64,000 nucleotides of DNA from an uncultured Methanobrevibacter sp. (GTDB lineage Archaea; Methanobacteriota; Methanobacteria; Methanobacteriales; Methanobacteriaceae): the NCBI GenBank assembly GCA_900318035.1, contig ONJC01000017.1:1-64000 (forward strand), written 5' to 3'. The notes under the pieces are model-generated. The model had not been told where the DNA came from, made no database searches, and was given only the letters and a program-made list of their open reading frames with translations. Below are positions 1 to 64,000 of this stretch, in pieces; the stretch's first letter is position 1; each line of letters begins with the position of its first letter. Made by a program: the position numbers and the translations under genes.

Positions 1-990
1 AGTAGATGGAATACCTTGAGCAGCACGAGCAGCACCTACGTTAACCATAGTTGCAGCTACAGCACCAGCAGCAGCATATGCGTTCCATTTAGCTGCGTCA
101 TCAGTGTTGTAGATAGCGAAGTCGGTTAATTGTTTTTCAGGAGCAATTACGCCGTCAGCTTCTGCACGAGCAATAGTTCCTTGTACTACACTACCAACAG
201 TACCTTCTGCACCGTTTTCTTTTACTAAGTCGTATACTAAGTTATCAGCATTTAAACCTTGGTAAGCTAAACCTAATAAGTGTAATCTTTCGAAAGCACC
301 TAAAGCGTCAGCCATTTCGAACATTGCAGTTTGTTCAAAGATGGCAGCTAATGCAGTTGCTTGGAAAGTGTTTTTCAAAGTAGCAGCAGCGAAGTCGTTT
401 GCTTTAACGTTTCTTAAACCGTAACCTGCACCTTCGAGTTTTTGTGGAATGTCTAACATGGTTGCAATGTTAGATCCTTTGTAGTCTACAGATTGTGGGT
501 ATCTACCTAATACTGCAGCTTTTACGAAGTTAGCATCATAAATACTTACGTCGCAAATGTCAATAACAGATTGTACTAAAGCTGAAGCGGAAGACAATGG
601 AGCTGTGGAGTATTCAGCAGCAACATCAATTCTTTGAGTTGGTACTTGTACTAATAACCTTTTTCCTCCGGAAATAGGTGTTACAACAGTATCATCGTCT
701 GCGGAAACTTGAATAATTTCTTTCATTTTTTCTGCGATTGCTTCTGCGTTATCAACAATAGCGAGATCCATTTCTCTTCCTAAAATTCTAGATTTGTCTC
801 CACCAACGGAAGCAGTTTTAATAGATTTTTCGAGTCCTTCTAAGTTTACTGCAACAGTTCTTTTAACACCTTTTACGATGCTTTGAATTGCAGGGTTTCT
901 TAATGGACTGATAGCTTCGATTGGTACGTCAGATGCAATTTCGTTGCCTCTATCATCGAATAAATCGATTTTATCATCAAACTTTGCCAT
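1..990 (-). CDS. mcrB: Methyl-coenzyme M reductase subunit beta, N-terminal 330 residues (cut by window edge)
   Basis: The reverse strand is open from the ATG at 990 to the window edge without a stop and begins [15 protein letters not shown], the start of McrB. McrB is the beta subunit of the alpha2beta2gamma2 enzyme that carries nickel F430 and releases methane from methyl-CoM and coenzyme B. The family is about 440 residues long, so about a quarter, including the C-terminal active-site tyrosine, lies outside the window. An AGGAGGG ribosome binding site sits just upstream of the start (992-1002). In this order mcrB is the first gene of mcrBDCGA, so the operon runs off the left edge. The linkage to mmp10 suggests this is the MCR I (mcr) rather than the mrt copy, which is an inference. 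Identity is very secure. Confidence 0.97.
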
Positions 991-1024
991 TTTTTCCCTC
1001 CTAAATAAAAACTAATATACCACT

Positions 1025-1054
1025 CTCAATGGTAACATTTTTTACCAAATTGAG
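1025..1054 (-). promoter_or_regulatory. Stem-loop in the mcr mRNA leader
   Basis: CTCAAT-GGTAA (1025-1035) pairs with TTACC-AA-ATTGAG (1042-1054), giving 11 base pairs with a 2-nt bulge and a 6-nt loop, about 22 nt upstream of the mcrB ribosome binding site. It would lie in the 5' leader if transcription starts near the A/T-rich promoter region around 1100-1135. A regulatory or mRNA-stabilising role is inference. Confidence 0.45.
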
Positions 1055-1433
1055 TATTTAGCTACAAAGCAAGTTTTTGCAATAGCCAGCCATATGGTAT
1101 ACAAATTTTATTTTATTAAAGATATAATATAAATATTACCTATGAAACATTTTAGAAAACTTTATAAAGTATAATAAAAGATTTTTTCTTTAAGAAAAAT
1201 TACTCTAAAAGTATTACTTTTTATTATTGATTAAATTAATGTAAATATAAAAAATAAAAATAAATAACTATTTAATTAAAAATAAAACGATATTAGAAAT
1301 AATATGATAAAAATAATAAAAATAATAAATTTAAAATAAAAATAAAGCAATATAAAAAATTATTACTTTTAGATGTCTGAGTAATAAATATTACTAAAAG
1401 TAATACAAAAACTCCACCTGAAAAAAATTCGAT

Positions 1434-1448
1434 TTTTATAAATAAAAT
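1434..1448 (+). promoter_or_regulatory. TATA-like box of mmp10 (probably leaderless mRNA)
   Basis: TTTTTATAAATAAAA is centred about 28 nt before the ATG at 1469 and no Shine-Dalgarno sequence precedes that ATG. This spacing puts the transcription start at or next to the start codon, as in leaderless archaeal mRNAs. Confidence 0.4.
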
Positions 1449-1468
1449 GAATTAAAAAATAATATATT

Positions 1469-2719
1469 ATGCAAGTTGTAGCAGATGTTGGAGGAATACC
1501 TGGAAAGGATTGTAACGGTTTTTGCAAATATTGTTACTTTAGAAAGGTAAAGGAAATTAAAGTATTTGGCTGTGCTCACTGTTTACCTAATAAAATTGGC
1601 TGTGAAAGATGTAGTAAAGGAGTGGCTGACTCCCAAGGAGCATTTAAATCACCCTTTGAAGTTATGAATGAAGTTCAAAGTGCATTGATGATGTCAATGG
1701 GAAGAGGAGACATTTCAGCATACATAAGCGGAGGAGGAGACGTGAGCTGTTATCCTCACCTTGAAAACCTAACAGCCAACCTGAAACAGTTCGGTATCCC
1801 ATCAGTATTAGGTTATACATGCGGAAAAGGAATAAGCGACAGCGAAACTGCCACAAGACTGATTAACAATGGAGTTAAGGAAGTTTCATTTACTATCTTT
1901 TCATCAGACCCTAAACTCAGAAAGGAATGGGTCAAGGACAAACACCCCGAAGAGGCTCTTAAGGCCTGCCAGATATTCTGTGAAAACATTGACCTGACAG
2001 GTGCTGCCGTGATAATACCCGGCGTTAATGATGGAGATGTTTTGCGCCAAACCTGCAATTCCCTGGAAGAATGGGGAGCAAAAGGAATGCTTTTGATGAG
2101 ATTTGCAAATACCTTCAATGAAGGACTGATTTTAGGAAATGAACCTATTATTAAAGGAGTGGAATCACAACCTGTTGAAGACTTTGCCGAACTTGTAAAA
2201 CAAATCAACTCAGAATACAAATTCAGAGTAAGCGGAACTCCATTATGCGACCCCGTAACCGGAGGCCCATTTGCAATTGCCAGTGATGAAAATGAAGTCT
2301 TCTTGCAGTTCATCAAACCAATAACCGGTGAAGCAACCATAATCACATCCAAACTTGCAGAACCATTTATCTCCAAAATATTTTCAAAACTTGAAACTGG
2401 AGACAATGTTAATGTTGTTGGCGTTGAAAAAGAGATTGCCTGTTTGATTACAAAAGAAGATTTGGAAAAGCTTGATTTAAGTGAAATAAAACAAGCCGTC
2501 ATACTTCCGGGCAGATCATTTGTTCATCTGCTTGATGCAGAGAGAATCTTAAGTGCAGACGGCATTGAAAGAATTGTTGGCCGTGGCCCCGACACATTGA
2601 CTGTTGATGGAGAGTTGAGTATTGACATGACTGATGAAAATGTCATAGAAAGAGAATTAGAACAGTTTAACGATTTAGTGGATGCAGTCAATTTCTTCGG
2701 AATGAGAGTGATACGTTAA
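1469..2719 (+). CDS. mmp10: Methyl-coenzyme M reductase arginine C-methyltransferase (methanogenesis marker 10)
   Basis: 416 residues. It is a cobalamin-dependent radical SAM enzyme that C5-methylates an active-site-region arginine of McrA. The radical SAM motif CX3CX2C is at C15, C19, C22 and is directly followed by Tyr23, the residue reported to contact the cluster in characterised Mmp10. A second cysteine set (C35, C38, C45, C48; CX2CX6CX2C) matches the extra iron-binding loop of this family. Glycine-rich segments such as SGGGD follow near residue 88. Divergent orientation to mcrB is common in methanogens and matches its substrate. The ATG is used without an evident ribosome binding site. 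Length is normal and the call is secure. Confidence 0.95.
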   Translation: MQVVADVGGIPGKDCNGFCKYCYFRKVKEIKVFGCAHCLPNKIGCERCSKGVADSQGAFKSPFEVMNEVQSALMMSMGRGDISAYISGGGDVSCYPHLENLTANLKQFGIPSVLGYTCGKGISDSETATRLINNGVKEVSFTIFSSDPKLRKEWVKDKHPEEALKACQIFCENIDLTGAAVIIPGVNDGDVLRQTCNSLEEWGAKGMLLMRFANTFNEGLILGNEPIIKGVESQPVEDFAELVKQINSEYKFRVSGTPLCDPVTGGPFAIASDENEVFLQFIKPITGEATIITSKLAEPFISKIFSKLETGDNVNVVGVEKEIACLITKEDLEKLDLSEIKQAVILPGRSFVHLLDAERILSADGIERIVGRGPDTLTVDGELSIDMTDENVIERELEQFNDLVDAVNFFGMRVIR

Positions 2720-2731
2720 AAAAAAAGAAAA

Positions 2732-3655
2732 TTAGTTTGAATCCTCAATAAGAGAACTCTCACTATTTATTTTTACCAAAATATAATCATACATGAATGA
2801 TTTTTTAATTTCAGCAAGTTCAGATAATTTTTTACCGTCAATATCCACATTAGCTATTTTATCGGCATAATTATCATAATTTAATTTTACACGAACTCCA
2901 TCCAGTTGAGATGTTACCGGTGCTGGAGAAATCACATCTTTAATTTCCTTAACCTGATTTTCAATTGCATTTTTTACAACGATAGACGGAACCAATGGTG
3001 CATCAAGAGCCATTTCGCGTTTTTTATCATTTAATATTTTTTCAATGGTTTCCACTAAATTATCAAGTGCACGTATATCCGGACCTCTTCTGAGCCTTCT
3101 AGGAATCCTGCCCAATCCTCCGACATATGCATCTGCTCCAGGAAGATCTTCAACATTCATATATGGTGCTCCAGTAACTATAACAGGAACATCAATATTA
3201 TCATATAAGAAAGCTTTTTCCTTAATACAATTTTCAAAACTACCTAATGCGAAAACAGCTATATCATGTTCTTCAATCAAGCTTCTTTCCTCTTCAGTAA
3301 TGCCTGATGTACCTTTTCCATCACCTCTTGCAAGACCAATCATATTATCCTTTGCACCATATTCACGCAAATATTCGGATATGTCACATGCGGCATGAGG
3401 CAAATGATGTCTTGCCAATGTTGGTGAAACAATAGCTATTTCAGAACCCGCCATAGGGGCAACTGATAATTTACCTAATAATTCGGATGCTTTGGATTCA
3501 ATTTTATCAACATCTTCCATTGGAACTGCTATATTCAATACCAATTCCATTTGTTGAATACTTTCCTGAAGAATGAATCCGCCCAAATCTTCAATTAATT
3601 CTTTTATTTCTTCACTTTTGTGAACTCCACCATTAAATGTTAATGTTTCATACAT
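2732..3655 (-). CDS. mmp7: Methanogenesis marker 7 protein, MCR activation factor
   Basis: About 307 residues if started at the internal ATG giving [13 protein letters not shown]. The open frame extends eight codons upstream to 3679, but that ATG has no ribosome binding site. The family signature is clear: a GG(F/Y)ILQ segment near the N terminus, [17 protein letters not shown] and [21 protein letters not shown]. Mmp7 is restricted to methanogens and related MCR-bearing archaea and is a component of the complex with McrC that reductively activates MCR; that role is family knowledge. It is convergent with mmp10 (12-nt gap) and is followed on its own strand by no other gene. The gene just upstream on the same strand (3710-4228) probably shares its transcript. 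Confidence 0.9.
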
Positions 3656-3709
3656 ATTAACAACTCTCGAAAAATGCAATTTACAATAAATAATATTTTA
3701 ATTTATATG

Positions 3710-4228
3710 TTATATTAAATTTTCTAAAATGGCATATCTTTGCTCAATTTTTTCAAATGGATTTTTAGAAATGCTATTGTGAGAAGGGATTTCAACTAAA
3801 TTTTCGGTTTCTGTGACTTTATCTTTCAGATAATCCGGATAGATTACATAATCAAAATTATCGGACACTATATTAAATCCCACATCAATAACTATGTCCT
3901 TTAAAAATTCAGAGTATACCTTGACATTGACATCACGTTTAAAATTGGAATTCAGGTATTTTTTCGCCAGAGTGTAACCCTCAAAAGATGCCTCGATTTC
4001 ATCATCTGAAATTTCATTTCCGGTGACTTTGGAAACTTCCATGATACTTTCAAAAACCTGGGTTGGAGTGTTGATTTTAATTGGCAACGCATTCATTTCA
4101 ACTTTGCTTTCAGAAAGCAGAATTGCCAAATCACCATCCTCTTTTTTTGGAAATTTGTTGACAGTATAATCTGTGACTCCCGCCAGTCTTACAATTTCTT
4201 CACACATGGGTGTTGTGACGATTTTCAT
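3710..4228 (-). CDS. Conserved methanogen protein upstream of mmp7 (possibly marker 17)
   Basis: 172 residues, acidic and soluble, with no signal peptide or membrane segment and a single cysteine (Cys9). I do not recognise a domain with certainty. Position argues for a role in MCR maturation: it is on the same strand and directly upstream of mmp7, and mmp17, a partner of Mmp7 in the activation complex, is often a neighbour of mmp7 and has a similar size. That identification is a guess. The start ATG at 4228 lies only 39 nt from the ATG of divergent comB, so the two must share a very compact promoter region. Confidence 0.5.
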   Translation of the reverse strand: MKIVTTPMCEEIVRLAGVTDYTVNKFPKKEDGDLAILLSESKVEMNALPIKINTPTQVFESIMEVSKVTGNEISDDEIEASFEGYTLAKKYLNSNFKRDVNVKVYSEFLKDIVIDVGFNIVSDNFDYVIYPDYLKDKVTETENLVEIPSHNSISKNPFEKIEQRYAILENLI

Positions 4229-4267
4229 AATAATATTATTATATAATTGCCCAATATAAATTATTTC

Positions 4268-4957
4268 ATGAAGGTTACATTGAGTTTTGAAAAAACAGTT
4301 AGTGAAGACATATCCATAATGGTTGATGCCCTAAGGGCAAGTTCAACAATAACCCTGGCTTTGGACAAATTTGAAAAGATTATCCCATGTCTCAGTGCAG
4401 AAGAAGCTTTAAAAATAAAAAAAGAAAATGGAGGCGTTCTTGCAGGCGAAAGAAATGGGGAAAAAATTGAAGGTTTTGATGTTGGAAACACACCCGTCGG
4501 CATTAATGAATATGAAACAGATGAAAAGACATTAATATTGACTACCAGCAACGGAACCCGAATCCTTGACGGCATGGACTCAACAGTTCTTGTCGGATGC
4601 CTCGTCAATGCAAAAGCGGTCGCTGAAAAATCATTGGCCATATCCGAAGACCATATTGATGTTGTCATGGCAGGTGTCAGAGGAGAATTCTCACTTGAAG
4701 ACTTTTTAGCATCAGGCGAAATTTTATATTGGATCTGCAAGAATTTGGATGAATATGAAATAAACGACATGGCTAAGGCTGCGATAATGGCCAGCAGGAA
4801 CCATAATTCTTTAAAAATGGGATTTTATAACTCCCGAGCGGGAAAACACCTGGCCAAACTGGGATATAAAAAAGACATTGACATTTGCTGTAAAAAAAAT
4901 ATCTGTAAAAATGTGGCGATATACGAAAATAAGGAACTGAAGTCACTTAACGATTAA
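4268..4957 (+). CDS. comB: 2-phosphosulfolactate phosphatase (coenzyme M biosynthesis)
   Basis: 229 residues from the ATG giving MKVTLSFEKT; a TTG seven codons upstream keeps the frame open but is less likely. ComB hydrolyses 2-phosphosulfolactate to sulfolactate in the phosphoenolpyruvate-sulfite route to coenzyme M. The family pattern is visible: VDALRASSTI near the N terminus, AGERNGEKIEGFDVGNTP, LTTSNGTRIL and a C-terminal helix region rich in lysine. It acts in the cytosol and feeds ComC (encoded at 29354-30382), which oxidises sulfolactate. ComA is not in the window. The presence of comB and comC indicates the strain can make coenzyme M rather than needing it supplied. Confidence 0.92.
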   Translation: MKVTLSFEKTVSEDISIMVDALRASSTITLALDKFEKIIPCLSAEEALKIKKENGGVLAGERNGEKIEGFDVGNTPVGINEYETDEKTLILTTSNGTRILDGMDSTVLVGCLVNAKAVAEKSLAISEDHIDVVMAGVRGEFSLEDFLASGEILYWICKNLDEYEINDMAKAAIMASRNHNSLKMGFYNSRAGKHLAKLGYKKDIDICCKKNICKNVAIYENKELKSLND

Positions 4958-5008
4958 CTTTATATATTAAGATTTCCTAATATTAGATGAATACTAATTT
5001 TAAAAGAA

Positions 5009-6187
5009 GTGTTAGCCTTGAAAAGAGAATGTTTAAAAATCATAGGTACTGCTCACGTATCCGCAAATAGTGTTGAAGAGGTAAAAGATGCTATTTATGA
5101 ACAGCAACCCGAAGTAGTAGCTATTGAACTTGATATGGGAAGATACACCCGCCTTAAAAAGGAAATGGCCGGAATTGAAGAAGACGAATCAATTTCAGTT
5201 ACACAAATAATTAAAGACAATAAGGTAGGACTGTTTTTTACAACAACACTTCTAAGTTTCTTCCAATCCAAAGTTGGACAAGATGTTGACGTGAAACCGG
5301 GATCTGAAATGGTCGGAGCCATTGAAGCATGCGAAGATTTGGGAATACCAATTGCATTGATTGACAGGGACATCAGGACAACCTTGCAAAGAGCTTTAAA
5401 TAAAATGGGTTTTAGGGAAAAGGCCAAATTCATGTACGGACTGATAGCTTCCGCTTTAGGATTTGGTGATGAAGAGGACGTGGATATTGAAGAACTTAAA
5501 AACCCTGAAAATCTTGATGATTTAATGGAAATGTTTAAGGATGAAGCTCCAAGCGTTTACGAAGTTCTTGTACATGAAAGAGATGCATATCTTGCAGGAA
5601 AAATACTTCAAATACCTCAAGACCATGTTATTGCAGTGGTTGGTGCAGGCCATCAGCCGGGAATTGAAAGGTACCTGGACAATCCTGAAACACTGCCTAA
5701 TTTAAGTGATTTAGAAGTTATTGATGAAAAAAAAGGAATCCCATGGACTAAAATAATCCTTGCACTGATTCCAATCCTGTTTGTTGTGATATTTTTTCTG
5801 GCATTTATTAATGGGATAAACATTACAGGCAATATTTATGAGTTCATACTAATCAGTATGATAATGGGATTTATCGGCTCAATCCTTTCAGGCTCAAAAA
5901 TTCAATCCGCACTCGTAGGAGGGCTTGTCGCACCGTTAACCATCATTCACCCATTGCTTGCAGCAGGATGGTTTTCCGGATTAACCGAAGCAAAATACAG
6001 GCAAGTAAAACAAAGCGACATTAAAAATCTAGCCCATATTGAAAGTCTAAAGGATTTATGGCACAATAACATTTTCAGAATACTTTTAGTGGTGATAGGC
6101 ACCAATTTAGGAGTCAGTATAGCCACATTAGTAATTTTGCCATCAAAAGTTTTCATACCCCTATTCATGAAAATATTCGGCATGTAA
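5009..6187 (+). CDS. TraB/PrgY-type membrane protein
   Basis: About 392 residues from a GTG at 5009 (a TTG at 5018 is an alternative). The N-terminal two thirds is a TraB domain with IIGTAHVS near residue 11, AIELDMGRY and VVGAGHQPGIERYL, the conserved GTxHxS and GxGH signatures of the EreA/TIKI-like fold. The C-terminal part has four hydrophobic segments, near residues 247-268, 277-293, 300-318 and 352-378. In bacteria PrgY/TraB homologues limit pheromone signalling; the archaeal function is unknown, and a metal-dependent hydrolase or protease activity is only suggested by the fold. It lies downstream of comB with its own TATA-like CTTTATATATT near 4956. Confidence 0.8.
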   Translation: MLALKRECLKIIGTAHVSANSVEEVKDAIYEQQPEVVAIELDMGRYTRLKKEMAGIEEDESISVTQIIKDNKVGLFFTTTLLSFFQSKVGQDVDVKPGSEMVGAIEACEDLGIPIALIDRDIRTTLQRALNKMGFREKAKFMYGLIASALGFGDEEDVDIEELKNPENLDDLMEMFKDEAPSVYEVLVHERDAYLAGKILQIPQDHVIAVVGAGHQPGIERYLDNPETLPNLSDLEVIDEKKGIPWTKIILALIPILFVVIFFLAFINGINITGNIYEFILISMIMGFIGSILSGSKIQSALVGGLVAPLTIIHPLLAAGWFSGLTEAKYRQVKQSDIKNLAHIESLKDLWHNNIFRILLVVIGTNLGVSIATLVILPSKVFIPLFMKIFGM

Positions 6188-6255
6188 AATATATACTTTT
6201 ATATAATATATTGATTAAATATTAATTACTATTAATTTTAAATGGACAAAATATC

Positions 6256-6468
6256 ATGTATCTCATATTTCGTTGCGACTGCGGTCGTGTATTATATGCA
6301 AAGAAAGGAGTAGCAACACGCAAATGCGTTTGTGGAAAGACTTTGAAGGTTAAATCCAGAAGAATATTTAAAAAGGTTGCCACACGCGAAGATGCCTCAT
6401 ATGCAGTTCAGCAAATGCAAGATGAGATATATGGCAACACTGACTTTCAAAGAGCCAGTGATTTATAA
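6256..6468 (+). CDS. Small zinc-ribbon-like protein, DUF1922 family
   Basis: 70 residues. Four cysteines form two knuckles, CDCG near residue 8 and CVCG near residue 24, with many lysines and arginines between and after them. It matches the Methanobacteriales DUF1922 family, whose Methanothermobacter member (MTH1184) has a solved structure but no known function. A nucleic-acid-binding role is an inference from the charge and zinc-ribbon shape. It precedes the HlyC/CorC-like gene by 12-20 nt and may be cotranscribed with it. A TATA-like ACTTTTATATAATA lies near 6195-6208. Confidence 0.75.
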   Translation: MYLIFRCDCGRVLYAKKGVATRKCVCGKTLKVKSRRIFKKVATREDASYAVQQMQDEIYGNTDFQRASDL

Positions 6469-6489
6469 GTTTTAATTGGTTTGTTAAAA

Positions 6490-7809
6490 ATGATTGGAAC
6501 GGCACTCAAAATAATTATAATATTAATCTTAATAATATTTACAGGATATCTATCAATGGCGGAACTTGCTGTTGTATCCATAAGAAAGTCGAAAATGCAA
6601 AAATACTTAGAAGAAGGAAATAAAAACGCTCAAATTGTTTTTGATTTATTGGAAGATCCTAATGAATTTTTATCTACAGTTCAAATTGGAATTTCACTTA
6701 TTGGAGTTTTAACTGGTGCTTTTGGTGGAGTAACATTAGCCGAACCTCTTTCTCAACTAATCTCGTTCATACCATATAATGAACCTATCAGCGTAGCAAT
6801 AGTTGTTATTGTTACAACCTACCTGACATTAGTCATTGGAGAGATTGTTCCGAAAGTTATTGCCTTGAATGACCCTGAAAGAGTTTCTCTAAAAGTTGCA
6901 AAAAGTATGGTTATTCTATCAAAAATATCAAAACCTGTCAGCTTTATTCTTGCTAAATCCAGCAGTTTTCTTTTATGGTTACTGAGAATCGAAAATAAAA
7001 ATGACGACCTTGTCACAGAAGAAGAAATCGAATTAATGATTAAAGAAGGAAGGGAAGACGGAACCATTGAAAAGGAAGAAGAAGACATTATCAAAAGAGT
7101 ATTCAAGCTTGATGACCAAAAAGTAGAAAGCATAATGACTCCAAGAAATGAAATCATATGGATTGATCTTGAAGACGATAAGGAAATAAATAAAGTTAAA
7201 ATTATTGAAAGTAGAAGATCTATTTTTCCAATTGCTTCCGGCGAATTGGATGACTTTATTGGAGTAGTTCAGGCAAAGGACATACTTTCCGCATTATTCA
7301 TTGGGGATGAATTTGACATTCATAAAATTGTTAAGGAGCCTTTGGTGGTATCTGAACACCTGGAAACCTTAGAATTATTAAAAGAATTTAAAGAAAATCA
7401 AGAATACGTCCACATGTCCCTTGTTGTGGATGAGTTTGGAAGTGTGGAAGGATTGATTACTTTAAATGATTTGCTTGAAGGTATTGTAGGAGATATTCCT
7501 GGCATTGATGAGGAAGATGAACCTCAGGCCATCAAAAGAGCTGACGGAACCTGGCTGATAGACGGAAGATATCCTATCGACAAGTTCAAAAAATTGTTTG
7601 AACTTAAAGACTTCCTGCCTGATGAGGAAGAGGACGGATATACTACATTGGCAGGATTCATACTCAGCATAAGCGGTACAATACCTGATGAAGAAGACAA
7701 ATACGAATGTGGTAGATTTATCTTCGAAATTATTGATATTGATGGACATCAAATTGATAAAGTCCTTGTAACTGATTTAGGACCTCAAGAAGAAATTGAG
7801 GAGGAATAA
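6490..7809 (+). CDS. CNNM/HlyC-CorC family membrane protein with CBS pair
   Basis: 439 residues from the ATG at 6490 (TTG at 6481 also in frame). Order: DUF21 transmembrane domain (residues about 1-185) with an N-terminal helix and conserved STVQIGISLIGVLTGAFGG and IGEIVPK segments; an acidic linker; a CBS-domain pair (about 205-330) starting at the VESIMTPRNEI motif; and the CorC_HlyC transporter-associated domain (about 345-430) with DGRYPIDKF and GYTTLAGFIL. The family takes part in magnesium or other divalent-cation export and homeostasis. The CBS pair probably binds adenylate nucleotides. It is followed after 2 nt by the cation exchanger gene, suggesting a joint role in ion balance. Confidence 0.88.
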   Translation: MIGTALKIIIILILIIFTGYLSMAELAVVSIRKSKMQKYLEEGNKNAQIVFDLLEDPNEFLSTVQIGISLIGVLTGAFGGVTLAEPLSQLISFIPYNEPISVAIVVIVTTYLTLVIGEIVPKVIALNDPERVSLKVAKSMVILSKISKPVSFILAKSSSFLLWLLRIENKNDDLVTEEEIELMIKEGREDGTIEKEEEDIIKRVFKLDDQKVESIMTPRNEIIWIDLEDDKEINKVKIIESRRSIFPIASGELDDFIGVVQAKDILSALFIGDEFDIHKIVKEPLVVSEHLETLELLKEFKENQEYVHMSLVVDEFGSVEGLITLNDLLEGIVGDIPGIDEEDEPQAIKRADGTWLIDGRYPIDKFKKLFELKDFLPDEEEDGYTTLAGFILSISGTIPDEEDKYECGRFIFEIIDIDGHQIDKVLVTDLGPQEEIEEE

Positions 7810-7811
7810 AT

Positions 7812-8756
7812 ATGGATGCATCGATTATAATCCAAATTGTTTTATTATTAGTAGGATTTGTATTTTTAATAAAAGGTTCTGACTTTTTTGTAGATGGAGC
7901 GAGCAGTATTGCATCCCTATTAAAAATACCGACCATTATTGTTGGATTGACAATTGTGGCATTGGGAACAAGTGCTCCTGAAGCTGCCGTTTCAATTACA
8001 TCTTCCCTCACCGGAAGCAATGCAATGGCGGTCAGTAACGTTATCGGAAGTAATTTATTCAACATACTAATGGTCATCGGTATTGCTGCACTGCTCAGCG
8101 AATTGCTGATGGAAAAAAAAGTTCTTGATTTCGATCTGCCTTTCCTTGTTGGAATAACCCTATTATGGGCAGTTTTCATAATTATCGGATGGGACATTAC
8201 AAATATTGAAGGTATCATTTTACTCCTGATTATGGTTGCTTATATTGCCTATCTCGTTTACAGCACCCGAAAATCAGGCGGTGCAAAAGAAGTTGAAAAA
8301 CCTAAGTTCACCCTTCCAAAAAGTATCCTTTTCATACTTGTCGGACTTGCAGGAATTATACTTGGAGGAGACCTTGTTGTTGACAGCGCTTCAGCTATAG
8401 CAATTGCATTCGGAATGAGTGAAACACTGGTAGGTTTAACAATTGTGGCTATCGGTACCTCTTTGCCAGAACTTGTAACATCACTTACTGCTTTAAAGAA
8501 AGGGGAAAATCAGCTGGTTATAGGTAACGTGATTGGGTCAAACATCTTCAACATACTGTTCGTACTTGGTGCAAGTAGTGCAATAAGCTCAATACCTCTT
8601 GATTCAAGCATGCTCATAGATGTTTTATTCATGTTATTTGTCACAATATTGTGTTTCATATTTGGTAAAACTCAAGACAAATATGACAAAAAAGAAGGAG
8701 CTATTTTAGTCTTGCTGTTTATCGGATATATGGCATTCGCAATTATGAGAAATTGA
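7812..8756 (+). CDS. Calcium/sodium exchanger family (CaCA, YrbG-like) antiporter
   Basis: 314 residues with about ten hydrophobic segments arranged as two inverted halves. Each half has the alpha-repeat signature: ALGTSAPEAAVSITSSLTGS followed by NVIGSNLFNIL in the first, and AIGTSLPELVTSLTALKKG followed by NVIGSNIFNIL in the second. The acidic residues of GTSxPE are the ion ligands. The start ATG follows a GAGGAGGAAT ribosome binding site inside the end of the previous gene, so the two are translationally coupled. The ion specificity (calcium, sodium or proton) cannot be read from sequence. Its last 51 bp overlap the 3' end of the convergent tRNA thiolation gene. Confidence 0.9.
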   Translation: MDASIIIQIVLLLVGFVFLIKGSDFFVDGASSIASLLKIPTIIVGLTIVALGTSAPEAAVSITSSLTGSNAMAVSNVIGSNLFNILMVIGIAALLSELLMEKKVLDFDLPFLVGITLLWAVFIIIGWDITNIEGIILLLIMVAYIAYLVYSTRKSGGAKEVEKPKFTLPKSILFILVGLAGIILGGDLVVDSASAIAIAFGMSETLVGLTIVAIGTSLPELVTSLTALKKGENQLVIGNVIGSNIFNILFVLGASSAISSIPLDSSMLIDVLFMLFVTILCFIFGKTQDKYDKKEGAILVLLFIGYMAFAIMRN

Positions 8757-9590
8757 TTCTTTTAATTCACAGGCCTTGCAAATGTTTGACGAAGTTGGTT
8801 CACCACAGATTTCACATTCATTAAGGCTTGTGGAAATATCATTTTCAAAAGTCAATATCTTTTGAAATGATTCCATCACATTATTTTTAATTCCAGGATA
8901 TTTGTCTTCACTTACATTTAAAAATTCTTTTATTTTAGCCCGTAAAGACAAATGAGAATAAGGGCACTCATCAAGATGAATATCAATATTATTTAAAACT
9001 GCCCACATTCCAACCTCTTTTTCAGGAGTATTCCACAAAGGCTTAATTCTTGGAACCAGTTTTGGATGAATTACATCAAGTTCAGGGCCGAATTTGGAGA
9101 ACTTGATTGTATCTCCGCGCGCAAAACTCATTAAAAAGGATTGGATTTCATCATCTAAATTATGACCTGTAGCTATTTTTACAGCACCCAATTCATATGC
9201 AGTTTTATTTAATATGTTTCTTCTAAAAACACCGCATGGAATGCAAGCGCTTTTAAAATCCCGATAAATATCATCTAAAGCGAATCCTTCCTCTTGCCTA
9301 AATGATTTTTGAATGAGTTTGACGTCCAGTTCTTCGGCATTGTTAACTGCTGAATCAATACCATGCTGCCTGTAACCGTCAATGCCCTCATCAACACTGA
9401 TAGCAACCAAATCAAAGTCAAGGTAATTTTGATAATTTTTTAATGCATGAAGTGTTAAAACACTATCCTTACCCCCTGAAAGCGCAATGGCTATCAGTTC
9501 ACCTTCCTTGATTAATTCATAATCGGAAATTAAATTATTGATTCTTGTAAAAATCTTTTCATTGAATTCATCTTTGTTTAACTTAACCAT
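8706..9590 (-). CDS. tRNA 2-thiouridine synthesis ATPase, NcsA/Ctu1-TtcA family
   Basis: 294 residues. The PP-loop SGGKDS lies near residue 39; it adenylates the target base. CIPCG near residue 117 and ECPYS near residue 210 supply the three cysteines that bind the catalytic 4Fe-4S cluster. A C-terminal CEICG...CKAC zinc pair is present, but the N-terminal zinc finger found in most NcsA/Ctu1 proteins is missing, and an in-frame stop four codons upstream of the ATG excludes an extension. It therefore may be a TtcA-like or shortened variant. The last 17 codons overlap the convergent exchanger gene, so this C-terminal tail is probably poorly constrained. Which tRNA position is modified cannot be decided. 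Confidence 0.85.
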   Translation of the reverse strand: MVKLNKDEFNEKIFTRINNLISDYELIKEGELIAIALSGGKDSVLTLHALKNYQNYLDFDLVAISVDEGIDGYRQHGIDSAVNNAEELDVKLIQKSFRQEEGFALDDIYRDFKSACIPCGVFRRNILNKTAYELGAVKIATGHNLDDEIQSFLMSFARGDTIKFSKFGPELDVIHPKLVPRIKPLWNTPEKEVGMWAVLNNIDIHLDECPYSHLSLRAKIKEFLNVSEDKYPGIKNNVMESFQKILTFENDISTSLNECEICGEPTSSNICKACELKESISHNCECHISDKQQD

Positions 9591-9641
9591 TACTAAATTA
9601 ATTTATAAAAAGATAAATAAATATTTTTACAAGGTGAAAAC

Positions 9642-9944
9642 ATGATTACATGTGATTTTACAATAATTCCCATTGGAAATGGAACCAGCTGCAAAAACTA
9701 TGTAACTGCAGCCGTTCAGGCAATTAAAGATTCAGGACTGAATTATCAATTAACCGGAATGGGAACACAAATTGAAGCTGAAAATTTAGAAGAGTTATAT
9801 TCTGCAATTGCAAACGCCCAGGAAGCCCTTTTTGAGCTGGAAGCTGGTAGAGTATATAGCGTGATTAAAATTGATGACAGAAGAGATATAAAAAATAGAA
9901 CTTTGGATGCTAAAGTTGATAGTGTGAATAAAAAGTTAAAATAA
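9642..9944 (+). CDS. Thiamine-binding family protein (MTH1187/YkoF-type)
   Basis: 100 residues, the full length of the MTH1187 family: ITCDFTIIPIGNG at the start, the GTQIEAENLEEL segment and RVYSVIKIDDRRD. Members adopt a ferredoxin-like fold, form tetramers and are annotated as thiamine binding after the related YkoF; the role in methanogens is untested. A GGTGAAAAC ribosome binding site precedes the ATG. It is divergent from the tRNA thiolase gene with only 51 bp between the starts. Confidence 0.85.
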   Translation: MITCDFTIIPIGNGTSCKNYVTAAVQAIKDSGLNYQLTGMGTQIEAENLEELYSAIANAQEALFELEAGRVYSVIKIDDRRDIKNRTLDAKVDSVNKKLK

Positions 9945-9963
9945 AAAAAAATAAAGTTAGAAT

Positions 9964-11070
9964 TTAATCTAACTCTTCTGAAGCTGTTTTTACAGCTTTA
10001 ATTACTAAATCCAAATCTTCTTTTGTAAGTGATGGGTGCACTGGAAGTGAAATAACATTGTCCGCTGCAAGTTCCGCATTTGGACAGTCCCCTTCAATTC
10101 CTAATTTTTTATAAACCGGCTGATTGTATAATGGGATTGGATAATGAATGCCAGTTCCTACGCCACAGTCATTAATGATGTCAACCCAATCGTCCCTGTC
10201 GCCTTTTTCAACCCTGATTGTATATTGATGATACACATGTTTTGACCCGTAAGCACAGTAAGGAGTTATTACTCCATCGACATCTTTCAGCCCTTCGTTT
10301 AAATATGCTGCATTTTCAATTCTTATATCATTAAATCCATCAATTTTATTTAACTGTGCAAGACCTATTGCTGCGGAAATGTCTGTCATTCTGAAATTGT
10401 AACCGATTTCATCGTGATGATATCTTACGCTAGCTCCATGTGCCCTGAATACTTCTGCATTTTCAGCCAAATCTTCATCATTGGTTGTGATAATTCCGCC
10501 CTCTGAAGTGGTCATGTTTTTAGTAGGGTAAAAACTGAAACAGGCCATATCTCCCATACTTCCAACTTTCTCACCATTACATGTCGCACCATGAGCCTGA
10601 GCGGCATCTTCAATGACGGATAATCCGTATCTTTCTGCAATTTCATTAATCTTATCCATATTAGCTGATTGACCATATAACTGGACAGGCAAAATCGCTT
10701 TTGTATTTTCAGTTATTAACTTTTCAATAGAGTATGGATCAATTGTATAAGTTTTTAAATCTATGTCGGCAAATACCGGTTTTGCTCCGGTGTATAATAT
10801 TGAATTTCCACTTGCAATGAAAGTGAAAGGAGTGGTAATTACTTCATCACCCTCACCAATACCACATGAAAGTAATGCTACATGCAATGCTGCAGTTCCG
10901 GAATTAACTGCTATACCATAATCTGCACCAACCCATTCAGCGAACTTTTCTTCAAATTCTTTGACTTTTGGGCCTTGGGCAATCATGCCTGATTTTAGAA
11001 CTTCAACCACATTTTCTATTTCTTCATCTCCAATTATGGGTTTTGCAATAGGAACTTTAATATTTGACAC
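9964..11070 (-). CDS. DegT/DnrJ/EryC1/StrS family PLP-dependent sugar aminotransferase
   Basis: 368 residues, normal family length. The lysine in [14 protein letters not shown] (near residue 184) forms the PLP Schiff base. [11 protein letters not shown] supplies the aspartate that contacts the PLP ring nitrogen, and [11 protein letters not shown] binds the cofactor phosphate. Family members transaminate keto-sugars of nucleotide sugars used for surface polysaccharide, glycan or pseudomurein-linked structures. No sugar-nucleotide dehydratase or glycosyltransferase lies beside it, so the substrate is open. It appears to be a single-gene unit. Confidence 0.88.
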
Positions 11071-11513
11071 AATATCACCAATAGATTTAAATAATATTTA
11101 AAATATCATCTGCACATTTAAGTAATAAAAGTTTATTATACATCAAATGCTCTTTCTATTTAGATATATATTGTTATGATATATTAATTTATCATATTAA
11201 TAATTAAAAGACAGGAATGAAATTGTACTTACTTTTGATGTTTTAAGACAAAAAACGAAGTTTTGAATAGTTCAATCGAAACATTCCGTTCTAACAGGAA
11301 GAGAGTAGAAATATGTGAAAATATGCACATTATTTTGATTTCCAAATCATGTGAAAGACCATCTGATTTTTTAGATATTAATCAATTTACTCCAACACTT
11401 TTTAAAAGTTATTACATATTTCATTATTGATTGCCTTTGAAAATTGAACAAACCACTTATATAATAAATGAATCATAAATACTACATATACAAATAGTAT
11501 GAGGTAAAAATAA
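11071..11513. other. 443-bp intergenic region before the first adhesin-like gene
   Basis: A/T-rich with no convincing gene, tRNA or long inverted repeat on either strand. The right end carries the adhesin promoter: a TATA-like ACTTATATAATA at 11456-11467 and a GAGGT ribosome binding site at about 11501-11505. That predicts a transcription start near 11485-11492 and a leader of roughly 25 nt. The left end should hold the promoter of the leftward aminotransferase gene. Confidence 0.4.
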
Positions 11514-13685
11514 ATGACATTTAAGCATATGATAATCATATTGATATTTTTGTGCTTTGCATTTTCGCTTTCAAGCGTGTCAGCAAGTGATAATGCAGGC
11601 ATGGACAATGTCACTATGGTCGATGATGAAATTGAATTAAAAGATTCGAAAATCATCGAAAATATTGATGAACTGGATAGTGAAATTCAAAAAGCATCAC
11701 CCAATTCAACCATTAAACTGGAAAACGACATAATCGTCAATCAGAATGCTAAATGTAGAGGCCTTGAAATAACGGAAAATATAATTTTCGATGGCCAAGG
11801 CCATAGGATTGATGGAAATTCATCAGATATGGATTTTTTATTAAGAGTTCATGCTGATACTGTTGTTTTAAAAAATATTGTATTTACAAATTGGGACATG
11901 TCCTATTCATACAATCTTATTGAATGGATAGGTGCAAACGGTCAGATGAAAAATTGTACTTTTATCAACAACACTGCAATCTATGGTGGTGCTGTTGACT
12001 GGACAGGAATAAATGGTCTTTTAATCAATTGTACCTTTATAAACAATACTGCTGAAAACGGTGGTGGACTCTACTGGTACGGTATTGAAGGCACTATAGG
12101 CGAATGTATATTTTTCAACAATACTGCCGAGATTGGAGGTGCCGCATATATTACAGGAAGAGATACCAAAATGGATAGTTCCAAATTTAGAAACAATACC
12201 GCTGATGATATCGGCGGAGGAGTATATTCTGAGGGGATTAATTTCATTTTGTCAAAGTGTGATTTTGTAAACAATATGGCAGTTAACGGCGGCGCTGCCT
12301 ATATAATATCTTATCCTAACATAATTGATTCCTGTAATTTCACAGATAACAGCGCTGATGAATCTGCAGGTGCACTTTATTTGGCATCAGATAACAACAC
12401 TGTGAAAAATTCAATATTTAGAAATAACTCTGCTAAAATAGCTGGAGCAATTTATAGTGATGTAAACGATGATTTATACATACTTAATTCTACATTCAAT
12501 AATAATTCGGCTGAAGAGTTAGGTGGAGCCATAATGATAGATTGCTATGCAAACATTGCCAATTCAACGTTTTATGGAAATAATGCAAAAATTGGAGGTG
12601 CAATATACTCCGATGGTGAAACAGAATTTATAAATTCATCATTTTTTAAAAACAAAGCTGATAAAGGCGGAGCAATGAATGTAAATGAGGGTACAATCAC
12701 CAACTCAACATTTGTTAAAAACATTGCAAATGAAAGTGGAGGGGCAATATATGTTTCAGGTGATTTTTACATGAATAAAATTTATTTCAGCGAAAACACC
12801 GCAGGCAACGAGTCCAATAATATTTATTTGGATGATGCACATGTAACTGTTAATTTGGACATGAAAGTTGACATAAAAAACATAACATATGGCGATACTC
12901 TAAACATTAATATTAAAATGCCTAATAATATAACAAAAGGAATGATTGTAGTTAGCATAAACGGCGAAAAATTAAAAACTAACCTAACAAACAATGAAAC
13001 AACAATAAAAATTCCTAATTTGAATAGCGACCCTTATTATGTTGAGTTGTGGTATGAAGGAAGCGAATTCAACTCCACTACATTCGATTATATGGTGGAT
13101 GTATACCAAAGGCCAGTTACTATAAGTGCTGCTAAAAAAAGTTTTGTAATCAATTATGCGGGCAAATATGCAGTTACCGTTAAGGACAAAAACGGGAAAG
13201 CCATAGCGGGTGAAAATGTAACAATTTACATCAAAAATAAAAAAATCAAAACAGTCACTATCAACAAAAAAGGTATTGCAACTGTTAAAATTACTGCAAG
13301 TAAGTTAAAATCACTCAAGGCAGGTTCCAAGACCTTGAAAATTACCCTATCATCCAATTACAATCCAAGTTCAAAATCTTTTAAGATAACTATCAATAAG
13401 GAAAAGACAAAAATTGCTGCTAAAAAGAAAACATTCAAAAAGTCACTCAAGACCAAAAAATACACAATCCAATTGAAAAACAGCAAAAACAAAGCAATTA
13501 AGAAAGCTAAAGTATACTTGAAAGTAAAAGGTAAAACTTACACTGCAAAAACCAATTCAAAAGGAAAAGCTACCTTTAAGATTACTAAGCTTAACAAAAA
13601 AGGTAAATTTACATCCAAAATTACTTTTAAAGCTACAAAATATTACAAAGGAGTAAGTAAAAAAGTTAAACTAACTATTAGATGA
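11514..13685 (+). CDS. Secreted adhesin-like protein, beta-helix plus Ig-like modules
   Basis: 723 residues. A signal peptide (about 1-26, ending SVSAS) targets it for export. Residues about 50-440 are a right-handed parallel beta-helix of polymorphic-outer-membrane/pectate-lyase-like repeats, with recurring (F/I)xNNxA....GGA(I/V) turns. Ig-like sheet modules follow (about 445-640), then a lysine-rich C-terminal module (about 640-723) with KKAKVYLKVKGKTY and TNSKGKATFKIT. The same end module closes the 1619-residue protein at 50256. No membrane anchor or sortase-type motif is visible, so the very basic C terminus may hold it on the cell wall; this is inference. It is probably cotranscribed with the next adhesin, 10 nt away. 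Confidence 0.88.
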   Translation: MTFKHMIIILIFLCFAFSLSSVSASDNAGMDNVTMVDDEIELKDSKIIENIDELDSEIQKASPNSTIKLENDIIVNQNAKCRGLEITENIIFDGQGHRIDGNSSDMDFLLRVHADTVVLKNIVFTNWDMSYSYNLIEWIGANGQMKNCTFINNTAIYGGAVDWTGINGLLINCTFINNTAENGGGLYWYGIEGTIGECIFFNNTAEIGGAAYITGRDTKMDSSKFRNNTADDIGGGVYSEGINFILSKCDFVNNMAVNGGAAYIISYPNIIDSCNFTDNSADESAGALYLASDNNTVKNSIFRNNSAKIAGAIYSDVNDDLYILNSTFNNNSAEELGGAIMIDCYANIANSTFYGNNAKIGGAIYSDGETEFINSSFFKNKADKGGAMNVNEGTITNSTFVKNIANESGGAIYVSGDFYMNKIYFSENTAGNESNNIYLDDAHVTVNLDMKVDIKNITYGDTLNINIKMPNNITKGMIVVSINGEKLKTNLTNNETTIKIPNLNSDPYYVELWYEGSEFNSTTFDYMVDVYQRPVTISAAKKSFVINYAGKYAVTVKDKNGKAIAGENVTIYIKNKKIKTVTINKKGIATVKITASKLKSLKAGSKTLKITLSSNYNPSSKSFKITINKEKTKIAAKKKTFKKSLKTKKYTIQLKNSKNKAIKKAKVYLKVKGKTYTAKTNSKGKATFKITKLNKKGKFTSKITFKATKYYKGVSKKVKLTIR

Positions 13686-13695
13686 GGTCATTAAT

Positions 13696-16600
13696 ATGAA
13701 AGGAAAATTGGCAATTATTTGTTTGTTGTTATTTATTTTATGCTCAATTTCAACAGTTTGTGCTGAAAATACTAATGACACTCAAATAATGCAGGAAAGC
13801 GATATAAACGATAATCTTGAAATTACTCAAGATTCCATATTGAAAGATGACTCCAGTGATCTTGCAAAGATTATTAACAGTGCATCCGAAGGTTCAACAG
13901 TAAAATTGAACAAAAGCTATGTTCCGGCGAATAATGTAAACATTGACAAATCATTGTCCATTGACGGAGCTGGAAATACCATAGACTGTAGCAAAGCTCA
14001 ATTAAGGTCATCAAGTGGCGATATCACTTTGAAGAATTTGAAGTTCATCAATGGAAATTCGTTCAATGGCGGAGCAATCTACATTACAGGATCGGCCAAA
14101 TTTACCATCATTAACTGTACTTTCACAAACAACAAGGCAAACAGTTTTGGTGGTGCAATCTATAATAATGTCGTCGATACATTGACCCTCAAGGATTGTA
14201 AGTTCACAGGAAATGAAGCAAAAATCACAGGCGGTGCAATATTTTCCAAAGGAAAAGTTGTCGTTGAAAAATCTGTCTTCGAAAAAAATCAAGCAAAAGT
14301 TGATGGTGGAGCTATTCATTGTGAAAAAACAGCTGAAATTTCAAATTCCATATTTAATTCTAATAAAGTTAATGGGCAAACATTAACAGCACATGGTGGA
14401 GCAATTAATGTAAAAAAGGATATATTCATTGATAATTCCACATTTAACGAAAATTCTGCAAGAAGCGGTGGTGCAATTTATTCATATTCTGATTTGATAA
14501 TTGAAAATTCACAATTCATTAAGAATACTGCTAAAGAAGGTGGAGCTATCAAAATAATCAGTGACAGTCACACTTATATTGAAAAATCAACATTCAAACA
14601 GAATTCTGCAACATCCGAGGGCGGTGGAGCCATATACTCAAACAAATGGCTACATGTTGGAAATTCCGTTTTTGAACTGAACACTGCAAACCACAAAGGT
14701 GGCGCTATTGAAACCGATTACATTCAGTTCAGTGGAAAAAATACATTCACAAACAACTCTGCACAAGATCACGGCGGTGCAATATATACCAATAACATTG
14801 GAAGAGAGAACAATGACTTAATTTTCAACGGAAATCATGCAGACCGTGATTTTGGTGGTGCAATCTATATTAACAAGAAATCCGGCGACATAAGATTTAC
14901 ATCATCCATATTCAAAAACAACCATGTAAATGCAGGTGACGGTGGAGCAGTATACTCAGACAGTGGTTCAACCAACCTTTTCTTTACCAACTGTACATTC
15001 ACATCAAACTATGCAACTGGAGGTAAGGAAAAACGTTATGGAGGAGCAATACGTTCTAAGAGCAATATTGATATAAATAATTGTACATTTAGAGACAATT
15101 GGGCTGAAAACTATGGTGGAGCTATTTATACAGAAACCGCAAGTGAAATTAAAAATTCAGTGTTCATCTCAAACCAGGTTAAAAATGGTGGAACCCGTAA
15201 TGGAGGAGCAATATATGTCAACAAGGCATGTAGAATGACAATCTCCGGAAATTACTTCGAAAAAAATGGTGGAGCATCTCGTGGTGGAGTTTTATATACT
15301 GATTCTATAAATGCACATGTTAAATTAACCAACAATGCATTTATCGAAAATTCAGCTAGCGACCAGGGCATTTCTGTATTCAACACTGGTCATTATGATG
15401 ACATATCAAATAACTGGTGGGGCACAAACAACGCCAAAACTGATAATCAGCTAAAAGAATATCATAGAATCGGAAGCAACAGCAACAAATATGACTCCAA
15501 ACCTCTTTCAGTTTCCATAGCTGCTGATAAAAATGTTTACAGCGATGTTAAAACCACAATTAAAGTTTCATTTACAGGACCTGTAACCTATTATGTTTTA
15601 GACACATTGAAATATTCATCAAATAAAAAAGGTGAATTCATAACCAAAAAAATCAATGCAAATTCACTTGACTTGATTTATGTTCCGAATGAAATTGGAA
15701 CCCATAAGTTTGATTTCACAATCAACTCTCAAAAACTGTCCTATGAAATGAATGTTAAATACATCAGCGTATATGGTTATGACATCACAAAGACCTATGG
15801 TGATGATTCACTATACTCTGCCGTATTCAAGGACAAAAACGGAAAATATCTTCCTAAAGGAACAAAAGTGAATTTCAACGTGAATAATGTCAACTATGCC
15901 AGTCAAATCGAAGACAATAACGGAGCCGCAATATTATATGCCACTTTTGAACCTGGTACATACACTGTAAAGGCTATAAACCCTGTGACTGGTGAATCCT
16001 ATACAAATAAAATTACAGTGAATAAAAGAAATGTAGTATTTGACATCAATGAACCTTACATAATCAAGTTAAATGCTTCTGCCAATAAGACTGTAACATT
16101 CAAGGTTGGAAGCAAAACATTTACGGGCACCACTTCAGAGGAAGGATACGCCTATTTCCTATTGAACGTAACTGCTGGAAGTCACACTGTAGAAACAATA
16201 TTCAATGGCAAGACCATTAAGGACTATATTACAGTATCCAATAAATATGATACCATGGATTTAGGATTGAATGGTACTTCATATGGTGCAATGTTGCCAG
16301 TATATTCAAATGAAACATTTAAAGCTGTTTCCAATACCACATTTTATAGTGTTATCGCAGAGAATACCTACAGATACATTATGACTAACGGCGATGCATT
16401 CATATTGTATAATGTGACCGTTTCCAATTCACAAGAACTTACAAATGTATTGAGAAAAATGGCTCGCAAGGATTATAAGGTTGACGTTACTATCATAAAT
16501 CTTAAAAAGAACACATATAAAATATCTGATCATTTCTGGGAAGATTCAGATTGGAAGTATCTTGTCCATTTGAACCATGGTACTCTGATTATCAATGGTG

Positions 16601-18836
16601 GAAGCTCAACTCTTGAGGATGATTACAAACACAATTTCGCCAGTTTGGATTCAAATACAAACATCATGGTGAACAATCTTGAATTTAAAAAATTCTACAG
16701 AGTATTTGCGAGTAATGGTGAAGTATATTGTGAAAATTCAACTTTCACACAAAACGATGCGCAGAAATGGGCTACACCAACTAAAGGTTCTGTAATTTAT
16801 AACAAGAACAAGGCTACATTCAAAAACTGTATTTTCAATGGAAATGAAAATGGTGGAAAAGAGGAACTTAATCGGGGAGGAGTTTTATATGCCGATTCAA
16901 ATTCATTAACAAATTTCATCTCATGCAAATTCCTAACAAAAACAGATACGGTCCGTGGCATAACAAAAAGTATGGTTGTCGTCTATGATACTTCCTGGGA
17001 TACTTTCAACCATATTAAATACAACGGTTACTTTGATAACAATGCATCATTAAGTTTGAGGAATGTGTACACTTTAACTCACAACATAACTAAAAATTTA
17101 TATGTCACCAATATGGCAGGATTGCAGGATGCTACCGAATGGATTGACAGTTTTAATAATATTACCTCATTCAACATAACCCTCAGCAAAGGACAATATG
17201 ATATAAATGCTGATGCCCTTAAAAAATATAGGGATTCACAAGATTGGCGTTCAAGAACTGTTCGAGGAGAGCTAACTTTTGTAAACCCACGTAGCTTTAT
17301 AGATGTCAATTCCAAACCAGTAGTAATTAACGGTAACGGAGCTACAATAAAACTCACTGGAAACAATGTCAATGATGATTATCATTTCGCATACATTCCA
17401 AAATACGGTTCTCTGATACTGATAAACCTAACATTGTCAGGTTTCAACACTGCTATTGAGAATTATGGAACATTTATAGCTATAAACTGTACATTTACAG
17501 ACAATATAATTCATCATATAATAAAGATTGGCGATTATGGGGGTGCAATAAGAAACTTCGGTACCGTGTTCTGTTCCAATTCCACATTTAAAAACAACGG
17601 CGCTAATAAAGGCGGAGCATATTACGGTTATGGAATATCATCTAATGCCATATTTTCCAATTGTCTGTTTACAGGAAATGTAATCAAATCCAACCTAGTA
17701 TGGAAAAACAATAACAAAAATGATTTGGATATTCAGAATTTAGCTGTTGTCAAATTAGTTAACAGTAAAGGATATTCCCCATCTACAATAAATACCGAAG
17801 ATGGGGGAATATATGCGATTAGGGAAAGCCTTAAAAATACTGTTTATAATATTACTGTGGATAATCTTGCATCATTGATGAAATCTTCAAAAATCGTCAA
17901 CGGAAATACCAAATATGATGTCATCAACATTACCTTTGTCAAAGGAGAATACGGTATGATTCCTAATTCCCAAAGCCTATTCAAGGCAGATTACGGATTA
18001 CTATTAATCAACGGTGCAGGTTCAAGAGTATTTGTTCAAAATCCTCATGATGATGATACAACCCAGTTCATGACCATTGCTTCCAGAGGCAATGTCAGAA
18101 TAAATGAATTGACTTTAGAAGGATTCAAATAAACTCTATATTCAACAACAATAAGGCAGATTATAGATTTAAGGCAGATTATGGTGGTGCTATTGTTAAT
18201 AAAGCTATATTAACAGTAATCAACTCCACATTTACCAACAATTATGCAAAATATGCTGGAGCAATTTACACTTCCGGAAATGCCCTGATTCTAGCATCCA
18301 CATTTTCAGCTAACAAAGGGTACCAACCATCAAAAAATGTCGACATATACAACAAAGATGGCTGTGTTGATGATATTATCATTTCTGGACCTAATCATAG
18401 TTATATTGAACAACACCCAATTGCTTCATGGAAAATGGATTTAATTGAAAGCGGTATTTTAATAGCCACTGTGATACTTACAGCCAATGTCGGATATAGT
18501 ATGGCAGTAGCAGGTATCGCCACTGCCGGTTTCTGGGCAACATTGGCAGGTGCTGGAATTGGTGGTGCTTTAGGTACTATTCTGGGAGCTGTTTATACAT
18601 CAGAATATCAGGACCCTAGCCTCTTTTGGAACGGTGTTTTGAAAGGCGTTTCCAATGGTTTGAAAGTAGCTTCATTTGGTGGTGCAGCATATAGTATCCC
18701 ATTTAAAGTGGCAACTAAATTTATGGTTGCGGGCGTTAATCATGTAATCTCTAAAGGATTAACCGCTGCAGTTAAAATTTCAAACACCGCTTTAAACAAC
18801 TACCAAAAAGAAAGTAAAATTGTATACTTCGCATAA
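13696..18836 (+). pseudogene. Very large adhesin-like beta-helix protein, frameshifted near 18129
   Basis: The intact frame runs 13696-18132 (1478 residues): signal peptide (1-23, ending TVCA), beta-helix repeats (about 60-590), Ig-like modules (about 610-860) and more beta-helix blocks (about 950-1478). The stop at 18130-18132 falls inside a repeat. The -1 frame continues without interruption from IQINSIFNNNKADY through two more GGAI/AGAI repeats to a stop at 18836. One extra A in the AAA run at 18127-18129 would restore a 1713-residue protein. The restored C terminus is not the usual basic module but a glycine/alanine-rich hydrophobic domain. A GAGGT site precedes the start. Whether the break is real, phase-variable or a sequencing error cannot be told here. 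Confidence 0.8.
18435..18836 (+). other. Glycine-zipper hydrophobic C-terminal domain of the frameshifted adhesin
   Basis: Last 133 residues of the restored adhesin. A hydrophobic alanine/glycine-rich block contains AGAGIGGALGTILGAVY, followed by FWNGVLKGVSNGLKVASFGGAAY and an amphipathic tail. The arrangement resembles the pre-toxin glycine-zipper segments at the ends of RHS and other polymorphic toxins, though no toxin active site is visible. A membrane anchor is the simpler alternative. It could also be read as a separate 133-residue gene from the ATG at 18435, but no ribosome binding site supports that. Confidence 0.5.
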
Positions 18837-18838
18837 AG

Positions 18839-18870
18839 ATGAATTTCCTCGCATGGCGAGGTTTTCATCA
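18839..18870 (+). terminator. Hairpin and T-rich tail after the adhesin pair
   Basis: GATGAA pairs with TTCATC and inside it CCTCGC pairs with GCGAGG around an ATG loop. A T-rich stretch (TTCTTTTATTTTTT) follows. The GC-rich stem stands out in this A/T-rich context and fits a transcript end two nt after the restored adhesin stop. Confidence 0.6.
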
Positions 18871-19007
18871 CTTCTTTTATTTTTTACCACAGATTCAACC
18901 ATGCAAATAACTAAACCTCATGTTGTTAGTATTCAAAACATATTAACAAATTTCAATTTAGAATACTTTTTGTTTTAATGATTCAGCATATGTTTAATTA
19001 AAAAGTA

Positions 19008-19184
19008 ATTTATATAATGAATATTCAAATAGTGTATTATTGATACAAACATCATCAATTCAACATTGATGAAACGTTGAATCGATAACAGTAACTTGAT
19101 TTCATCAAATCATCAGTCCCCTAAACATTAATCAAGGGCTTTAAGATCTTGTCATTGAAATCAACCAAATGAAATTAAAGGGGG
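19008..19184 (+). promoter_or_regulatory. Promoter and possible structured leader of the small secreted protein gene
   Basis: A TATA-like TTTATATAATGA lies at 19008-19020, predicting a start near 19035-19045 and an unusually long leader of about 150 nt for an archaeal gene. Two mutually exclusive 7-bp stems overlap: CATCAAT (19053-19059) with ATTGATG (19065-19071), or ATTCAAC (19058-19064) with GTTGAAT (19076-19082). Further down CCCCT (19118-19122) can pair with the AGGGG of the ribosome binding site at 19179-19184. This 354-bp gap (18837-19190) has no gene. Confidence 0.35.
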
Positions 19185-19190
19185 CATATT

Positions 19191-19628
19191 ATGAAAAAGA
19201 TATTGACAATATTGATGTTTTTGGCAGCATTTGGACTCATCATGGGTTGCGCTTCTGCAGCAGTGGAACTTACTGACCATGACTTTGATGGCCATTTCAG
19301 CATGAAAGTTCCTAAAAACGCAACATTCAAATTAACCAATTCAAGCGATGGACTTTTATCTAATGGAGATACATATCATGACTCTGCAAATAACCTATCC
19401 ATCGTATATGTAATGGATGCAGACGTAAATGATTCCCTCGTTGAAAAAACCGTTAAAGAATTGAAAGACCACGGTGCCGACGTGACTAAAAAAGACAATT
19501 TGAATCTTATCGATGCACATGGATTGAATGTGATCATATTCCAAAAAGACATGGAACTGCTCATGATTGATAGTACGGAATTGGATATGGATACATTAAC
19601 AACAATGGCACAGTCAGTTAAATTCTAA
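19191..19628 (+). CDS. Small secreted protein of unknown function
   Basis: 145 residues. A signal peptide with a long hydrophobic core covers about residues 1-24; the sequence LIMGCASA could be a signal peptidase I site or a lipobox-like cysteine, so a lipoprotein is possible. The mature part is acidic, about 120 residues, with the pattern ELTDHDFDGHFSMKVPKNATF, which resembles secreted alpha/beta domains such as PsbP-like proteins but is not clearly one. I cannot assign a function. AAAGGGGG precedes the ATG. A strong terminator follows, so it is a single-gene unit. Confidence 0.7.
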   Translation: MKKILTILMFLAAFGLIMGCASAAVELTDHDFDGHFSMKVPKNATFKLTNSSDGLLSNGDTYHDSANNLSIVYVMDADVNDSLVEKTVKELKDHGADVTKKDNLNLIDAHGLNVIIFQKDMELLMIDSTELDMDTLTTMAQSVKF

Positions 19629-19680
19629 ATATTGGTTTAAAATTTTTAAATACAAAAAGGTTGTCGCTTTTGACAATACT

Positions 19681-19717
19681 GGTCACACATTATGGTGTGA
19701 CCGACACTATTTTTTAT
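19681..19717 (+). terminator. Strong hairpin terminator
   Basis: GGTCACAC (19681-19688) pairs perfectly with GTGTGACC (19695-19702) around a 6-nt loop. A T-rich run (CTATTTTTTATTA) follows. It ends the transcript of the small secreted protein. Confidence 0.65.
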
Positions 19718-20041
19718 TACCCGCATAAACAACTGCAGCCCATTTGCATACAATACTCCCTCAGTATATGTGACACCACCGCAGAACATGCAAAATAATT
19801 AATCGTCTTTGACAATAACAATACTCTTTCCCATAGTGTGTCCAATAGCTTCGACCAAATATATATCATCCACCTTATTTTGTGATTTTTCGAAGTTATA
19901 TCATAGATTCCAAAAAATTCAACGACAGAATTAACAAAAAAACACAAGTTTTTTAACAATGATAATTTTTTTAACAATATTTAAATCCAATAATATTTAA
20001 AACATTACTTAATATAATTAAAACAATCAAGAGTGAAACAA
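19718..20041. other. Intergenic region before trm1
   Basis: About 320 bp of A/T-rich sequence. I see no supported gene; the short open frame on the reverse strand at 19717-19977 lacks a family pattern and a ribosome binding site. The right end should hold the trm1 promoter. Confidence 0.3.
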
Positions 20042-21202
20042 ATGGATGAATATAAAATTAAAAGTATTGAAGAGGGATTGACAAAAATCGAATTTCCGGA
20101 ATTTGATAAAATTTCATCTGATGCCCCTGTTTTTTACAACCCCCACATGGAATTAAATAGGGATTTATCAATACTTGCACTGCAGGTATTCCAAAAGGAA
20201 CAGGAAAGAGACATTGACATCTGCGATTTGTTTGGTGGAAGCGGAATCAGAGGCATCCGTTATAAAAATGAAATCGACGGTGTCGGAAATGTCTACATTA
20301 ACGACATTAGCGAAGTGGCAAACCACTATGAAAGACATAATATCGAATTAAACGGTTTAAAAGACATTGAAGTTCATCAGCATGATGCCAGTATGTTTTT
20401 GAGAATGATGAGAGGGAAATTTGATGTTATCGATATTGATCCGTTTGGAACACCATCCCCATTTTTAGACTCTGCAGGTTACTGTGCAGGAAGAAATTCA
20501 CTGTTGTGCGTGACTGCAACTGACACCTCTGCTTTATGTGGAACTTATAAGGAACCATGTATACGCAAATATAATGCAAAACCTTACAAAAGCGAGTACT
20601 GTCATGAGACAGGCATAAGGATATTGGCAGGATTTGTTGCATTGACCCTTTCAAAATATGCAAAATGCATTGAAGTGAAAATGTCACATAGTACTGAACA
20701 TTACATGAGATTATACATAAATGTTAAAAAAGGATCAAAAAAAACTGATGAAAGTCTGAAAAATATTGGATACATCAGTCACTGCAAACATTGCCTCCAC
20801 AGACAAACCAGTTTGGGCATGGCAACTTCAGTCGATGAAATTTGTCCTGTTTGTGGTGAAAAATTAATTCATGCCGGACCATTATGGTTAGGCGACATTC
20901 AAAACAGTGATTTTATTCAAAAAATGATTGATGAGATTGAAAATAAAAAGATAAATACTGAAAAACAAGCTTTGAAACTTTTAAACAGTTGCCTTTTGGA
21001 AGCAGATGCACCTGCAACATTTTACGATGTTCACAAAATCTGCAAATCCTTAGGAATTAGTGCGGCTAAATTAGATTTGATATTTGATGAAATTAAAAAA
21101 GAAGGATTTATAGCTGTTAAAACCCATTTTAACCCACTGGGAATAAAAACAAATGCAACAGTTAAAGACCTTCAAAACATTTTACTAAAACTTGAACCAT
21201 GA
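20042..21202 (+). CDS. trm1: tRNA (guanine26-N2)-dimethyltransferase
   Basis: 386 residues from the ATG at 20042, which follows GAGTG; an in-frame GTG three codons upstream is less likely. Trm1 uses SAM to form N2,N2-dimethylguanosine at position 26 of tRNAs. The N-terminal VFYNPHMELNRDLS segment, the SAM-binding DLFGGSGIRGIR and the catalytic DIDPFGTPSPFLD are all present. The cysteine set CKHC...CPVCG (about residues 239-266) is the zinc-binding part of the C-terminal domain. Length is normal for archaeal Trm1. No partner gene is adjacent. Confidence 0.95.
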   Translation: MDEYKIKSIEEGLTKIEFPEFDKISSDAPVFYNPHMELNRDLSILALQVFQKEQERDIDICDLFGGSGIRGIRYKNEIDGVGNVYINDISEVANHYERHNIELNGLKDIEVHQHDASMFLRMMRGKFDVIDIDPFGTPSPFLDSAGYCAGRNSLLCVTATDTSALCGTYKEPCIRKYNAKPYKSEYCHETGIRILAGFVALTLSKYAKCIEVKMSHSTEHYMRLYINVKKGSKKTDESLKNIGYISHCKHCLHRQTSLGMATSVDEICPVCGEKLIHAGPLWLGDIQNSDFIQKMIDEIENKKINTEKQALKLLNSCLLEADAPATFYDVHKICKSLGISAAKLDLIFDEIKKEGFIAVKTHFNPLGIKTNATVKDLQNILLKLEP

Positions 21203-21420
21203 TCCATTCTTTTAAATAATTTTTTCATTTTGCTCCAAAAATTAATAAGGTTCGTTCACATTTATGCGAACATTTATTAATAATAACTAATTTAGGGCAT
21301 TAATATAAATAAAATTCGGCCATTAAAATTACAATATAAAAGTTAAAAAAGAAAATATAAAAAAAATTAGACAAACAATAAATACTTTTAAATATAATGA
21401 AACAGTCATATTAATTATAA

Positions 21421-21454
21421 GTTAATTTATCAGATTTGAAAATCTAAAATTAAC
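21421..21454. promoter_or_regulatory. 34-bp interrupted palindrome upstream of the Lrp-type regulator gene
   Basis: GTTAATTT (21421-21428) is mirrored by AAATTAAC (21447-21454), and inside it AGATTT (21432-21437) is mirrored by AAATCT (21440-21445). It ends 24 nt before the regulator's ATG. Lrp/AsnC proteins bind A/T-rich palindromes and often repress their own genes, so an autoregulatory operator is a reasonable inference. A leader hairpin is the alternative. Confidence 0.45.
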
Positions 21455-21478
21455 CTATTAATATATGGGAGATATTAT

Positions 21479-21955
21479 ATGGTAAAAACCAAAGATAATG
21501 TTATAAAACTTGATGATACAGATATCAACATTCTTAAAATAATCAATGAAGATGTTAGAACATCCTATAGACAAATATCCCGTAGTTTAGATGTATCTGT
21601 AGGAACTGTCCACAATCGTATCGACAAAATGGTTAAATCTGGAGTTATTAAGAAATTTTCACCAGTCATTGACCATGAAAAATTAGGATTCGTTTTAACT
21701 ACCATCATTGGTGTGAGAGTAAAAGGCGGAAAACTTAAAAACTGGGAAGAAAAAACTTTCTTTAATAAAAATGTTGTAGGAATTTACGATGTTACTGGAG
21801 AATATGACGCATTTTTAATTGCTAAATTCAGAAACACCAATGAATTAAATGCATTTATTAAAGAATTGTTAAAAGACCCAATTATAGAAAGAACCTATAC
21901 TCAAACAGTATTAGATGTTATTAAAGAAGACATGGGATCTTCAAACATCTTATAA
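21479..21955 (+). CDS. Lrp/AsnC family transcriptional regulator
   Basis: 158 residues. An N-terminal winged helix-turn-helix (about 12-60) with DTDINILKIINEDVRTSYRQIS and the recognition segment VSVGTVHNRIDKM is followed by a C-terminal RAM/ligand-binding domain (about 75-150) with VYDVTGEYDAFLIAKF-like features. Such proteins form dimers to octamers and often sense amino acids. Target genes are unknown; the palindrome immediately upstream suggests autoregulation. The gene stands alone and is closed by a clear terminator. Confidence 0.92.
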   Translation: MVKTKDNVIKLDDTDINILKIINEDVRTSYRQISRSLDVSVGTVHNRIDKMVKSGVIKKFSPVIDHEKLGFVLTTIIGVRVKGGKLKNWEEKTFFNKNVVGIYDVTGEYDAFLIAKFRNTNELNAFIKELLKDPIIERTYTQTVLDVIKEDMGSSNIL

Positions 21956-21966
21956 AGAATGAACAA

Positions 21967-22000
21967 AAAAGCAGTATTATTACTGCTTTTAAACTATTTT
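21967..22000 (+). terminator. Hairpin terminator after the Lrp-type gene
   Basis: AAAAGCAGTA (21967-21976) pairs over 10 bp with TACTGCTTTT (21981-21990) around a TTAT loop, followed by T-rich sequence. Confidence 0.6.
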
Positions 22001-22174
22001 TATTACTTTTTAAATTTTTAAAATTGCCATCTATTTTTTAAAATCAGTATGTTAAAAACAATTTCCATCAAATAAACATTAAAATACATTCATATCGCAT
22101 TATAAACTAAATATATAAATAAAAAGACATGATAAATATATAATGTTTAACTAAAAAATTTCGAGGTAATTAAA

Positions 22175-23116
22175 TTGGCAGTATGCTTACCCGACACACA
22201 AGATGATGCTCCAAGCATACCTATTAAATTAACCAGAGTAGGCGTGACCGGAGTTAAAAAATTATTACAATTAGAAAGAACAAATAAAAGACCTATAATA
22301 TTACTACCTACTTTTGATGCATTTGTAGACTTACCAAATGATCAAAAAGGTGTACACATGTCTAGAAACCCTGAAGCAATCAGTGAAGTTCTTGAAACTG
22401 TTGCTGAAGATTCCACCGTTGATGTTGAATCATTATGCGCTAAAATTGTGTCTCGCATGATGACCAAACATGAATATGCAAAACGTGTTGAAATCTCAAT
22501 GACTACTGATTTTATGTTTATGCGAGAGTCCCCAGTGACTAAAAACAAAACACAGGAAATGGCTAAACTAATAGCAAAAGCTATCGGATTTAGAGATGAT
22601 GACGGTGCCGTAACCATCAGAAAAAGTGTTGGTGCTGAAGTCATTGGAATGACCGTTTGTCCTTGTGCACAAGAGTCCGTAAGGGAATCTGATAAAAACA
22701 AATTATTAGAATTCTTAGATGAAGAAACCACTCAAAAAGTATTAGATACAGTTACTTTTGCTTCTCACAATCAAAGAGGCGTTGGAACATTAATGATGGA
22801 AGTTCCAGAAGACAAAACTGTTAAAGCAGAAGACTTTATTGATATTATTGAAAGATCAATGAGCTCACCAGTATGCGAATTATTGAAAAGACCTGATGAA
22901 AATGCAACTGTTTTAAATGCACACAGAAAACCAGTATTTGTTGAAGACTGTGTCAGAAACATGATGGAAAGCATTGCAAACAAATATTCCGATTTCCCTG
23001 ATGACACATTAATTACCTGCCGTCAAGAAAATCATGAAAGTATTCACAGACACAATGCGTTTGCTGAAAAAGTAACCACCATGGGCGAACTTAAAGAAGA
23101 GTTACATATTGAATAG
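22175..23116 (+). CDS. mptA: GTP cyclohydrolase MptA (tetrahydromethanopterin biosynthesis)
   Basis: 313 residues, starting at a TTG that is well supported by GAGGT seven nt upstream; no ATG gives a full-length protein. MptA is the archaeal Fe(II)-dependent GTP cyclohydrolase IV that makes 7,8-dihydroneopterin 2',3'-cyclic phosphate. Conserved features include the cysteine-rich TVCPCAQ segment (near residue 162) that holds the metal-binding cysteine, SHNQRG, and the C-terminal RQENHESIHRHNAFAE with its histidines. It heads a probable operon with the hypothetical gene at 23128 and cofG, linking pterin and F420 cofactor synthesis. Confidence 0.94.
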   Translation: MAVCLPDTQDDAPSIPIKLTRVGVTGVKKLLQLERTNKRPIILLPTFDAFVDLPNDQKGVHMSRNPEAISEVLETVAEDSTVDVESLCAKIVSRMMTKHEYAKRVEISMTTDFMFMRESPVTKNKTQEMAKLIAKAIGFRDDDGAVTIRKSVGAEVIGMTVCPCAQESVRESDKNKLLEFLDEETTQKVLDTVTFASHNQRGVGTLMMEVPEDKTVKAEDFIDIIERSMSSPVCELLKRPDENATVLNAHRKPVFVEDCVRNMMESIANKYSDFPDDTLITCRQENHESIHRHNAFAEKVTTMGELKEELHIE

Positions 23117-23127
23117 GACTTGATTTA

Positions 23128-23568
23128 ATGAAAAAGACTTATGAAATTGCAGGACAGGTAATGGGATTTTTTGATGCATTTAAAGGGTCAAGACCTGCAA
23201 TTGATAATGATAAAATTTTAATTGTTAGAGGAAGGTCCAGAAAAGCCATACCTCTCGATGATTTTGATGCAAAACTTACTGAAATTGGTGAAATTTTAGG
23301 AGGAACTGAATTAGAATCAGATTCTGACAATTTAGAAGACATTTTAAAAGCGGGAGATAAAAATATACAAGAAAGCGACATTACTACAAACTCAGTTGAT
23401 ACAAATGGATTTTTAAGAGTAAAAGAAGATTTGGAATCAATGGGACTGGTAGTCGAATACAAAATATTTAAACTTCCGAGTTTTGATGTTATAATCGCAA
23501 TCTGGGAAGATAAAAACGAAATCCCACCACTTTATGTGGAAGTTACCGTGTCTGAAGATAAAGGCTAA
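23128..23568 (+). CDS. Conserved methanogen protein between mptA and cofG (possibly DUF2120)
   Basis: 146 residues with no signal peptide, membrane segment or cysteine. It looks like a small mixed alpha/beta domain with an acidic middle (about residues 55-90). Its size and occurrence in Methanobacteriales recall the DUF2120 family, but I am not certain. Position in a tight run with mptA (11-nt gap) and cofG (2-nt gap) suggests a link to cofactor biosynthesis or its regulation. No catalytic motif is visible. Confidence 0.6.
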   Translation: MKKTYEIAGQVMGFFDAFKGSRPAIDNDKILIVRGRSRKAIPLDDFDAKLTEIGEILGGTELESDSDNLEDILKAGDKNIQESDITTNSVDTNGFLRVKEDLESMGLVVEYKIFKLPSFDVIIAIWEDKNEIPPLYVEVTVSEDKG

Positions 23569-23570
23569 AT

Positions 23571-24668
23571 ATGACATCAACAACAAAAAACGATATTCTC
23601 CAAATATTAAACGCAACCGACAGCGAAATAATAAAGTTCATGTTGGAAACTGCAAAATATAGGGAGAATAATCTTATTACTTTTTCTAAAAATATATTTA
23701 TACCATTAACCGAAATCTGCAGAAATGACTGTGGATACTGTAATTTTAAAAAGAATCCTGAAGATCCTCATGCAATAATTCTCAAAACCAAAGAGGAAAT
23801 ACTGGCTGATTTAAAAGAAGCAGAAAAACACGGATGCACAGAAGCATTATTTACCTTTGGTGAAGATGCCGATGAAGAGGAGATTGTTCGTGTGAAACTC
23901 AAGGAATATGGTTATGACAGCATGATCGACTATATCGTTGATGTATGCCAAATGACATTAGATGAAACTAGCTTGCTTCCACACACTAACGGAGGCAATT
24001 TTGCATATGATGATTTAAAACGTTTAAAAGAAGTTAATGCATCAATGGGATTAATGCTTGAGAATTCTTCAAACAGGCTAATGGAATTGCCGGCACATAA
24101 CAAAAGTCCTGGTAAAAATCCGGAATTGAGAATTGAGACTATCAAAAATGCCGGAAAACTTAAAATTCCATATACCACTGGAATATTAATCGGAATTGGA
24201 GAAACCAAAGAAGAGATTGCTGATTCTCTTTTAACCATAAAAGAAATTTATGATGAATATGGACATATTCAAGAAGTCATTATACAAAATTTTACACCAA
24301 TTCCTGGAATTGAAATGGAAAACTGGCAAGAACCTAGCTTTTTGGATATGATTAGAACCGTTATTGCCGGAACATTAGTATTTAAGGATACTGACGTTAG
24401 CATTCAAGTTCCGCCTAACTTGAATAATGATACTGCCCAGATATTTTTATTATGCGGCGCTGATGATTGGGGCGGCGTTTCACCGGTAAGTCCGGATTAT
24501 GTGAATATTACCTCCCCATGGCCAGGAATTGATGAACTTGAAAAATTAACTGAAGATGCAGGGTTTAAACTAATTGAAAGATTATGCGTTTATGAAAAAT
24601 ACATTAACGATGAATGGCTGAACGAAAATCTTTTGGACAACATTGCTAATTTATCCGAGCATCAATAA
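23571..24668 (+). CDS. cofG: 7,8-didemethyl-8-hydroxy-5-deazariboflavin synthase subunit CofG
   Basis: 365 residues. CofG with CofH builds the F420 chromophore from tyrosine and the ribityl-diaminouracil intermediate. The radical SAM cluster motif CX3CX2C is at C50, C54, C57 (CRNDCGYC). Family features PLTEICRNDCGYCNFKK, GILIGIGETKEEI and IQNFTPIPG are present. It nearly abuts the gene upstream (2 nt) and its last 23 bp overlap the 3' end of convergent taw2. CofH is not in the window. Confidence 0.94.
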   Translation: MTSTTKNDILQILNATDSEIIKFMLETAKYRENNLITFSKNIFIPLTEICRNDCGYCNFKKNPEDPHAIILKTKEEILADLKEAEKHGCTEALFTFGEDADEEEIVRVKLKEYGYDSMIDYIVDVCQMTLDETSLLPHTNGGNFAYDDLKRLKEVNASMGLMLENSSNRLMELPAHNKSPGKNPELRIETIKNAGKLKIPYTTGILIGIGETKEEIADSLLTIKEIYDEYGHIQEVIIQNFTPIPGIEMENWQEPSFLDMIRTVIAGTLVFKDTDVSIQVPPNLNNDTAQIFLLCGADDWGGVSPVSPDYVNITSPWPGIDELEKLTEDAGFKLIERLCVYEKYINDEWLNENLLDNIANLSEHQ

Positions 24669-25374
24669 CAACATGCTGCACTCCAGGAGAATATTTTTTT
24701 ATTTTATTTATTTTTAGAAGCTCGACCTCCCTATCTCCAGCTTGAGCAACAATTCTGTCAATCGGCCTTGAGTCAATCAGTTTTTCAGGAACTGTTTCAT
24801 GATAATGCAGTATTCCGCCTTCATTTAAACTGTCGATAGCCACTTTCAGATAATGATGGGTGGTTTTTACATACCCCATTAATATTCTGTCTGCTTTCAG
24901 TTTTGGGGTTTCGACCATACAATCACCTAATATTGGAGTTATATTGTCCAATTTATTTAATTTAATGTTTTCGCACAGATAATGATAGGAATTCGGATTA
25001 ATTTCTATTGCATGAACCTGCTTTGCATTTGAATGAACTCCAATCGGAATTGAAAAATAACCTATTCCCGCAAACATGTCAATGACCGTTTCGTCATCCC
25101 GAACCAGTTTAGCAATTCTTAACCTTTCATTATTGTTTCCTTTTGACCACATCACCTTAGCCAAATCCAATTTAAACAAACACCCGTTTTCCTTGTTTAT
25201 TGTTTCAGTTTCACTACCATAAAGAATCCTGTAAACCGGCTCTCTTTTAGTTCCCTGAATATGGTCTATCTCCATTATAGTTTTAACATTATGTTTTTTA
25301 GATAAATTTTCAAAATCATCGTCTGGATAATTTTTATCGATAATTAGGATATCGCCAATTTTTTTATATTTCAT
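24646..25374 (-). CDS. taw2: tRNA(Phe) wybutosine aminocarboxypropyltransferase (Taw2/TYW2 type)
   Basis: 242 residues. A class I SAM-binding fold carries DMFAGIGYFSIPIG (about residues 98-111) and AIEINPNSYHYLCENI. The segment RILMGYVKTTH and HYHETVPEK in place of the NLP-type motif of Trm5 methylases favours Taw2, which moves the aminocarboxypropyl group of SAM onto the tricyclic base at position 37. The family is otherwise a little longer at the N terminus. GGGGGT precedes the ATG. Trm5 methylase is the main alternative. It converges on cofG with a 23-bp overlap. Confidence 0.85.
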   Translation of the reverse strand: MKYKKIGDILIIDKNYPDDDFENLSKKHNVKTIMEIDHIQGTKREPVYRILYGSETETINKENGCLFKLDLAKVMWSKGNNNERLRIAKLVRDDETVIDMFAGIGYFSIPIGVHSNAKQVHAIEINPNSYHYLCENIKLNKLDNITPILGDCMVETPKLKADRILMGYVKTTHHYLKVAIDSLNEGGILHYHETVPEKLIDSRPIDRIVAQAGDREVELLKINKIKKYSPGVQHVVIDARIN

Positions 25375-25548
25375 TTAGACCCCCAATAAGAAAAGTTTAT
25401 ATATGCAAATGGATAATATTAATATTGTTAGTTTATACTAATAATTGATTCTGATTTTAAATAAAATTAACAACATTAAATTTGATTTTAATATATTACC
25501 TTAAGTAGTTGAAATTAGATATTTTACTCTTATATGAGGTGAATTTAA

Positions 25549-26163
25549 ATGGATGACAAAATATTAGAAGGTACAACCACCGTTGGAATTACTTGTAAAG
25601 ACGGAGTTGTATTTGCAAGCGAAAGAAGGGCTAGTATGGGAAACTTAGTAGCTCACAAAGTCGCAGAAAAAATATTTAAAATTGACGATCATATTGTAAC
25701 AACCATAGCTGGTTCTGTTGGAGACGCACAAAGCTTAATGAAAGTCATTGAAGCTGAAGTTTCATTATACCAAATGAGAAATAATGATGAAATTAGTGTT
25801 AAAGCGGCTGCATCATTAACAGCAAATATTTTACGTTCCGGACCAATGTATGTTCAAACATTACTTGGCGGAATGGATGGAGACAAACCATCTCTCTACT
25901 CTTTAGACCCTGCAGGAGGTATGATTAAAGACACATACATTTCCACAGGATCAGGTTCTATCGTTGCATACGGTGTTCTTGAAGACAGATTTAGAGATGA
26001 TTTGACAACTGACGAAGGAATTGAAATAGCCATAAGAGCTATTAGAGCTGCTGCTGAACGTGACACTTATTCCGGAAATGGATACTTAGTCGCTAAAGTG
26101 GATAAAGACGGCTTTGAAATGTTAGATATTGAAAAAATTAATAAGATTTTGGATAAGATATAA
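25549..26163 (+). CDS. psmB: 20S proteasome beta subunit
   Basis: 204 residues with a short propeptide (MDDKILEG) cut to expose the catalytic Thr9 of the TTTVG motif. Aspartate and lysine of the active site lie in the following strands (GVVFASERRASMG and VAEKIF). It forms the inner rings of the archaeal proteasome with PsmA. A GAGGTGAAT ribosome binding site precedes the ATG. Its neighbour fttA lies 135 bp downstream behind a long inverted repeat, an order I also recall from Methanothermobacter. Confidence 0.95.
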   Translation: MDDKILEGTTTVGITCKDGVVFASERRASMGNLVAHKVAEKIFKIDDHIVTTIAGSVGDAQSLMKVIEAEVSLYQMRNNDEISVKAAASLTANILRSGPMYVQTLLGGMDGDKPSLYSLDPAGGMIKDTYISTGSGSIVAYGVLEDRFRDDLTTDEGIEIAIRAIRAAAERDTYSGNGYLVAKVDKDGFEMLDIEKINKILDKI

Positions 26164-26206
26164 AGCAAAACTAATTTTTCATAACTAACTATTTTTTTAT
26201 ATAATA

Positions 26207-26278
26207 TTTGTGTAGATAGTTTATGAAATTTATCTAATTATAGCTTAAAGCTTTTCATAAACTATAATAATACACAAA
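26207..26278. promoter_or_regulatory. Long inverted repeat between psmB and fttA
   Basis: TTTGTGTA (26207-26214) and ATAGTTTATGAAA (26216-26228) are mirrored by TTTCATAAACTAT (26253-26265) and TACACAAA (26271-26278): 21 paired positions with unequal 1-nt and 5-nt spacers. It ends 20 nt before the fttA ATG. It might be the psmB terminator, a leader structure of fttA mRNA or a paired binding site. Because FttA ends transcripts, self-control is an attractive but untested idea. Confidence 0.5.
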
Positions 26279-26298
26279 ACTATTTTTGAAGGGATTAT

Positions 26299-28212
26299 AT
26301 GACTTCAGACATTTTAGAGAATATTAAAAAAGAAATTTTGCAAAAACTGCCTGATGAAATCCAGGTTTCAAAAGTAGAATTTGAAGGACCTGAAGTGGTA
26401 GTTTACACCAAAAATCCAGAAATTATAACAGAAAACGGTGACTTGATTAGATCACTTGCAAAAGAACTGAGAAAAAGAATTATCATAAGGTCTGATAAAA
26501 GCGCTTTACTTGAACCTGAACCAACTATCAATAAAATTCATGAGATAGTTCCGGAAGGTGCTGAAATTACTGACATTTACTTTGATACCGTAACTGGAGA
26601 AGTGGTCATCACTGCTAAAAAGCCAGGACTCGTTATTGGCAAATACGGAGTGACATCCAGAAATATTGTTAAAAATACAGGATGGGCACCTAAAATATTA
26701 AGGACACCTCCAATCAGTTCAGACATTATTGGAAAAATAAGAACAATTCAGAAAAATAGCAGTAAAGACAGAAAAAAATTATTACAACGCCTCGGACGTC
26801 AAATCCACCAAGGAAGTAAATACCCTAATGATTGGGCAAGAGTGACTTCAATGGGAGGATTTAAAGAAGTTGGACGTTCATCAATGCTTTTACAAACACC
26901 TAATAGTCGTGTTTTATTAGATTGTGGTGTTAATGTTGCTGCATCAGACAATAAAAATGCATTCCCTTATTTAAATGCACCCGAATTTTCAATTGAAGAA
27001 TTGGATGCAGTTATTATTTCTCACGCTCACTTGGATCATTGCGGATTTGTACCATACCTCTTCCATTACGGATATGATGGGCCGGTTTATTGTACAACTC
27101 CAACAAGGGATTTGACAACCCTTTTACAATTCGATCATCTGGATATTGCTCACAGAGAGGGAAATCCTTTACCATTTACATCAAAACATGTAAAACAGGC
27201 CATTAAAAATACCCTCACACTGGATTATGGAGAAGTAACTGACATTTCTCCAGACATTAGATTAACCCTACACAATGCAGGACACATCCTTGGTTCCGCA
27301 ATCTCCCATATGCACATTGGTGACGGAGCACACAACTTAGTATATACCGGAGATTTCAAATATGAACCATCAAGATTATTGGAACCTGCAACCATCAGAT
27401 TCCCACGTGCCGAAACCGTAATTATGGAAAGTACCTATGGTGGAAGGGAAGATGTACAGCCTTCAAGAAACAATGCTGAAAAAGAAATGATGAAAACCAT
27501 CTACAAAACACTTAAACGTGGCGGAAAAGTATTGGTTCCGGTATTTGCTGTAGGAAGAGCACAGGAACTAATGGTAGTGCTTGAAGAGTACATGAGACAT
27601 GGATTAATTGAAGAAGTACCTATATTCATTGACGGAATGATTTGGGAAGCAACCGCAATTCACACAGCAAGACCAGAATACTTAAGTAAAGACTTGAGAG
27701 ACCAAATATTCCATATGGGAAGAAATCCGTTTGTTTCAGACATGTTCGAAAAAGTTCAAAATCATGACCAAAGAAAAGAAATTGTTGAAAGCAGACAACC
27801 AGCAATCATATTATCCACATCCGGTATGTTAACCGGAGGAAATTCAGTTGAATACTTCAAATGGTTATGTGAAGATGAAAAAAACACATTAATCTTTGTT
27901 GGATATCAATCTGAAGGATCCATGGGTAGAAGAGTTCAAAAAGGATGGAAAGAAATCCCTCTTGAAGATGATGATGGTAGAACCAGACAATTCTGTGTAA
28001 AAATGCAAGTCAAAACAATTAACGGATTCAGTGGTCACTCTAACAGAAGACAACTTATGGAATATGTTAAAAGACTTAATCCAAGACCTGAAAAAGTCAT
28101 TACTTGTCACGGAGACCCATACAAAACTGTGGACCTCGCATCTTCAATTCATAGAAGCTACAAAATTGAAACAAAAACTCCAATCAATCTAGATTGTGTG
28201 AGAATTCATTAA
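26299..28212 (+). CDS. fttA: Transcription termination nuclease aCPSF1/FttA
   Basis: 637 residues, full family length. Order: an N-terminal region with two KH-like RNA-binding domains (about 1-150, including [11 protein letters not shown]), a metallo-beta-lactamase domain with the zinc motif HAHLDH (H242, H244, D246, H247), a beta-CASP insertion, and the closing segments [23 protein letters not shown] and CHGDPYK. The enzyme cleaves nascent RNA and drives factor-dependent termination in archaea. It acts in the cytosol with RNA polymerase. GAAGGG precedes the ATG. A transcript shared with purM is possible but a 94-bp gap with an inverted repeat separates them. Confidence 0.95.
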
Positions 28213-28225
28213 TAATATATAGTAA

Positions 28226-28262
28226 TTACAACAAAGTATTACTATAATATACAATGTTGTAA
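28226..28262. promoter_or_regulatory. Inverted repeat in the fttA-purM gap
   Basis: TTACAACA (28226-28233) is mirrored by TGTTGTAA (28255-28262). The 21-nt spacer contains AAAGTATTACT (28233-28243), the same core found in the mcr control region and near the RNA candidate at 57430. It could end the fttA transcript or bind a regulator of purM. Confidence 0.35.
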
Positions 28263-28306
28263 TATATACGACATAAATTAATTTAATCAAACAATAGGGT
28301 GTAAAA

Positions 28307-29326
28307 ATGGTTACTTATTCAGAATCTGGTGTTGACATAGACCTTGAAGCAGTTACCGTATCAAAATTAGCTGACAAACTCAAGTCAACATTATCATATA
28401 GAGACATTATTACTGATAGCGGTCATTATGCCGCATTAGTTAAATTAGGAGATAAAGCTATTGCAATGAGTACTGACGGTGTTGGAAGTAAAATCTTAAT
28501 TGCAGAAATGATGAACAAATACGATACTGTAGGTATTGATTGTATTGCAATGGTTGTAAACGATATTTTATGTGTTGGTGCAGAACCGATAGCATTAGTG
28601 GATTATCTTGCTGTTGAAAAACCGGACCCTGAAAGAGCTTCTGAAATTGCTGAAGGTCTTGTTAAAGGTGCTGTGGAATCTAAAATAGCAATTATTGGAG
28701 GGGAAACAGCTTCACTTCCAGGAATTATTAAAGATTTCGACCTAGCAGGTACCGGTATCGGGTTTGTCGATATTGATAAGATAATTACCGGTGAAAATAT
28801 CCAACCTGGAAATGTCTTAATTGGTATTAACAGTAATGGTATACACTCTAACGGATATAGTTTAGCCAGAAAAGCCTTATTTGATGATGCAGGCTATACC
28901 GTGGATGATAAAATGCCGAATGGTGAGACTACCATCGGTGAGGAATTGATAAGACCTACTGAACTTTATGTTAAACCTATTGTAGCACTATTTGAAAAAG
29001 AATATAATATTAATGGACTTGCTCACATTACCGGAGGAGGGTTCACCAATCTTAGACGTTTGAAAAAAGGCGTTGGATATGATATTGTCGATCTTCCGGA
29101 AGTTCCGGAAATATTCAAATTAATTTATGAACAGAATGTAGACATCAAAGAAATGTATAAAGTTTTCAATATGGGTGTCGGTTTTGTCGTTATCTGTGAT
29201 GAAAGTGAAGCAGATAAAATTATGGATACTTTAAAAGAATATTGCAGCTGTCAAATTATCGGTAAAGTTACTGATGATGAAAAAATCACTGTCAAGACTT
29301 TTGAAGGATCCACTATTGAATACTGA
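28307..29326 (+). CDS. purM: Phosphoribosylformylglycinamidine cyclo-ligase (AIR synthetase)
   Basis: 339 residues. PurM closes the imidazole ring in the fifth step of purine synthesis using ATP. Visible family features are STDGVGSK near residue 52, the [11 protein letters not shown] segment, [25 protein letters not shown] and [16 protein letters not shown] lies upstream of the ATG. Length is typical. comC follows after 27 nt with its own GGAGTGAT site and may share the transcript. Confidence 0.95.
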
Positions 29327-29353
29327 TTTAATTAACTAATAAGGAGTGATAAA

Positions 29354-30382
29354 ATGAAAATAATGAAAGATAATGAAATAGCTCTTGTAAAAGAAATATT
29401 GAAAAAGCTGGGAGCTAGTGAAGAAGACCAAGAACTAGTGGCAGAAGCTACAATTGATGCGGATTTAAAAGGATTTACTTCCCACGGGCTTGGCAGATTC
29501 CCACAGTACCTAATTAGTATTGAATCAGGAACAATTAATTTAAAGGACAATATCACTATTGAAAAAGAGACTCCTGCAATGGCATTGATTAATGGTAACA
29601 GCGGATTTGGACAGGCAGTATCATACAAAGCTATGCAAATAGCTATTAAAAAAGCTAAAGAAATGGGTATTGCTTGTGTAGGTGTCCATAATTCAAATCA
29701 CTTTGGAGTTACAGGATTCTACTCCGATTTGGCATTAAGAGAAAAGTGTATCGGACTTGTTCTTGCAAATACCGACCCTGCAATAGCACCATTAGGTGGT
29801 AAAGAACCTTTAATCGGTACCAATCCCCTTGCATTAGGCATTCCATCTGATACTTACATTACTGTGGACATGGCAACTTCAGTTACTGCACGTGGAAAAA
29901 TCATCGAATCAAAAAGAAAAGGATTAGATTTGCCTGACGGATGGGCATTAGATAAAGATGGAAATCCTACAAATGACCCTGAAGCGGCACTTGAAGGATC
30001 AATATTACCATTCGGTGGATTTAAAGGATATGCTATTGCTGCATTAATCGAAATTTTAACAGGACCATTGGTACAGGCAGGATACGGTAAAGGAGTGACA
30101 GGCACTGCTTCACCAACCAAGAATTGTACTAAAGGAGATTTATATGTCGTAATTGATCCATCTAAATTTGGAGACTTTGATGAATTTGTAGAGCATACTG
30201 AAGACTTTGTAAGTCAAATCAGAGCTACCGGCGAAACTGTTGCAATCCCTGGAGATTTGGAAGTCAAAAGAATTGCTGAAGCTGAAGCCAATGGAATTCC
30301 AATTGATGAAAAATTATATGCTCAACTAAAAGAAATCTGTGACAATTTAGATATTGACATTGATTCATATATGGAAGAATAA
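29354..30382 (+). CDS. comC: L-sulfolactate dehydrogenase (coenzyme M biosynthesis)
   Basis: 342 residues of the malate/L-lactate dehydrogenase type 2 family: KGFTSHGLGRFP near residue 37, VHNSNHFG with the catalytic histidine, GTNPLALGIP and the C-terminal PFGGFKGYAIA. ComC oxidises sulfolactate to sulfopyruvate with NAD(P). The same enzyme can act on malate, so dual use is possible. The window also encodes ComB, the preceding step, but the two genes are 24 kb apart. A perfect 22-bp palindrome spans its stop codon and probably ends the transcript. Confidence 0.88.
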   Translation: MKIMKDNEIALVKEILKKLGASEEDQELVAEATIDADLKGFTSHGLGRFPQYLISIESGTINLKDNITIEKETPAMALINGNSGFGQAVSYKAMQIAIKKAKEMGIACVGVHNSNHFGVTGFYSDLALREKCIGLVLANTDPAIAPLGGKEPLIGTNPLALGIPSDTYITVDMATSVTARGKIIESKRKGLDLPDGWALDKDGNPTNDPEAALEGSILPFGGFKGYAIAALIEILTGPLVQAGYGKGVTGTASPTKNCTKGDLYVVIDPSKFGDFDEFVEHTEDFVSQIRATGETVAIPGDLEVKRIAEAEANGIPIDEKLYAQLKEICDNLDIDIDSYMEE

Positions 30383-30402
30383 TTAATTATTCTTCACTTT
30401 TT
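30374..30402 (+). terminator. 22-bp palindrome overlapping the comC stop, with T-tract
   Basis: GAAGAATAATT (30374-30384) is followed at once by its exact complement (30385-30395) and then ACTTTTTTT. It begins inside the last comC codons, so the stop codon lies in the stem. Confidence 0.6.
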
Positions 30403-30444
30403 TTATTAAAATATAAAGTTAAAATGAATGCAAATAGAACAAAA

Positions 30445-30533
30445 CTTTATATGTAAATAACTACTTAAATTATTATACTAGAAAATTTAACTATTTTTAA
30501 AAAAATTTTCTTTTAAAAAGGAGGATAAAAGTT
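30445..30533 (+). promoter_or_regulatory. Promoter of the Ig-repeat adhesin
   Basis: A TATA-like CTTTATATG lies at 30445-30453 and predicts a start near 30475-30480. A strong AAGGAGGAT ribosome binding site lies at about 30518-30527. Confidence 0.4.
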
Positions 30534-32768
30534 ATGAAACTTAAAAACTCTTATATCTTATTAATAGTGATGTCAATATTCCTATTAGTAAGCGTTGGGT
30601 CCGTTTGTGCAAGTGACTCTGCATCAGATGTTGATGTGCTTGCAGACGACACAGACAGTGATATCCTAACTTCTGCACCAATCAAAACAAGTGTAGAATC
30701 AGAAAATGTCGTTGTAAATGAAAAAGACCCACAAGAAATACCAGTAACTGTGAAAGATAATGAATCTCAACCTATTAATATTGTTAAGGGAGATTTGAAT
30801 GTTACTGAAAAAAACAAAACTGTAAAATTTGATTATAATAATTCAAAAATCAGTATTTCCAATAAACTTTCTGCAGGAAACCACAGTTTATTAATCAGTT
30901 ATTTAGGAAATGCAAACTATACTAAATCTTCAACAAAAATGATTTTATCCGTTGTTGGGGAAAGAATATTAAATGTGACTACTTCTGTTAATGTAAACAG
31001 TACTGAAAAAGTTGTCATCCCTATAACCCTCACAGATAGCGTGCATATTTTTGATATGGATAAAAACAATTTAACTTTAGTCTTATCATATAAAGAGGGC
31101 AATAACACCATCAACAAAACTATCAGTGCATTTGAACTTAATAATAGAAAAATCGTATTCCCATATGATATCAATGCAACAACTTTTAATATAGCTATTA
31201 GATATATTGATGGTAATAAAACTTTAACCAGTAATGTTTCTTTAACTAGAAAAGATTGTGCAAAAATTATTCCAATCAACCTTAAAGCAGAATATGGAAG
31301 CGACACATTTACATTCAAACTTGTTGATGTTGATAATAACCAAACTTTAGGCAATAAAAAATTATCCTACACAATTATAACAGGCAGCATCAATACTGGA
31401 GGATCTGCAACAACCGATGCTAACGGAATAGCTACCATAGACAATTCAAATTTAAATGTATACAAATTTGAAAACGGTACAATTTCCCCTGGTGGACATA
31501 TAGATGTTGGAAAACAATTGTTCAGCATTAAAGGAGATGATTCTAGCATAATCGCATCTGAAATTAAAGATAATTTCACAATTACAAAAGCTAAAATCAA
31601 TATTGTAATTAAACCATATAAAGAATATTACGGTTCTAGTAAAAAAGTTGTAATTAATGTTACAAATGCTAAATCAGGAAATCCAATGAAAAACATTGTT
31701 CTTCATTTATACATGGCAAATACAACTGCAAAAGATTATTACTTCCAGACTGGATCTAATGGAACTGCAGAAATTAATGTAAGCGGTTTAATTTCCGGAA
31801 AATATTCCTTGACCGTTAGCAACAATGATACTAAAAATATCAAAGAGAAAAAAGTCAGCGGAACTATTACCATCTTAGGTAAGCCAACAAAAATGACAGT
31901 GACTGTACCAAAAACTTACTACTACAACAGCGGAACTATAGCAAAAATTAAAGTTACTGATAAATCAACCGGTAAACGAGTGGCTAACGCAATTGTTTTA
32001 GTGCAGGTTTACACAGGAAAATCTTCACAGGCATACCTTTACCAAGCAAACAGCAAAGGTATGATTTATGTGAATTATGCTCCTGCAGCGGTCGGTGCTC
32101 ATAAAATAGTTGTTACTATGGCAGATTCCAGATATAGTGCTTCAACTGTGAAAAAAACTGTAACTGTTAAAAAAGCAACAGCAAAAATTACTGCGAAAAA
32201 AGTAACCGGATATTATAAAAGCGGTTCAACATTTATTGTTAAGTTAACCAACACAAAAAATAAAAAGGCAATTTATGCTGGCCACATTAACGTTAAAATA
32301 TATCCAAACTCAAGAAGTTACTATAATTACAATGGTCAAACTGGATTAGACGGAAAATTAAGAATATCCCTTGATTCCTTTAAACCAGGTACATATAAAG
32401 TTGTAGTTTCTCCAAACGATGGTAAAAACTTTACAGCTAAAGGAAAAACTAGCCAATTTGTTATTAAAAAAGCACCTGCTAAATTAACTCCTAAACAATT
32501 AACCGCTAAAAAAGGCGAAAATAAGAAATTCAGAGTTGTCGTTAAAAATACTGCAAACAAAAAACCAGTTGTTGGAGTTAAAGTAAAAATTAAAGTGTAC
32601 ACTGGCAAGACTGTTAAAACTTATACCGCTAAAACAAATGCAAATGGTACTGCTAAACTTAATGTCAAAACACTTAGTGTTGGAACCCATAAAGTTGTAG
32701 TGAAATCTGCAAATAAATATGTAGTGGCAAGTGCAGCCAAATCCAGTATAAAAATAACTAAAACCTAA
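30534..32768 (+). CDS. Secreted adhesin-like protein made of Ig-like repeats
   Basis: 744 residues. A signal peptide (about 1-26, ending SVCAS) leads into a chain of about seven or eight beta-sandwich modules with no beta-helix part. Typical closing strands are GTYKVVVSPND, VGTHKVVV and AGNHSLLISY, each near a TANANGTAKLNV-like loop. The protein becomes strongly basic in the last 300 residues (KKATAKITAKKV, KKAPAKLTPKQL). No anchor motif is visible; basic modules may bind pseudomurein, by inference. It lies between housekeeping genes comC and polB, so it looks like an insertion in a conserved block. A bidirectional hairpin follows the stop. Confidence 0.85.
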   Translation: MKLKNSYILLIVMSIFLLVSVGSVCASDSASDVDVLADDTDSDILTSAPIKTSVESENVVVNEKDPQEIPVTVKDNESQPINIVKGDLNVTEKNKTVKFDYNNSKISISNKLSAGNHSLLISYLGNANYTKSSTKMILSVVGERILNVTTSVNVNSTEKVVIPITLTDSVHIFDMDKNNLTLVLSYKEGNNTINKTISAFELNNRKIVFPYDINATTFNIAIRYIDGNKTLTSNVSLTRKDCAKIIPINLKAEYGSDTFTFKLVDVDNNQTLGNKKLSYTIITGSINTGGSATTDANGIATIDNSNLNVYKFENGTISPGGHIDVGKQLFSIKGDDSSIIASEIKDNFTITKAKINIVIKPYKEYYGSSKKVVINVTNAKSGNPMKNIVLHLYMANTTAKDYYFQTGSNGTAEINVSGLISGKYSLTVSNNDTKNIKEKKVSGTITILGKPTKMTVTVPKTYYYNSGTIAKIKVTDKSTGKRVANAIVLVQVYTGKSSQAYLYQANSKGMIYVNYAPAAVGAHKIVVTMADSRYSASTVKKTVTVKKATAKITAKKVTGYYKSGSTFIVKLTNTKNKKAIYAGHINVKIYPNSRSYYNYNGQTGLDGKLRISLDSFKPGTYKVVVSPNDGKNFTAKGKTSQFVIKKAPAKLTPKQLTAKKGENKKFRVVVKNTANKKPVVGVKVKIKVYTGKTVKTYTAKTNANGTAKLNVKTLSVGTHKVVVKSANKYVVASAAKSSIKITKT

Positions 32769-32772
32769 ATTT

Positions 32773-32810
32773 AAAGAGAATTAATTTTCTCTTATTCTTT
32801 TTCTTTTTTG
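32773..32810 (+). terminator. Hairpin terminator between the adhesin and polB
   Basis: AAGAGAA (32774-32780) pairs with TTCTCTT (32787-32793), followed by ATTCTTTTTCTTTTTT. It overlaps the polB stop on the other strand, so it may serve mainly the rightward adhesin transcript. Confidence 0.5.
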
Positions 32811-34582
32811 TATTTTGCATAAAAACCGTCAGTATCGGCATATATTGCATAAAATCCGAATTCTTCAGCTTTTTTTATAGATGATTTAATATATTGCCTT
32901 CCCCATGATGTAATGGCCTTTGCACATTCGAAGGAGTACCATCTGAATCGAGGAAATCCATAAATTCCATACATGGTGTTTGCCAGTCTCTTGATTGCCT
33001 GCTGTTGTACATCCAAAGCCTTTTTTTGCTGCGGATTATCTGAAGCTTTCATTTCACGTTTTATTCTAAATCTTTCCTGTAAAATCTTGTCAATGACAGA
33101 TGGAATGAATCCTTTTGGAGATTTCATGAATTTAAGACCATGCTCGGGAGAAATATTATAATCATCCTCATTTTCAACATCCCCCAAAACCATGACATCA
33201 GGAGATATATTTTTTGAAATGATGATGCTGGGATACAGACTCCTGAAATCAAACTGAACAAGGTTTTCATGCAGTCCGGTTTCCGGTTCCCTCACATATC
33301 CTCCTTCGTTATCCTCGGCATTTGCACGGTCGGCAAAATTAGATCCCTGTTTATTTGGAACAACCTCCCCGTCAAAATAAGCCTGTTTTACTAAAAACCA
33401 TTCTGCCTGCTGACCAGTTGCCATACGGGAAACGTCAAATAAAGGTTGACCGATTATACGAGTAAGTTCTAAATTAAGAGGCAATGTTTGTTCGGCAATT
33501 TTTAAAGTGGATACCACGTCATCCAAAGAATAGTCAAACAGATTATCCAACTCTTCACCGCCATTGTCCCAGAACTCCCAAATCCGTTCTCCGGGAACAT
33601 CAATCTTTTCTTCTCCGAACAATTCATAATAAACCCTTTCTAAGGTATATCTCTCAAGAGACATGTAACGCCTCATGACCAAGTATAAATCTACGTGAAT
33701 CAAACCCTTAAAAGAAGCGGCGTTTGCATAACCTCTTCTGATATATTTGACATCAGATCCATCCATTCCAATATCCAAATCAACACCTAAAAGTTTAGCG
33801 CGGTCCTTAAGATATGGGAAATCAAAGTTATCTGAATTGTATCCTACAATGATGTCAATATTGTTTTCCTTGATAATCTTTACAAATTCCTGTATCATCT
33901 CGCGTTCTGAGGATACGTGATTTACAAAGTCTCCACAGCCTTCTGAATTTGTTTTTGTTGAAATTACCTGATTTATGCCGAAATTGCTTGCAACACCAAT
34001 CATAATTATTTCATCTTTCTCGGAGTTCGGCATGCCATGAGGATTTCTAACTTCCAAGTCAAAGCTCAGTATTCTGAAATTTTGAGGGTATTCAGGAACC
34101 CTTTTTAATTCATCAGTTAATTTAATGATAGTGATATCCTGTTTTTTGGAATCCAAATTTAAAAATGAATCTACCTCCTCACCGGTAGCTATAACTTCAG
34201 TCATTGGAATTACATCTCTGTCCATCAGATATCTTCTATAAAACGGAATGTCAAATTCCCTGATTTGAATGACATTTTCCAAATCCCTTAATGCATCCCT
34301 GTTTTTGGCAAGTTCCTGAGGATGTTTGAAAGTGACTTTCAGGAATTCAGTTTCAATCTGGAAATCCTTTTTTGTGATCTTTTCGACTCTAACAACATCC
34401 AAGTTATCTTCTATTTCATTTATGCACTCATCCAAATCATCAGACATGACATATAAGTAAGGTTCAAATGTGTCATCAAGTAAAACTATGTTTTTATCGC
34501 CATCCTTTGAAAATAATCTAATTACTGGCTTTTCTTCAAAAGTAACATAATCAATATCCAAAATAACAACATTTCTCTGCAT
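32792..34582 (-). CDS. polB: DNA polymerase family B, large N-terminal part of a split enzyme
   Basis: 596 residues. Order: N-terminal domain, 3'-5' exonuclease with Exo I SFDLEV (near 170), Exo [15 protein letters not shown] (near 248) and Exo III YSLDDV (near 350), then polymerase motif A FRSLYPS (near 445), motif [13 protein letters not shown] (near 540) and motif C YADTDG (near 587). It stops right after motif C, so the thumb is absent. In Methanothermobacter PolB is likewise made by two genes (MTH1208 and MTH208), so this is a lineage trait and not a local truncation. The small part is not in the window. A permease gene lies directly upstream. Confidence 0.9.
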
Positions 34583-35587
34583 TTATTCATCTCCAAGAAG
34601 ATATTCTTTTCTATAATTATCTAAAACAGTATAAGTTATTCCTAAAATTAAAGGTCCGACAATAAAACCCACTATTCCATAAACCAGAGGCCCTGATAAA
34701 AATCCTATTAGCAGTATTAACGGGTGTATCTCCGCATAGTGGCTTGATAGTGCAGGCCTGATGTACATGTCAATAGTGCTTAGGAAAAATCCGAAAAGCA
34801 AAACAACAATTGCCCTTGGGTAATTTCCAGCGAAGATGTCCATGAAAAACAATGCCCAGTAAATCGGCCAAGGCCCGAATACTGGAATCAACTGCAATAT
34901 GCCTGTTAGAACACCTAAAAATATTCCATAAGGATAACCCAAGAGGGAATATCCGATTGCTCCAAATATTCCTATGATAACTGATGTTAAAAAGTGCCCA
35001 TAGAATATGCTTCTCAATACATCTTTTACGGATTCAACAGTATTGTCAAAAAAGTCCTTGGAATCATCCGGAACAAAATCACGGACAAAATTTAAGCATT
35101 TATCTCCATCGCGAACAAAGTAGAATACTGAACATACCAAAATAAACAGATCCAGGCTGATATTCAAAAATTTGCTTAAGAAATTAACTGTATACTGCAA
35201 CAGATACTTTCCGATTTCTGATGCTGATGAATTTATTGATGAATTAATGGAATTTATATCAACCGGCAGCTGTGAAATAAATTGATTGAGATCGAGATAA
35301 TAATTGCTCGCCAAAAATGAAGTGATGACCGATGAGATTTCATAGGAAATATAAGCTATGAGCAATATCAAAGGCACCAAAACGGCAACCATTGCAAGTA
35401 AAATTGAAATAGATGAAAATTTCAATTTTGATTGAATCTTATTAGCAACAGGCCTTATCAAATATGCCAAAATAGCCCCTAAAAGAATCATGTTTAATAC
35501 TGGGAATATGAACATCAATGAAATTACTATAAGGAAAATTACCAGCAGCACTGGCGGATTCATGTAACTTTTAATGTCAACTCCCAT
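34583..35587 (-). CDS. AI-2E family membrane permease
   Basis: 334 residues from the ATG preceded by GGTGAT; another in-frame ATG four codons upstream lacks a ribosome binding site. About seven or eight membrane segments occur, with the family ending of LTGILQLIPVFGPWPIYW and GPLVYGIVGFIVGPLILG. The family is named after bacterial autoinducer-2 exporters, but members include sodium/proton antiporters, and the archaeal substrate is unknown. It lies between pyrK and polB on the same strand (16-nt gap to pyrK from the chosen start) and its stop abuts the polB ATG, so the genes are probably cotranscribed. Confidence 0.85.
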   Translation of the reverse strand: MGVDIKSYMNPPVLLVIFLIVISLMFIFPVLNMILLGAILAYLIRPVANKIQSKLKFSSISILLAMVAVLVPLILLIAYISYEISSVITSFLASNYYLDLNQFISQLPVDINSINSSINSSASEIGKYLLQYTVNFLSKFLNISLDLFILVCSVFYFVRDGDKCLNFVRDFVPDDSKDFFDNTVESVKDVLRSIFYGHFLTSVIIGIFGAIGYSLLGYPYGIFLGVLTGILQLIPVFGPWPIYWALFFMDIFAGNYPRAIVVLLFGFFLSTIDMYIRPALSSHYAEIHPLILLIGFLSGPLVYGIVGFIVGPLILGITYTVLDNYRKEYLLGDE

Positions 35588-35602
35588 GATATCACCCATT
35601 GA

Positions 35603-36403
35603 TTAATATTTTACACCAGAAGCGTCCCTTCTGTATTTTCCAAACTCTGAAATTAGTTTAATTTTATCATTTTCAAAAACGGGACCCTCTACACAAATTC
35701 TCCATCCTTCACCATCAACACAACATTGTCCACACACGCCTAGGGCGCATTTCATATATCTTTCAAGAGAATATTGTGCAAGTATTGATGATGCTTCAAG
35801 AATATCGAATAGTCCTTTCATCATTATCTCAGGTCCACAAACAAATGCATAATCATAAGTCGAATCTTCAAGTAAACTTATAGTACAATCTGTTGCGAAT
35901 CCTTCAAACCCGAAACTTCCGTCATCAGTGCACGGATAAACATTGGCGCCCAACTTTTCCAAACTGTCGACAAACAACAATTCATCTTTTGTTTGAGCTG
36001 CTGAAACAACAGTGACATCATTACCTTTTTCAAGCAAATCACTAGCTATTGCACTGATTGGAGCCATTCCAACCCCTCCACCAATAGCCAATATTTTTTT
36101 ACCTTCAAAAGAATTATTAAAACCGTTTCCGTAGCTGCCCCTGATTCCAATCTGGTCGCCAACTTTCAAATCATGCAATTGGGAAGTGAACTCACCAATA
36201 TTTTTAACAGTGATTGCCAACTCATTATCATTTATTTGTGAAATGGACATTGGTTTTTCATTTTTAAAGTTCCAAACCATTAAAAATTCGCCAGGATTAG
36301 GTTTTCCGAAAGTTTCATAATCCCAATCAAATTTAAATGTTTTAATTGTAGGAGTTTCATCAATAATTTCTTTTATTTCCACTATTTTCGGTTCATTTAT
36401 CAT
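35603..36403 (-). CDS. pyrK: Dihydroorotate dehydrogenase electron-transfer subunit
   Basis: 266 residues of the ferredoxin reductase type. An FAD-binding barrel holds EKPMSISQ (near residue 50), followed by an NAD-binding part with GGGVGMAPISAIASDL (about 108-123). The C-terminal CX4CX2CX9C pattern within KCALGVCGQCC...RIC binds a 2Fe-2S cluster. PyrK passes electrons from PyrD1B to NAD in pyrimidine synthesis. It begins 2 nt after pyrD, so the pair is one operon and probably one complex. Confidence 0.93.
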   Translation of the reverse strand: MINEPKIVEIKEIIDETPTIKTFKFDWDYETFGKPNPGEFLMVWNFKNEKPMSISQINDNELAITVKNIGEFTSQLHDLKVGDQIGIRGSYGNGFNNSFEGKKILAIGGGVGMAPISAIASDLLEKGNDVTVVSAAQTKDELLFVDSLEKLGANVYPCTDDGSFGFEGFATDCTISLLEDSTYDYAFVCGPEIMMKGLFDILEASSILAQYSLERYMKCALGVCGQCCVDGEGWRICVEGPVFENDKIKLISEFGKYRRDASGVKY

Positions 36404-36405
36404 TT

Positions 36406-37317
36406 TTACAACTCCCTATGTGCCAGTCCCACCATTTCATCAATAGATGAATAACCTTTTTCTGACATGAATTTCTCTAAACCTTTGTTAATGTCATCAA
36501 ATACTGTAACACCTTCATCCATGATAGCAGTACCTATTTGAACTGCTCTTGCACCGGCAAATATAAACTCTACAACATCCTCAAATGTGTAAATTCCACC
36601 GACACCTATTAATGGAATGTCAACCGCTTCGAAAACTGAATAAACATTACTGATTGCAATCGGCTTTATTGCCTTTCCGCTCATTCCGCCGGACTTATGG
36701 AACAATACCGGCCTTGCCACATCAATATTGATTTTCATTCCAGGACCCAGAGTGTTAATGAGAGACAAACAATCAGCTCCCGCATCCTCACAAGTTTTAG
36801 CAATTTCTGTAATGTCCGTGACATTCGGAGTTAATTTCGCTATAATTGGAACTTCTGCAGCATCTTTTGCAGCAGATACAATAGTATGGCTTAAATTGCA
36901 ATCCTGACCTATTGATGCTCCAAAACCTTCCATTGCATGAGGGCATGAAATATTCAGCTCAATCATGTCCACATATTCCTGAACTTCACTGACCAACTTT
37001 GAAAATTCATCGGGCGTAGCACCGTAAATTGAAGCAATAACGACATTGTTTTCTCTTTCAATCTTTTTTAGCTCTTCTTTGAAATTGTCAACACCCGGAT
37101 TTGATAGTCCGATTGCATTTAAGATTCCGCCTTCAACCGCAACGGTTGTCGGATTCGGATATCCAGGATGAGGATTTAAAGAAAAAGATTTGGAAACTAC
37201 CCCTCCAGCTCCTGATTTTAAAATCCAATTCATAGATGAAGCATTACTTCCCATAATGCCTGCAGCCAACATCAATGGATTTCTAAATTCTACTCCACAA
37301 ACATCTGTCTTTAACAT
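36406..37317 (-). CDS. pyrD: Dihydroorotate dehydrogenase, class 1B catalytic subunit
   Basis: 303 residues, a FMN-binding TIM barrel. The catalytic base is the cysteine in ELNISCPH (near residue 125), which marks class 1B that works with PyrK. NPLMLAAGIMG near the start, IAKLTPNVTDI, and IPLIGVGGIYTFEDV and ARAVQIGTA at the phosphate site support the call. Together with PyrK it oxidises dihydroorotate to orotate using NAD. Confidence 0.95.
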   Translation of the reverse strand: MLKTDVCGVEFRNPLMLAAGIMGSNASSMNWILKSGAGGVVSKSFSLNPHPGYPNPTTVAVEGGILNAIGLSNPGVDNFKEELKKIERENNVVIASIYGATPDEFSKLVSEVQEYVDMIELNISCPHAMEGFGASIGQDCNLSHTIVSAAKDAAEVPIIAKLTPNVTDITEIAKTCEDAGADCLSLINTLGPGMKINIDVARPVLFHKSGGMSGKAIKPIAISNVYSVFEAVDIPLIGVGGIYTFEDVVEFIFAGARAVQIGTAIMDEGVTVFDDINKGLEKFMSEKGYSSIDEMVGLAHREL

Positions 37318-37341
37318 ATTATCAACTTTGTAATTAATTAT

Positions 37342-37881
37342 TTAATTAGTTTTTGTAAATTTATCGATGATTTCCTGATATTTTTCATTTTGCAATTTTA
37401 AGCTAATGAGATTGGTCTTATTGGATTTTATAATTTCATCTCGGGATTTGATTAAATTGGATATTTCTTCATCCTGTTTTTCAATGATGGAGTCCTTTTG
37501 TTTAAGCAAATCCTCATAATTCTTTGTTATTTTTCTAAGCTGAACTTCAAGATTTTCTGTGTTTGAATTTAACTGGGATTTATAGTCATCAATTAAAGAC
37601 CTTAAATATTTGACCTGATCCTGCTTATCTTCAATAATCAAATCCTTTTCTTTTAATTTCTCAGTCAAATCATCCAGTTCCTTCATTCTGGATTTGTCAT
37701 AGTCAATTTTAGTGTCAAGTTTATCTTCCAGATTTTTCCTTTCATACTTTAACTTGGTCGAATATAGCTTCAGCTTGTTAATTTCCTCATTCTTTTCCTG
37801 AAGTTCCATAGTCAGCTCATCAATTTCTGCATTTTTAAGTTCCAACTCATACTTTAAATCATCTAAACTTTCTTGAGACAT
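37342..37881 (-). CDS. Coiled-coil protein of unknown function
   Basis: 179 residues that are almost entirely predicted heptad-repeat coiled coil, rich in Lys, Glu, Leu, Asn and Asp and without cysteine, glycine-rich loops or membrane segments. No family can be named. It is on the same strand as pyrD, 24 nt upstream of it, so it may be cotranscribed with the pyrimidine genes or simply adjacent. It is divergent from nop5. A structural or scaffold role is only a guess from shape. Confidence 0.6.
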   Translation of the reverse strand: MSQESLDDLKYELELKNAEIDELTMELQEKNEEINKLKLYSTKLKYERKNLEDKLDTKIDYDKSRMKELDDLTEKLKEKDLIIEDKQDQVKYLRSLIDDYKSQLNSNTENLEVQLRKITKNYEDLLKQKDSIIEKQDEEISNLIKSRDEIIKSNKTNLISLKLQNEKYQEIIDKFTKTN

Positions 37882-38021
37882 ACATTTAATATTTTAAATT
37901 TCATTCTAAAAATACTTTAAAAATCTGAAAATATTTTTCAGTTGAAATCAGAAGATGGAACTTTTGAACTGCTATTAAATATTGAAAATACTTATTAAAA
38001 ATAAAATTAATAATTTATCTT

Positions 38022-39173
38022 ATGGAATGTTATATTACATACTGCGCAAAAGGATTTTTAGCCTTTAACAGTGAAAATGAATTAATTGCAGAAAAACCGT
38101 TTCCAGAGCAGGAAATACTTAACCGATTGGCTAAAATCGATGATAAAAAAATTGTAGCAGAAGAAAAGGAAATAATTGAAGAAGTCCAGAAAGATTATGA
38201 TGAAATCGTCATTGAATCCAACAAAAGATTATCAGATTATTCAATCGACAATATCAGGATACAAAATCCGAACCCCGCCGGAGAATACCTGAGAAGCAAT
38301 TACAGAGAATTTGGTTTGGATAATGAAGACATTATAGACATTTATCAAAGATTAGCAATCTATAAAATTAAAAAAGAATCTGCAAGTGAAGATAAACATC
38401 TGATTCAGGCCATCAACTCAATTGATGAGATTGATGAGTCAATTTCCAAATTAATTGAGCGTATTAGAGAATGGTATGCATTGTATTTCCCTGAAATGGA
38501 TGTTATCAAGAATAATGAGACTTATATCAAATTAATATCCCAAAATAAAACTAAAGAAAATATCATGCAGGCAAAGCCCGATGCATTTCCAAGCAATGTC
38601 CTTGATTTAGAGGATGATATCAATCCTCTTGACTTGGAAATCATGAACAGATATGCAAATTCCATTTTTGAACTTCAAAAAACAAGAAAAGAGATTGTGG
38701 AGTATATTGACAGTAAAATGGAGGAAATTGCACCTAATTTAAGACTTCTTGTCGGGTCATCACTTGGAGCGAAATTAATTTCACATGCAGGAGGCCTTAA
38801 ACGACTTGCAACATATCCTTCAAGCACAGTTCAGATAATGGGTGCTGAAAAGGCACTGTTTAGACATTTGAAAAGCGGAGATCGTCCACCCAAATACGGA
38901 TTAATATACCAGCATCCACAGGTAAGGGGTGCAAAATGGTGGAATCGTGGGAAAATTGCCCGTATGCTTGCAGGCAAAATATCCCTGGCAGTCAGAAGAG
39001 ACGTTTTTACAAAATCATTTGATGAAAATGCATTTGATGATTTTACCCAAAAAGTAGAAGAAATTGAAAAAAACAATCCTTTTCCAACAAAAACCACTAA
39101 AAAAAGAAAAGAAGAAAAAGGCAAATCAAAAAATAAGAAGAGGAAAGGTAAAAAAAGAAAGAAAAGGAGATAA
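38022..39173 (+). CDS. Box C/D sRNP core protein Nop5
   Basis: 383 residues. It bridges L7Ae-bound box C/D guide RNA to fibrillarin in archaeal 2'-O-methylation complexes. A variable N-terminal fibrillarin-binding domain (about 1-120) is followed by a long coiled coil and the Nop domain (about 215-345) with the signature ending GAKLISHAGGLKRLATYPSSTVQ, where I see the full RNA-binding GAEKALFRHL segment. The tail (about 355-383) is extremely basic. It is followed after 3 nt by fibrillarin, so the two partners are made together. Confidence 0.94.
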   Translation: MECYITYCAKGFLAFNSENELIAEKPFPEQEILNRLAKIDDKKIVAEEKEIIEEVQKDYDEIVIESNKRLSDYSIDNIRIQNPNPAGEYLRSNYREFGLDNEDIIDIYQRLAIYKIKKESASEDKHLIQAINSIDEIDESISKLIERIREWYALYFPEMDVIKNNETYIKLISQNKTKENIMQAKPDAFPSNVLDLEDDINPLDLEIMNRYANSIFELQKTRKEIVEYIDSKMEEIAPNLRLLVGSSLGAKLISHAGGLKRLATYPSSTVQIMGAEKALFRHLKSGDRPPKYGLIYQHPQVRGAKWWNRGKIARMLAGKISLAVRRDVFTKSFDENAFDDFTQKVEEIEKNNPFPTKTTKKRKEEKGKSKNKKRKGKKRKKRR

Positions 39174-39176
39174 AAA

Positions 39177-39818
39177 ATGAATGTTTACTTTAAAGATGGA
39201 AATGTTGCCACCAAAAATCTGACTCCGGGAATTTCAGTTTATGGTGAAGAGCTAATCAGAGGGGACGAAGAATATAGGATATGGAATCCCAGACGTTCAA
39301 AACTAGCTGCAGCCCTTTTAAACGGATTAGAAAATTTAGAGATTCAGGACACTTCAAAAGTTCTCTACCTGGGTGCTTCAACCGGAACAACAGTTTCCCA
39401 TATTTCTGATATCGTAATCAACGGAAGAATATATGCAGTTGAATTTTCACCAACAACAGCAAAAAAATTAGTTCAGCTTTCACGCCAAAGACATAATATT
39501 GCTCCGATTTTAGGCGATGCGACCAAACCTAAAGGATATATGAACATAGTAGAAAAAGTTGACTTGGTCTACTGTGATGTCGCCCAACCAACACAGAGCG
39601 AACTTTTTATGAAAAATATGAATTTGTTTGCAAAGGATGATGGTGTTGGCCTTTTAATGATAAAAGCAAGAAGTATTGATGTTGTACAAAAGCCAAAAAA
39701 GATATTCAAGGAACAGGAAAAAAAATTGAAAGAAAAAGGCTTTAGGATTATTGAAAAAGTTAAACTGGAACCTTACGAAAAGGACCACATTGCATTTTTG
39801 GTAGAAAAAAATTTTTAA
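39177..39818 (+). CDS. flpA: Fibrillarin-like rRNA/tRNA 2'-O-methyltransferase
   Basis: 213 residues. The SAM-binding segment LYLGASTGTTVSHISDI (about 63-79) and VYCDVAQPTQSE carry the cofactor and catalytic residues, and YRIWNPRRSKLAAAL is the family start motif. It transfers methyl groups to ribose at sites chosen by C/D guide RNAs, together with Nop5 encoded just upstream. GGAGAT precedes the ATG at the end of nop5. Length is typical. Confidence 0.95.
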   Translation: MNVYFKDGNVATKNLTPGISVYGEELIRGDEEYRIWNPRRSKLAAALLNGLENLEIQDTSKVLYLGASTGTTVSHISDIVINGRIYAVEFSPTTAKKLVQLSRQRHNIAPILGDATKPKGYMNIVEKVDLVYCDVAQPTQSELFMKNMNLFAKDDGVGLLMIKARSIDVVQKPKKIFKEQEKKLKEKGFRIIEKVKLEPYEKDHIAFLVEKNF

Positions 39819-39832
39819 AATTAAATAAGATA

Positions 39833-39855
39833 GGGAATTTGAAATTTCCCTTTTT
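39833..39855. terminator. Hairpin between convergent flpA and MATE genes
   Basis: GGGAA (39833-39837) pairs with TTCCC (39846-39850), followed by TTTTTA on the plus strand. It lies in the 42-bp gap between the two convergent stops and may serve both. Confidence 0.45.
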
Positions 39856-39860
39856 ATAGT

Positions 39861-41588
39861 TTAATTTTTGATAGTGATTACAGTACTGTTTAAACCTAAA
39901 ACTCTGGAGTAATCAATTTTATCTGCAATTTTATTTAAAACAGATATGTTATCGAATTCAAGACTTTCCTTTTCAATAACCGGATTGAATTCAACACCGG
40001 TATCCTTAATGGAAATCAGAATATTGTCTTCATCATTTCTAACAATAACATCTATTGTGTCAACGTTTTCATTATTGTTTATGATATTTACAAGCATTTC
40101 CTCAATAGCAAGACTTACTAAAGTCTCTGATTTATTACCCTTTAAGTAATCCTGAACGCCACGAGACAGATTAACGGCCTCTTCAACATCCCCTGAAATG
40201 GTATACTCGAAAACCTTTTCATCATCATTATGCTTATTGATGAAAAATCCAGTGTATTCACCGTTGGTCTTTTTATTAATGTATTTTGAATAAAAGAAGA
40301 TGAATAATATTGTCAACAATTCAGCCATTGCAAATGAAATCCAAATTCCATTTCCTCCAATTGCAGAAGATAGTATGACCGCAAGGGAAATTGGCAAAAC
40401 AAAACCTTCAAGCAATGAAATGATTGTGGATAACTGATTCTTTTGAATTGCCTGAGCATAAAATGTATACAGGAATGTGATTGCAGTTCCAACATAACTT
40501 ATTGCAAATATCCTTAATGCATTCAATACTACAGGAACATCTGCAGGATTCTTAACACTATATAGGAACAATAATGCTTGAGGATAAACAATCAATAAAA
40601 CAGACAACGCTAAACTTGAAGCCAAAACAATTTTTAAAGATCGTTTTACAATAAAATTAACACCTGAATAGTCTTCCTCCTTAAAGTAAACGGACACTAT
40701 TGGAGACATTGTCTGTGCTGTTCCAATCAGGAAAATGTATAATATAAATAAACTGTTATAACAAATACCGAATGCAACTACACCTGCTTTTCCCACATAA
40801 AGACCCACCAATATGTTTATTACAAGCAATTTTAAGGTTAAGTATAACTGAGTTGATGCTGATGAAAATCCAGAAGTTACAATCTTTTTAAGGAATTTGA
40901 AGAAAGAATTTGCTTTCAATCTGATAAATTCCAAAGTACGTTCTTTTTTAAAGAAGTAATATGAGATTAAAATGGATCCCACCAAATAACCTGTTGAAGT
41001 AGCCAATGCAGCACCTGAAAGCCCCATGCCGAAAACTTTAATATAAATTATGTCAAAACAGATATTGACAATGTTAGCAACCAGTATGGCTCTGAAAGGC
41101 AATGACGGAATACCATCTGCCCTTATAAAATAAGATAAACTCATCATATAACATAAAAAAGGCATTCCTATAATTAATGCTATGAAATAACTTGTAACAT
41201 CCGGAACCAGTTCAGGTTGGGAAATGCATAAAAACTGTGCAATATTTCCGGAAAACAACATGCCCAATATGGCAATCAACACTCCAATCGATATGAGTGA
41301 AATGATTGATACCGAAAAGTAACTATTACTTGTTTCATCATCAAATTCCGCTTTTGAAACAGAACAAAGCACACTGCCTCCCAATCCGATCATCCAGTAA
41401 ATAAGATTGACAAAAGTAATCACAGGAGCGACAATTTGGATTGGTGCAAGATTGCTCGCACCAATTAAAAAACTTACAATCAAACCATCTACAAACAGAC
41501 AAATATTGCCCGCCATTGATGTGAATAATGTTGGAAAGAAAAATTCCCCAAATTTATTTCTCAATAATTTATAATTTCTCTCATACAT
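39861..41588 (-). CDS. MATE-family multidrug/metabolite exporter fused to an RsbW-like ATPase domain
   Basis: 575 residues. Residues about 1-450 are a MATE-type transporter with about twelve membrane segments. Residues about 465-575 are a HATPase_c domain of the anti-sigma-factor/serine kinase type: the N-box EEMLVNIINNN and the nucleotide-binding DTGVEFNP are clear. The fusion implies that nucleotide binding or partner phosphorylation gates export, by inference. It starts 11 nt after the NRPS stop, with GAGGTTAAGG overlapping that stop, so translation is coupled. Export of the NRPS product is the obvious hypothesis. Confidence 0.85.
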   Translation of the reverse strand: MYERNYKLLRNKFGEFFFPTLFTSMAGNICLFVDGLIVSFLIGASNLAPIQIVAPVITFVNLIYWMIGLGGSVLCSVSKAEFDDETSNSYFSVSIISLISIGVLIAILGMLFSGNIAQFLCISQPELVPDVTSYFIALIIGMPFLCYMMSLSYFIRADGIPSLPFRAILVANIVNICFDIIYIKVFGMGLSGAALATSTGYLVGSILISYYFFKKERTLEFIRLKANSFFKFLKKIVTSGFSSASTQLYLTLKLLVINILVGLYVGKAGVVAFGICYNSLFILYIFLIGTAQTMSPIVSVYFKEEDYSGVNFIVKRSLKIVLASSLALSVLLIVYPQALLFLYSVKNPADVPVVLNALRIFAISYVGTAITFLYTFYAQAIQKNQLSTIISLLEGFVLPISLAVILSSAIGGNGIWISFAMAELLTILFIFFYSKYINKKTNGEYTGFFINKHNDDEKVFEYTISGDVEEAVNLSRGVQDYLKGNKSETLVSLAIEEMLVNIINNNENVDTIDVIVRNDEDNILISIKDTGVEFNPVIEKESLEFDNISVLNKIADKIDYSRVLGLNSTVITIKN

Positions 41589-41599
41589 CGCCTTAACCT

Positions 41600-44500
41600 C
41601 TAAATACTAAAGAAACCCACATCATCCAAATATTTAACAAATGTGTAAATGTATTCTTCAGATATGAATGGCCATTTAATGCCTAAACGATATAACGCCT
41701 GAATAGTGTAGGTATTGTCAACAGGCACCCAAATCTTTTTAACTTTTCCAGAACCTATTGAAGTGATAAGACCAGACACACCTTCCTGTTTTGATTTATC
41801 TGCAAGTGCCTCATCCAAAGCATTTTCATATTCCTCATCCTCAGCAGGTTCGATATCTAAACCTAAAGGTTTGATAATATCAATTATGTCTCCAAAGGAA
41901 ATGCTGTGATAATCGTATGGATGGAAAACAGTGCACTCCTTAGGAGTCTTTGAAAGGTTTATGATAGCTTTCGCAGTTATGTCAATCGGTGAAAATTCAA
42001 CATTATTCATCAGCATTGAATAAGGCATTTTTCCAATTGTTACAAATGCCTTTAACCTATTGATGAAACCATTTGTTTCAAAGTTGATCTGGAATTCAAT
42101 GTCAGAGCTTCTTGCCATTAAGTTTCCAACCCTCATGATTTTAACATCCAAATCATCATTGACAGCCGCTTCCAGAACGGCACGTTCTGCTAAGAACTTG
42201 GAGTTGAGATACTGATTGTCCACAGCCTGGCCAATGAACAAATCTTTTTCTGTGAATTTGACATCGACAGGAGGGTAATTGTTTATACTTTCACCGGCAA
42301 TACTGTATGTTGAAACCTGAACATATTTTGCATTTTTCATCTTTGCAAATTTAAGTCCGTTTATTACACCACCAAGGTTAATGTCCTCAATATCTGTTCC
42401 TGATGAGAAATGTTTTACATTTGCTGCACAGTTGACTATAGTGTCAATCTTTTCATTAATAAGATTTTCAAAGTCTTCAAAATTAGTAATGTCTCCTTCA
42501 ATGACATGTAATTTTTCTCCGAATAACTCACCATATTCATTGGAGAAGTAATAGAACAGCAATGATTTTAATCTTTCCTCACCGCTTAATACTTTATTAG
42601 CCCTGATAAAACAGTAAACTTCACCAGTTTCGTTTTCAAGTATTTCACGAAGCACATGTATTCCTAAAAATCCTGTTGCACCTGTAAGTAAAATATTTCC
42701 TAAGCTATCCTGAATTTCACCGCCAACAATATTTTCAAGATTGTTTTTCTGGAGTAGGTCATTGATTTGAGAATAGTCATATGACAATTCCTCTTTTTTC
42801 TCAAATGTTTCATCAGAAAGGATAAACTCTGATAACGCCCTTGGAGTCGGATTTGAGAAGACATCCCCATAACTTAAATTATAGTTCCTATTTAAAGCTT
42901 CCATAGTTATTTTAGTAACCAATAGTGATGTTCCACCTATTTCAAAGAAGCTGTCAGTGGCACTTACTTCATCAAGTCCTAGGATTTCTGCAAATAAGTT
43001 TGCAAAGAATGCTTCAATGTCATTTTCAGGAGCAACATATTCAGTGATTAGAACCGGTTCAGGCAAGTTTCTTAAGTCTGTTTTGCCGTTTACCGTTTGA
43101 GGCATTTCATCAAGCTCCATATAAACTGTCGGAACCATGTAATATACCAATTTTTCAGCAAGTGATGCCTTTAACTCATCAATGTCAATGGAATATCCGT
43201 TTTCTTCACGATTTTCATCTTTGTATTCATCATGAACTGTGAAATATGCGCACAAATGATCATTGCCTTTGATTTTTTTAACAACAACCGCAACGGATTT
43301 GATTCCCGGGAATTTTGAAAGACCAACTTCAATTTCGCCTATTTCAATTCTCAAACCTCTAAGTTTGATTTGGTTGTCCATTCTTCCGAATACATAATAG
43401 TCCCCATCTTCAGTGACCTTAACAAAATCTCCGGAATGATAGAATCTTACTCCATTAATGACATCATAGGCTTTGGCATTATTCTCAGGACGGTTTAGAT
43501 ATTCCCTTGAAACTCCTTTTCCTGCAATGAACAGTTCCCCAATGACATTTGGAGGCAGAGGATTGGAATCAAAATCCATAACCATTTCATGCACGTTGAA
43601 TAATTCTTTACCTATATGGATATCGGAGCTTTCCAGTAATTGACCGTTACAATAGACAGTTGTTTCGGTTGGTCCGTACATGTTAAATAATTTTCCGTTA
43701 GAGTTTTCGCTAAGCAATTCATATAATCTGGCGGAGAACGGTTCTCCAGCATGTATGTACACCTTAAATCCGTACATTGTTTCCTGCATTGCCTCGATTT
43801 CTAAATATTGGAGCAGACGTGAAGGTGTGGCAACGTAAACATTTGCTCCTGACCTGTTGATTAGGTCCATCATTTCAATTGGATCTTTGTATTCAGTATC
43901 ATTGGCAAATACCATTGGAACTCCGTTTAATAGAGATCCCATCAATTCTTGCTGGAATACATCGAAAGCTACAGTTGTGGTAGACAATACTTTATAATCC
44001 TCTTTTTCAAGATTGTGAACCAGTTCATAGGTACAGACATTTCTAGGGTCAGGATAAACAAAGTTTGCAATGTTTCCATGCTCCAATATTACCCCTTTTG
44101 GAAGTCCTGTGGAACCAGAAGTGTAAATAAGATATGCCATATTATTTGCATGCACATCAGGGTCAGGATTTGAGGTGTCCTCTTCCTCTAGCAATTCATT
44201 GACATCCAGTAAATTATCAGAATATTGGGACAGGTCAATTCCTTTTTTCTCAATTACATCATCCACAATAATGAATTTTGATTCACTGTCAGTTAGGACA
44301 TGCTCAATTCTTTCGGAAGGATATTCTGAATCAACAGGAATAAAAGCTGCACCGGACTTTAGGATACCGAACACTGATGCAATTACATTACTGTTTCTGT
44401 TCAATATAAACATTACCCTGTCTTCAAGTCCAACACCCTTTTTAATAAGGCTATGGGCGATTCTATTAGCTCTTTCATTTAACTCAGCATAAGTGAATTC

Positions 44501-47500
44501 ACCATCGTCAGCATATAAGACAACCCTATCAGGATGCAATTCAACCTGATTTTCGAATATCTTATTTAACCTTTCTTCCGGAATTTCATCATATTTAAAA
44601 TCATCAACACCCCAATCATCATTTTCAATGATTGAAATATCCTTCATCAAGGTATTTTCATCGAATGTTACGAATTTGTTTAAAACAATCCTGATGCAGT
44701 CAAGGAAAGTGTTGATTAACTTATCAGAGTATAACTGATCGTTGTATTCACAGAAAACTCTGTATTGGCCATCAACTTCAACCACATTTATGTTGATTTT
44801 GAATTTAAGCCCTTCGTAGTCAATGGATTGCCTTTCAACTTTCATTCCACCGATTTCAATGTCTTCAATGATTTTTCCGTGATATGCATATAATATTTCC
44901 GGAGTGATGTCGAATTCATTTGAAATTTCTGTTAGAGGATATGATGAATATGCCAATACATTCAGCCATTCCCCATTAATATATTCCAAGTATTCTTTAA
45001 GATTTGAATTAGAATTTAATTTTAATGCTAATGGCAATGTTTTAACCATCATAGCCAGTGTTTTTTGCTGATTTGGATTGAATCTACCATTAGTGATTGT
45101 TGCAATCAGTATATCCCTATTGAAAACAAACTTATTTAAAACAAATGAAGTTGCCGCCAGGAATAGATTATTCTGACTGAGATTTGATTCAAGACAGAAT
45201 TTGTCAATAAATTCCTTATCCAGGAAAATATCTTCCATTGCGGCATTGCCCTCTGATTCGTCACCGTTAATGTCCTGGGCAATCAATGTCGCATCATCAA
45301 ACTCTTTAATTTTATGGGAGAAGAATAATTTTGCCTCCTCATATAAAGATGACTGTTCCGTTTTAATTTCATTTAATGAATACTCGAATCCGTCAAGTTC
45401 TTCCAATTCGTAATCCTTTCCATCATAGATTTTTGAGATTTCATCAAACAGAATGTTTAAGGAAGTCCCATCCACAATAATGTGGTGGAAATCGGCAAGC
45501 AGCATTGAGTTTCCAACAATTTTAAATCTGAATAATGGACCTTCGTCAAGTTTAAATGGTTTTACAAACTCATCAATATTGGCTTCATCCACAACTTCAA
45601 TCAAATCATCGACTTTTAGACCGTCTCTTCTTTGCTGATATACTTCACCGTTTTCCATTGTGATAATTGTTTTTAGATAAGGGTGATTTTCAATAGCTGT
45701 TATGATTGATGATTTGAGTCTATCCACATCTATGCCTTCACTGAATTCCATTTTCTTTGGAAGATTGTATGCAGTGTTATCAGGATCCTTAATGCAGTCA
45801 AAGTAAACTCCAAGCTGATTTGAAGTTAAAGGATAGAACTCCTGAACATCAGATGCCTCATCATCGACAATTTTAATTTCAGATGCAATCTTCTCGATTG
45901 TTTTATATTTTAATATTTCTGTAACATTCAACTGTGCATTCAATTCCTTGTAAATTGCCGAAGTTAATTTGATTACGGAAAGAGAAGTCAGCCCTATATT
46001 GAACAGGTCAGTATTAACACCGAATTCGTCAACTCCCAAAATCTCAGACACTATATTGAACAATTCTTTTTCAATATCAGTTCTTGGCTTTATGAATTCA
46101 TCAACATCAATTTCAGGGTCAGGTAAATTTTTAAAGTCAGTTTTTCCATTAGGAGTTTTAGGGAATGATTCAAGTTGTGTGAAATATGACGGAACCATAT
46201 ATTCAGGAAGAGAATCAATCAAGTGCTGTTTCAGACCATCCATGTCAATATCACAGGATGCTGTGAAATAAGCACATAAATGTTCCACATTGTTGAGTTT
46301 TTTAACGACAACTTTTGAAAGGGAGACGTTTTCATAATTTGCAATTGCTCCCTCAATTTCAGATAGCTCTATTCTTAAACCTCTGAGTTTAATTTGAGTA
46401 TCATTACGTCCTGAAACATACAATTCCCCATGGGCATCTTTTTTACCTAAATCACCAGTATTATAATATGGAATATTATTTAATGTTAAAAAGACTTTTT
46501 GAGTTTGTTCAGGGTTGTTTAGGTATCCCCTTGCAATTCCGGCCCCTCCAACATAAATTTCACCAGCCACATAATCAGGCAGTTGATTTCCATCAATATC
46601 CATTATCTTATCAACTACATTGAGCATCTCCCAACCTGCAGTAACCTCATTGGAATCTATTAACTTATAATGTGAAGCGATTGTAACTTCTGTCGGACCA
46701 TATGAATTATAGATATCTGCCTTTGTGTATTTTGACAATCTGTCATACAATACAGGAGGGAATCCTTCACCACCAACAATAATCACATTACAATTTCCAA
46801 CGGCTTCCTGAATTTCTTCAATCTGCAGGTATTCAAGCAATCTGGTTGGTGTGGAACCGAACCCTTCAGCACCAGTTGCCTTGAATAATCCGACTAATTC
46901 CAAAGGATCGATGGCCTGTTCATCATTGGCAAATACTACCGGCAATCCGTTTAGGATTGTACCGAAGATTTCCCTTAAAAATACAATGAATGAGACTGTA
47001 GAAATTGATATAAATTTATTGCATTTGCGGTTTAATTCATAAATCGGAGCATTTTCCTCAACATTCGCCACATAGTTTGTAATTCCCCTGTGAGTAATCA
47101 TAACTCCTTTTGGTTTTCCGGTTGATCCGGAAGTGTAGATTAAGAAACATAAATTGTCAGGAGTCAAATCAACTTCAGGATTTGAATCATCGCTTTCAAG
47201 TAGCAATTCATCAACATCTATTCTGTTTTCACCATCATAGTCTATTTCTGAAGAGGTTATTACAAATCTAGAATCGCTGTCTTCCAGAATCTGATTGATT
47301 CTATTTTTTGGATAATTTGGATCAATTGGGATGAATGCTGCTCCAGCTTTAACAATACCCAAAACAGCGGCGATTAAATCACTGTTTCTTCTCATCATAA
47401 ACATTATTCTGTCTTCTATGTTGACCCCTCTTTTGATTAAACCATTAGCTATTTTATTTGCCCTTCTGTTTAGTTCATCATAAGTGAGTTCACCGTCTTC

Positions 47501-49417
47501 AGAATACAGTATTGTCTTTTGTGGGTTTTCAGCCGCAATATTTTCAAATACCTTATTTACAATTCCTTCGTTTGCTAGCTTAATTTCAAACCCTTCATCC
47601 AGTTCAATTTCACGTCTGATGGAAATATTCTTAAGCAATTCATCGCCAGAACAGAATCTGTCAAATAAAACATCCATGGAATCCAAAAAGGTTTCCATCA
47701 ATTCTTCTGAATAGAATGATTGATCGTAGCTGATGTTAATATTGCCGCTTTCAAAATTAAATACCAATTTGAAGTCTTTTGAATCGTATTCATCCACTAC
47801 AAACAATACTTCACTTTCAAAGTTTAATTTTTTGTTATTCAAAAGAGGATAATTCTTATATTCCCGGAAAGATTTCTTGAAATCCACCAGATATTGGCGG
47901 ACGGACATGTCTGTGTTAAAATGATACCCCGCAGCAACACGGTCATATGCTATTAAAATATCCTTTGAAAATGAAAATTTAGTCAAGTTATATAAAAATG
48001 CCGCAAGCAGTAATTTTTCTTTTGACATGTGATATTCGCTTGAGAGATACTTCAATTTTTCAATGTCAATTGGTTTGGATATTTTTACGAAATTTACTTC
48101 ATCTCCACTTACATCCGGAGAAATTGTAGTGGAATGGTCGAATGAATTAATTAGATTATTATAATAATTTTCTGCCTTGAAAAATTCAACTTCGTTGACA
48201 TTGTATTCACTGCATTTTTTAGATGAATCCTCGGTAACTTGCCTCAATAAATCTTTTAAACCGTCAGCAAGGAATTTTATTTCATTTTGATTGAAGCAGG
48301 ATTTATCATACTCTATGAATATGGATTGGAGACCTTTTTTATCTGAATAATTTTTATTTATTCTAAAGTGTAGCGGGAATTTGATATCTTTTTGTAGATT
48401 TAAGAATTTTGAGCCATAATCTGTGGAATTAGATACAATAGAAAATGTTGAAATACAATCCGGGTCAATGCCCATGTTTCTCAAATCTGTTGTGTATTCA
48501 CTGAACTGCAATTTTGCATGAGGCAAACCTTCTTTTAAAACACCTTTTGAATATGCAAGCAACTCATCGAATGTTAAATCTTCATCACAGGTTAATCTCA
48601 GAGGAATTGTATTAACGAACATTCCCAATGCGTCATCTTGATTGAAGTATCTTCCATGAACGGAAGTGTTCAATACAATATCCTTAAATGATTCATTGCC
48701 CTTTTTAGATTTTGAAAAGTACAGCAAATTAAGTGCCAATGAAATGATGAATGGAGAATAGTCAAAATCAGGACTCTGATCTAAAAGGATTTCAAAAAAT
48801 CCAAATTCAGAATCATCAAACGAATACCAGTCCTGACTATAGTCTTTTAAAGTATCTAACCAATATTTTTTATCCACTTTTGCATCATCAGAATTGAGAT
48901 ATTCCAATTCATCTTTAACATAAGTTTCATAGGAATAATCGATTGGAACATACTCCCCATCATTTTTAATGCAGTCAATATATCTGTCAATTTCACGTGG
49001 AACAATTGAGTAAAGTGATGTCCCATCCAGTAAAATATGTTGCACAACACCAATAAGCACAGCAGATTCGTTTGTTTTTAAAACCGCCCATTTATATAAT
49101 GGAGCATCAAAAACATCATCAAACGGTTTATCCAAATACTCTTTTATAAATCCATCGATGTTTTCATCTGAAACATCAAATGAATCGACAACAACATCAT
49201 TATCTACAAAATATTGTTTGAATTCACCATTTTCCTCATATTTAATTTGTAAATTTAAGTATTCCTTAGAAATAGATTCTATAGCCAATTTTACATTTTC
49301 AAAATCCTCCAAATCATAATCCTTTCTAAATTTAAGATAAAAAGAATCATTTTGAGGATTATTAATCTCTGAAAACAATAACATTTTCTGAGCCGAAGAC
49401 AAGTTAAATAACTTCAT
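41600..49417 (-). CDS. Dimodular non-ribosomal peptide synthetase with terminal reductase
   Basis: 2605 residues from the ATG preceded by GGTGAT. Approximate order: C1 (5-410, QHILLDG at 128, catalytic His kept), an orphan condensation C-lobe (415-605), A1 (612-1100, TSGSTGKPKG near 762), PCP1 (1110-1185, Ser of GLTSLS), C2 (1195-1600, HHIIVDG near 1313), A2 (1612-2115, TSGSTGLPKG near 1767), PCP2 (2130-2200, GGTSLL) and thioester reductase (2240-2600, TGATGFLG near 2246 and YLNSK). Reductase release gives an aldehyde or alcohol. A1 has Ile811 where amino-acid-activating domains have Asp. Methanobrevibacter ruminantium also carries NRPS genes, thought to derive from bacteria. The product is unknown; no phosphopantetheinyl transferase gene is beside it. 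Confidence 0.93.
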   Translation of the reverse strand: MKLFNLSSAQKMLLFSEINNPQNDSFYLKFRKDYDLEDFENVKLAIESISKEYLNLQIKYEENGEFKQYFVDNDVVVDSFDVSDENIDGFIKEYLDKPFDDVFDAPLYKWAVLKTNESAVLIGVVQHILLDGTSLYSIVPREIDRYIDCIKNDGEYVPIDYSYETYVKDELEYLNSDDAKVDKKYWLDTLKDYSQDWYSFDDSEFGFFEILLDQSPDFDYSPFIISLALNLLYFSKSKKGNESFKDIVLNTSVHGRYFNQDDALGMFVNTIPLRLTCDEDLTFDELLAYSKGVLKEGLPHAKLQFSEYTTDLRNMGIDPDCISTFSIVSNSTDYGSKFLNLQKDIKFPLHFRINKNYSDKKGLQSIFIEYDKSCFNQNEIKFLADGLKDLLRQVTEDSSKKCSEYNVNEVEFFKAENYYNNLINSFDHSTTISPDVSGDEVNFVKISKPIDIEKLKYLSSEYHMSKEKLLLAAFLYNLTKFSFSKDILIAYDRVAAGYHFNTDMSVRQYLVDFKKSFREYKNYPLLNNKKLNFESEVLFVVDEYDSKDFKLVFNFESGNINISYDQSFYSEELMETFLDSMDVLFDRFCSGDELLKNISIRREIELDEGFEIKLANEGIVNKVFENIAAENPQKTILYSEDGELTYDELNRRANKIANGLIKRGVNIEDRIMFMMRRNSDLIAAVLGIVKAGAAFIPIDPNYPKNRINQILEDSDSRFVITSSEIDYDGENRIDVDELLLESDDSNPEVDLTPDNLCFLIYTSGSTGKPKGVMITHRGITNYVANVEENAPIYELNRKCNKFISISTVSFIVFLREIFGTILNGLPVVFANDEQAIDPLELVGLFKATGAEGFGSTPTRLLEYLQIEEIQEAVGNCNVIIVGGEGFPPVLYDRLSKYTKADIYNSYGPTEVTIASHYKLIDSNEVTAGWEMLNVVDKIMDIDGNQLPDYVAGEIYVGGAGIARGYLNNPEQTQKVFLTLNNIPYYNTGDLGKKDAHGELYVSGRNDTQIKLRGLRIELSEIEGAIANYENVSLSKVVVKKLNNVEHLCAYFTASCDIDMDGLKQHLIDSLPEYMVPSYFTQLESFPKTPNGKTDFKNLPDPEIDVDEFIKPRTDIEKELFNIVSEILGVDEFGVNTDLFNIGLTSLSVIKLTSAIYKELNAQLNVTEILKYKTIEKIASEIKIVDDEASDVQEFYPLTSNQLGVYFDCIKDPDNTAYNLPKKMEFSEGIDVDRLKSSIITAIENHPYLKTIITMENGEVYQQRRDGLKVDDLIEVVDEANIDEFVKPFKLDEGPLFRFKIVGNSMLLADFHHIIVDGTSLNILFDEISKIYDGKDYELEELDGFEYSLNEIKTEQSSLYEEAKLFFSHKIKEFDDATLIAQDINGDESEGNAAMEDIFLDKEFIDKFCLESNLSQNNLFLAATSFVLNKFVFNRDILIATITNGRFNPNQQKTLAMMVKTLPLALKLNSNSNLKEYLEYINGEWLNVLAYSSYPLTEISNEFDITPEILYAYHGKIIEDIEIGGMKVERQSIDYEGLKFKININVVEVDGQYRVFCEYNDQLYSDKLINTFLDCIRIVLNKFVTFDENTLMKDISIIENDDWGVDDFKYDEIPEERLNKIFENQVELHPDRVVLYADDGEFTYAELNERANRIAHSLIKKGVGLEDRVMFILNRNSNVIASVFGILKSGAAFIPVDSEYPSERIEHVLTDSESKFIIVDDVIEKKGIDLSQYSDNLLDVNELLEEEDTSNPDPDVHANNMAYLIYTSGSTGLPKGVILEHGNIANFVYPDPRNVCTYELVHNLEKEDYKVLSTTTVAFDVFQQELMGSLLNGVPMVFANDTEYKDPIEMMDLINRSGANVYVATPSRLLQYLEIEAMQETMYGFKVYIHAGEPFSARLYELLSENSNGKLFNMYGPTETTVYCNGQLLESSDIHIGKELFNVHEMVMDFDSNPLPPNVIGELFIAGKGVSREYLNRPENNAKAYDVINGVRFYHSGDFVKVTEDGDYYVFGRMDNQIKLRGLRIEIGEIEVGLSKFPGIKSVAVVVKKIKGNDHLCAYFTVHDEYKDENREENGYSIDIDELKASLAEKLVYYMVPTVYMELDEMPQTVNGKTDLRNLPEPVLITEYVAPENDIEAFFANLFAEILGLDEVSATDSFFEIGGTSLLVTKITMEALNRNYNLSYGDVFSNPTPRALSEFILSDETFEKKEELSYDYSQINDLLQKNNLENIVGGEIQDSLGNILLTGATGFLGIHVLREILENETGEVYCFIRANKVLSGEERLKSLLFYYFSNEYGELFGEKLHVIEGDITNFEDFENLINEKIDTIVNCAANVKHFSSGTDIEDINLGGVINGLKFAKMKNAKYVQVSTYSIAGESINNYPPVDVKFTEKDLFIGQAVDNQYLNSKFLAERAVLEAAVNDDLDVKIMRVGNLMARSSDIEFQINFETNGFINRLKAFVTIGKMPYSMLMNNVEFSPIDITAKAIINLSKTPKECTVFHPYDYHSISFGDIIDIIKPLGLDIEPAEDEEYENALDEALADKSKQEGVSGLITSIGSGKVKKIWVPVDNTYTIQALYRLGIKWPFISEEYIYTFVKYLDDVGFFSI

Positions 49418-50255
49418 ACCAATCACCAATAAAATAATTCATCAAGACATTATAATAGTCAAAATCCCATTTATAAACAATACTACCATAAACTATCAAA
49501 TTATTCTCAAAAACCGAATATTAACAGGACTCTGCCCCAATTCACAATTCACTCAACCAATAGACATTAAAACATATAGTTAAGATGAACTTGTTTAAAG
49601 CAGATGATTCATAATTCATGTTTTTGAGAGTTTATTTCATTTATATTCAAGTTTTTATCAATGACCCTCTAGACCATCAATAAGATCCTTAACCTTTTTT
49701 AACAAGAATAGGCTGTTACTGATTTAGTTTCTTCGGATTGCTGTTAATAATTAAAATTTTTTGATTAAATTATTATATGTCTGTTAAATCCAATGAATCA
49801 AGTTGCCCAATCAATCATTAATTTCTTCATCAAATTTCGAGAAGATAATATATCAAAGGGTTCTGTAACAGACAATGCCAATTTTAAGTTATATTGTGTA
49901 ATTTTCGAGATACTATTCCTATTCTTAATATATATTTTTCATTTTTATCTTTTAAATATTATGTAATCATCACTTTTTATTAAAATTTCTATATTTTCAA
50001 TTATAGCCACATCCCTCCCAATTTTCAACTCTGAGAAACTGCTTTAAATTTTCAATTTTAATTGCAGTCAATTTTTTCTTTTGGAATTAATTGCAATGGA
50101 CATCCACTCTTCTTTTTTTAGTAATCTGTTAAATTTTGAGAGAATTAACTCTTTGATTATATGCTTATTATTATCCCAACATGAGACTTTATTCATTTTA
50201 AACCCCAAATAAATAAATATTAATGACGAATACATAATAATAATGGAATGATAAA
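49418..50255. other. 838-bp accessory intergenic region between NRPS and papain-type adhesin
   Basis: Very A/T-rich and divergent between two large accessory genes. No tRNA, insertion sequence or strong repeat is visible. A 42-codon open frame on the reverse strand (50068-50196) begins with MNKVSCWDNNKHIIKELILS and is followed in another frame by more protein-like sequence, so it may be the remains of a lost gene; support is weak. The region must hold the promoters of the NRPS-MATE unit (left) and of the adhesin (right). Confidence 0.35.
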
Positions 50256-53200
50256 ATGATAAAAAATAAATATTTTCTTATAATAATTCTAATATTATTA
50301 TTGTTTATTATCCCAGTTACGAGCGCAAACAATAATAATACTGATTTAAGTGAAATTAACATCGAAAATACGATTTCTGACAATAATATTCTAAATGAAA
50401 AGATTGGCAACACTGTAGACATCTTATCTGTTGACACCCCTCATAAAGAATTGACAGATGATGACCTTAAAAATGATTCAAGCATTTACTTGAAAAATGG
50501 AGAATATGACTATAAACAGGAATATGAACACCGAAACATTACATTTATTGGTGAAGACACATCAAAAACTATCATCAACGGTAACGGAAGCACCATTTAT
50601 ATAACAGAATTTGTATCGTTCAGCAATCTTACCCTGAAAAACATCAAAATCCATGCTCCTGAAAACATGACCTTATCTAATGTCATTTTCAAAGATTTCA
50701 AATATAACTACTCTGAAGACTTCCCAACAGGAATGATTTACAACGGATACCATGACAGCAGCAATATCAATCTGATGAATTGTACATTTTACAATAACAC
50801 CATTTTAGATGCAGGCATCTTAGAAGCATATTACAGCACAGTGAATATTAAAGACTCAAAAATCATTGACAACGAAAATGTCGAATCTGATGAATATATA
50901 ACTTATGGAATAATTTATGTATCCGAATCAAAGCTCAACATTTCAAACTGCGAATTTATCAACAACAAAGTAGGATCTGTTTCTGGAGTGTTGACTTGCG
51001 AAAAATCCCCAATCAATATAGCAGATTCCAACTTTGTGAACAATACCGCAAAAAGCACCCCCTGTATTCGTGTAAATAAGGCTGATGCTTCAATTGATGG
51101 CTGTGAATTCATTAACAATACCGGCACATCCAGTTATGGATCCGTCTATATGAGTAGAGGAAATCTTAACATATCCAATTGTGAATTTATAAACAATTCT
51201 GCCGGGAAAAGGGGAGGATCAATATATTATACAACTTACAGCCTTTTAAATTTCACTGTTGACAATTGTACCTTTTATGATTCAAAAGCAAATCAAACTG
51301 GAGGATCCATTTATATCTCTTGTGGAAACATCAATATCAACAATTGTAAGTTTTATAATTCCCGAGCCAATAATGGAGGTGCAATATTATTTGAAAATTT
51401 ATTTAAAGATCCTTCTCAAATAAAAATCACCTCAACTGAGTTTATCAATTGCTCTTCAACATCAAGAGGCGGAGCAATATACTGTAGTGATTCAGATTCA
51501 TTCAATGGATTTAATTTATCAATAGTTAATGCTAAATCAAAATATGGAGCAGGAATATTAATCAACAATTGTAATTCAACATTCAATAATCTGACTATAA
51601 CAAATTCATCAAGCCTCATTGGAGCTTATTTCCACCAAAAGGGTAATTTAAAGTTAATAAACTCATTAATCTCCTCAAATACTGGTAATTTTGGATCTGC
51701 AATATATCTAACAGATATGTATAACATACTAATTGAAAACAATACCTTCAAGAACAATAATGCCAACGGTTATGGCAGCGCAATTTATATCGTTTCCAAA
51801 TCAACTCAAGATTTTTCAAAAAATAATTATGAGAATAATTCAGCGAAAGAAAATAAAACCGTATATGTCAATTACATTTCATATAATCAGGATAATCTAA
51901 TAATTACCAGCAGAAATTACACATTTTTCATAGGCAATTATACCGATGCAGATTACATCCCCTCATATTACAATTTAGCTGACTTAAATCAGACCACTTC
52001 CGTTAAGGACCAGATGGATGAAGGTAACTGTTGGGCTTTTGCAGCAATTGGAGGATTAGAGTCAAATGTTTTAAAAGCACATAATTTATTACTGGACCTT
52101 TCAGAAAACAACATGAAAAACATTGCAAGTAACACATCACCATTCGGCTGGATTTATGAACCAAATTATGGAGGATATCCATATACACACATAGGTTACC
52201 TTGTAAGCTGGTTAGGTCCCGTTTTGGAAGAGGATGATCCGTATATAGAGATTAGTCGATATTCAAATTTGTTTGATAGTGTATTGCACGTCCAGAATAT
52301 TTTAAACATTAAAAGAGATAAATTCACAGATAATGATGAAATCAAAAAAGCGATAATGAAATATGGAGGAGTAGTATCCCCTATCTATTCAACAAATTCT
52401 GTTAAGCAGTATTACAATGAATCCATTTATTCCAATCATGAAATTGTTATTGTAGGTTGGAATGACACAATGGAAATACCTAATGCTCCCGGACTGGGCG
52501 CATGGATTTGTAAAAACAGTTGGGGCTCTGAGTGGGGAGAAGACGGCTATTTCTATGTTTCATATTATGATACCTCCTGCCCTTCAAAATCAGACTTTTT
52601 AGGCGCATCCGTAATCATATTCAACAGTACAATAAAATACGAGAAAAATTATCAGTACGACCAGGCACAAACTGATTTCATCAATACCCCAAATGATACA
52701 GTATGGTATAAAAACAGATTCAATGCAACCAACAATGAACTTTTAGCAGGAGTATCCACATATTTCAAGGAAGATAGCTTTTGGAATTTATCAGTTTATG
52801 TCAACAATGCTTTAAAATTAAGTAAATCAGGATTTTCAAAATCTGGATACTGGACAATTGAACTCGGAAAGGTCATCCCATTGGAAATTGGTGATGTATT
52901 TGAAATAGAATTCCAAATCAATCACAATAATGCCAGCGTCCCTATCTGTGAAGAGACAATATACGTCAATAAATTTTACAGCGAAAACACCTCATTTATA
53001 AGCTTTGACGGTGAAAACTGGACTGACCTCTATGATTATAACTGGAATAACGAAGGAGAAAACGCCTTACAGGTAGCATGCATCAAAGCATTCACAGTGC
53101 TTAACAATGAAACATTCACAATGCTTACCCATCAAATCGAAAACCATGAAAATTATCTTGAATTAACAAATGATTATACATATACAGATCTCGATGAAAA

Positions 53201-55115
53201 ATTTGTAAATGGAATCATAATCAGCAAAGACAATTTCACAATTGACGGACAAGGACACACCATCGACGGAGCGGGACTTGCAAGAATATTCAATATTACA
53301 GCAAACAATGTCACCCTGAAAAATATCAATTTCATTAACGGTAATGCATCTTATGGAGGAGCCATATTTTGGGATAGTGGAACTGAAGGAAAAATAATAG
53401 AATCCACATTTAAAAACAACAACGTAATAGGAAGAGGAGGCGCAATAGAAATAGTCAATGCAAGCAACTGCGAAATCAAAGACTGCACATTCAACAACAA
53501 CAATGCAAACAGATCCGCAGGAGCAATATACGTAAATAACTGCACATACATCACCATAGACAATTCCAAATTCGAAAACAACCAAGTAAAACACTCAGGA
53601 GGAGCAATCTACTTCAACGGCAACAACGGAATAATAACCAACTCCAACTTCACAAACAACAAAGCCCGCTACAATGGCGCAACATGCATAAACGGTGAAA
53701 ACGGAAACGTAATCAACTGCAAATTCACCAACAATACCGCAACAGAAAGCGCAGGCGCATTAGGATGGGAAAGAAAAGGTAACGGAAACATTGAAAAATG
53801 CACATTCATAAATAACACCGCACCAAAAGGAGGCGCAATATACCAAAACAGCGCAACCAACGTTACCATAACAAATTCAATATTCGAAAGCAACACAGCA
53901 AACGAAGACGGAGGAGCCATATACTGGGACAACGCAACCAACGGAAAAATTATTGGTTCAACATTTAAAAACAACAACGTAATAGGAAGAGGAGGCGCAA
54001 TAGAAATAGTCAATGCAAGCAACTGCGAAATCAAAGACTGCGCATTTGACAACAACAGTGCAACATATGGTGGAGCAATACACAATGACGGTGAAACAAA
54101 TATAAACAACAGTAAATTTACTGAAAATAATGCAACTGAAGGTAAATCAATTAAAACCGAAAGAGATATGACAATCAGCAATTCTGAATTCATCAACAAT
54201 GGTGAAAACTGCATTGATCTTAACCCAGATGCCAAAATAACTTTAAATAACGTTACAAGTGATGTTCCATTGGTAAACGATACAATAAGCATGGAAATTC
54301 TTGAGGCTAAAGATGTTGTTTACGGCACTGACGTCAACATTAAAGTTCAGGTAAACAGCAGCGCCATATCCCCATTGAACGGCGGTAAAGTTGTTGTTAA
54401 TGTTAATGGTGTTGAATATGATGAAGATGTAAAAGATGGAATCGCAACACTTGTTATTCCTAAATTAAATGCTGGAACTTACAATGCAAATGTTACATAC
54501 ATTGACAATAACATTTCAAGAGCAGAAATTCCTGTTAATTTCACTGTAAATAAAAAAGACATTGCAATTAATGCAAAAAATGCAGCATACATCATCAACT
54601 ACGGTGGAACCTACAAAGTGAGTTTCACAAATGTAACTGACAATGATAGAGTAACATTTACCTTTAACGGCAAAAAAATTGGAACTTTCACCATCAAAAA
54701 CAAAGCTGCTTCAATAAAATTAACTGCAAAAATCCTAAAAACTGCAAAAGCCGGTAAAAAGAAAATGGTTATTAAAATTGGAAATAAAAACTACAGTCCA
54801 ATAAGTAAAACCGTTAAAATTACCATCAAGAAGGAGAAAACAAAAATAACCGCTAAAGCAAAAACATTCAAAAGAACTGTAAAAACCAAAAAATACACAA
54901 TAACCTTAAAAAACAGCAAAAAAGCAATGAAAAAAGCAAAAGTTTACTTAAAAGTTAAAGGTAAAACATACAAAGCCAAAACCAACAGCAAAGGTAAGGC
55001 AACATTTAAAATTACCAAACTAACTAAAAAAGGAACTTACAAAGCATTTATTAAATATAAAGGAAACAGTTACTACAAAAAAGCAACCAAAAACATTAAA
55101 ATTAAAATCAAGTAG
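50256..55115 (+). CDS. Adhesin-like protein with an embedded papain-like cysteine protease
   Basis: 1619 residues. Order: signal peptide (1-24), beta-helix repeats (about 60-560), a C1A papain-like peptidase (about 570-790), a linked beta-rich module (about 800-950, lectin-like in related proteins), a second beta-helix (about 985-1330), Ig-like modules and the basic C-terminal module shared with the protein at 11514. The catalytic set is complete: Gln586, Cys592 in GNCWAFA, His728 in SNHEIVIVGW and Asn754 in CKNSWGSEWG. It is exported, so it should act outside the cell on host, microbial or its own proteins; substrate unknown. An 81-bp exact repeat lies in the second helix. Confidence 0.9.
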   Translation: MIKNKYFLIIILILLLFIIPVTSANNNNTDLSEINIENTISDNNILNEKIGNTVDILSVDTPHKELTDDDLKNDSSIYLKNGEYDYKQEYEHRNITFIGEDTSKTIINGNGSTIYITEFVSFSNLTLKNIKIHAPENMTLSNVIFKDFKYNYSEDFPTGMIYNGYHDSSNINLMNCTFYNNTILDAGILEAYYSTVNIKDSKIIDNENVESDEYITYGIIYVSESKLNISNCEFINNKVGSVSGVLTCEKSPINIADSNFVNNTAKSTPCIRVNKADASIDGCEFINNTGTSSYGSVYMSRGNLNISNCEFINNSAGKRGGSIYYTTYSLLNFTVDNCTFYDSKANQTGGSIYISCGNININNCKFYNSRANNGGAILFENLFKDPSQIKITSTEFINCSSTSRGGAIYCSDSDSFNGFNLSIVNAKSKYGAGILINNCNSTFNNLTITNSSSLIGAYFHQKGNLKLINSLISSNTGNFGSAIYLTDMYNILIENNTFKNNNANGYGSAIYIVSKSTQDFSKNNYENNSAKENKTVYVNYISYNQDNLIITSRNYTFFIGNYTDADYIPSYYNLADLNQTTSVKDQMDEGNCWAFAAIGGLESNVLKAHNLLLDLSENNMKNIASNTSPFGWIYEPNYGGYPYTHIGYLVSWLGPVLEEDDPYIEISRYSNLFDSVLHVQNILNIKRDKFTDNDEIKKAIMKYGGVVSPIYSTNSVKQYYNESIYSNHEIVIVGWNDTMEIPNAPGLGAWICKNSWGSEWGEDGYFYVSYYDTSCPSKSDFLGASVIIFNSTIKYEKNYQYDQAQTDFINTPNDTVWYKNRFNATNNELLAGVSTYFKEDSFWNLSVYVNNALKLSKSGFSKSGYWTIELGKVIPLEIGDVFEIEFQINHNNASVPICEETIYVNKFYSENTSFISFDGENWTDLYDYNWNNEGENALQVACIKAFTVLNNETFTMLTHQIENHENYLELTNDYTYTDLDEKFVNGIIISKDNFTIDGQGHTIDGAGLARIFNITANNVTLKNINFINGNASYGGAIFWDSGTEGKIIESTFKNNNVIGRGGAIEIVNASNCEIKDCTFNNNNANRSAGAIYVNNCTYITIDNSKFENNQVKHSGGAIYFNGNNGIITNSNFTNNKARYNGATCINGENGNVINCKFTNNTATESAGALGWERKGNGNIEKCTFINNTAPKGGAIYQNSATNVTITNSIFESNTANEDGGAIYWDNATNGKIIGSTFKNNNVIGRGGAIEIVNASNCEIKDCAFDNNSATYGGAIHNDGETNINNSKFTENNATEGKSIKTERDMTISNSEFINNGENCIDLNPDAKITLNNVTSDVPLVNDTISMEILEAKDVVYGTDVNIKVQVNSSAISPLNGGKVVVNVNGVEYDEDVKDGIATLVIPKLNAGTYNANVTYIDNNISRAEIPVNFTVNKKDIAINAKNAAYIINYGGTYKVSFTNVTDNDRVTFTFNGKKIGTFTIKNKAASIKLTAKILKTAKAGKKKMVIKIGNKNYSPISKTVKITIKKEKTKITAKAKTFKRTVKTKKYTITLKNSKKAMKKAKVYLKVKGKTYKAKTNSKGKATFKITKLTKKGTYKAFIKYKGNSYYKKATKNIKIKIK
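53406..53486 (+). repeat. 81-bp exact direct repeat, copy 1
   Basis: Identical over 81 bp to 53961-54041 in the same gene and frame. It encodes a whole beta-helix turn including NNNVIGRGGAIEIVNASN. Identity at third codon positions points to recent duplication or gene conversion, since other turns of this helix differ strongly. Confidence 0.85.
53961..54041 (+). repeat. 81-bp exact direct repeat, copy 2
   Basis: Second copy of the repeat at 53406-53486, 555 bp away (185 codons), so recombination between copies would remove or add an exact number of codons. Confidence 0.85.
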
Positions 55116-55149
55116 ATGCAACACTCTCATCTACTCTTCTTCTTTTTTT
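55111..55149 (+). terminator. Hairpin terminator after the papain-type adhesin
   Basis: AGTAGATG (55111-55118) pairs with CATCTACT (55128-55135), followed by a T-rich run with eight T. The stem includes the stop codon of the adhesin. Confidence 0.6.
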
Positions 55150-55425
55150 CTAGTGCAGAAGCAATTATCTTCATGGATGATTTTCTTGGAGAACATGAAA
55201 TAACTGTAGAATTCACAGATAGTGAAGGAAAAACCAACAATTATAAAGAAAAAATAATAGTGGAATAATTTTTCACTATTATCAATTATTTTTTAAGGAG
55301 TTTGCCTATAATCCAGATTATCGACAAGCAAAAACAAAAAAATACGCAATACCTCAAAAACAGCAAAAACAAATCAATGAAAAAAAGCAAAAGAAAAACT
55401 AACAAATTTTTTAATTATCCCAAAT
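55142..55425 (+). pseudogene. Decayed fragments of an adhesin C terminus
   Basis: The stretch 55152-55268 is open without a supported start and reads as a beta-sandwich end (GEHEITVEFTDSEGKTNNYK...KIIVE, then stop). Farther on, about 55310-55360 reads AYNPDYRQAKTKKYAI in one frame, and about 55350-55415 reads LKNSKNKSMKKSKRKTN in another frame, matching in order the basic end module of the neighbouring adhesins (TKKYTI, LKNSK, KAMKKAK). About 2 nt are missing between the two parts. These pieces are best read as remains of a duplicated adhesin. The frame 55302-55508 over the same sequence is therefore not a real gene. Confidence 0.6.
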
Positions 55426-55491
55426 TAAAAAGATTAAAGATTATATATTTTTTATCCAAACAACAATATCCCATAGCAATTACATTTTTAA

Positions 55492-56651
55492 TCACAATTT
55501 GTTTTTAATATCATCCAATTGCTGTTCCAGGACATCGACTTTATCTTTATAGTCTTTTAATTCTTTTTCTGATTCCTCTGCCCTATTTTTATACTCCTTT
55601 AATTCCCGGGATATTTCTATTATCCTATCAGTGTTTATGTCAATTATATCACTATTGACTGAGATTTTATCAGCATTTGCATCAACAGCTTTTTTTAACT
55701 CCTCCCCAGTTATTTCCTCTTTTTTCTCACCTAAAAACATGGTGAATAGCAACATTCCAAGAACGGCTGCAAATGTCATTGGAGCATAAACGGCATTAGC
55801 TATAAATAGCCCTTCCGGCCAAGGAGTCAACACACATACAATCCACATCTCAAATCCGCAGAACAAAAACATCAGAAGTGCCGCTTTGTATGGCTTTAAG
55901 AATTCACCATTGTTCCACCTATTAATGAGGCTTCCAATAATACCTGCCAGTATTGTTGCAACACAACATGCCAAAGCAGTAGGGCCTCCCATGTTGTATC
56001 TACAAATTCCAGATATTAATCCTACAGGTATTCCAACATATGGCCCTCCAAGCAATGCAGATATCATTACAATCAATCCTCTTGAATTGGCAGGAACCCC
56101 ATAACATCCATGGTGAAATATGATGCGAGAACTCCAAGAATGCTGCAAATTATAACCTGGCCGATTATAGTTTTAAGAGAACGGTCACCTTTAACTAATG
56201 ATTTAAAGCTTTTCGATTTAGTGGCCACATATGTTATAATCAAAACCACAGACAGCATTTTAAACATTTCTATAAATGGAGCCCATAATGATTCCCCTTG
56301 ATTGGATCTGTTAAAATAAGAAATAGTAAGACTCAACAAACCAGTAATGATTAGATAACCTATTTCATAAACTGATCCATGCTCCCGTACGTCATGTTTC
56401 GCAAGCCTAGACGAAATAAAACCAAAAATGATAATTGCTGAGAGGATTGTAAAAACGTCATGGACGGCTGACGGATTTATCTTATTAACACTAACCATAT
56501 AACCAAATAAATTAAAATAGAAACAAATATTGAAAAATAATAATATCATAAACAATATTACAATTTCCTTATCTTCCATGAGTTTGTTTTTAATGTCAGC
56601 TAACATATTATCTAAAAATAAAACATTTAATAAAATGTAGAAATTTTTCAA
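55492..56651 (-). pseudogene. LytS-type five-transmembrane receptor, frame broken at a G run
   Basis: Two overlapping frames make one protein. The first (56651 down to 56073) has an N-terminal membrane part and ends abnormally after MDVMG. The second (open to 55492) continues with VPANSRGLIVMISALLGGPYVGIPVGLISGICRY, the core signature of the 5TM-LYT receptor family, more membrane segments and a C-terminal coiled coil (about 70 residues). One additional G in the GGGG run near 56097-56100 joins them into about 386 residues. The protein would have no kinase, GGDEF or other output domain, only the coiled coil. LytS relatives sense cell wall state or metabolites. The start may be internal, near 56606. 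Confidence 0.65.
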
Positions 56652-56685
56652 AATTATTTTTATCGGTTAATTGTAATAAATTTAT

Positions 56686-56937
56686 TTATATGTAAGATTT
56701 AATTTTGTAAATTAGCACTGAAAGCCCAAAAATAATAACGGGCATAATTACATCCATTACTATTTCAATTGAATTTGGATTGCAAAATAATTCTTCAAGT
56801 CCAAATACCCAAACACCAATTAAAAAAAAATATGATTGATAAACCGTAAAAGAATACATCTTAAAAAAAGTAAAACAGATTAATTTCATCAATTTTTTAT
56901 TTTTTAAATCATCACAAAAAACATGAAGAAAAACCAC
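56686..56937 (-). CDS. Possible small membrane protein
   Basis: 83 residues at most; an internal ATG would give 67. Two hydrophobic segments (about 31-47 and 61-78) and a charged tail are seen, with no known family. It lies just upstream of the receptor on the same strand. No ribosome binding site is evident and A/T-rich DNA can give such frames by chance, so reality is uncertain. Confidence 0.3.
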   Translation of the reverse strand: MVFLHVFCDDLKNKKLMKLICFTFFKMYSFTVYQSYFFLIGVWVFGLEELFCNPNSIEIVMDVIMPVIIFGLSVLIYKIKSYI

Positions 56938-57927
56938 TTAATTTCCAAATTCAAAATAAAAATCAAAAACTTCATATAGATTTAATTTTTTATGGCTTTG
57001 AAAAAATGAAAGAAAATTAATTAATAACCCCAAAAGTATACTCCTAATACTCCAATAAATATCAACACTTGAGAAATTGCATGATGAAAAACATTCAAAA
57101 ATATTATCAACCATAACAAATAATCAGTGATGCAACAACAGAAACATTCAAAACCCAAAGCATATCAAATCCCAAATCAAAAACCGCCCAATATCAAAAG
57201 AGATATTAAGATAAATTTTTTAAAAATAACCAAATCCCAAAACAAGACCACCACAAAAAAGACAATAATACGTACCTATACAAGAAAAATTATTGAAAAA
57301 AATCACCCAATATTTGAGCGATAATCAACTAAAAAATTAGTCTGAGGAATATAAAATATTACTACAAAATTCGCCAAAAAGTATTACTTAGATACCTTTT
57401 TATACTATAAAATAAAATATAAAATATGCTAATGCAAATAAAATAAAAGTTCATCTAAGCGTCCTTTAGGTGGATTCACTCTATTAATCACTCCATTTAA
57501 CTAAAACCTAAAGGCATGAACTTATTTTATGAAAAGACTCTTTTTTTAAAAAAAAATTTTCAAATATGATTTTGCTTATTTTATTTGAAAAAGTATTACT
57601 CCACAATGCTTACAATTCAATGAAAATATATGTTTGATACCTAAAGGTTATATGATTTAATTCTATATATCAAAAACAATATTGCACTGAAAATCAAATC
57701 ATGATTTGAAAATCAATTATACAGCGACGAAATTAAATGAAAAAAAGGAATCTCATAAAAATCAAATTTTACCGAAAAATGATGGTGTTCAAACCTACGT
57801 TTATTTTAATTATAGCCATCATTAAATATATGATAGCTGAAGTTCCATTAAAATAAAATAACGTCCCTATAATATAAAGCAATTGAATGTAAAAATAATG
57901 CTTTTAATAAAAGGAGATATAGATAAG
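56938..57927. other. 990-bp non-coding region holding an RNA candidate and repeated 12-mers
   Basis: No credible gene: the frame at 57127-57324 is low-complexity Lys/Asn/Thr/Gln sequence. The region carries TATTACT at 57358-57364, 57382-57388 and 57594-57600. The last two are within exact copies of AAAAGTATTACT (57377-57388 and 57589-57600), which bracket the RNA candidate at 57430-57547. ACCTAAAGG, part of that hairpin, recurs alone at 57640-57648. It marks the right end of the accessory block before coaBC. Confidence 0.4.
57430..57547 (+). ncRNA. Candidate structured non-coding RNA
   Basis: A long stem has 57438-57454 pairing with 57516-57530: AGTTCAT/ATGAACT, a 2-nt AA bulge, then eight further pairs. 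Stacked above it, CCTTTAGGT (57463-57471) pairs over 9 bp with ACCTAAAGG (57506-57514). An 8-nt one-sided internal loop CTAAGCGT (57455-57462) separates the stems and a 34-nt apical region with GGA/TCC pairing closes it. TTTTTATA near 57398-57405 is a suitable TATA box for a start near 57430, and T7 at 57541-57547 a suitable end. It matches no RNA family that I know; SRP RNA, RNase P RNA and tRNA are excluded by size and sequence. Alternatives are a mobile-element relic with inverted ends or a leader of a lost gene. Confidence 0.45.
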
Positions 57928-58585
57928 CTATAATTTTTTAGAAATTACCTCACATATTGTTTTTGCAATTTCTCTTTTTGAAGCTAAAGGAACAGATAAA
58001 ACATTATCATCTACAATCAAGACCTCATTATTGTCTGATCCGAAATGACACTCATTTTTTGAAATATCATTGGCAATAACCAAATCTGTACCCGCATCTG
58101 CAATCTGTTTTCTTGCACATCCGATAATTTCGTCACGGGAAATATTGAATTCAGCTTTAAATCCCACCAAAAAGATATCCGGATTGATTTTTTTAATTTG
58201 ACGGATTATTTTTGTAGTAGGCTTCAGATTTAAAAAAAGAGAACTGCTGGAATCAATTTTTTTATCGGATTTTTGCCTGAATTCAAAATCGGAAACTGCT
58301 GCGGTTGAAATAAATATATCATAATCTGAAATTAAACTTAAAACCACATCATTCATCTCTGAGCTGGTTTCAACATAAACAACATCAAAAACAGCAGGAA
58401 TATCAACACTGACATTAGCTACAATCAATTTTAAATCGGCACCACGAATGTATGCTTCCTTTGCAAGTTCAAGGCCCATCTTTCCGGAAGATTTATTTGT
58501 AATTCCCCTTACAGAATCGATAGGTTCATAAGTTCCGCCCAAACTTATTAAAACTTTTTTTCCTTTAATAGTATCAATCCTTTTT
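57928..58585 (-). CDS. coaB: Phosphopantothenate-cysteine ligase part of CoaBC (3' part, out of frame)
   Basis: The frame carries the complete CoaB domain: GKKVLISLGGTYEPIDSVRGITNKSSGKMG at its start, the ADLKLIVANVS strand, STAAVSDFEF and the KPTTKIIRQI segment, ending CEVISKKL. It joins CTP-activated phosphopantothenate to cysteine. The first possible start codon is a TTG at 58542, which would remove the first beta strand (KGKKVLIS). The frame is open back to 58586 and fits directly onto the coaC frame if one A is removed from the A5 run (58581-58585). So this is most likely the second half of a bifunctional coaBC gene. Confidence 0.85.
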
Positions 58586-59086
58586 ATTTAAATTAATAGC
58601 TCTCAAAGATTCTAAAACAATATCTTCCTTTGAAGGGAATTTTGCTTTTCCTTCATCCATGCGAGGTTTTATAAAAATAGCTGATTGCTCCTGTTTGATT
58701 TTTTCAATGTTGCCTTTGATAGCCTTATACATTGAATCATGCATTGAAGGAACAAAAATGATTGGAGTGTCATGCCCATATGCAGTAATCAGAAGAGTGG
58801 ATATCGGATTATCCGCTATTTTATATGCAAATTTGGAAATTGTATTTGCAGTAGCAGGCGCAACCAAAATCAAATCCTCCTGAGAGTATTTGACATGCTC
58901 AATATCGCCTGTTAATTTGGTCACAACTTCATTGCCTGTTGCAAACTCCATTGAATTAGGATGTATGATTTCGCAAGCCGCATCACTCATAAAACATTTT
59001 ACTTCAACATCGTTTCTTCTAAATTCACGAGCCAGCTTAATAGCTTCGCTGGCAGCAACACTGCCTGTTACACATAAAACAATCAT
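58574..59086 (-). CDS. coaC: Phosphopantothenoylcysteine decarboxylase part of CoaBC (5' part)
   Basis: 170 residues from the ATG giving MIVLCVTGSVAASEA, preceded by GGTG; the open frame extends 25 codons upstream but that part overlaps the neighbouring gene and is not protein-like for this family. The flavoprotein domain shows GSVAASEA, the HVKYSQEDLILVAPATANTI segment with its conserved PATANT, and PSMHDSMY. It decarboxylates phosphopantothenoylcysteine in coenzyme A synthesis. The stop TGA at 58574-58576 comes just after an A5 run; see coaB. In most archaea the two activities are one protein of about 380-400 residues. Confidence 0.88.
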   Translation of the reverse strand: MIVLCVTGSVAASEAIKLAREFRRNDVEVKCFMSDAACEIIHPNSMEFATGNEVVTKLTGDIEHVKYSQEDLILVAPATANTISKFAYKIADNPISTLLITAYGHDTPIIFVPSMHDSMYKAIKGNIEKIKQEQSAIFIKPRMDEGKAKFPSKEDIVLESLRAINLNKKD

Positions 59087-59105
59087 ATTAACACCAAAAA
59101 AAGAA

Positions 59106-59651
59106 TTAATTAATTTGTATATTTGACAATACAAAATCAAAAACATACAAATTATTTTCAAAATCTGAAATAGGAGCGCTGTACATTATAACATAAGCCT
59201 GACCGCCTTTTTCAAACCAGATGGCCTTATGTTCCTTTTCACCGGTTCCCTGAGTAGAGGTATAAACATATTCATAGGCTTCCTTATTATTAACAACAAC
59301 AGAACCTGAGGAGACTAACTTGTAAGAGCTGTCCTTTTTCATTTTATCATAAGTTTCATTTACAAATGAACCGAACTCTCCTTCAAACGGTTTCTTTTCA
59401 ATGTTAATGTTAATCTTACCAATGCCCAATCCATCTACAGAACTGATTTTGGAAATCGCCATTACAGAATAATTTGAAGTTGCCTGAGAATCACCCCAAT
59501 CGGATGGGTATTGTATGGTAATTCCTCCTTTTGACAAAGTCAATATGCTTACATCAGTATTATTATCAGCACTTGATACCGCAGTAACGGAAACTAAAAA
59601 TAATAAGACCATGAGAATAATCATGCTTCCTTTAAACACATTAATTTTCAT
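59106..59651 (-). CDS. Secreted PsbP-like protein
   Basis: 181 residues. Signal peptide about 1-28 (MVLLFLVSVTAVSSA). The mature part begins GITIQYPSDWG and has the alternating pattern of a PsbP/MOG1-like domain, with VNNKEAYEYVYT and KAIWFEKGGQAYVIMYSA. Homologues in methanogens are secreted or lipid-anchored and of unknown function. AGGTGATATT precedes the ATG. It is on the same strand as the next gene upstream (20-nt gap), and both are exported or membrane proteins, so they may form one unit with coaC downstream. Confidence 0.7.
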   Translation of the reverse strand: MKINVFKGSMIILMVLLFLVSVTAVSSADNNTDVSILTLSKGGITIQYPSDWGDSQATSNYSVMAISKISSVDGLGIGKININIEKKPFEGEFGSFVNETYDKMKKDSSYKLVSSGSVVVNNKEAYEYVYTSTQGTGEKEHKAIWFEKGGQAYVIMYSAPISDFENNLYVFDFVLSNIQIN

Positions 59652-59671
59652 AATATCACCTATAGAATGGA

Positions 59672-60382
59672 TTAATTTCCTCCACTATCCGAAGTGGTCA
59701 CCACATTACTGGCACCATTATCATACGAACTGCCTTGTGAACCTTGAGACTGGGAAGAGGAATCAGAACCTTGATAGCTATACGAATTACTTGACTGACT
59801 ATACTGATTATACGAGTTGTCCGAAGTTGTCTCCAGATTGCTATTGGCACTATTGGAAGTACTGTAAGAAGTGTAATTATAATATGTTTTTGTTGTGTTG
59901 ACCTTTGCATTTTCTTGAAATTCAGGGAATGCAGTATCATCTACAACAGCAACTGTTTCTCCTTGAGATATTGATCCAAAATCAAAATTAAAAATACCAT
60001 ATGCAGTACCTGCAGTAAAAGCTATTACCAATATTAACAGCAGCAATAATTTGAATGTTCCGCTGTCTATTGAAGATTTTTTCTTCTTATTATAATTTTT
60101 ATCTGATTTTTTAGGATTAATAATATATTTTTGAACCAAATCTTGTTCTTGTTTTCTTTTATTTTTGGTAGGCCTTTTATTTCTTCTTTTTCTAGTATCT
60201 GAAGAGGGTTTGCCTTGCATTGACCTAATTCTTTTAGTTGCATCACGAGCATCTATTGAATTAAGTTTATCTTCATATTTGGACCTGAAATAGCTATACT
60301 TTTCGGCGGATATTTTTCCAGACCTGTAATCAGATTCCAAACTGTTCATGATACCAAGAAGTTTATCTCTATCATCTGACAT
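59672..60382 (-). CDS. Single-pass membrane protein with Ser/Asn/Gln/Gly-rich outer tail
   Basis: 236 residues. N-terminal helical part (about 1-50, with DKLLGIMNSLESDYRSGKIS, like the SHOCT-type short helical hairpins), a very basic linker (55-105), one membrane helix (about 109-129) and an outer tail of about 100 residues made mostly of Ser, Asn, Gln, Thr, Tyr and Gly. With the basic part inside, the tail is outside. No family assigned. Its tail could attach to or pass the pseudomurein wall, by inference. GGGAGGT precedes the ATG. Confidence 0.65.
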   Translation of the reverse strand: MSDDRDKLLGIMNSLESDYRSGKISAEKYSYFRSKYEDKLNSIDARDATKRIRSMQGKPSSDTRKRRNKRPTKNKRKQEQDLVQKYIINPKKSDKNYNKKKKSSIDSGTFKLLLLLILVIAFTAGTAYGIFNFDFGSISQGETVAVVDDTAFPEFQENAKVNTTKTYYNYTSYSTSNSANSNLETTSDNSYNQYSQSSNSYSYQGSDSSSQSQGSQGSSYDNGASNVVTTSDSGGN

Positions 60383-60439
60383 GTTCCTACCTCCCTGAAT
60401 TTATACATAATAAATTATATATAAACATTAATTTAAAGT

Positions 60440-61249
60440 TTACCTAACATATTGCGGATAAGAACCTAAAACCTTAAAATAATATGTCTGTTCCTGGACT
60501 TCTTCTAAAATATTTTGGATTAATTCCTCATCTTTGTGTCCATTAAAATCAACGAAGAACAGATATTTGCCCAAACCTTTTTTTGAAGGTCTTGATTCAA
60601 TCTTAGTCAAGTTGATGTTATTTTTTTCAAAAATTCCCAAAATGTTGTATAATCCTCCAGGCTTATCCTCATAAATGGAAAATATGATTGATGTTTTGTC
60701 ATCGCCTGTGAGTTCGTGGTCCTCTTTTGAAACAACGACGAATCTGGTTGCGTTATTGTCCACATCCTGAATGTTTGATTCCAGGATTTCCAGACCATAC
60801 AACTCGACAATCTTGGAATTTCCAATAGCCGCTTTCGATTTATCTCCTATAATATCCTTAGCGGCTCTCGCAGTGCTTATCGCATAATGAGGCTGAATAT
60901 TGTTTTTTCTGACAAAATCCTGACACTGCGCCAATGCCTGAGCATGGGAATACACATCTTCAATATCCTCCATTTTACAACCCGGATTTACAATGAAATT
61001 CTGGTTGATTGGAAGGATGATTTCCTTAAAAATTTTCAAATCGAATTTATGGGCCAGTGAATCTAGAGTAATACCTACAGGTCCCTCAATGGAATTTTCT
61101 ATTGGAACAACACCAAAAGAACAATCTCCATTAGCTACACTTTCCATAACTGCCGGAATAGTGCAATAGGGAATCAGATCTTCACCCATCATATTTGCCG
61201 CTTCATGGGTAAATGTTCCTTTAGGACCTAAAAATGAAATTGAAGTAAT
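60440..61249 (-). CDS. pheA: Prephenate dehydratase, probable AUU start
   Basis: 269 residues if translated from the ATT at 61249. The first ATG in frame (61192) would delete the start of the catalytic domain, while the frame upstream reads ITSISFLGPKGTFTHEAANM, the invariant beginning of the family. AAGGGGG lies 7 nt before the ATT and no ATG, GTG or TTG is available there. The catalytic part follows with IENSIEGPVGITLD, and NNATRFVVVS carries the catalytic threonine; the C-terminal ACT domain has ESRPSKKGLGKYLFFVD for phenylalanine feedback. It converts prephenate to phenylpyruvate. A terminator-like hairpin lies right before the ribosome binding site. Confidence 0.85.
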   Translation of the reverse strand: MTSISFLGPKGTFTHEAANMMGEDLIPYCTIPAVMESVANGDCSFGVVPIENSIEGPVGITLDSLAHKFDLKIFKEIILPINQNFIVNPGCKMEDIEDVYSHAQALAQCQDFVRKNNIQPHYAISTARAAKDIIGDKSKAAIGNSKIVELYGLEILESNIQDVDNNATRFVVVSKEDHELTGDDKTSIIFSIYEDKPGGLYNILGIFEKNNINLTKIESRPSKKGLGKYLFFVDFNGHKDEELIQNILEEVQEQTYYFKVLGSYPQYVR

Positions 61250-61267
61250 TTTTAAACCCCCTTTAAA

Positions 61268-61304
61268 AAAAATAAAAAAAAGTAGTATAGTTGAGAAACT
61301 ATAC
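61268..61304 (-). terminator. Hairpin and U-tract between the CBS gene and pheA
   Basis: On the reverse strand GTATAGTT and AACTATAC (positions 61304-61285) pair over 8 bp around TCTC, followed by TACTTTTTTTTATTTTTTTT. The U-tract ends only a few nt before the pheA ribosome binding site (61257-61261). It ends the CBS gene transcript or controls read-through into pheA. Confidence 0.6.
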
Positions 61305-61309
61305 CATAT

Positions 61310-62110
61310 TTAAGATTCTAATTTTTCAATTAGTCTTAAAATATCTGTTTGTGTGATGATGCCTATCACATCTTCACCTTCAACAATAGGCAAACCGTTA
61401 TATCCGGTTTCCATCATTATTTCAGATATTTCAGAAATAGACATGTCCTTTGTCACATAAACTGGATTAGTAGACATAATGTCATTGACTAAAACTTCCT
61501 TAATTTGAGATTTCTGATATTTTTCCGGAACTTTTTTCCTAAAGTCAATGAATGCTCTCATCAAATCTTTGGAAGTAATCATTCCAACAAGTTCATCATC
61601 ATCTAAAACAGGCAATCTTCCAACATTAGATTCCAGCATTACCCTTCTTGCATGGATAAGTCTTTCAGTTGGAGACACATATTTTACATCTTTTGACATT
61701 ATTTCCTTTACAGTTATCTTATCAAATGCAATTCCGTTTGCAAGAGTTACAAAATCGGCTTTGGAAACAATACCCACCATCTTCTCATCATTCATGACTG
61801 GAACGGATCCGATACCATTTTCCAACATTAATTTTGCCACTTCTTCTAATTGCATTTCCTGTGGAACTGTAAATACATCTTTAACCATTACAGATGAAAT
61901 ATGAAGTCTTGATGCAGGCATGCTTTCATATTTTGAAGATCCAAGCTTATTAGCTATGTCCCTTTCTGAAATAATACCCACTAATTCTTTATTATTAGTT
62001 ACAGGTAAACGTGACACGTTATTTTTACGTAACAATTTTAAAGCATCAGAAAGATTTTGATCTTTGTCTACAGTGATTAAATCCTCAGACATCAAATTCT
62101 TAATTTGCAT
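61310..62110 (-). CDS. Protein with four CBS domains
   Basis: 266 residues that are entirely two Bateman pairs. Repeats begin near residues 1, 74, 138 and 207, each opening with a (V/I)xxIM(S/T)xx-type motif (LMSEDLITV, VMVKDVFTV, IMSKDVKYV, IMSTNPVYV) and closing with VGIISERDI, VGIVSKADF, VGMITSKDL or IGIITQTDI. No catalytic domain is attached, so it likely senses adenine nucleotides or SAM and acts on a partner. GGAGATGAT precedes the ATG. It lies 26 nt downstream of another four-CBS gene on the same strand. Confidence 0.85.
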   Translation of the reverse strand: MQIKNLMSEDLITVDKDQNLSDALKLLRKNNVSRLPVTNNKELVGIISERDIANKLGSSKYESMPASRLHISSVMVKDVFTVPQEMQLEEVAKLMLENGIGSVPVMNDEKMVGIVSKADFVTLANGIAFDKITVKEIMSKDVKYVSPTERLIHARRVMLESNVGRLPVLDDDELVGMITSKDLMRAFIDFRKKVPEKYQKSQIKEVLVNDIMSTNPVYVTKDMSISEISEIMMETGYNGLPIVEGEDVIGIITQTDILRLIEKLES

Positions 62111-62136
62111 ATTATCATCTCCTATATTTTATCTGT

Positions 62137-63072
62137 CTAAAATCTTTTAACTGCGTTTAATATATCTCTTTCAGTGATAATTCCTAATACTTTATCGTTT
62201 TTAACAACTGGAACTCCACCAATATTCTTTTCTGAGAACAGTTCACACAATTCTCCGATAGTCATAGTAGGTTCAACAGTCACAGGATCTTTTACCATAA
62301 TGTCAGAAATAACTGTTTTTAAAACATCAGTTGCTAAATTGGAATTTAAATTATCAAACAATTCTTTTGCATTTAAGAATCTTATAACATCAGTAGAAGT
62401 TAAAATACCTAATAATTTTTTAGCTGCTTTGGAGATATCAGCTTCACCACCCACAATAGGGATTCTTCTTAAACCATTTCTAACCATGATTTTGCATGCA
62501 CCTTCCAAAGGTGTTCCAGGAGTGGTAGTGAATACTTTAGGACTCATAAAGTCCTGTACGGTTTCTTTACCGGCCATGCCTGCAAGGGATAGTGCGATAT
62601 CTCTTTCAGTTACAATACCTGCGAGTTTTCCATCACCATCAACAAGAGGAATAGCACCTAACTGATTATCTAACATGGTTTCAATGGTTTCTCCAATAGA
62701 TGCCTTATTAGATAAAGTAATTAAATCACGGGTCATAATTTCCTTAATTGGTTCGTTAATAGCTGCCAGGAAGTTATCTTCGTATTTTTTCTCAATAATG
62801 TTGAATTTTTTTCCTCCACCAAAGAAATCTAATATATCCATTACTGTTACAATACCCAATAACTTGCCAGAACCAGGGTCTGTGATTGGTAATCTTCTAA
62901 ATTCATGTTCCATCATTACTTTTGCAGTATCTTTAATAGGTTTTGTAGGAGGAATGGAAATAACATCTCTAGTTGCAATAGCCATTATGTCTCCTTCTTT
63001 ATCGTGAACTTTTGTTTCACGTTCAACTGCACCTGTGTTTGATTTTCTGTTAATGGATGTTTTATTTTTCAT
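62137..63072 (-). CDS. Protein with four CBS domains and a basic N-terminal tail
   Basis: 311 residues. After a charged tail (about 1-30) come four CBS repeats beginning near residues 31, 106, 171 and 252, with [46 protein letters not shown] and [11 protein letters not shown] as their closing motifs. It is longer than its neighbour because of inserts after repeats one and three. GAGGTGTG precedes the ATG. Tandem CBS-only genes in methanogens are thought to be energy or metabolite sensors; no partner is identified. Cotranscription with the next CBS gene is likely. Confidence 0.85.
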
Positions 63073-63137
63073 TTACACACCTCAATTTACAATTACGCTT
63101 CAAAAATTAAATAAAATCAATCATATTAAAACAAAAT

Positions 63138-63836
63138 TCACTCGATATCCAAAATCTTATGGATTTGAGGAATGGTGGAAACTTCAAAATATTGCCCAAC
63201 AATCTCAGAAAAATCAAATAATCTAAAATTAAGGTCCTTCCATTCTGATAATGGACTGGAAGGTTGGATAATTATTTGAAGGTTACTTTTGTTTGTAATA
63301 TTTGCGGATAATTTTTCAACTACCTCTTTAAATGACTTTATTTTTGTTGAAGGCAATATAACTACTTTACAATATACATTTATAGACTTCGCCATTAATA
63401 AATTTAGTGATTTAATCTCATTTATAAAAATACTTTCATCGAATTCACCGTCAAAATGCTCCGGCAATTTAATATCCAATGAAACCATATCCAAATTGTC
63501 AATTAAATCAATATTATCCGGCAAAGTACCATTAGTCTCTAGCATGATTTTTAAATCAAAATTTTTGCCGACTTCACTAATAAAGTCAGGATATAAACTT
63601 GGTTCACCTCCAGTAAATGATATAGTTCTACAATCAGGAGTCAATAAATTATTTATTTCATCAGTAACTTGCTGAGGTGTCATTAACTTGCCTGATTCTC
63701 TTGATTTACTATCATTGGTGTCACAATAATTACAGTTTAGATTGCATCCGGCAAATCTAACAAATATTTGGCGCTCACCGATTAACAATCCTTCACCCTG
63801 AAAAGATGAAAAGATTTCAATAACTGGTGCTTTCAT
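63138..63836 (-). CDS. queE: 7-carboxy-7-deazaguanine synthase
   Basis: 232 residues of the radical SAM type. SSFQGEGLLIGERQIFVR near the start and the cluster cysteines C31, C35, C38 (CX3CX2C in GCNLNCNYCD) are typical, followed by SFTGGEPSLYPDF and ETNGTLP. The enzyme rearranges 6-carboxytetrahydropterin to CDG on the way to archaeosine (and queuosine in bacteria). It shares its start with the stop of queD (TAATG overlap), so the two consecutive pathway steps are translationally coupled. Confidence 0.93.
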   Translation of the reverse strand: MKAPVIEIFSSFQGEGLLIGERQIFVRFAGCNLNCNYCDTNDSKSRESGKLMTPQQVTDEINNLLTPDCRTISFTGGEPSLYPDFISEVGKNFDLKIMLETNGTLPDNIDLIDNLDMVSLDIKLPEHFDGEFDESIFINEIKSLNLLMAKSINVYCKVVILPSTKIKSFKEVVEKLSANITNKSNLQIIIQPSSPLSEWKDLNFRLFDFSEIVGQYFEVSTIPQIHKILDIE

Positions 63837-64000
63837 TACAAATCTTTCCTGTATTCGGCGCCTTGACCGATTCCCTCATTGACACAGACTGAAACATATT
63901 TTAGATTGTCATATGTTTCAGAAAGTTTTCTTGCCAATGTTTCTGCGAAAAATTTTGACAGCTCTTCAGCAGAAGTGTATGGAAGAGGCAAGAATACACA
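63836..64000 (-). CDS. queD: 6-carboxytetrahydropterin synthase, C-terminal end (cut by window edge)
   Basis: The last 54 codons are in frame from the edge to a TAA at 63836-63838. The visible sequence includes TSAEELSKFFAETLARKL, and KYVSVCVNEGIGQGAEY before the end, the C-terminal helix and closing glutamate-bearing strand of the QueD/PTPS family. Linkage to queE supports QueD over other pterin synthases. Its active-site histidines lie beyond the window. Confidence 0.8.
   Translation of the reverse strand, partial: CVFLPLPYTSAEELSKFFAETLARKLSETYDNLKYVSVCVNEGIGQGAEYRKDL

Follow-up and report, generated by a model that had tools for sequence, protein, structure and literature searches.

What does a methanogen make with a nonribosomal peptide synthetase (NRPS) that ends in a reductase, and how is export of the product controlled? 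The question is raised by a minus-strand gene at 41600-49417 of a 64,000-nucleotide stretch of DNA from an uncultured Methanobrevibacter. This whole stretch, hereafter the window, belongs to contig 15 in an assembly of 2.29 Mb and 88% completeness. Methanobrevibacter is among the main rumen methanogen groups, and according to the accessible parts of the M. ruminantium M1 report, enzymes of this class, with a MATE gene beside them, were already described in the genus in 2010 (Leahy 2010, PMC2812497). No named nonribosomal product of a methanogen appears in the accessible portions of the literature examined. A compound that shapes Methanobrevibacter interactions would be of applied interest. We propose that the synthetase is intact, joins a fixed non-alpha-amino starter to one amino acid, releases the product reductively and hands it to a MATE exporter under the control of a partner switch. 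We put the probability of this reading at roughly one in two.

The synthetase and its domains

The open reading frame, counted from a TTG codon, runs uninterrupted from 49429 to 41600. The ATG at 49417 is likely the better start because GGTGATT lies just upstream and the resulting protein, 2605 aa, matches many relatives in length (2601-2606 aa in many homologues among the best 120 listed). Homologues are abundant, with E <= 1e-30 for 5051 of the 7994 candidates scored in the protein search, and a synthetase 96% identical to this one, with the same downstream neighbours, is encoded by one uncultured Methanobrevibacter. The GC content of the gene (0.344, against 0.335 for the window) gives no signal of recent transfer. 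In two protein searches the 120 best rows were archaeal wherever an organism was named, most rows carrying no name, and no bacterial sister could be placed from them.

The preliminary description had read the protein as C-(C-lobe)-A-PCP-C-A-PCP-reductase, and each element of that layout proved right. Pfam matches AMP-binding and PP-binding in two stretches each, Condensation in three, and also NAD_binding_4; together with the motif scan this identifies a modular NRPS whose condensation (C), adenylation (A) and carrier (T) domains carry their catalytic motifs in a single protein. Motif residues below are counted from the TTG start, and all domains lie on the minus strand. C1 (48197-49405) is a complete N-terminal condensation domain. 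Its motif, QHILLDG at residue 130, has Gln in place of the first His and retains the second His and DG; xHxxxDG is present in 104 of 107 relatives with the order C-c-A-T-C-A-T-R. Between C1 and A1 lies half a condensation domain of about 214 residues, the C-lobe only (47555-48196), which Pfam did not call and hhalign detected. A profile of this lobe built from relatives matches the C-lobe of C2 with probability 100 (E 8.9e-44) and that of C1 with only 65.1, and in relatives that lack C1 the half domain is N-terminal. There follow A1 (46085-47554; TSGSTGKPKG at 766), T1 (45875-46084; FNIGLTSL at 1143, with the Ser of GLTSL at 45983-45985), C2 (44630-45862; HHIIVDG at 1315), A2 (43070-44572; TSGSTGLPKG at 1770) and T2 (42815-43012; FEIGGTSL at 2162, with the Ser of GGTSL at 42926-42928).

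The protein ends in R (41603-42712), an NAD(P)H-dependent thioester reductase with TGATGFLG at 2249 and YLNSK at 2407, which instance the TGxxGxxG and YxxxK motifs of such enzymes; 106 of the 107 relatives inspected contain the first. The best PDB match of T2-R is an NRPS PCP-R didomain (6vtj/6vtz, E 1.2e-107), followed by AusA (4f6l, E 3.9e-54). The terminal reductase claimed earlier is thus borne out, and release as an aldehyde or alcohol, by two- or four-electron reduction, is well supported by homology.

A synthetase of this kind depends on a phosphopantetheinyl transferase (PPTase), and the preliminary description had named the absence of any such gene from the genome as grounds for abandoning its reading. 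The genome holds one, a single Sfp-type gene of the ACPS family at 8595-9233 of locus L040 (52.6 bits against a cut-off of 25), whose NCBIfam matches are HetI first and AusB second. It contains the family motifs GVDVE and WVLKE. Of the family's 138 genomes, 78 encode condensation domains and 85 a PPTase; 73 genomes have both, 5 have condensation domains only and 12 have a PPTase only. At two further loci of the same genome, on contigs 12 and 8, we observed fragments of at least one additional multi-module NRPS, cut by contig ends.

An invariant starter pocket and a variable second pocket

What does each module load? We read the pocket codes at ten positions, with numbering from GrsA positions, and took a census of 212 distinct proteins longer than 1800 aa from our searches, 144 of which have the window's domain order. 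Asp235 anchors the alpha-amine in amino-acid A domains. It is present in A2 (code DVQVIAMVYK) and is replaced in A1 (code IVRGIGSIAK) by Ile, in a local alignment free of gaps. All 144 relatives share the A1 code IVRG[IV]GS[IV]AK, including Ile235 and Arg239, and the same 144 show 19 different A2 codes. These relatives are largely close kin (73 groups at 90%, 12 at 70% and 6 at 60% identity); the A1 code type is kept in every identity group and A2 differs across all six of the 60% groups. Because A1 lacks Asp235 and its code is invariant while that of A2 varies, the starter is likely a fixed acid and not a normal alpha-amino acid. The residue loaded by A1 probably carries no free alpha-amine at the usual position, and Arg239 in the pocket suggests that it is perhaps acidic, with a second acidic group. 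The invariant code narrows the search for the product to one starter combined with variable second residues.

A non-alpha-amino starter would in turn argue against a simple dipeptide aldehyde or a pyrazinone. The preliminary description had drawn an analogy with gut-bacterial dipeptide aldehydes, which inhibit proteases or cyclise to pyrazinones; its reductive-release architecture stands, and the cyclisation is weakened, since a pyrazinone-forming synthetase is expected to have Asp235 in its first A domain and here that position is Ile, in the window as in all 144 relatives. Could A1 nonetheless take an alpha-amino acid without Asp235, so that the enzyme makes an ordinary dipeptide aldehyde that becomes a pyrazinone or dihydropyrazinone, as an AusA-like synthetase would? 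The two modules with a terminal reductase, the match of R to AusA in the PDB, AusA as best NCBIfam match and AusB as runner-up for the PPTase all point that way. However, a score of 1003 bits against the NCBIfam cut-off of 2500 means that the protein is not AusA, Ile235 and Arg239, shared by all 144 relatives, do not fit, and an N-terminal C1 with a conserved motif suggests an acylated first residue whose cyclisation would be blocked. We consider this explanation unlikely.

If the starter is a fixed acid, is it further acylated? A1 might load a plain carboxylic acid without a nucleophile and leave C1 idle, the product then being only an acyl-amino-aldehyde. Some relatives without C1 do keep the half C domain and A1 (c-A-T-C-A-T-R, 12 of 212 proteins, of which at least P0100, at 2025 aa, looks like a cut fragment). 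Conservation of the C1 motif speaks against an idle C1, as does the similar pocket IARS-GS-AK found in chain-accepting internal modules of three- and four-module relatives, though in a separate clade. We regard the plain acid as somewhat unlikely. The clades come from an A-domain tree that is archaeal only (54 rows from 21 hand-picked proteins), in which the A1 domains form one clade with support 97/91 and the internal IARS-GS-AK domains another. The separate clades led us to reject the shared Ile235 and Arg239 as proof of a common substrate; the internal domains give only a hint that such pockets can serve modules that accept a chain. In some relatives of other domain order the first A domain itself differs, as in P0079 with its DVQV code. 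We also considered proline for A2, whose code agrees at 7 of 10 positions with the GrsB proline code, DVQLIAHVVK, and set it aside because the resemblance is too weak.

The exporter and its C-terminal domain

The preliminary description had assigned export to a neighbouring MATE protein, and the adjacency holds: the MATE gene begins 11 bases past the NRPS stop and lies directly downstream of the NRPS in 25 of 28 loci. Its core, residues 1-440 (40269-41588, minus strand), scores 87.1 bits with PF01554 (cut-off 24.9) and 118.8 with TIGR00797, under the 147.4 cut-off of that model. Its best Foldseek matches are MATE structures (E 8.1e-14 to 6fhz).

The remainder of the protein (39864-40268, minus strand) is a C-terminal domain with a predicted fold like that of RsbW/SpoIIAB, as found in bacterial partner-switch proteins. 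Its N box and G1 box are nearly invariant, and the glycine-rich ATP lid (G2 box) is present in 0 of 110 distinct tails, with an alignment gap at the lid; this count omits three loci where the gene is cut by the fetched region (L047), the tail is broken (L058) or a contig ends (L059). Because the lid is absent, we class the tail as RsbW-like and not as a kinase. The tail scores 19.7 bits with Pfam HATPase_c_2, under the cut-off of 27.4, and its sequence profile, searched against the PDB with a limit of E <= 1, retrieved no RsbW, only a histidine kinase (E 0.46) among rows at chance level; as a control, a profile of the free kinases did retrieve RsbW (E 0.0062). Model confidence drops to 54-65 around the lost lid. 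MATE topology in general would place such a tail on the cytoplasmic side; a hydropathy scan of the protein gave 23 overlapping segments that do not separate the helices.

How widespread is the tail? We counted 556 tail-bearing proteins, the best 120 of which were listed, and found no match in plasmids. Tails occur in 83 of 151 genomes of the phylum, all 83 in the same family, in a set that adds only 13 genomes to the family's 138, so restriction to the family is not established. Strong tails (E <= 1e-20) are found in 62 of the 138 family genomes, 59 of which have condensation domains, 60 SpoIIE and 59 a PPTase. The 19 of 78 condensation-domain genomes without a strong tail may hold other NRPS types. 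Two loci hint at decay. In one relative (L058, 13818-15278, plus strand) a frameshift breaks the MATE tail, and NRPS, STAS and SpoIIE remain. In another genome (G093, contig 6, ~55.8-57.0 kb) a PPTase adjoins a tail-bearing frame of 229 codons with no condensation domains detected, perhaps an eroded cluster.

A partner-switch cassette and its likely target

The tail and the regulatory genes around it go beyond the preliminary description. In 10 of 28 loci PPTase, SpoIIE, kinase and STAS genes lie on one strand, followed by the NRPS and MATE genes in divergent orientation, and in two other genera (L048 and L049) SpoIIE, kinase, STAS, MATE, NRPS and PPTase all lie on one strand. The full cassette is not contiguous in the other 18 loci, several of which are cut by contig ends. 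Since Fisher values for gene co-occurrence are inflated by shared ancestry, we place weight on gene order in diverged genera. The window's own genome encodes a SpoIIE phosphatase, a STAS protein with a phosphorylatable Ser (in SSAGLR) and a free HATPase kinase with an intact lid. The genes for STAS, kinase and PPTase share an operon on contig 17, and a pair of SpoIIE genes is found on contig 33. These switch genes are not adjacent to the NRPS, and the functional link in this genome rests on relatives. The second SpoIIE (L041, 9383-11317, minus strand) has GGAFYD where its neighbour has GGDFYD, which may mean that one phosphatase of the tandem pair lacks a metal ligand. Upstream of the NRPS, the window holds no convincing STAS remnant; the best candidate (E 0.052) was rejected.

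In bacteria, RsbW-like proteins hold either a sigma factor or an unphosphorylated STAS protein. What would they hold in a methanogen? We propose that the target of the switch is the exporter instead of a sigma factor. The Sfp-type PPTase of contig 17 would prime T1 and T2; A1 would load an acid without an alpha-amine in the usual place, possibly one with a second acidic group; C1 may attach an acyl group to it, drawn from an acyl-CoA provided in trans; C2 would join the starter to the amino acid of A2, whose proline-like character is suggested only by the similarity of its code; and R, strongly by homology, would reduce the thioester to an aldehyde or alcohol. The membrane SpoIIE phosphatase would meanwhile dephosphorylate the STAS protein, which when free could bind the lid-less tail of the MATE pump and change its state, until STAS is phosphorylated again by the free RsbW-like kinase, which returns the switch to its starting state. 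Loss of the lid fits a receiver that would be unable by itself to phosphorylate and release its partner. In its fullest form, the idea is that methanogens rewired a bacterial sporulation-type partner switch to a new output, so that STAS, after dephosphorylation by a SpoIIE sensor in the membrane and by binding a lid-less RsbW fused to MATE, gates secretion of a peptide aldehyde with an invariant non-alpha-amino starter; we offer this form tentatively, with less confidence than the outline given at the start.

The switch might instead act elsewhere. SpoIIE, kinase and STAS could control transcription or some other target, with the MATE tail left over as a structural relic or acting as some unrelated regulator, for instance a nucleotide sensor; regulated NRPS expression was indeed proposed for M. 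ruminantium, as far as the accessible text goes (Leahy 2010, PMC2812497). Loss of the ATP lid and the presence of SpoIIE in 12 genomes without condensation domains favour this explanation. Against it, the near-invariance of the N and G1 boxes is unlike a relic, the tail-bearing MATE adjoins NRPS and switch genes in several genera, and archaea are not known to have a sigma factor for RsbW to bind. On balance, control of transcription seems somewhat unlikely. Alternatively, the lid-less tail could be a constitutive dock that holds unphosphorylated STAS near SpoIIE, the pump being a sensor or scaffold that regulates the synthetase and not the target of the switch. Gene content and fold evidence are identical for this arrangement and for gated export, and the first 200 residues of both SpoIIE proteins of the genome are hydrophobic-looking. 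The cassette, however, shows no separate effector to carry a signal to the synthetase, and we consider such a dock improbable. If export is switch-controlled, as we favour, the compound's function and inducing signal could be traced through the phosphatase sensor. Moreover, the cassette offers a reason why archaea without sigma factors keep homologues of SpoIIE, RsbW and RsbV.

Other genes in the window

Divergent from the NRPS, at 50256-55115 (plus strand), lies a gene for an adhesin-like protein of beta-helix type into which a papain-family protease domain (GNCWAFA) is inserted. Peptide aldehydes often inhibit papain-type proteases, and we weighed the adhesin as a cluster member; it is not conserved beside the NRPS in other loci and was rejected. 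At 55492-56651 (minus strand) two overlapping open reading frames, one with a 5TMR-LYT membrane-sensor domain, are possibly a single gene split by a frameshift. Another gene, at 32792-34582 (minus strand), encodes a 596-aa family-B DNA polymerase whose sequence stops near YADTDGFY; it seems to resemble the larger part of the polymerase that is split in Methanobacteriales.

Comparison with known systems

The closest described system is mru0068 of M. ruminantium M1, which, in the accessible parts of its report, has two C-A-T modules and a MATE gene beside it, a terminal domain called a reductase in the legend of figure S8 and a thioesterase in the main text, and two serine phosphatases and an anti-sigma antagonist in its vicinity; a PPTase belongs to a third cluster, which also contains anti-sigma genes and an acyltransferase (Leahy 2010, PMC2812497). 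Compared by description only, the window's NRPS is likewise two-module, reductase-ended and MATE-adjacent. It differs in that its regulatory genes sit on other contigs, and the half C domain, the Asp235-less A1 code and the RsbW-like MATE tail seen here are absent from that description as far as it was accessible. A search of one open library for Methanobrevibacter with anti-sigma antagonist returned nothing beyond this report, and a search of the same scope turned up no publication that connects MATE proteins to HATPase or RsbW together with anti-sigma or STAS. A survey, seen in part, counted 687 NRPS clusters from 125 archaeal genomes, found them only in Methanobrevibacter among 85 near-complete rumen Euryarchaeota genomes, and suggested a horizontal origin for them (PMC8241843). 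Its account is at survey level and, in the accessible text, does not include the starter code, the MATE tail or the switch cassette. The partial text on a wetwood isolate places an NRPS beside a PPTase (PMC5467289). Neither the invariant starter code without Asp235 nor the RsbW-like tail of the pump is thus described in the accessible portions of the literature examined.

Among structures, the best match of the reductase (6vtj/6vtz) is titled only 'Non-ribosomal peptide synthetase'. We take it to be the M. ruminantium PCP-R didomain from another NRPS, mru_0351, to which a 2021 study by Deshpande is reportedly tied. AusA of Staphylococcus aureus shares homologous A-T-C-A-T-R domains (profile positions 338-2370 of 2373), including a homologous R, and AusB is weakly similar to the PPTase of this genome. 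In contrast to AusA, the window's synthetase belongs to an archaeal clade, has an extra complete C1 and an A1 without Asp235, and scores 1003.3 with NF047350, well short of the equivalog cut-off of 2500.

The regulatory genes have their counterparts in SpoIIAA/AB/E and RsbV/W/U. A SpoIIE-type phosphatase, a STAS protein with SSAGLR and a lid-bearing kinase are all present in this genome, and the MATE tail has the predicted fold of the RsbW/SpoIIAB kinases. Two differences set the methanogen system apart from these switches: its fused RsbW-like copy lacks the ATP lid, and its predicted output is a membrane exporter rather than a sigma factor.
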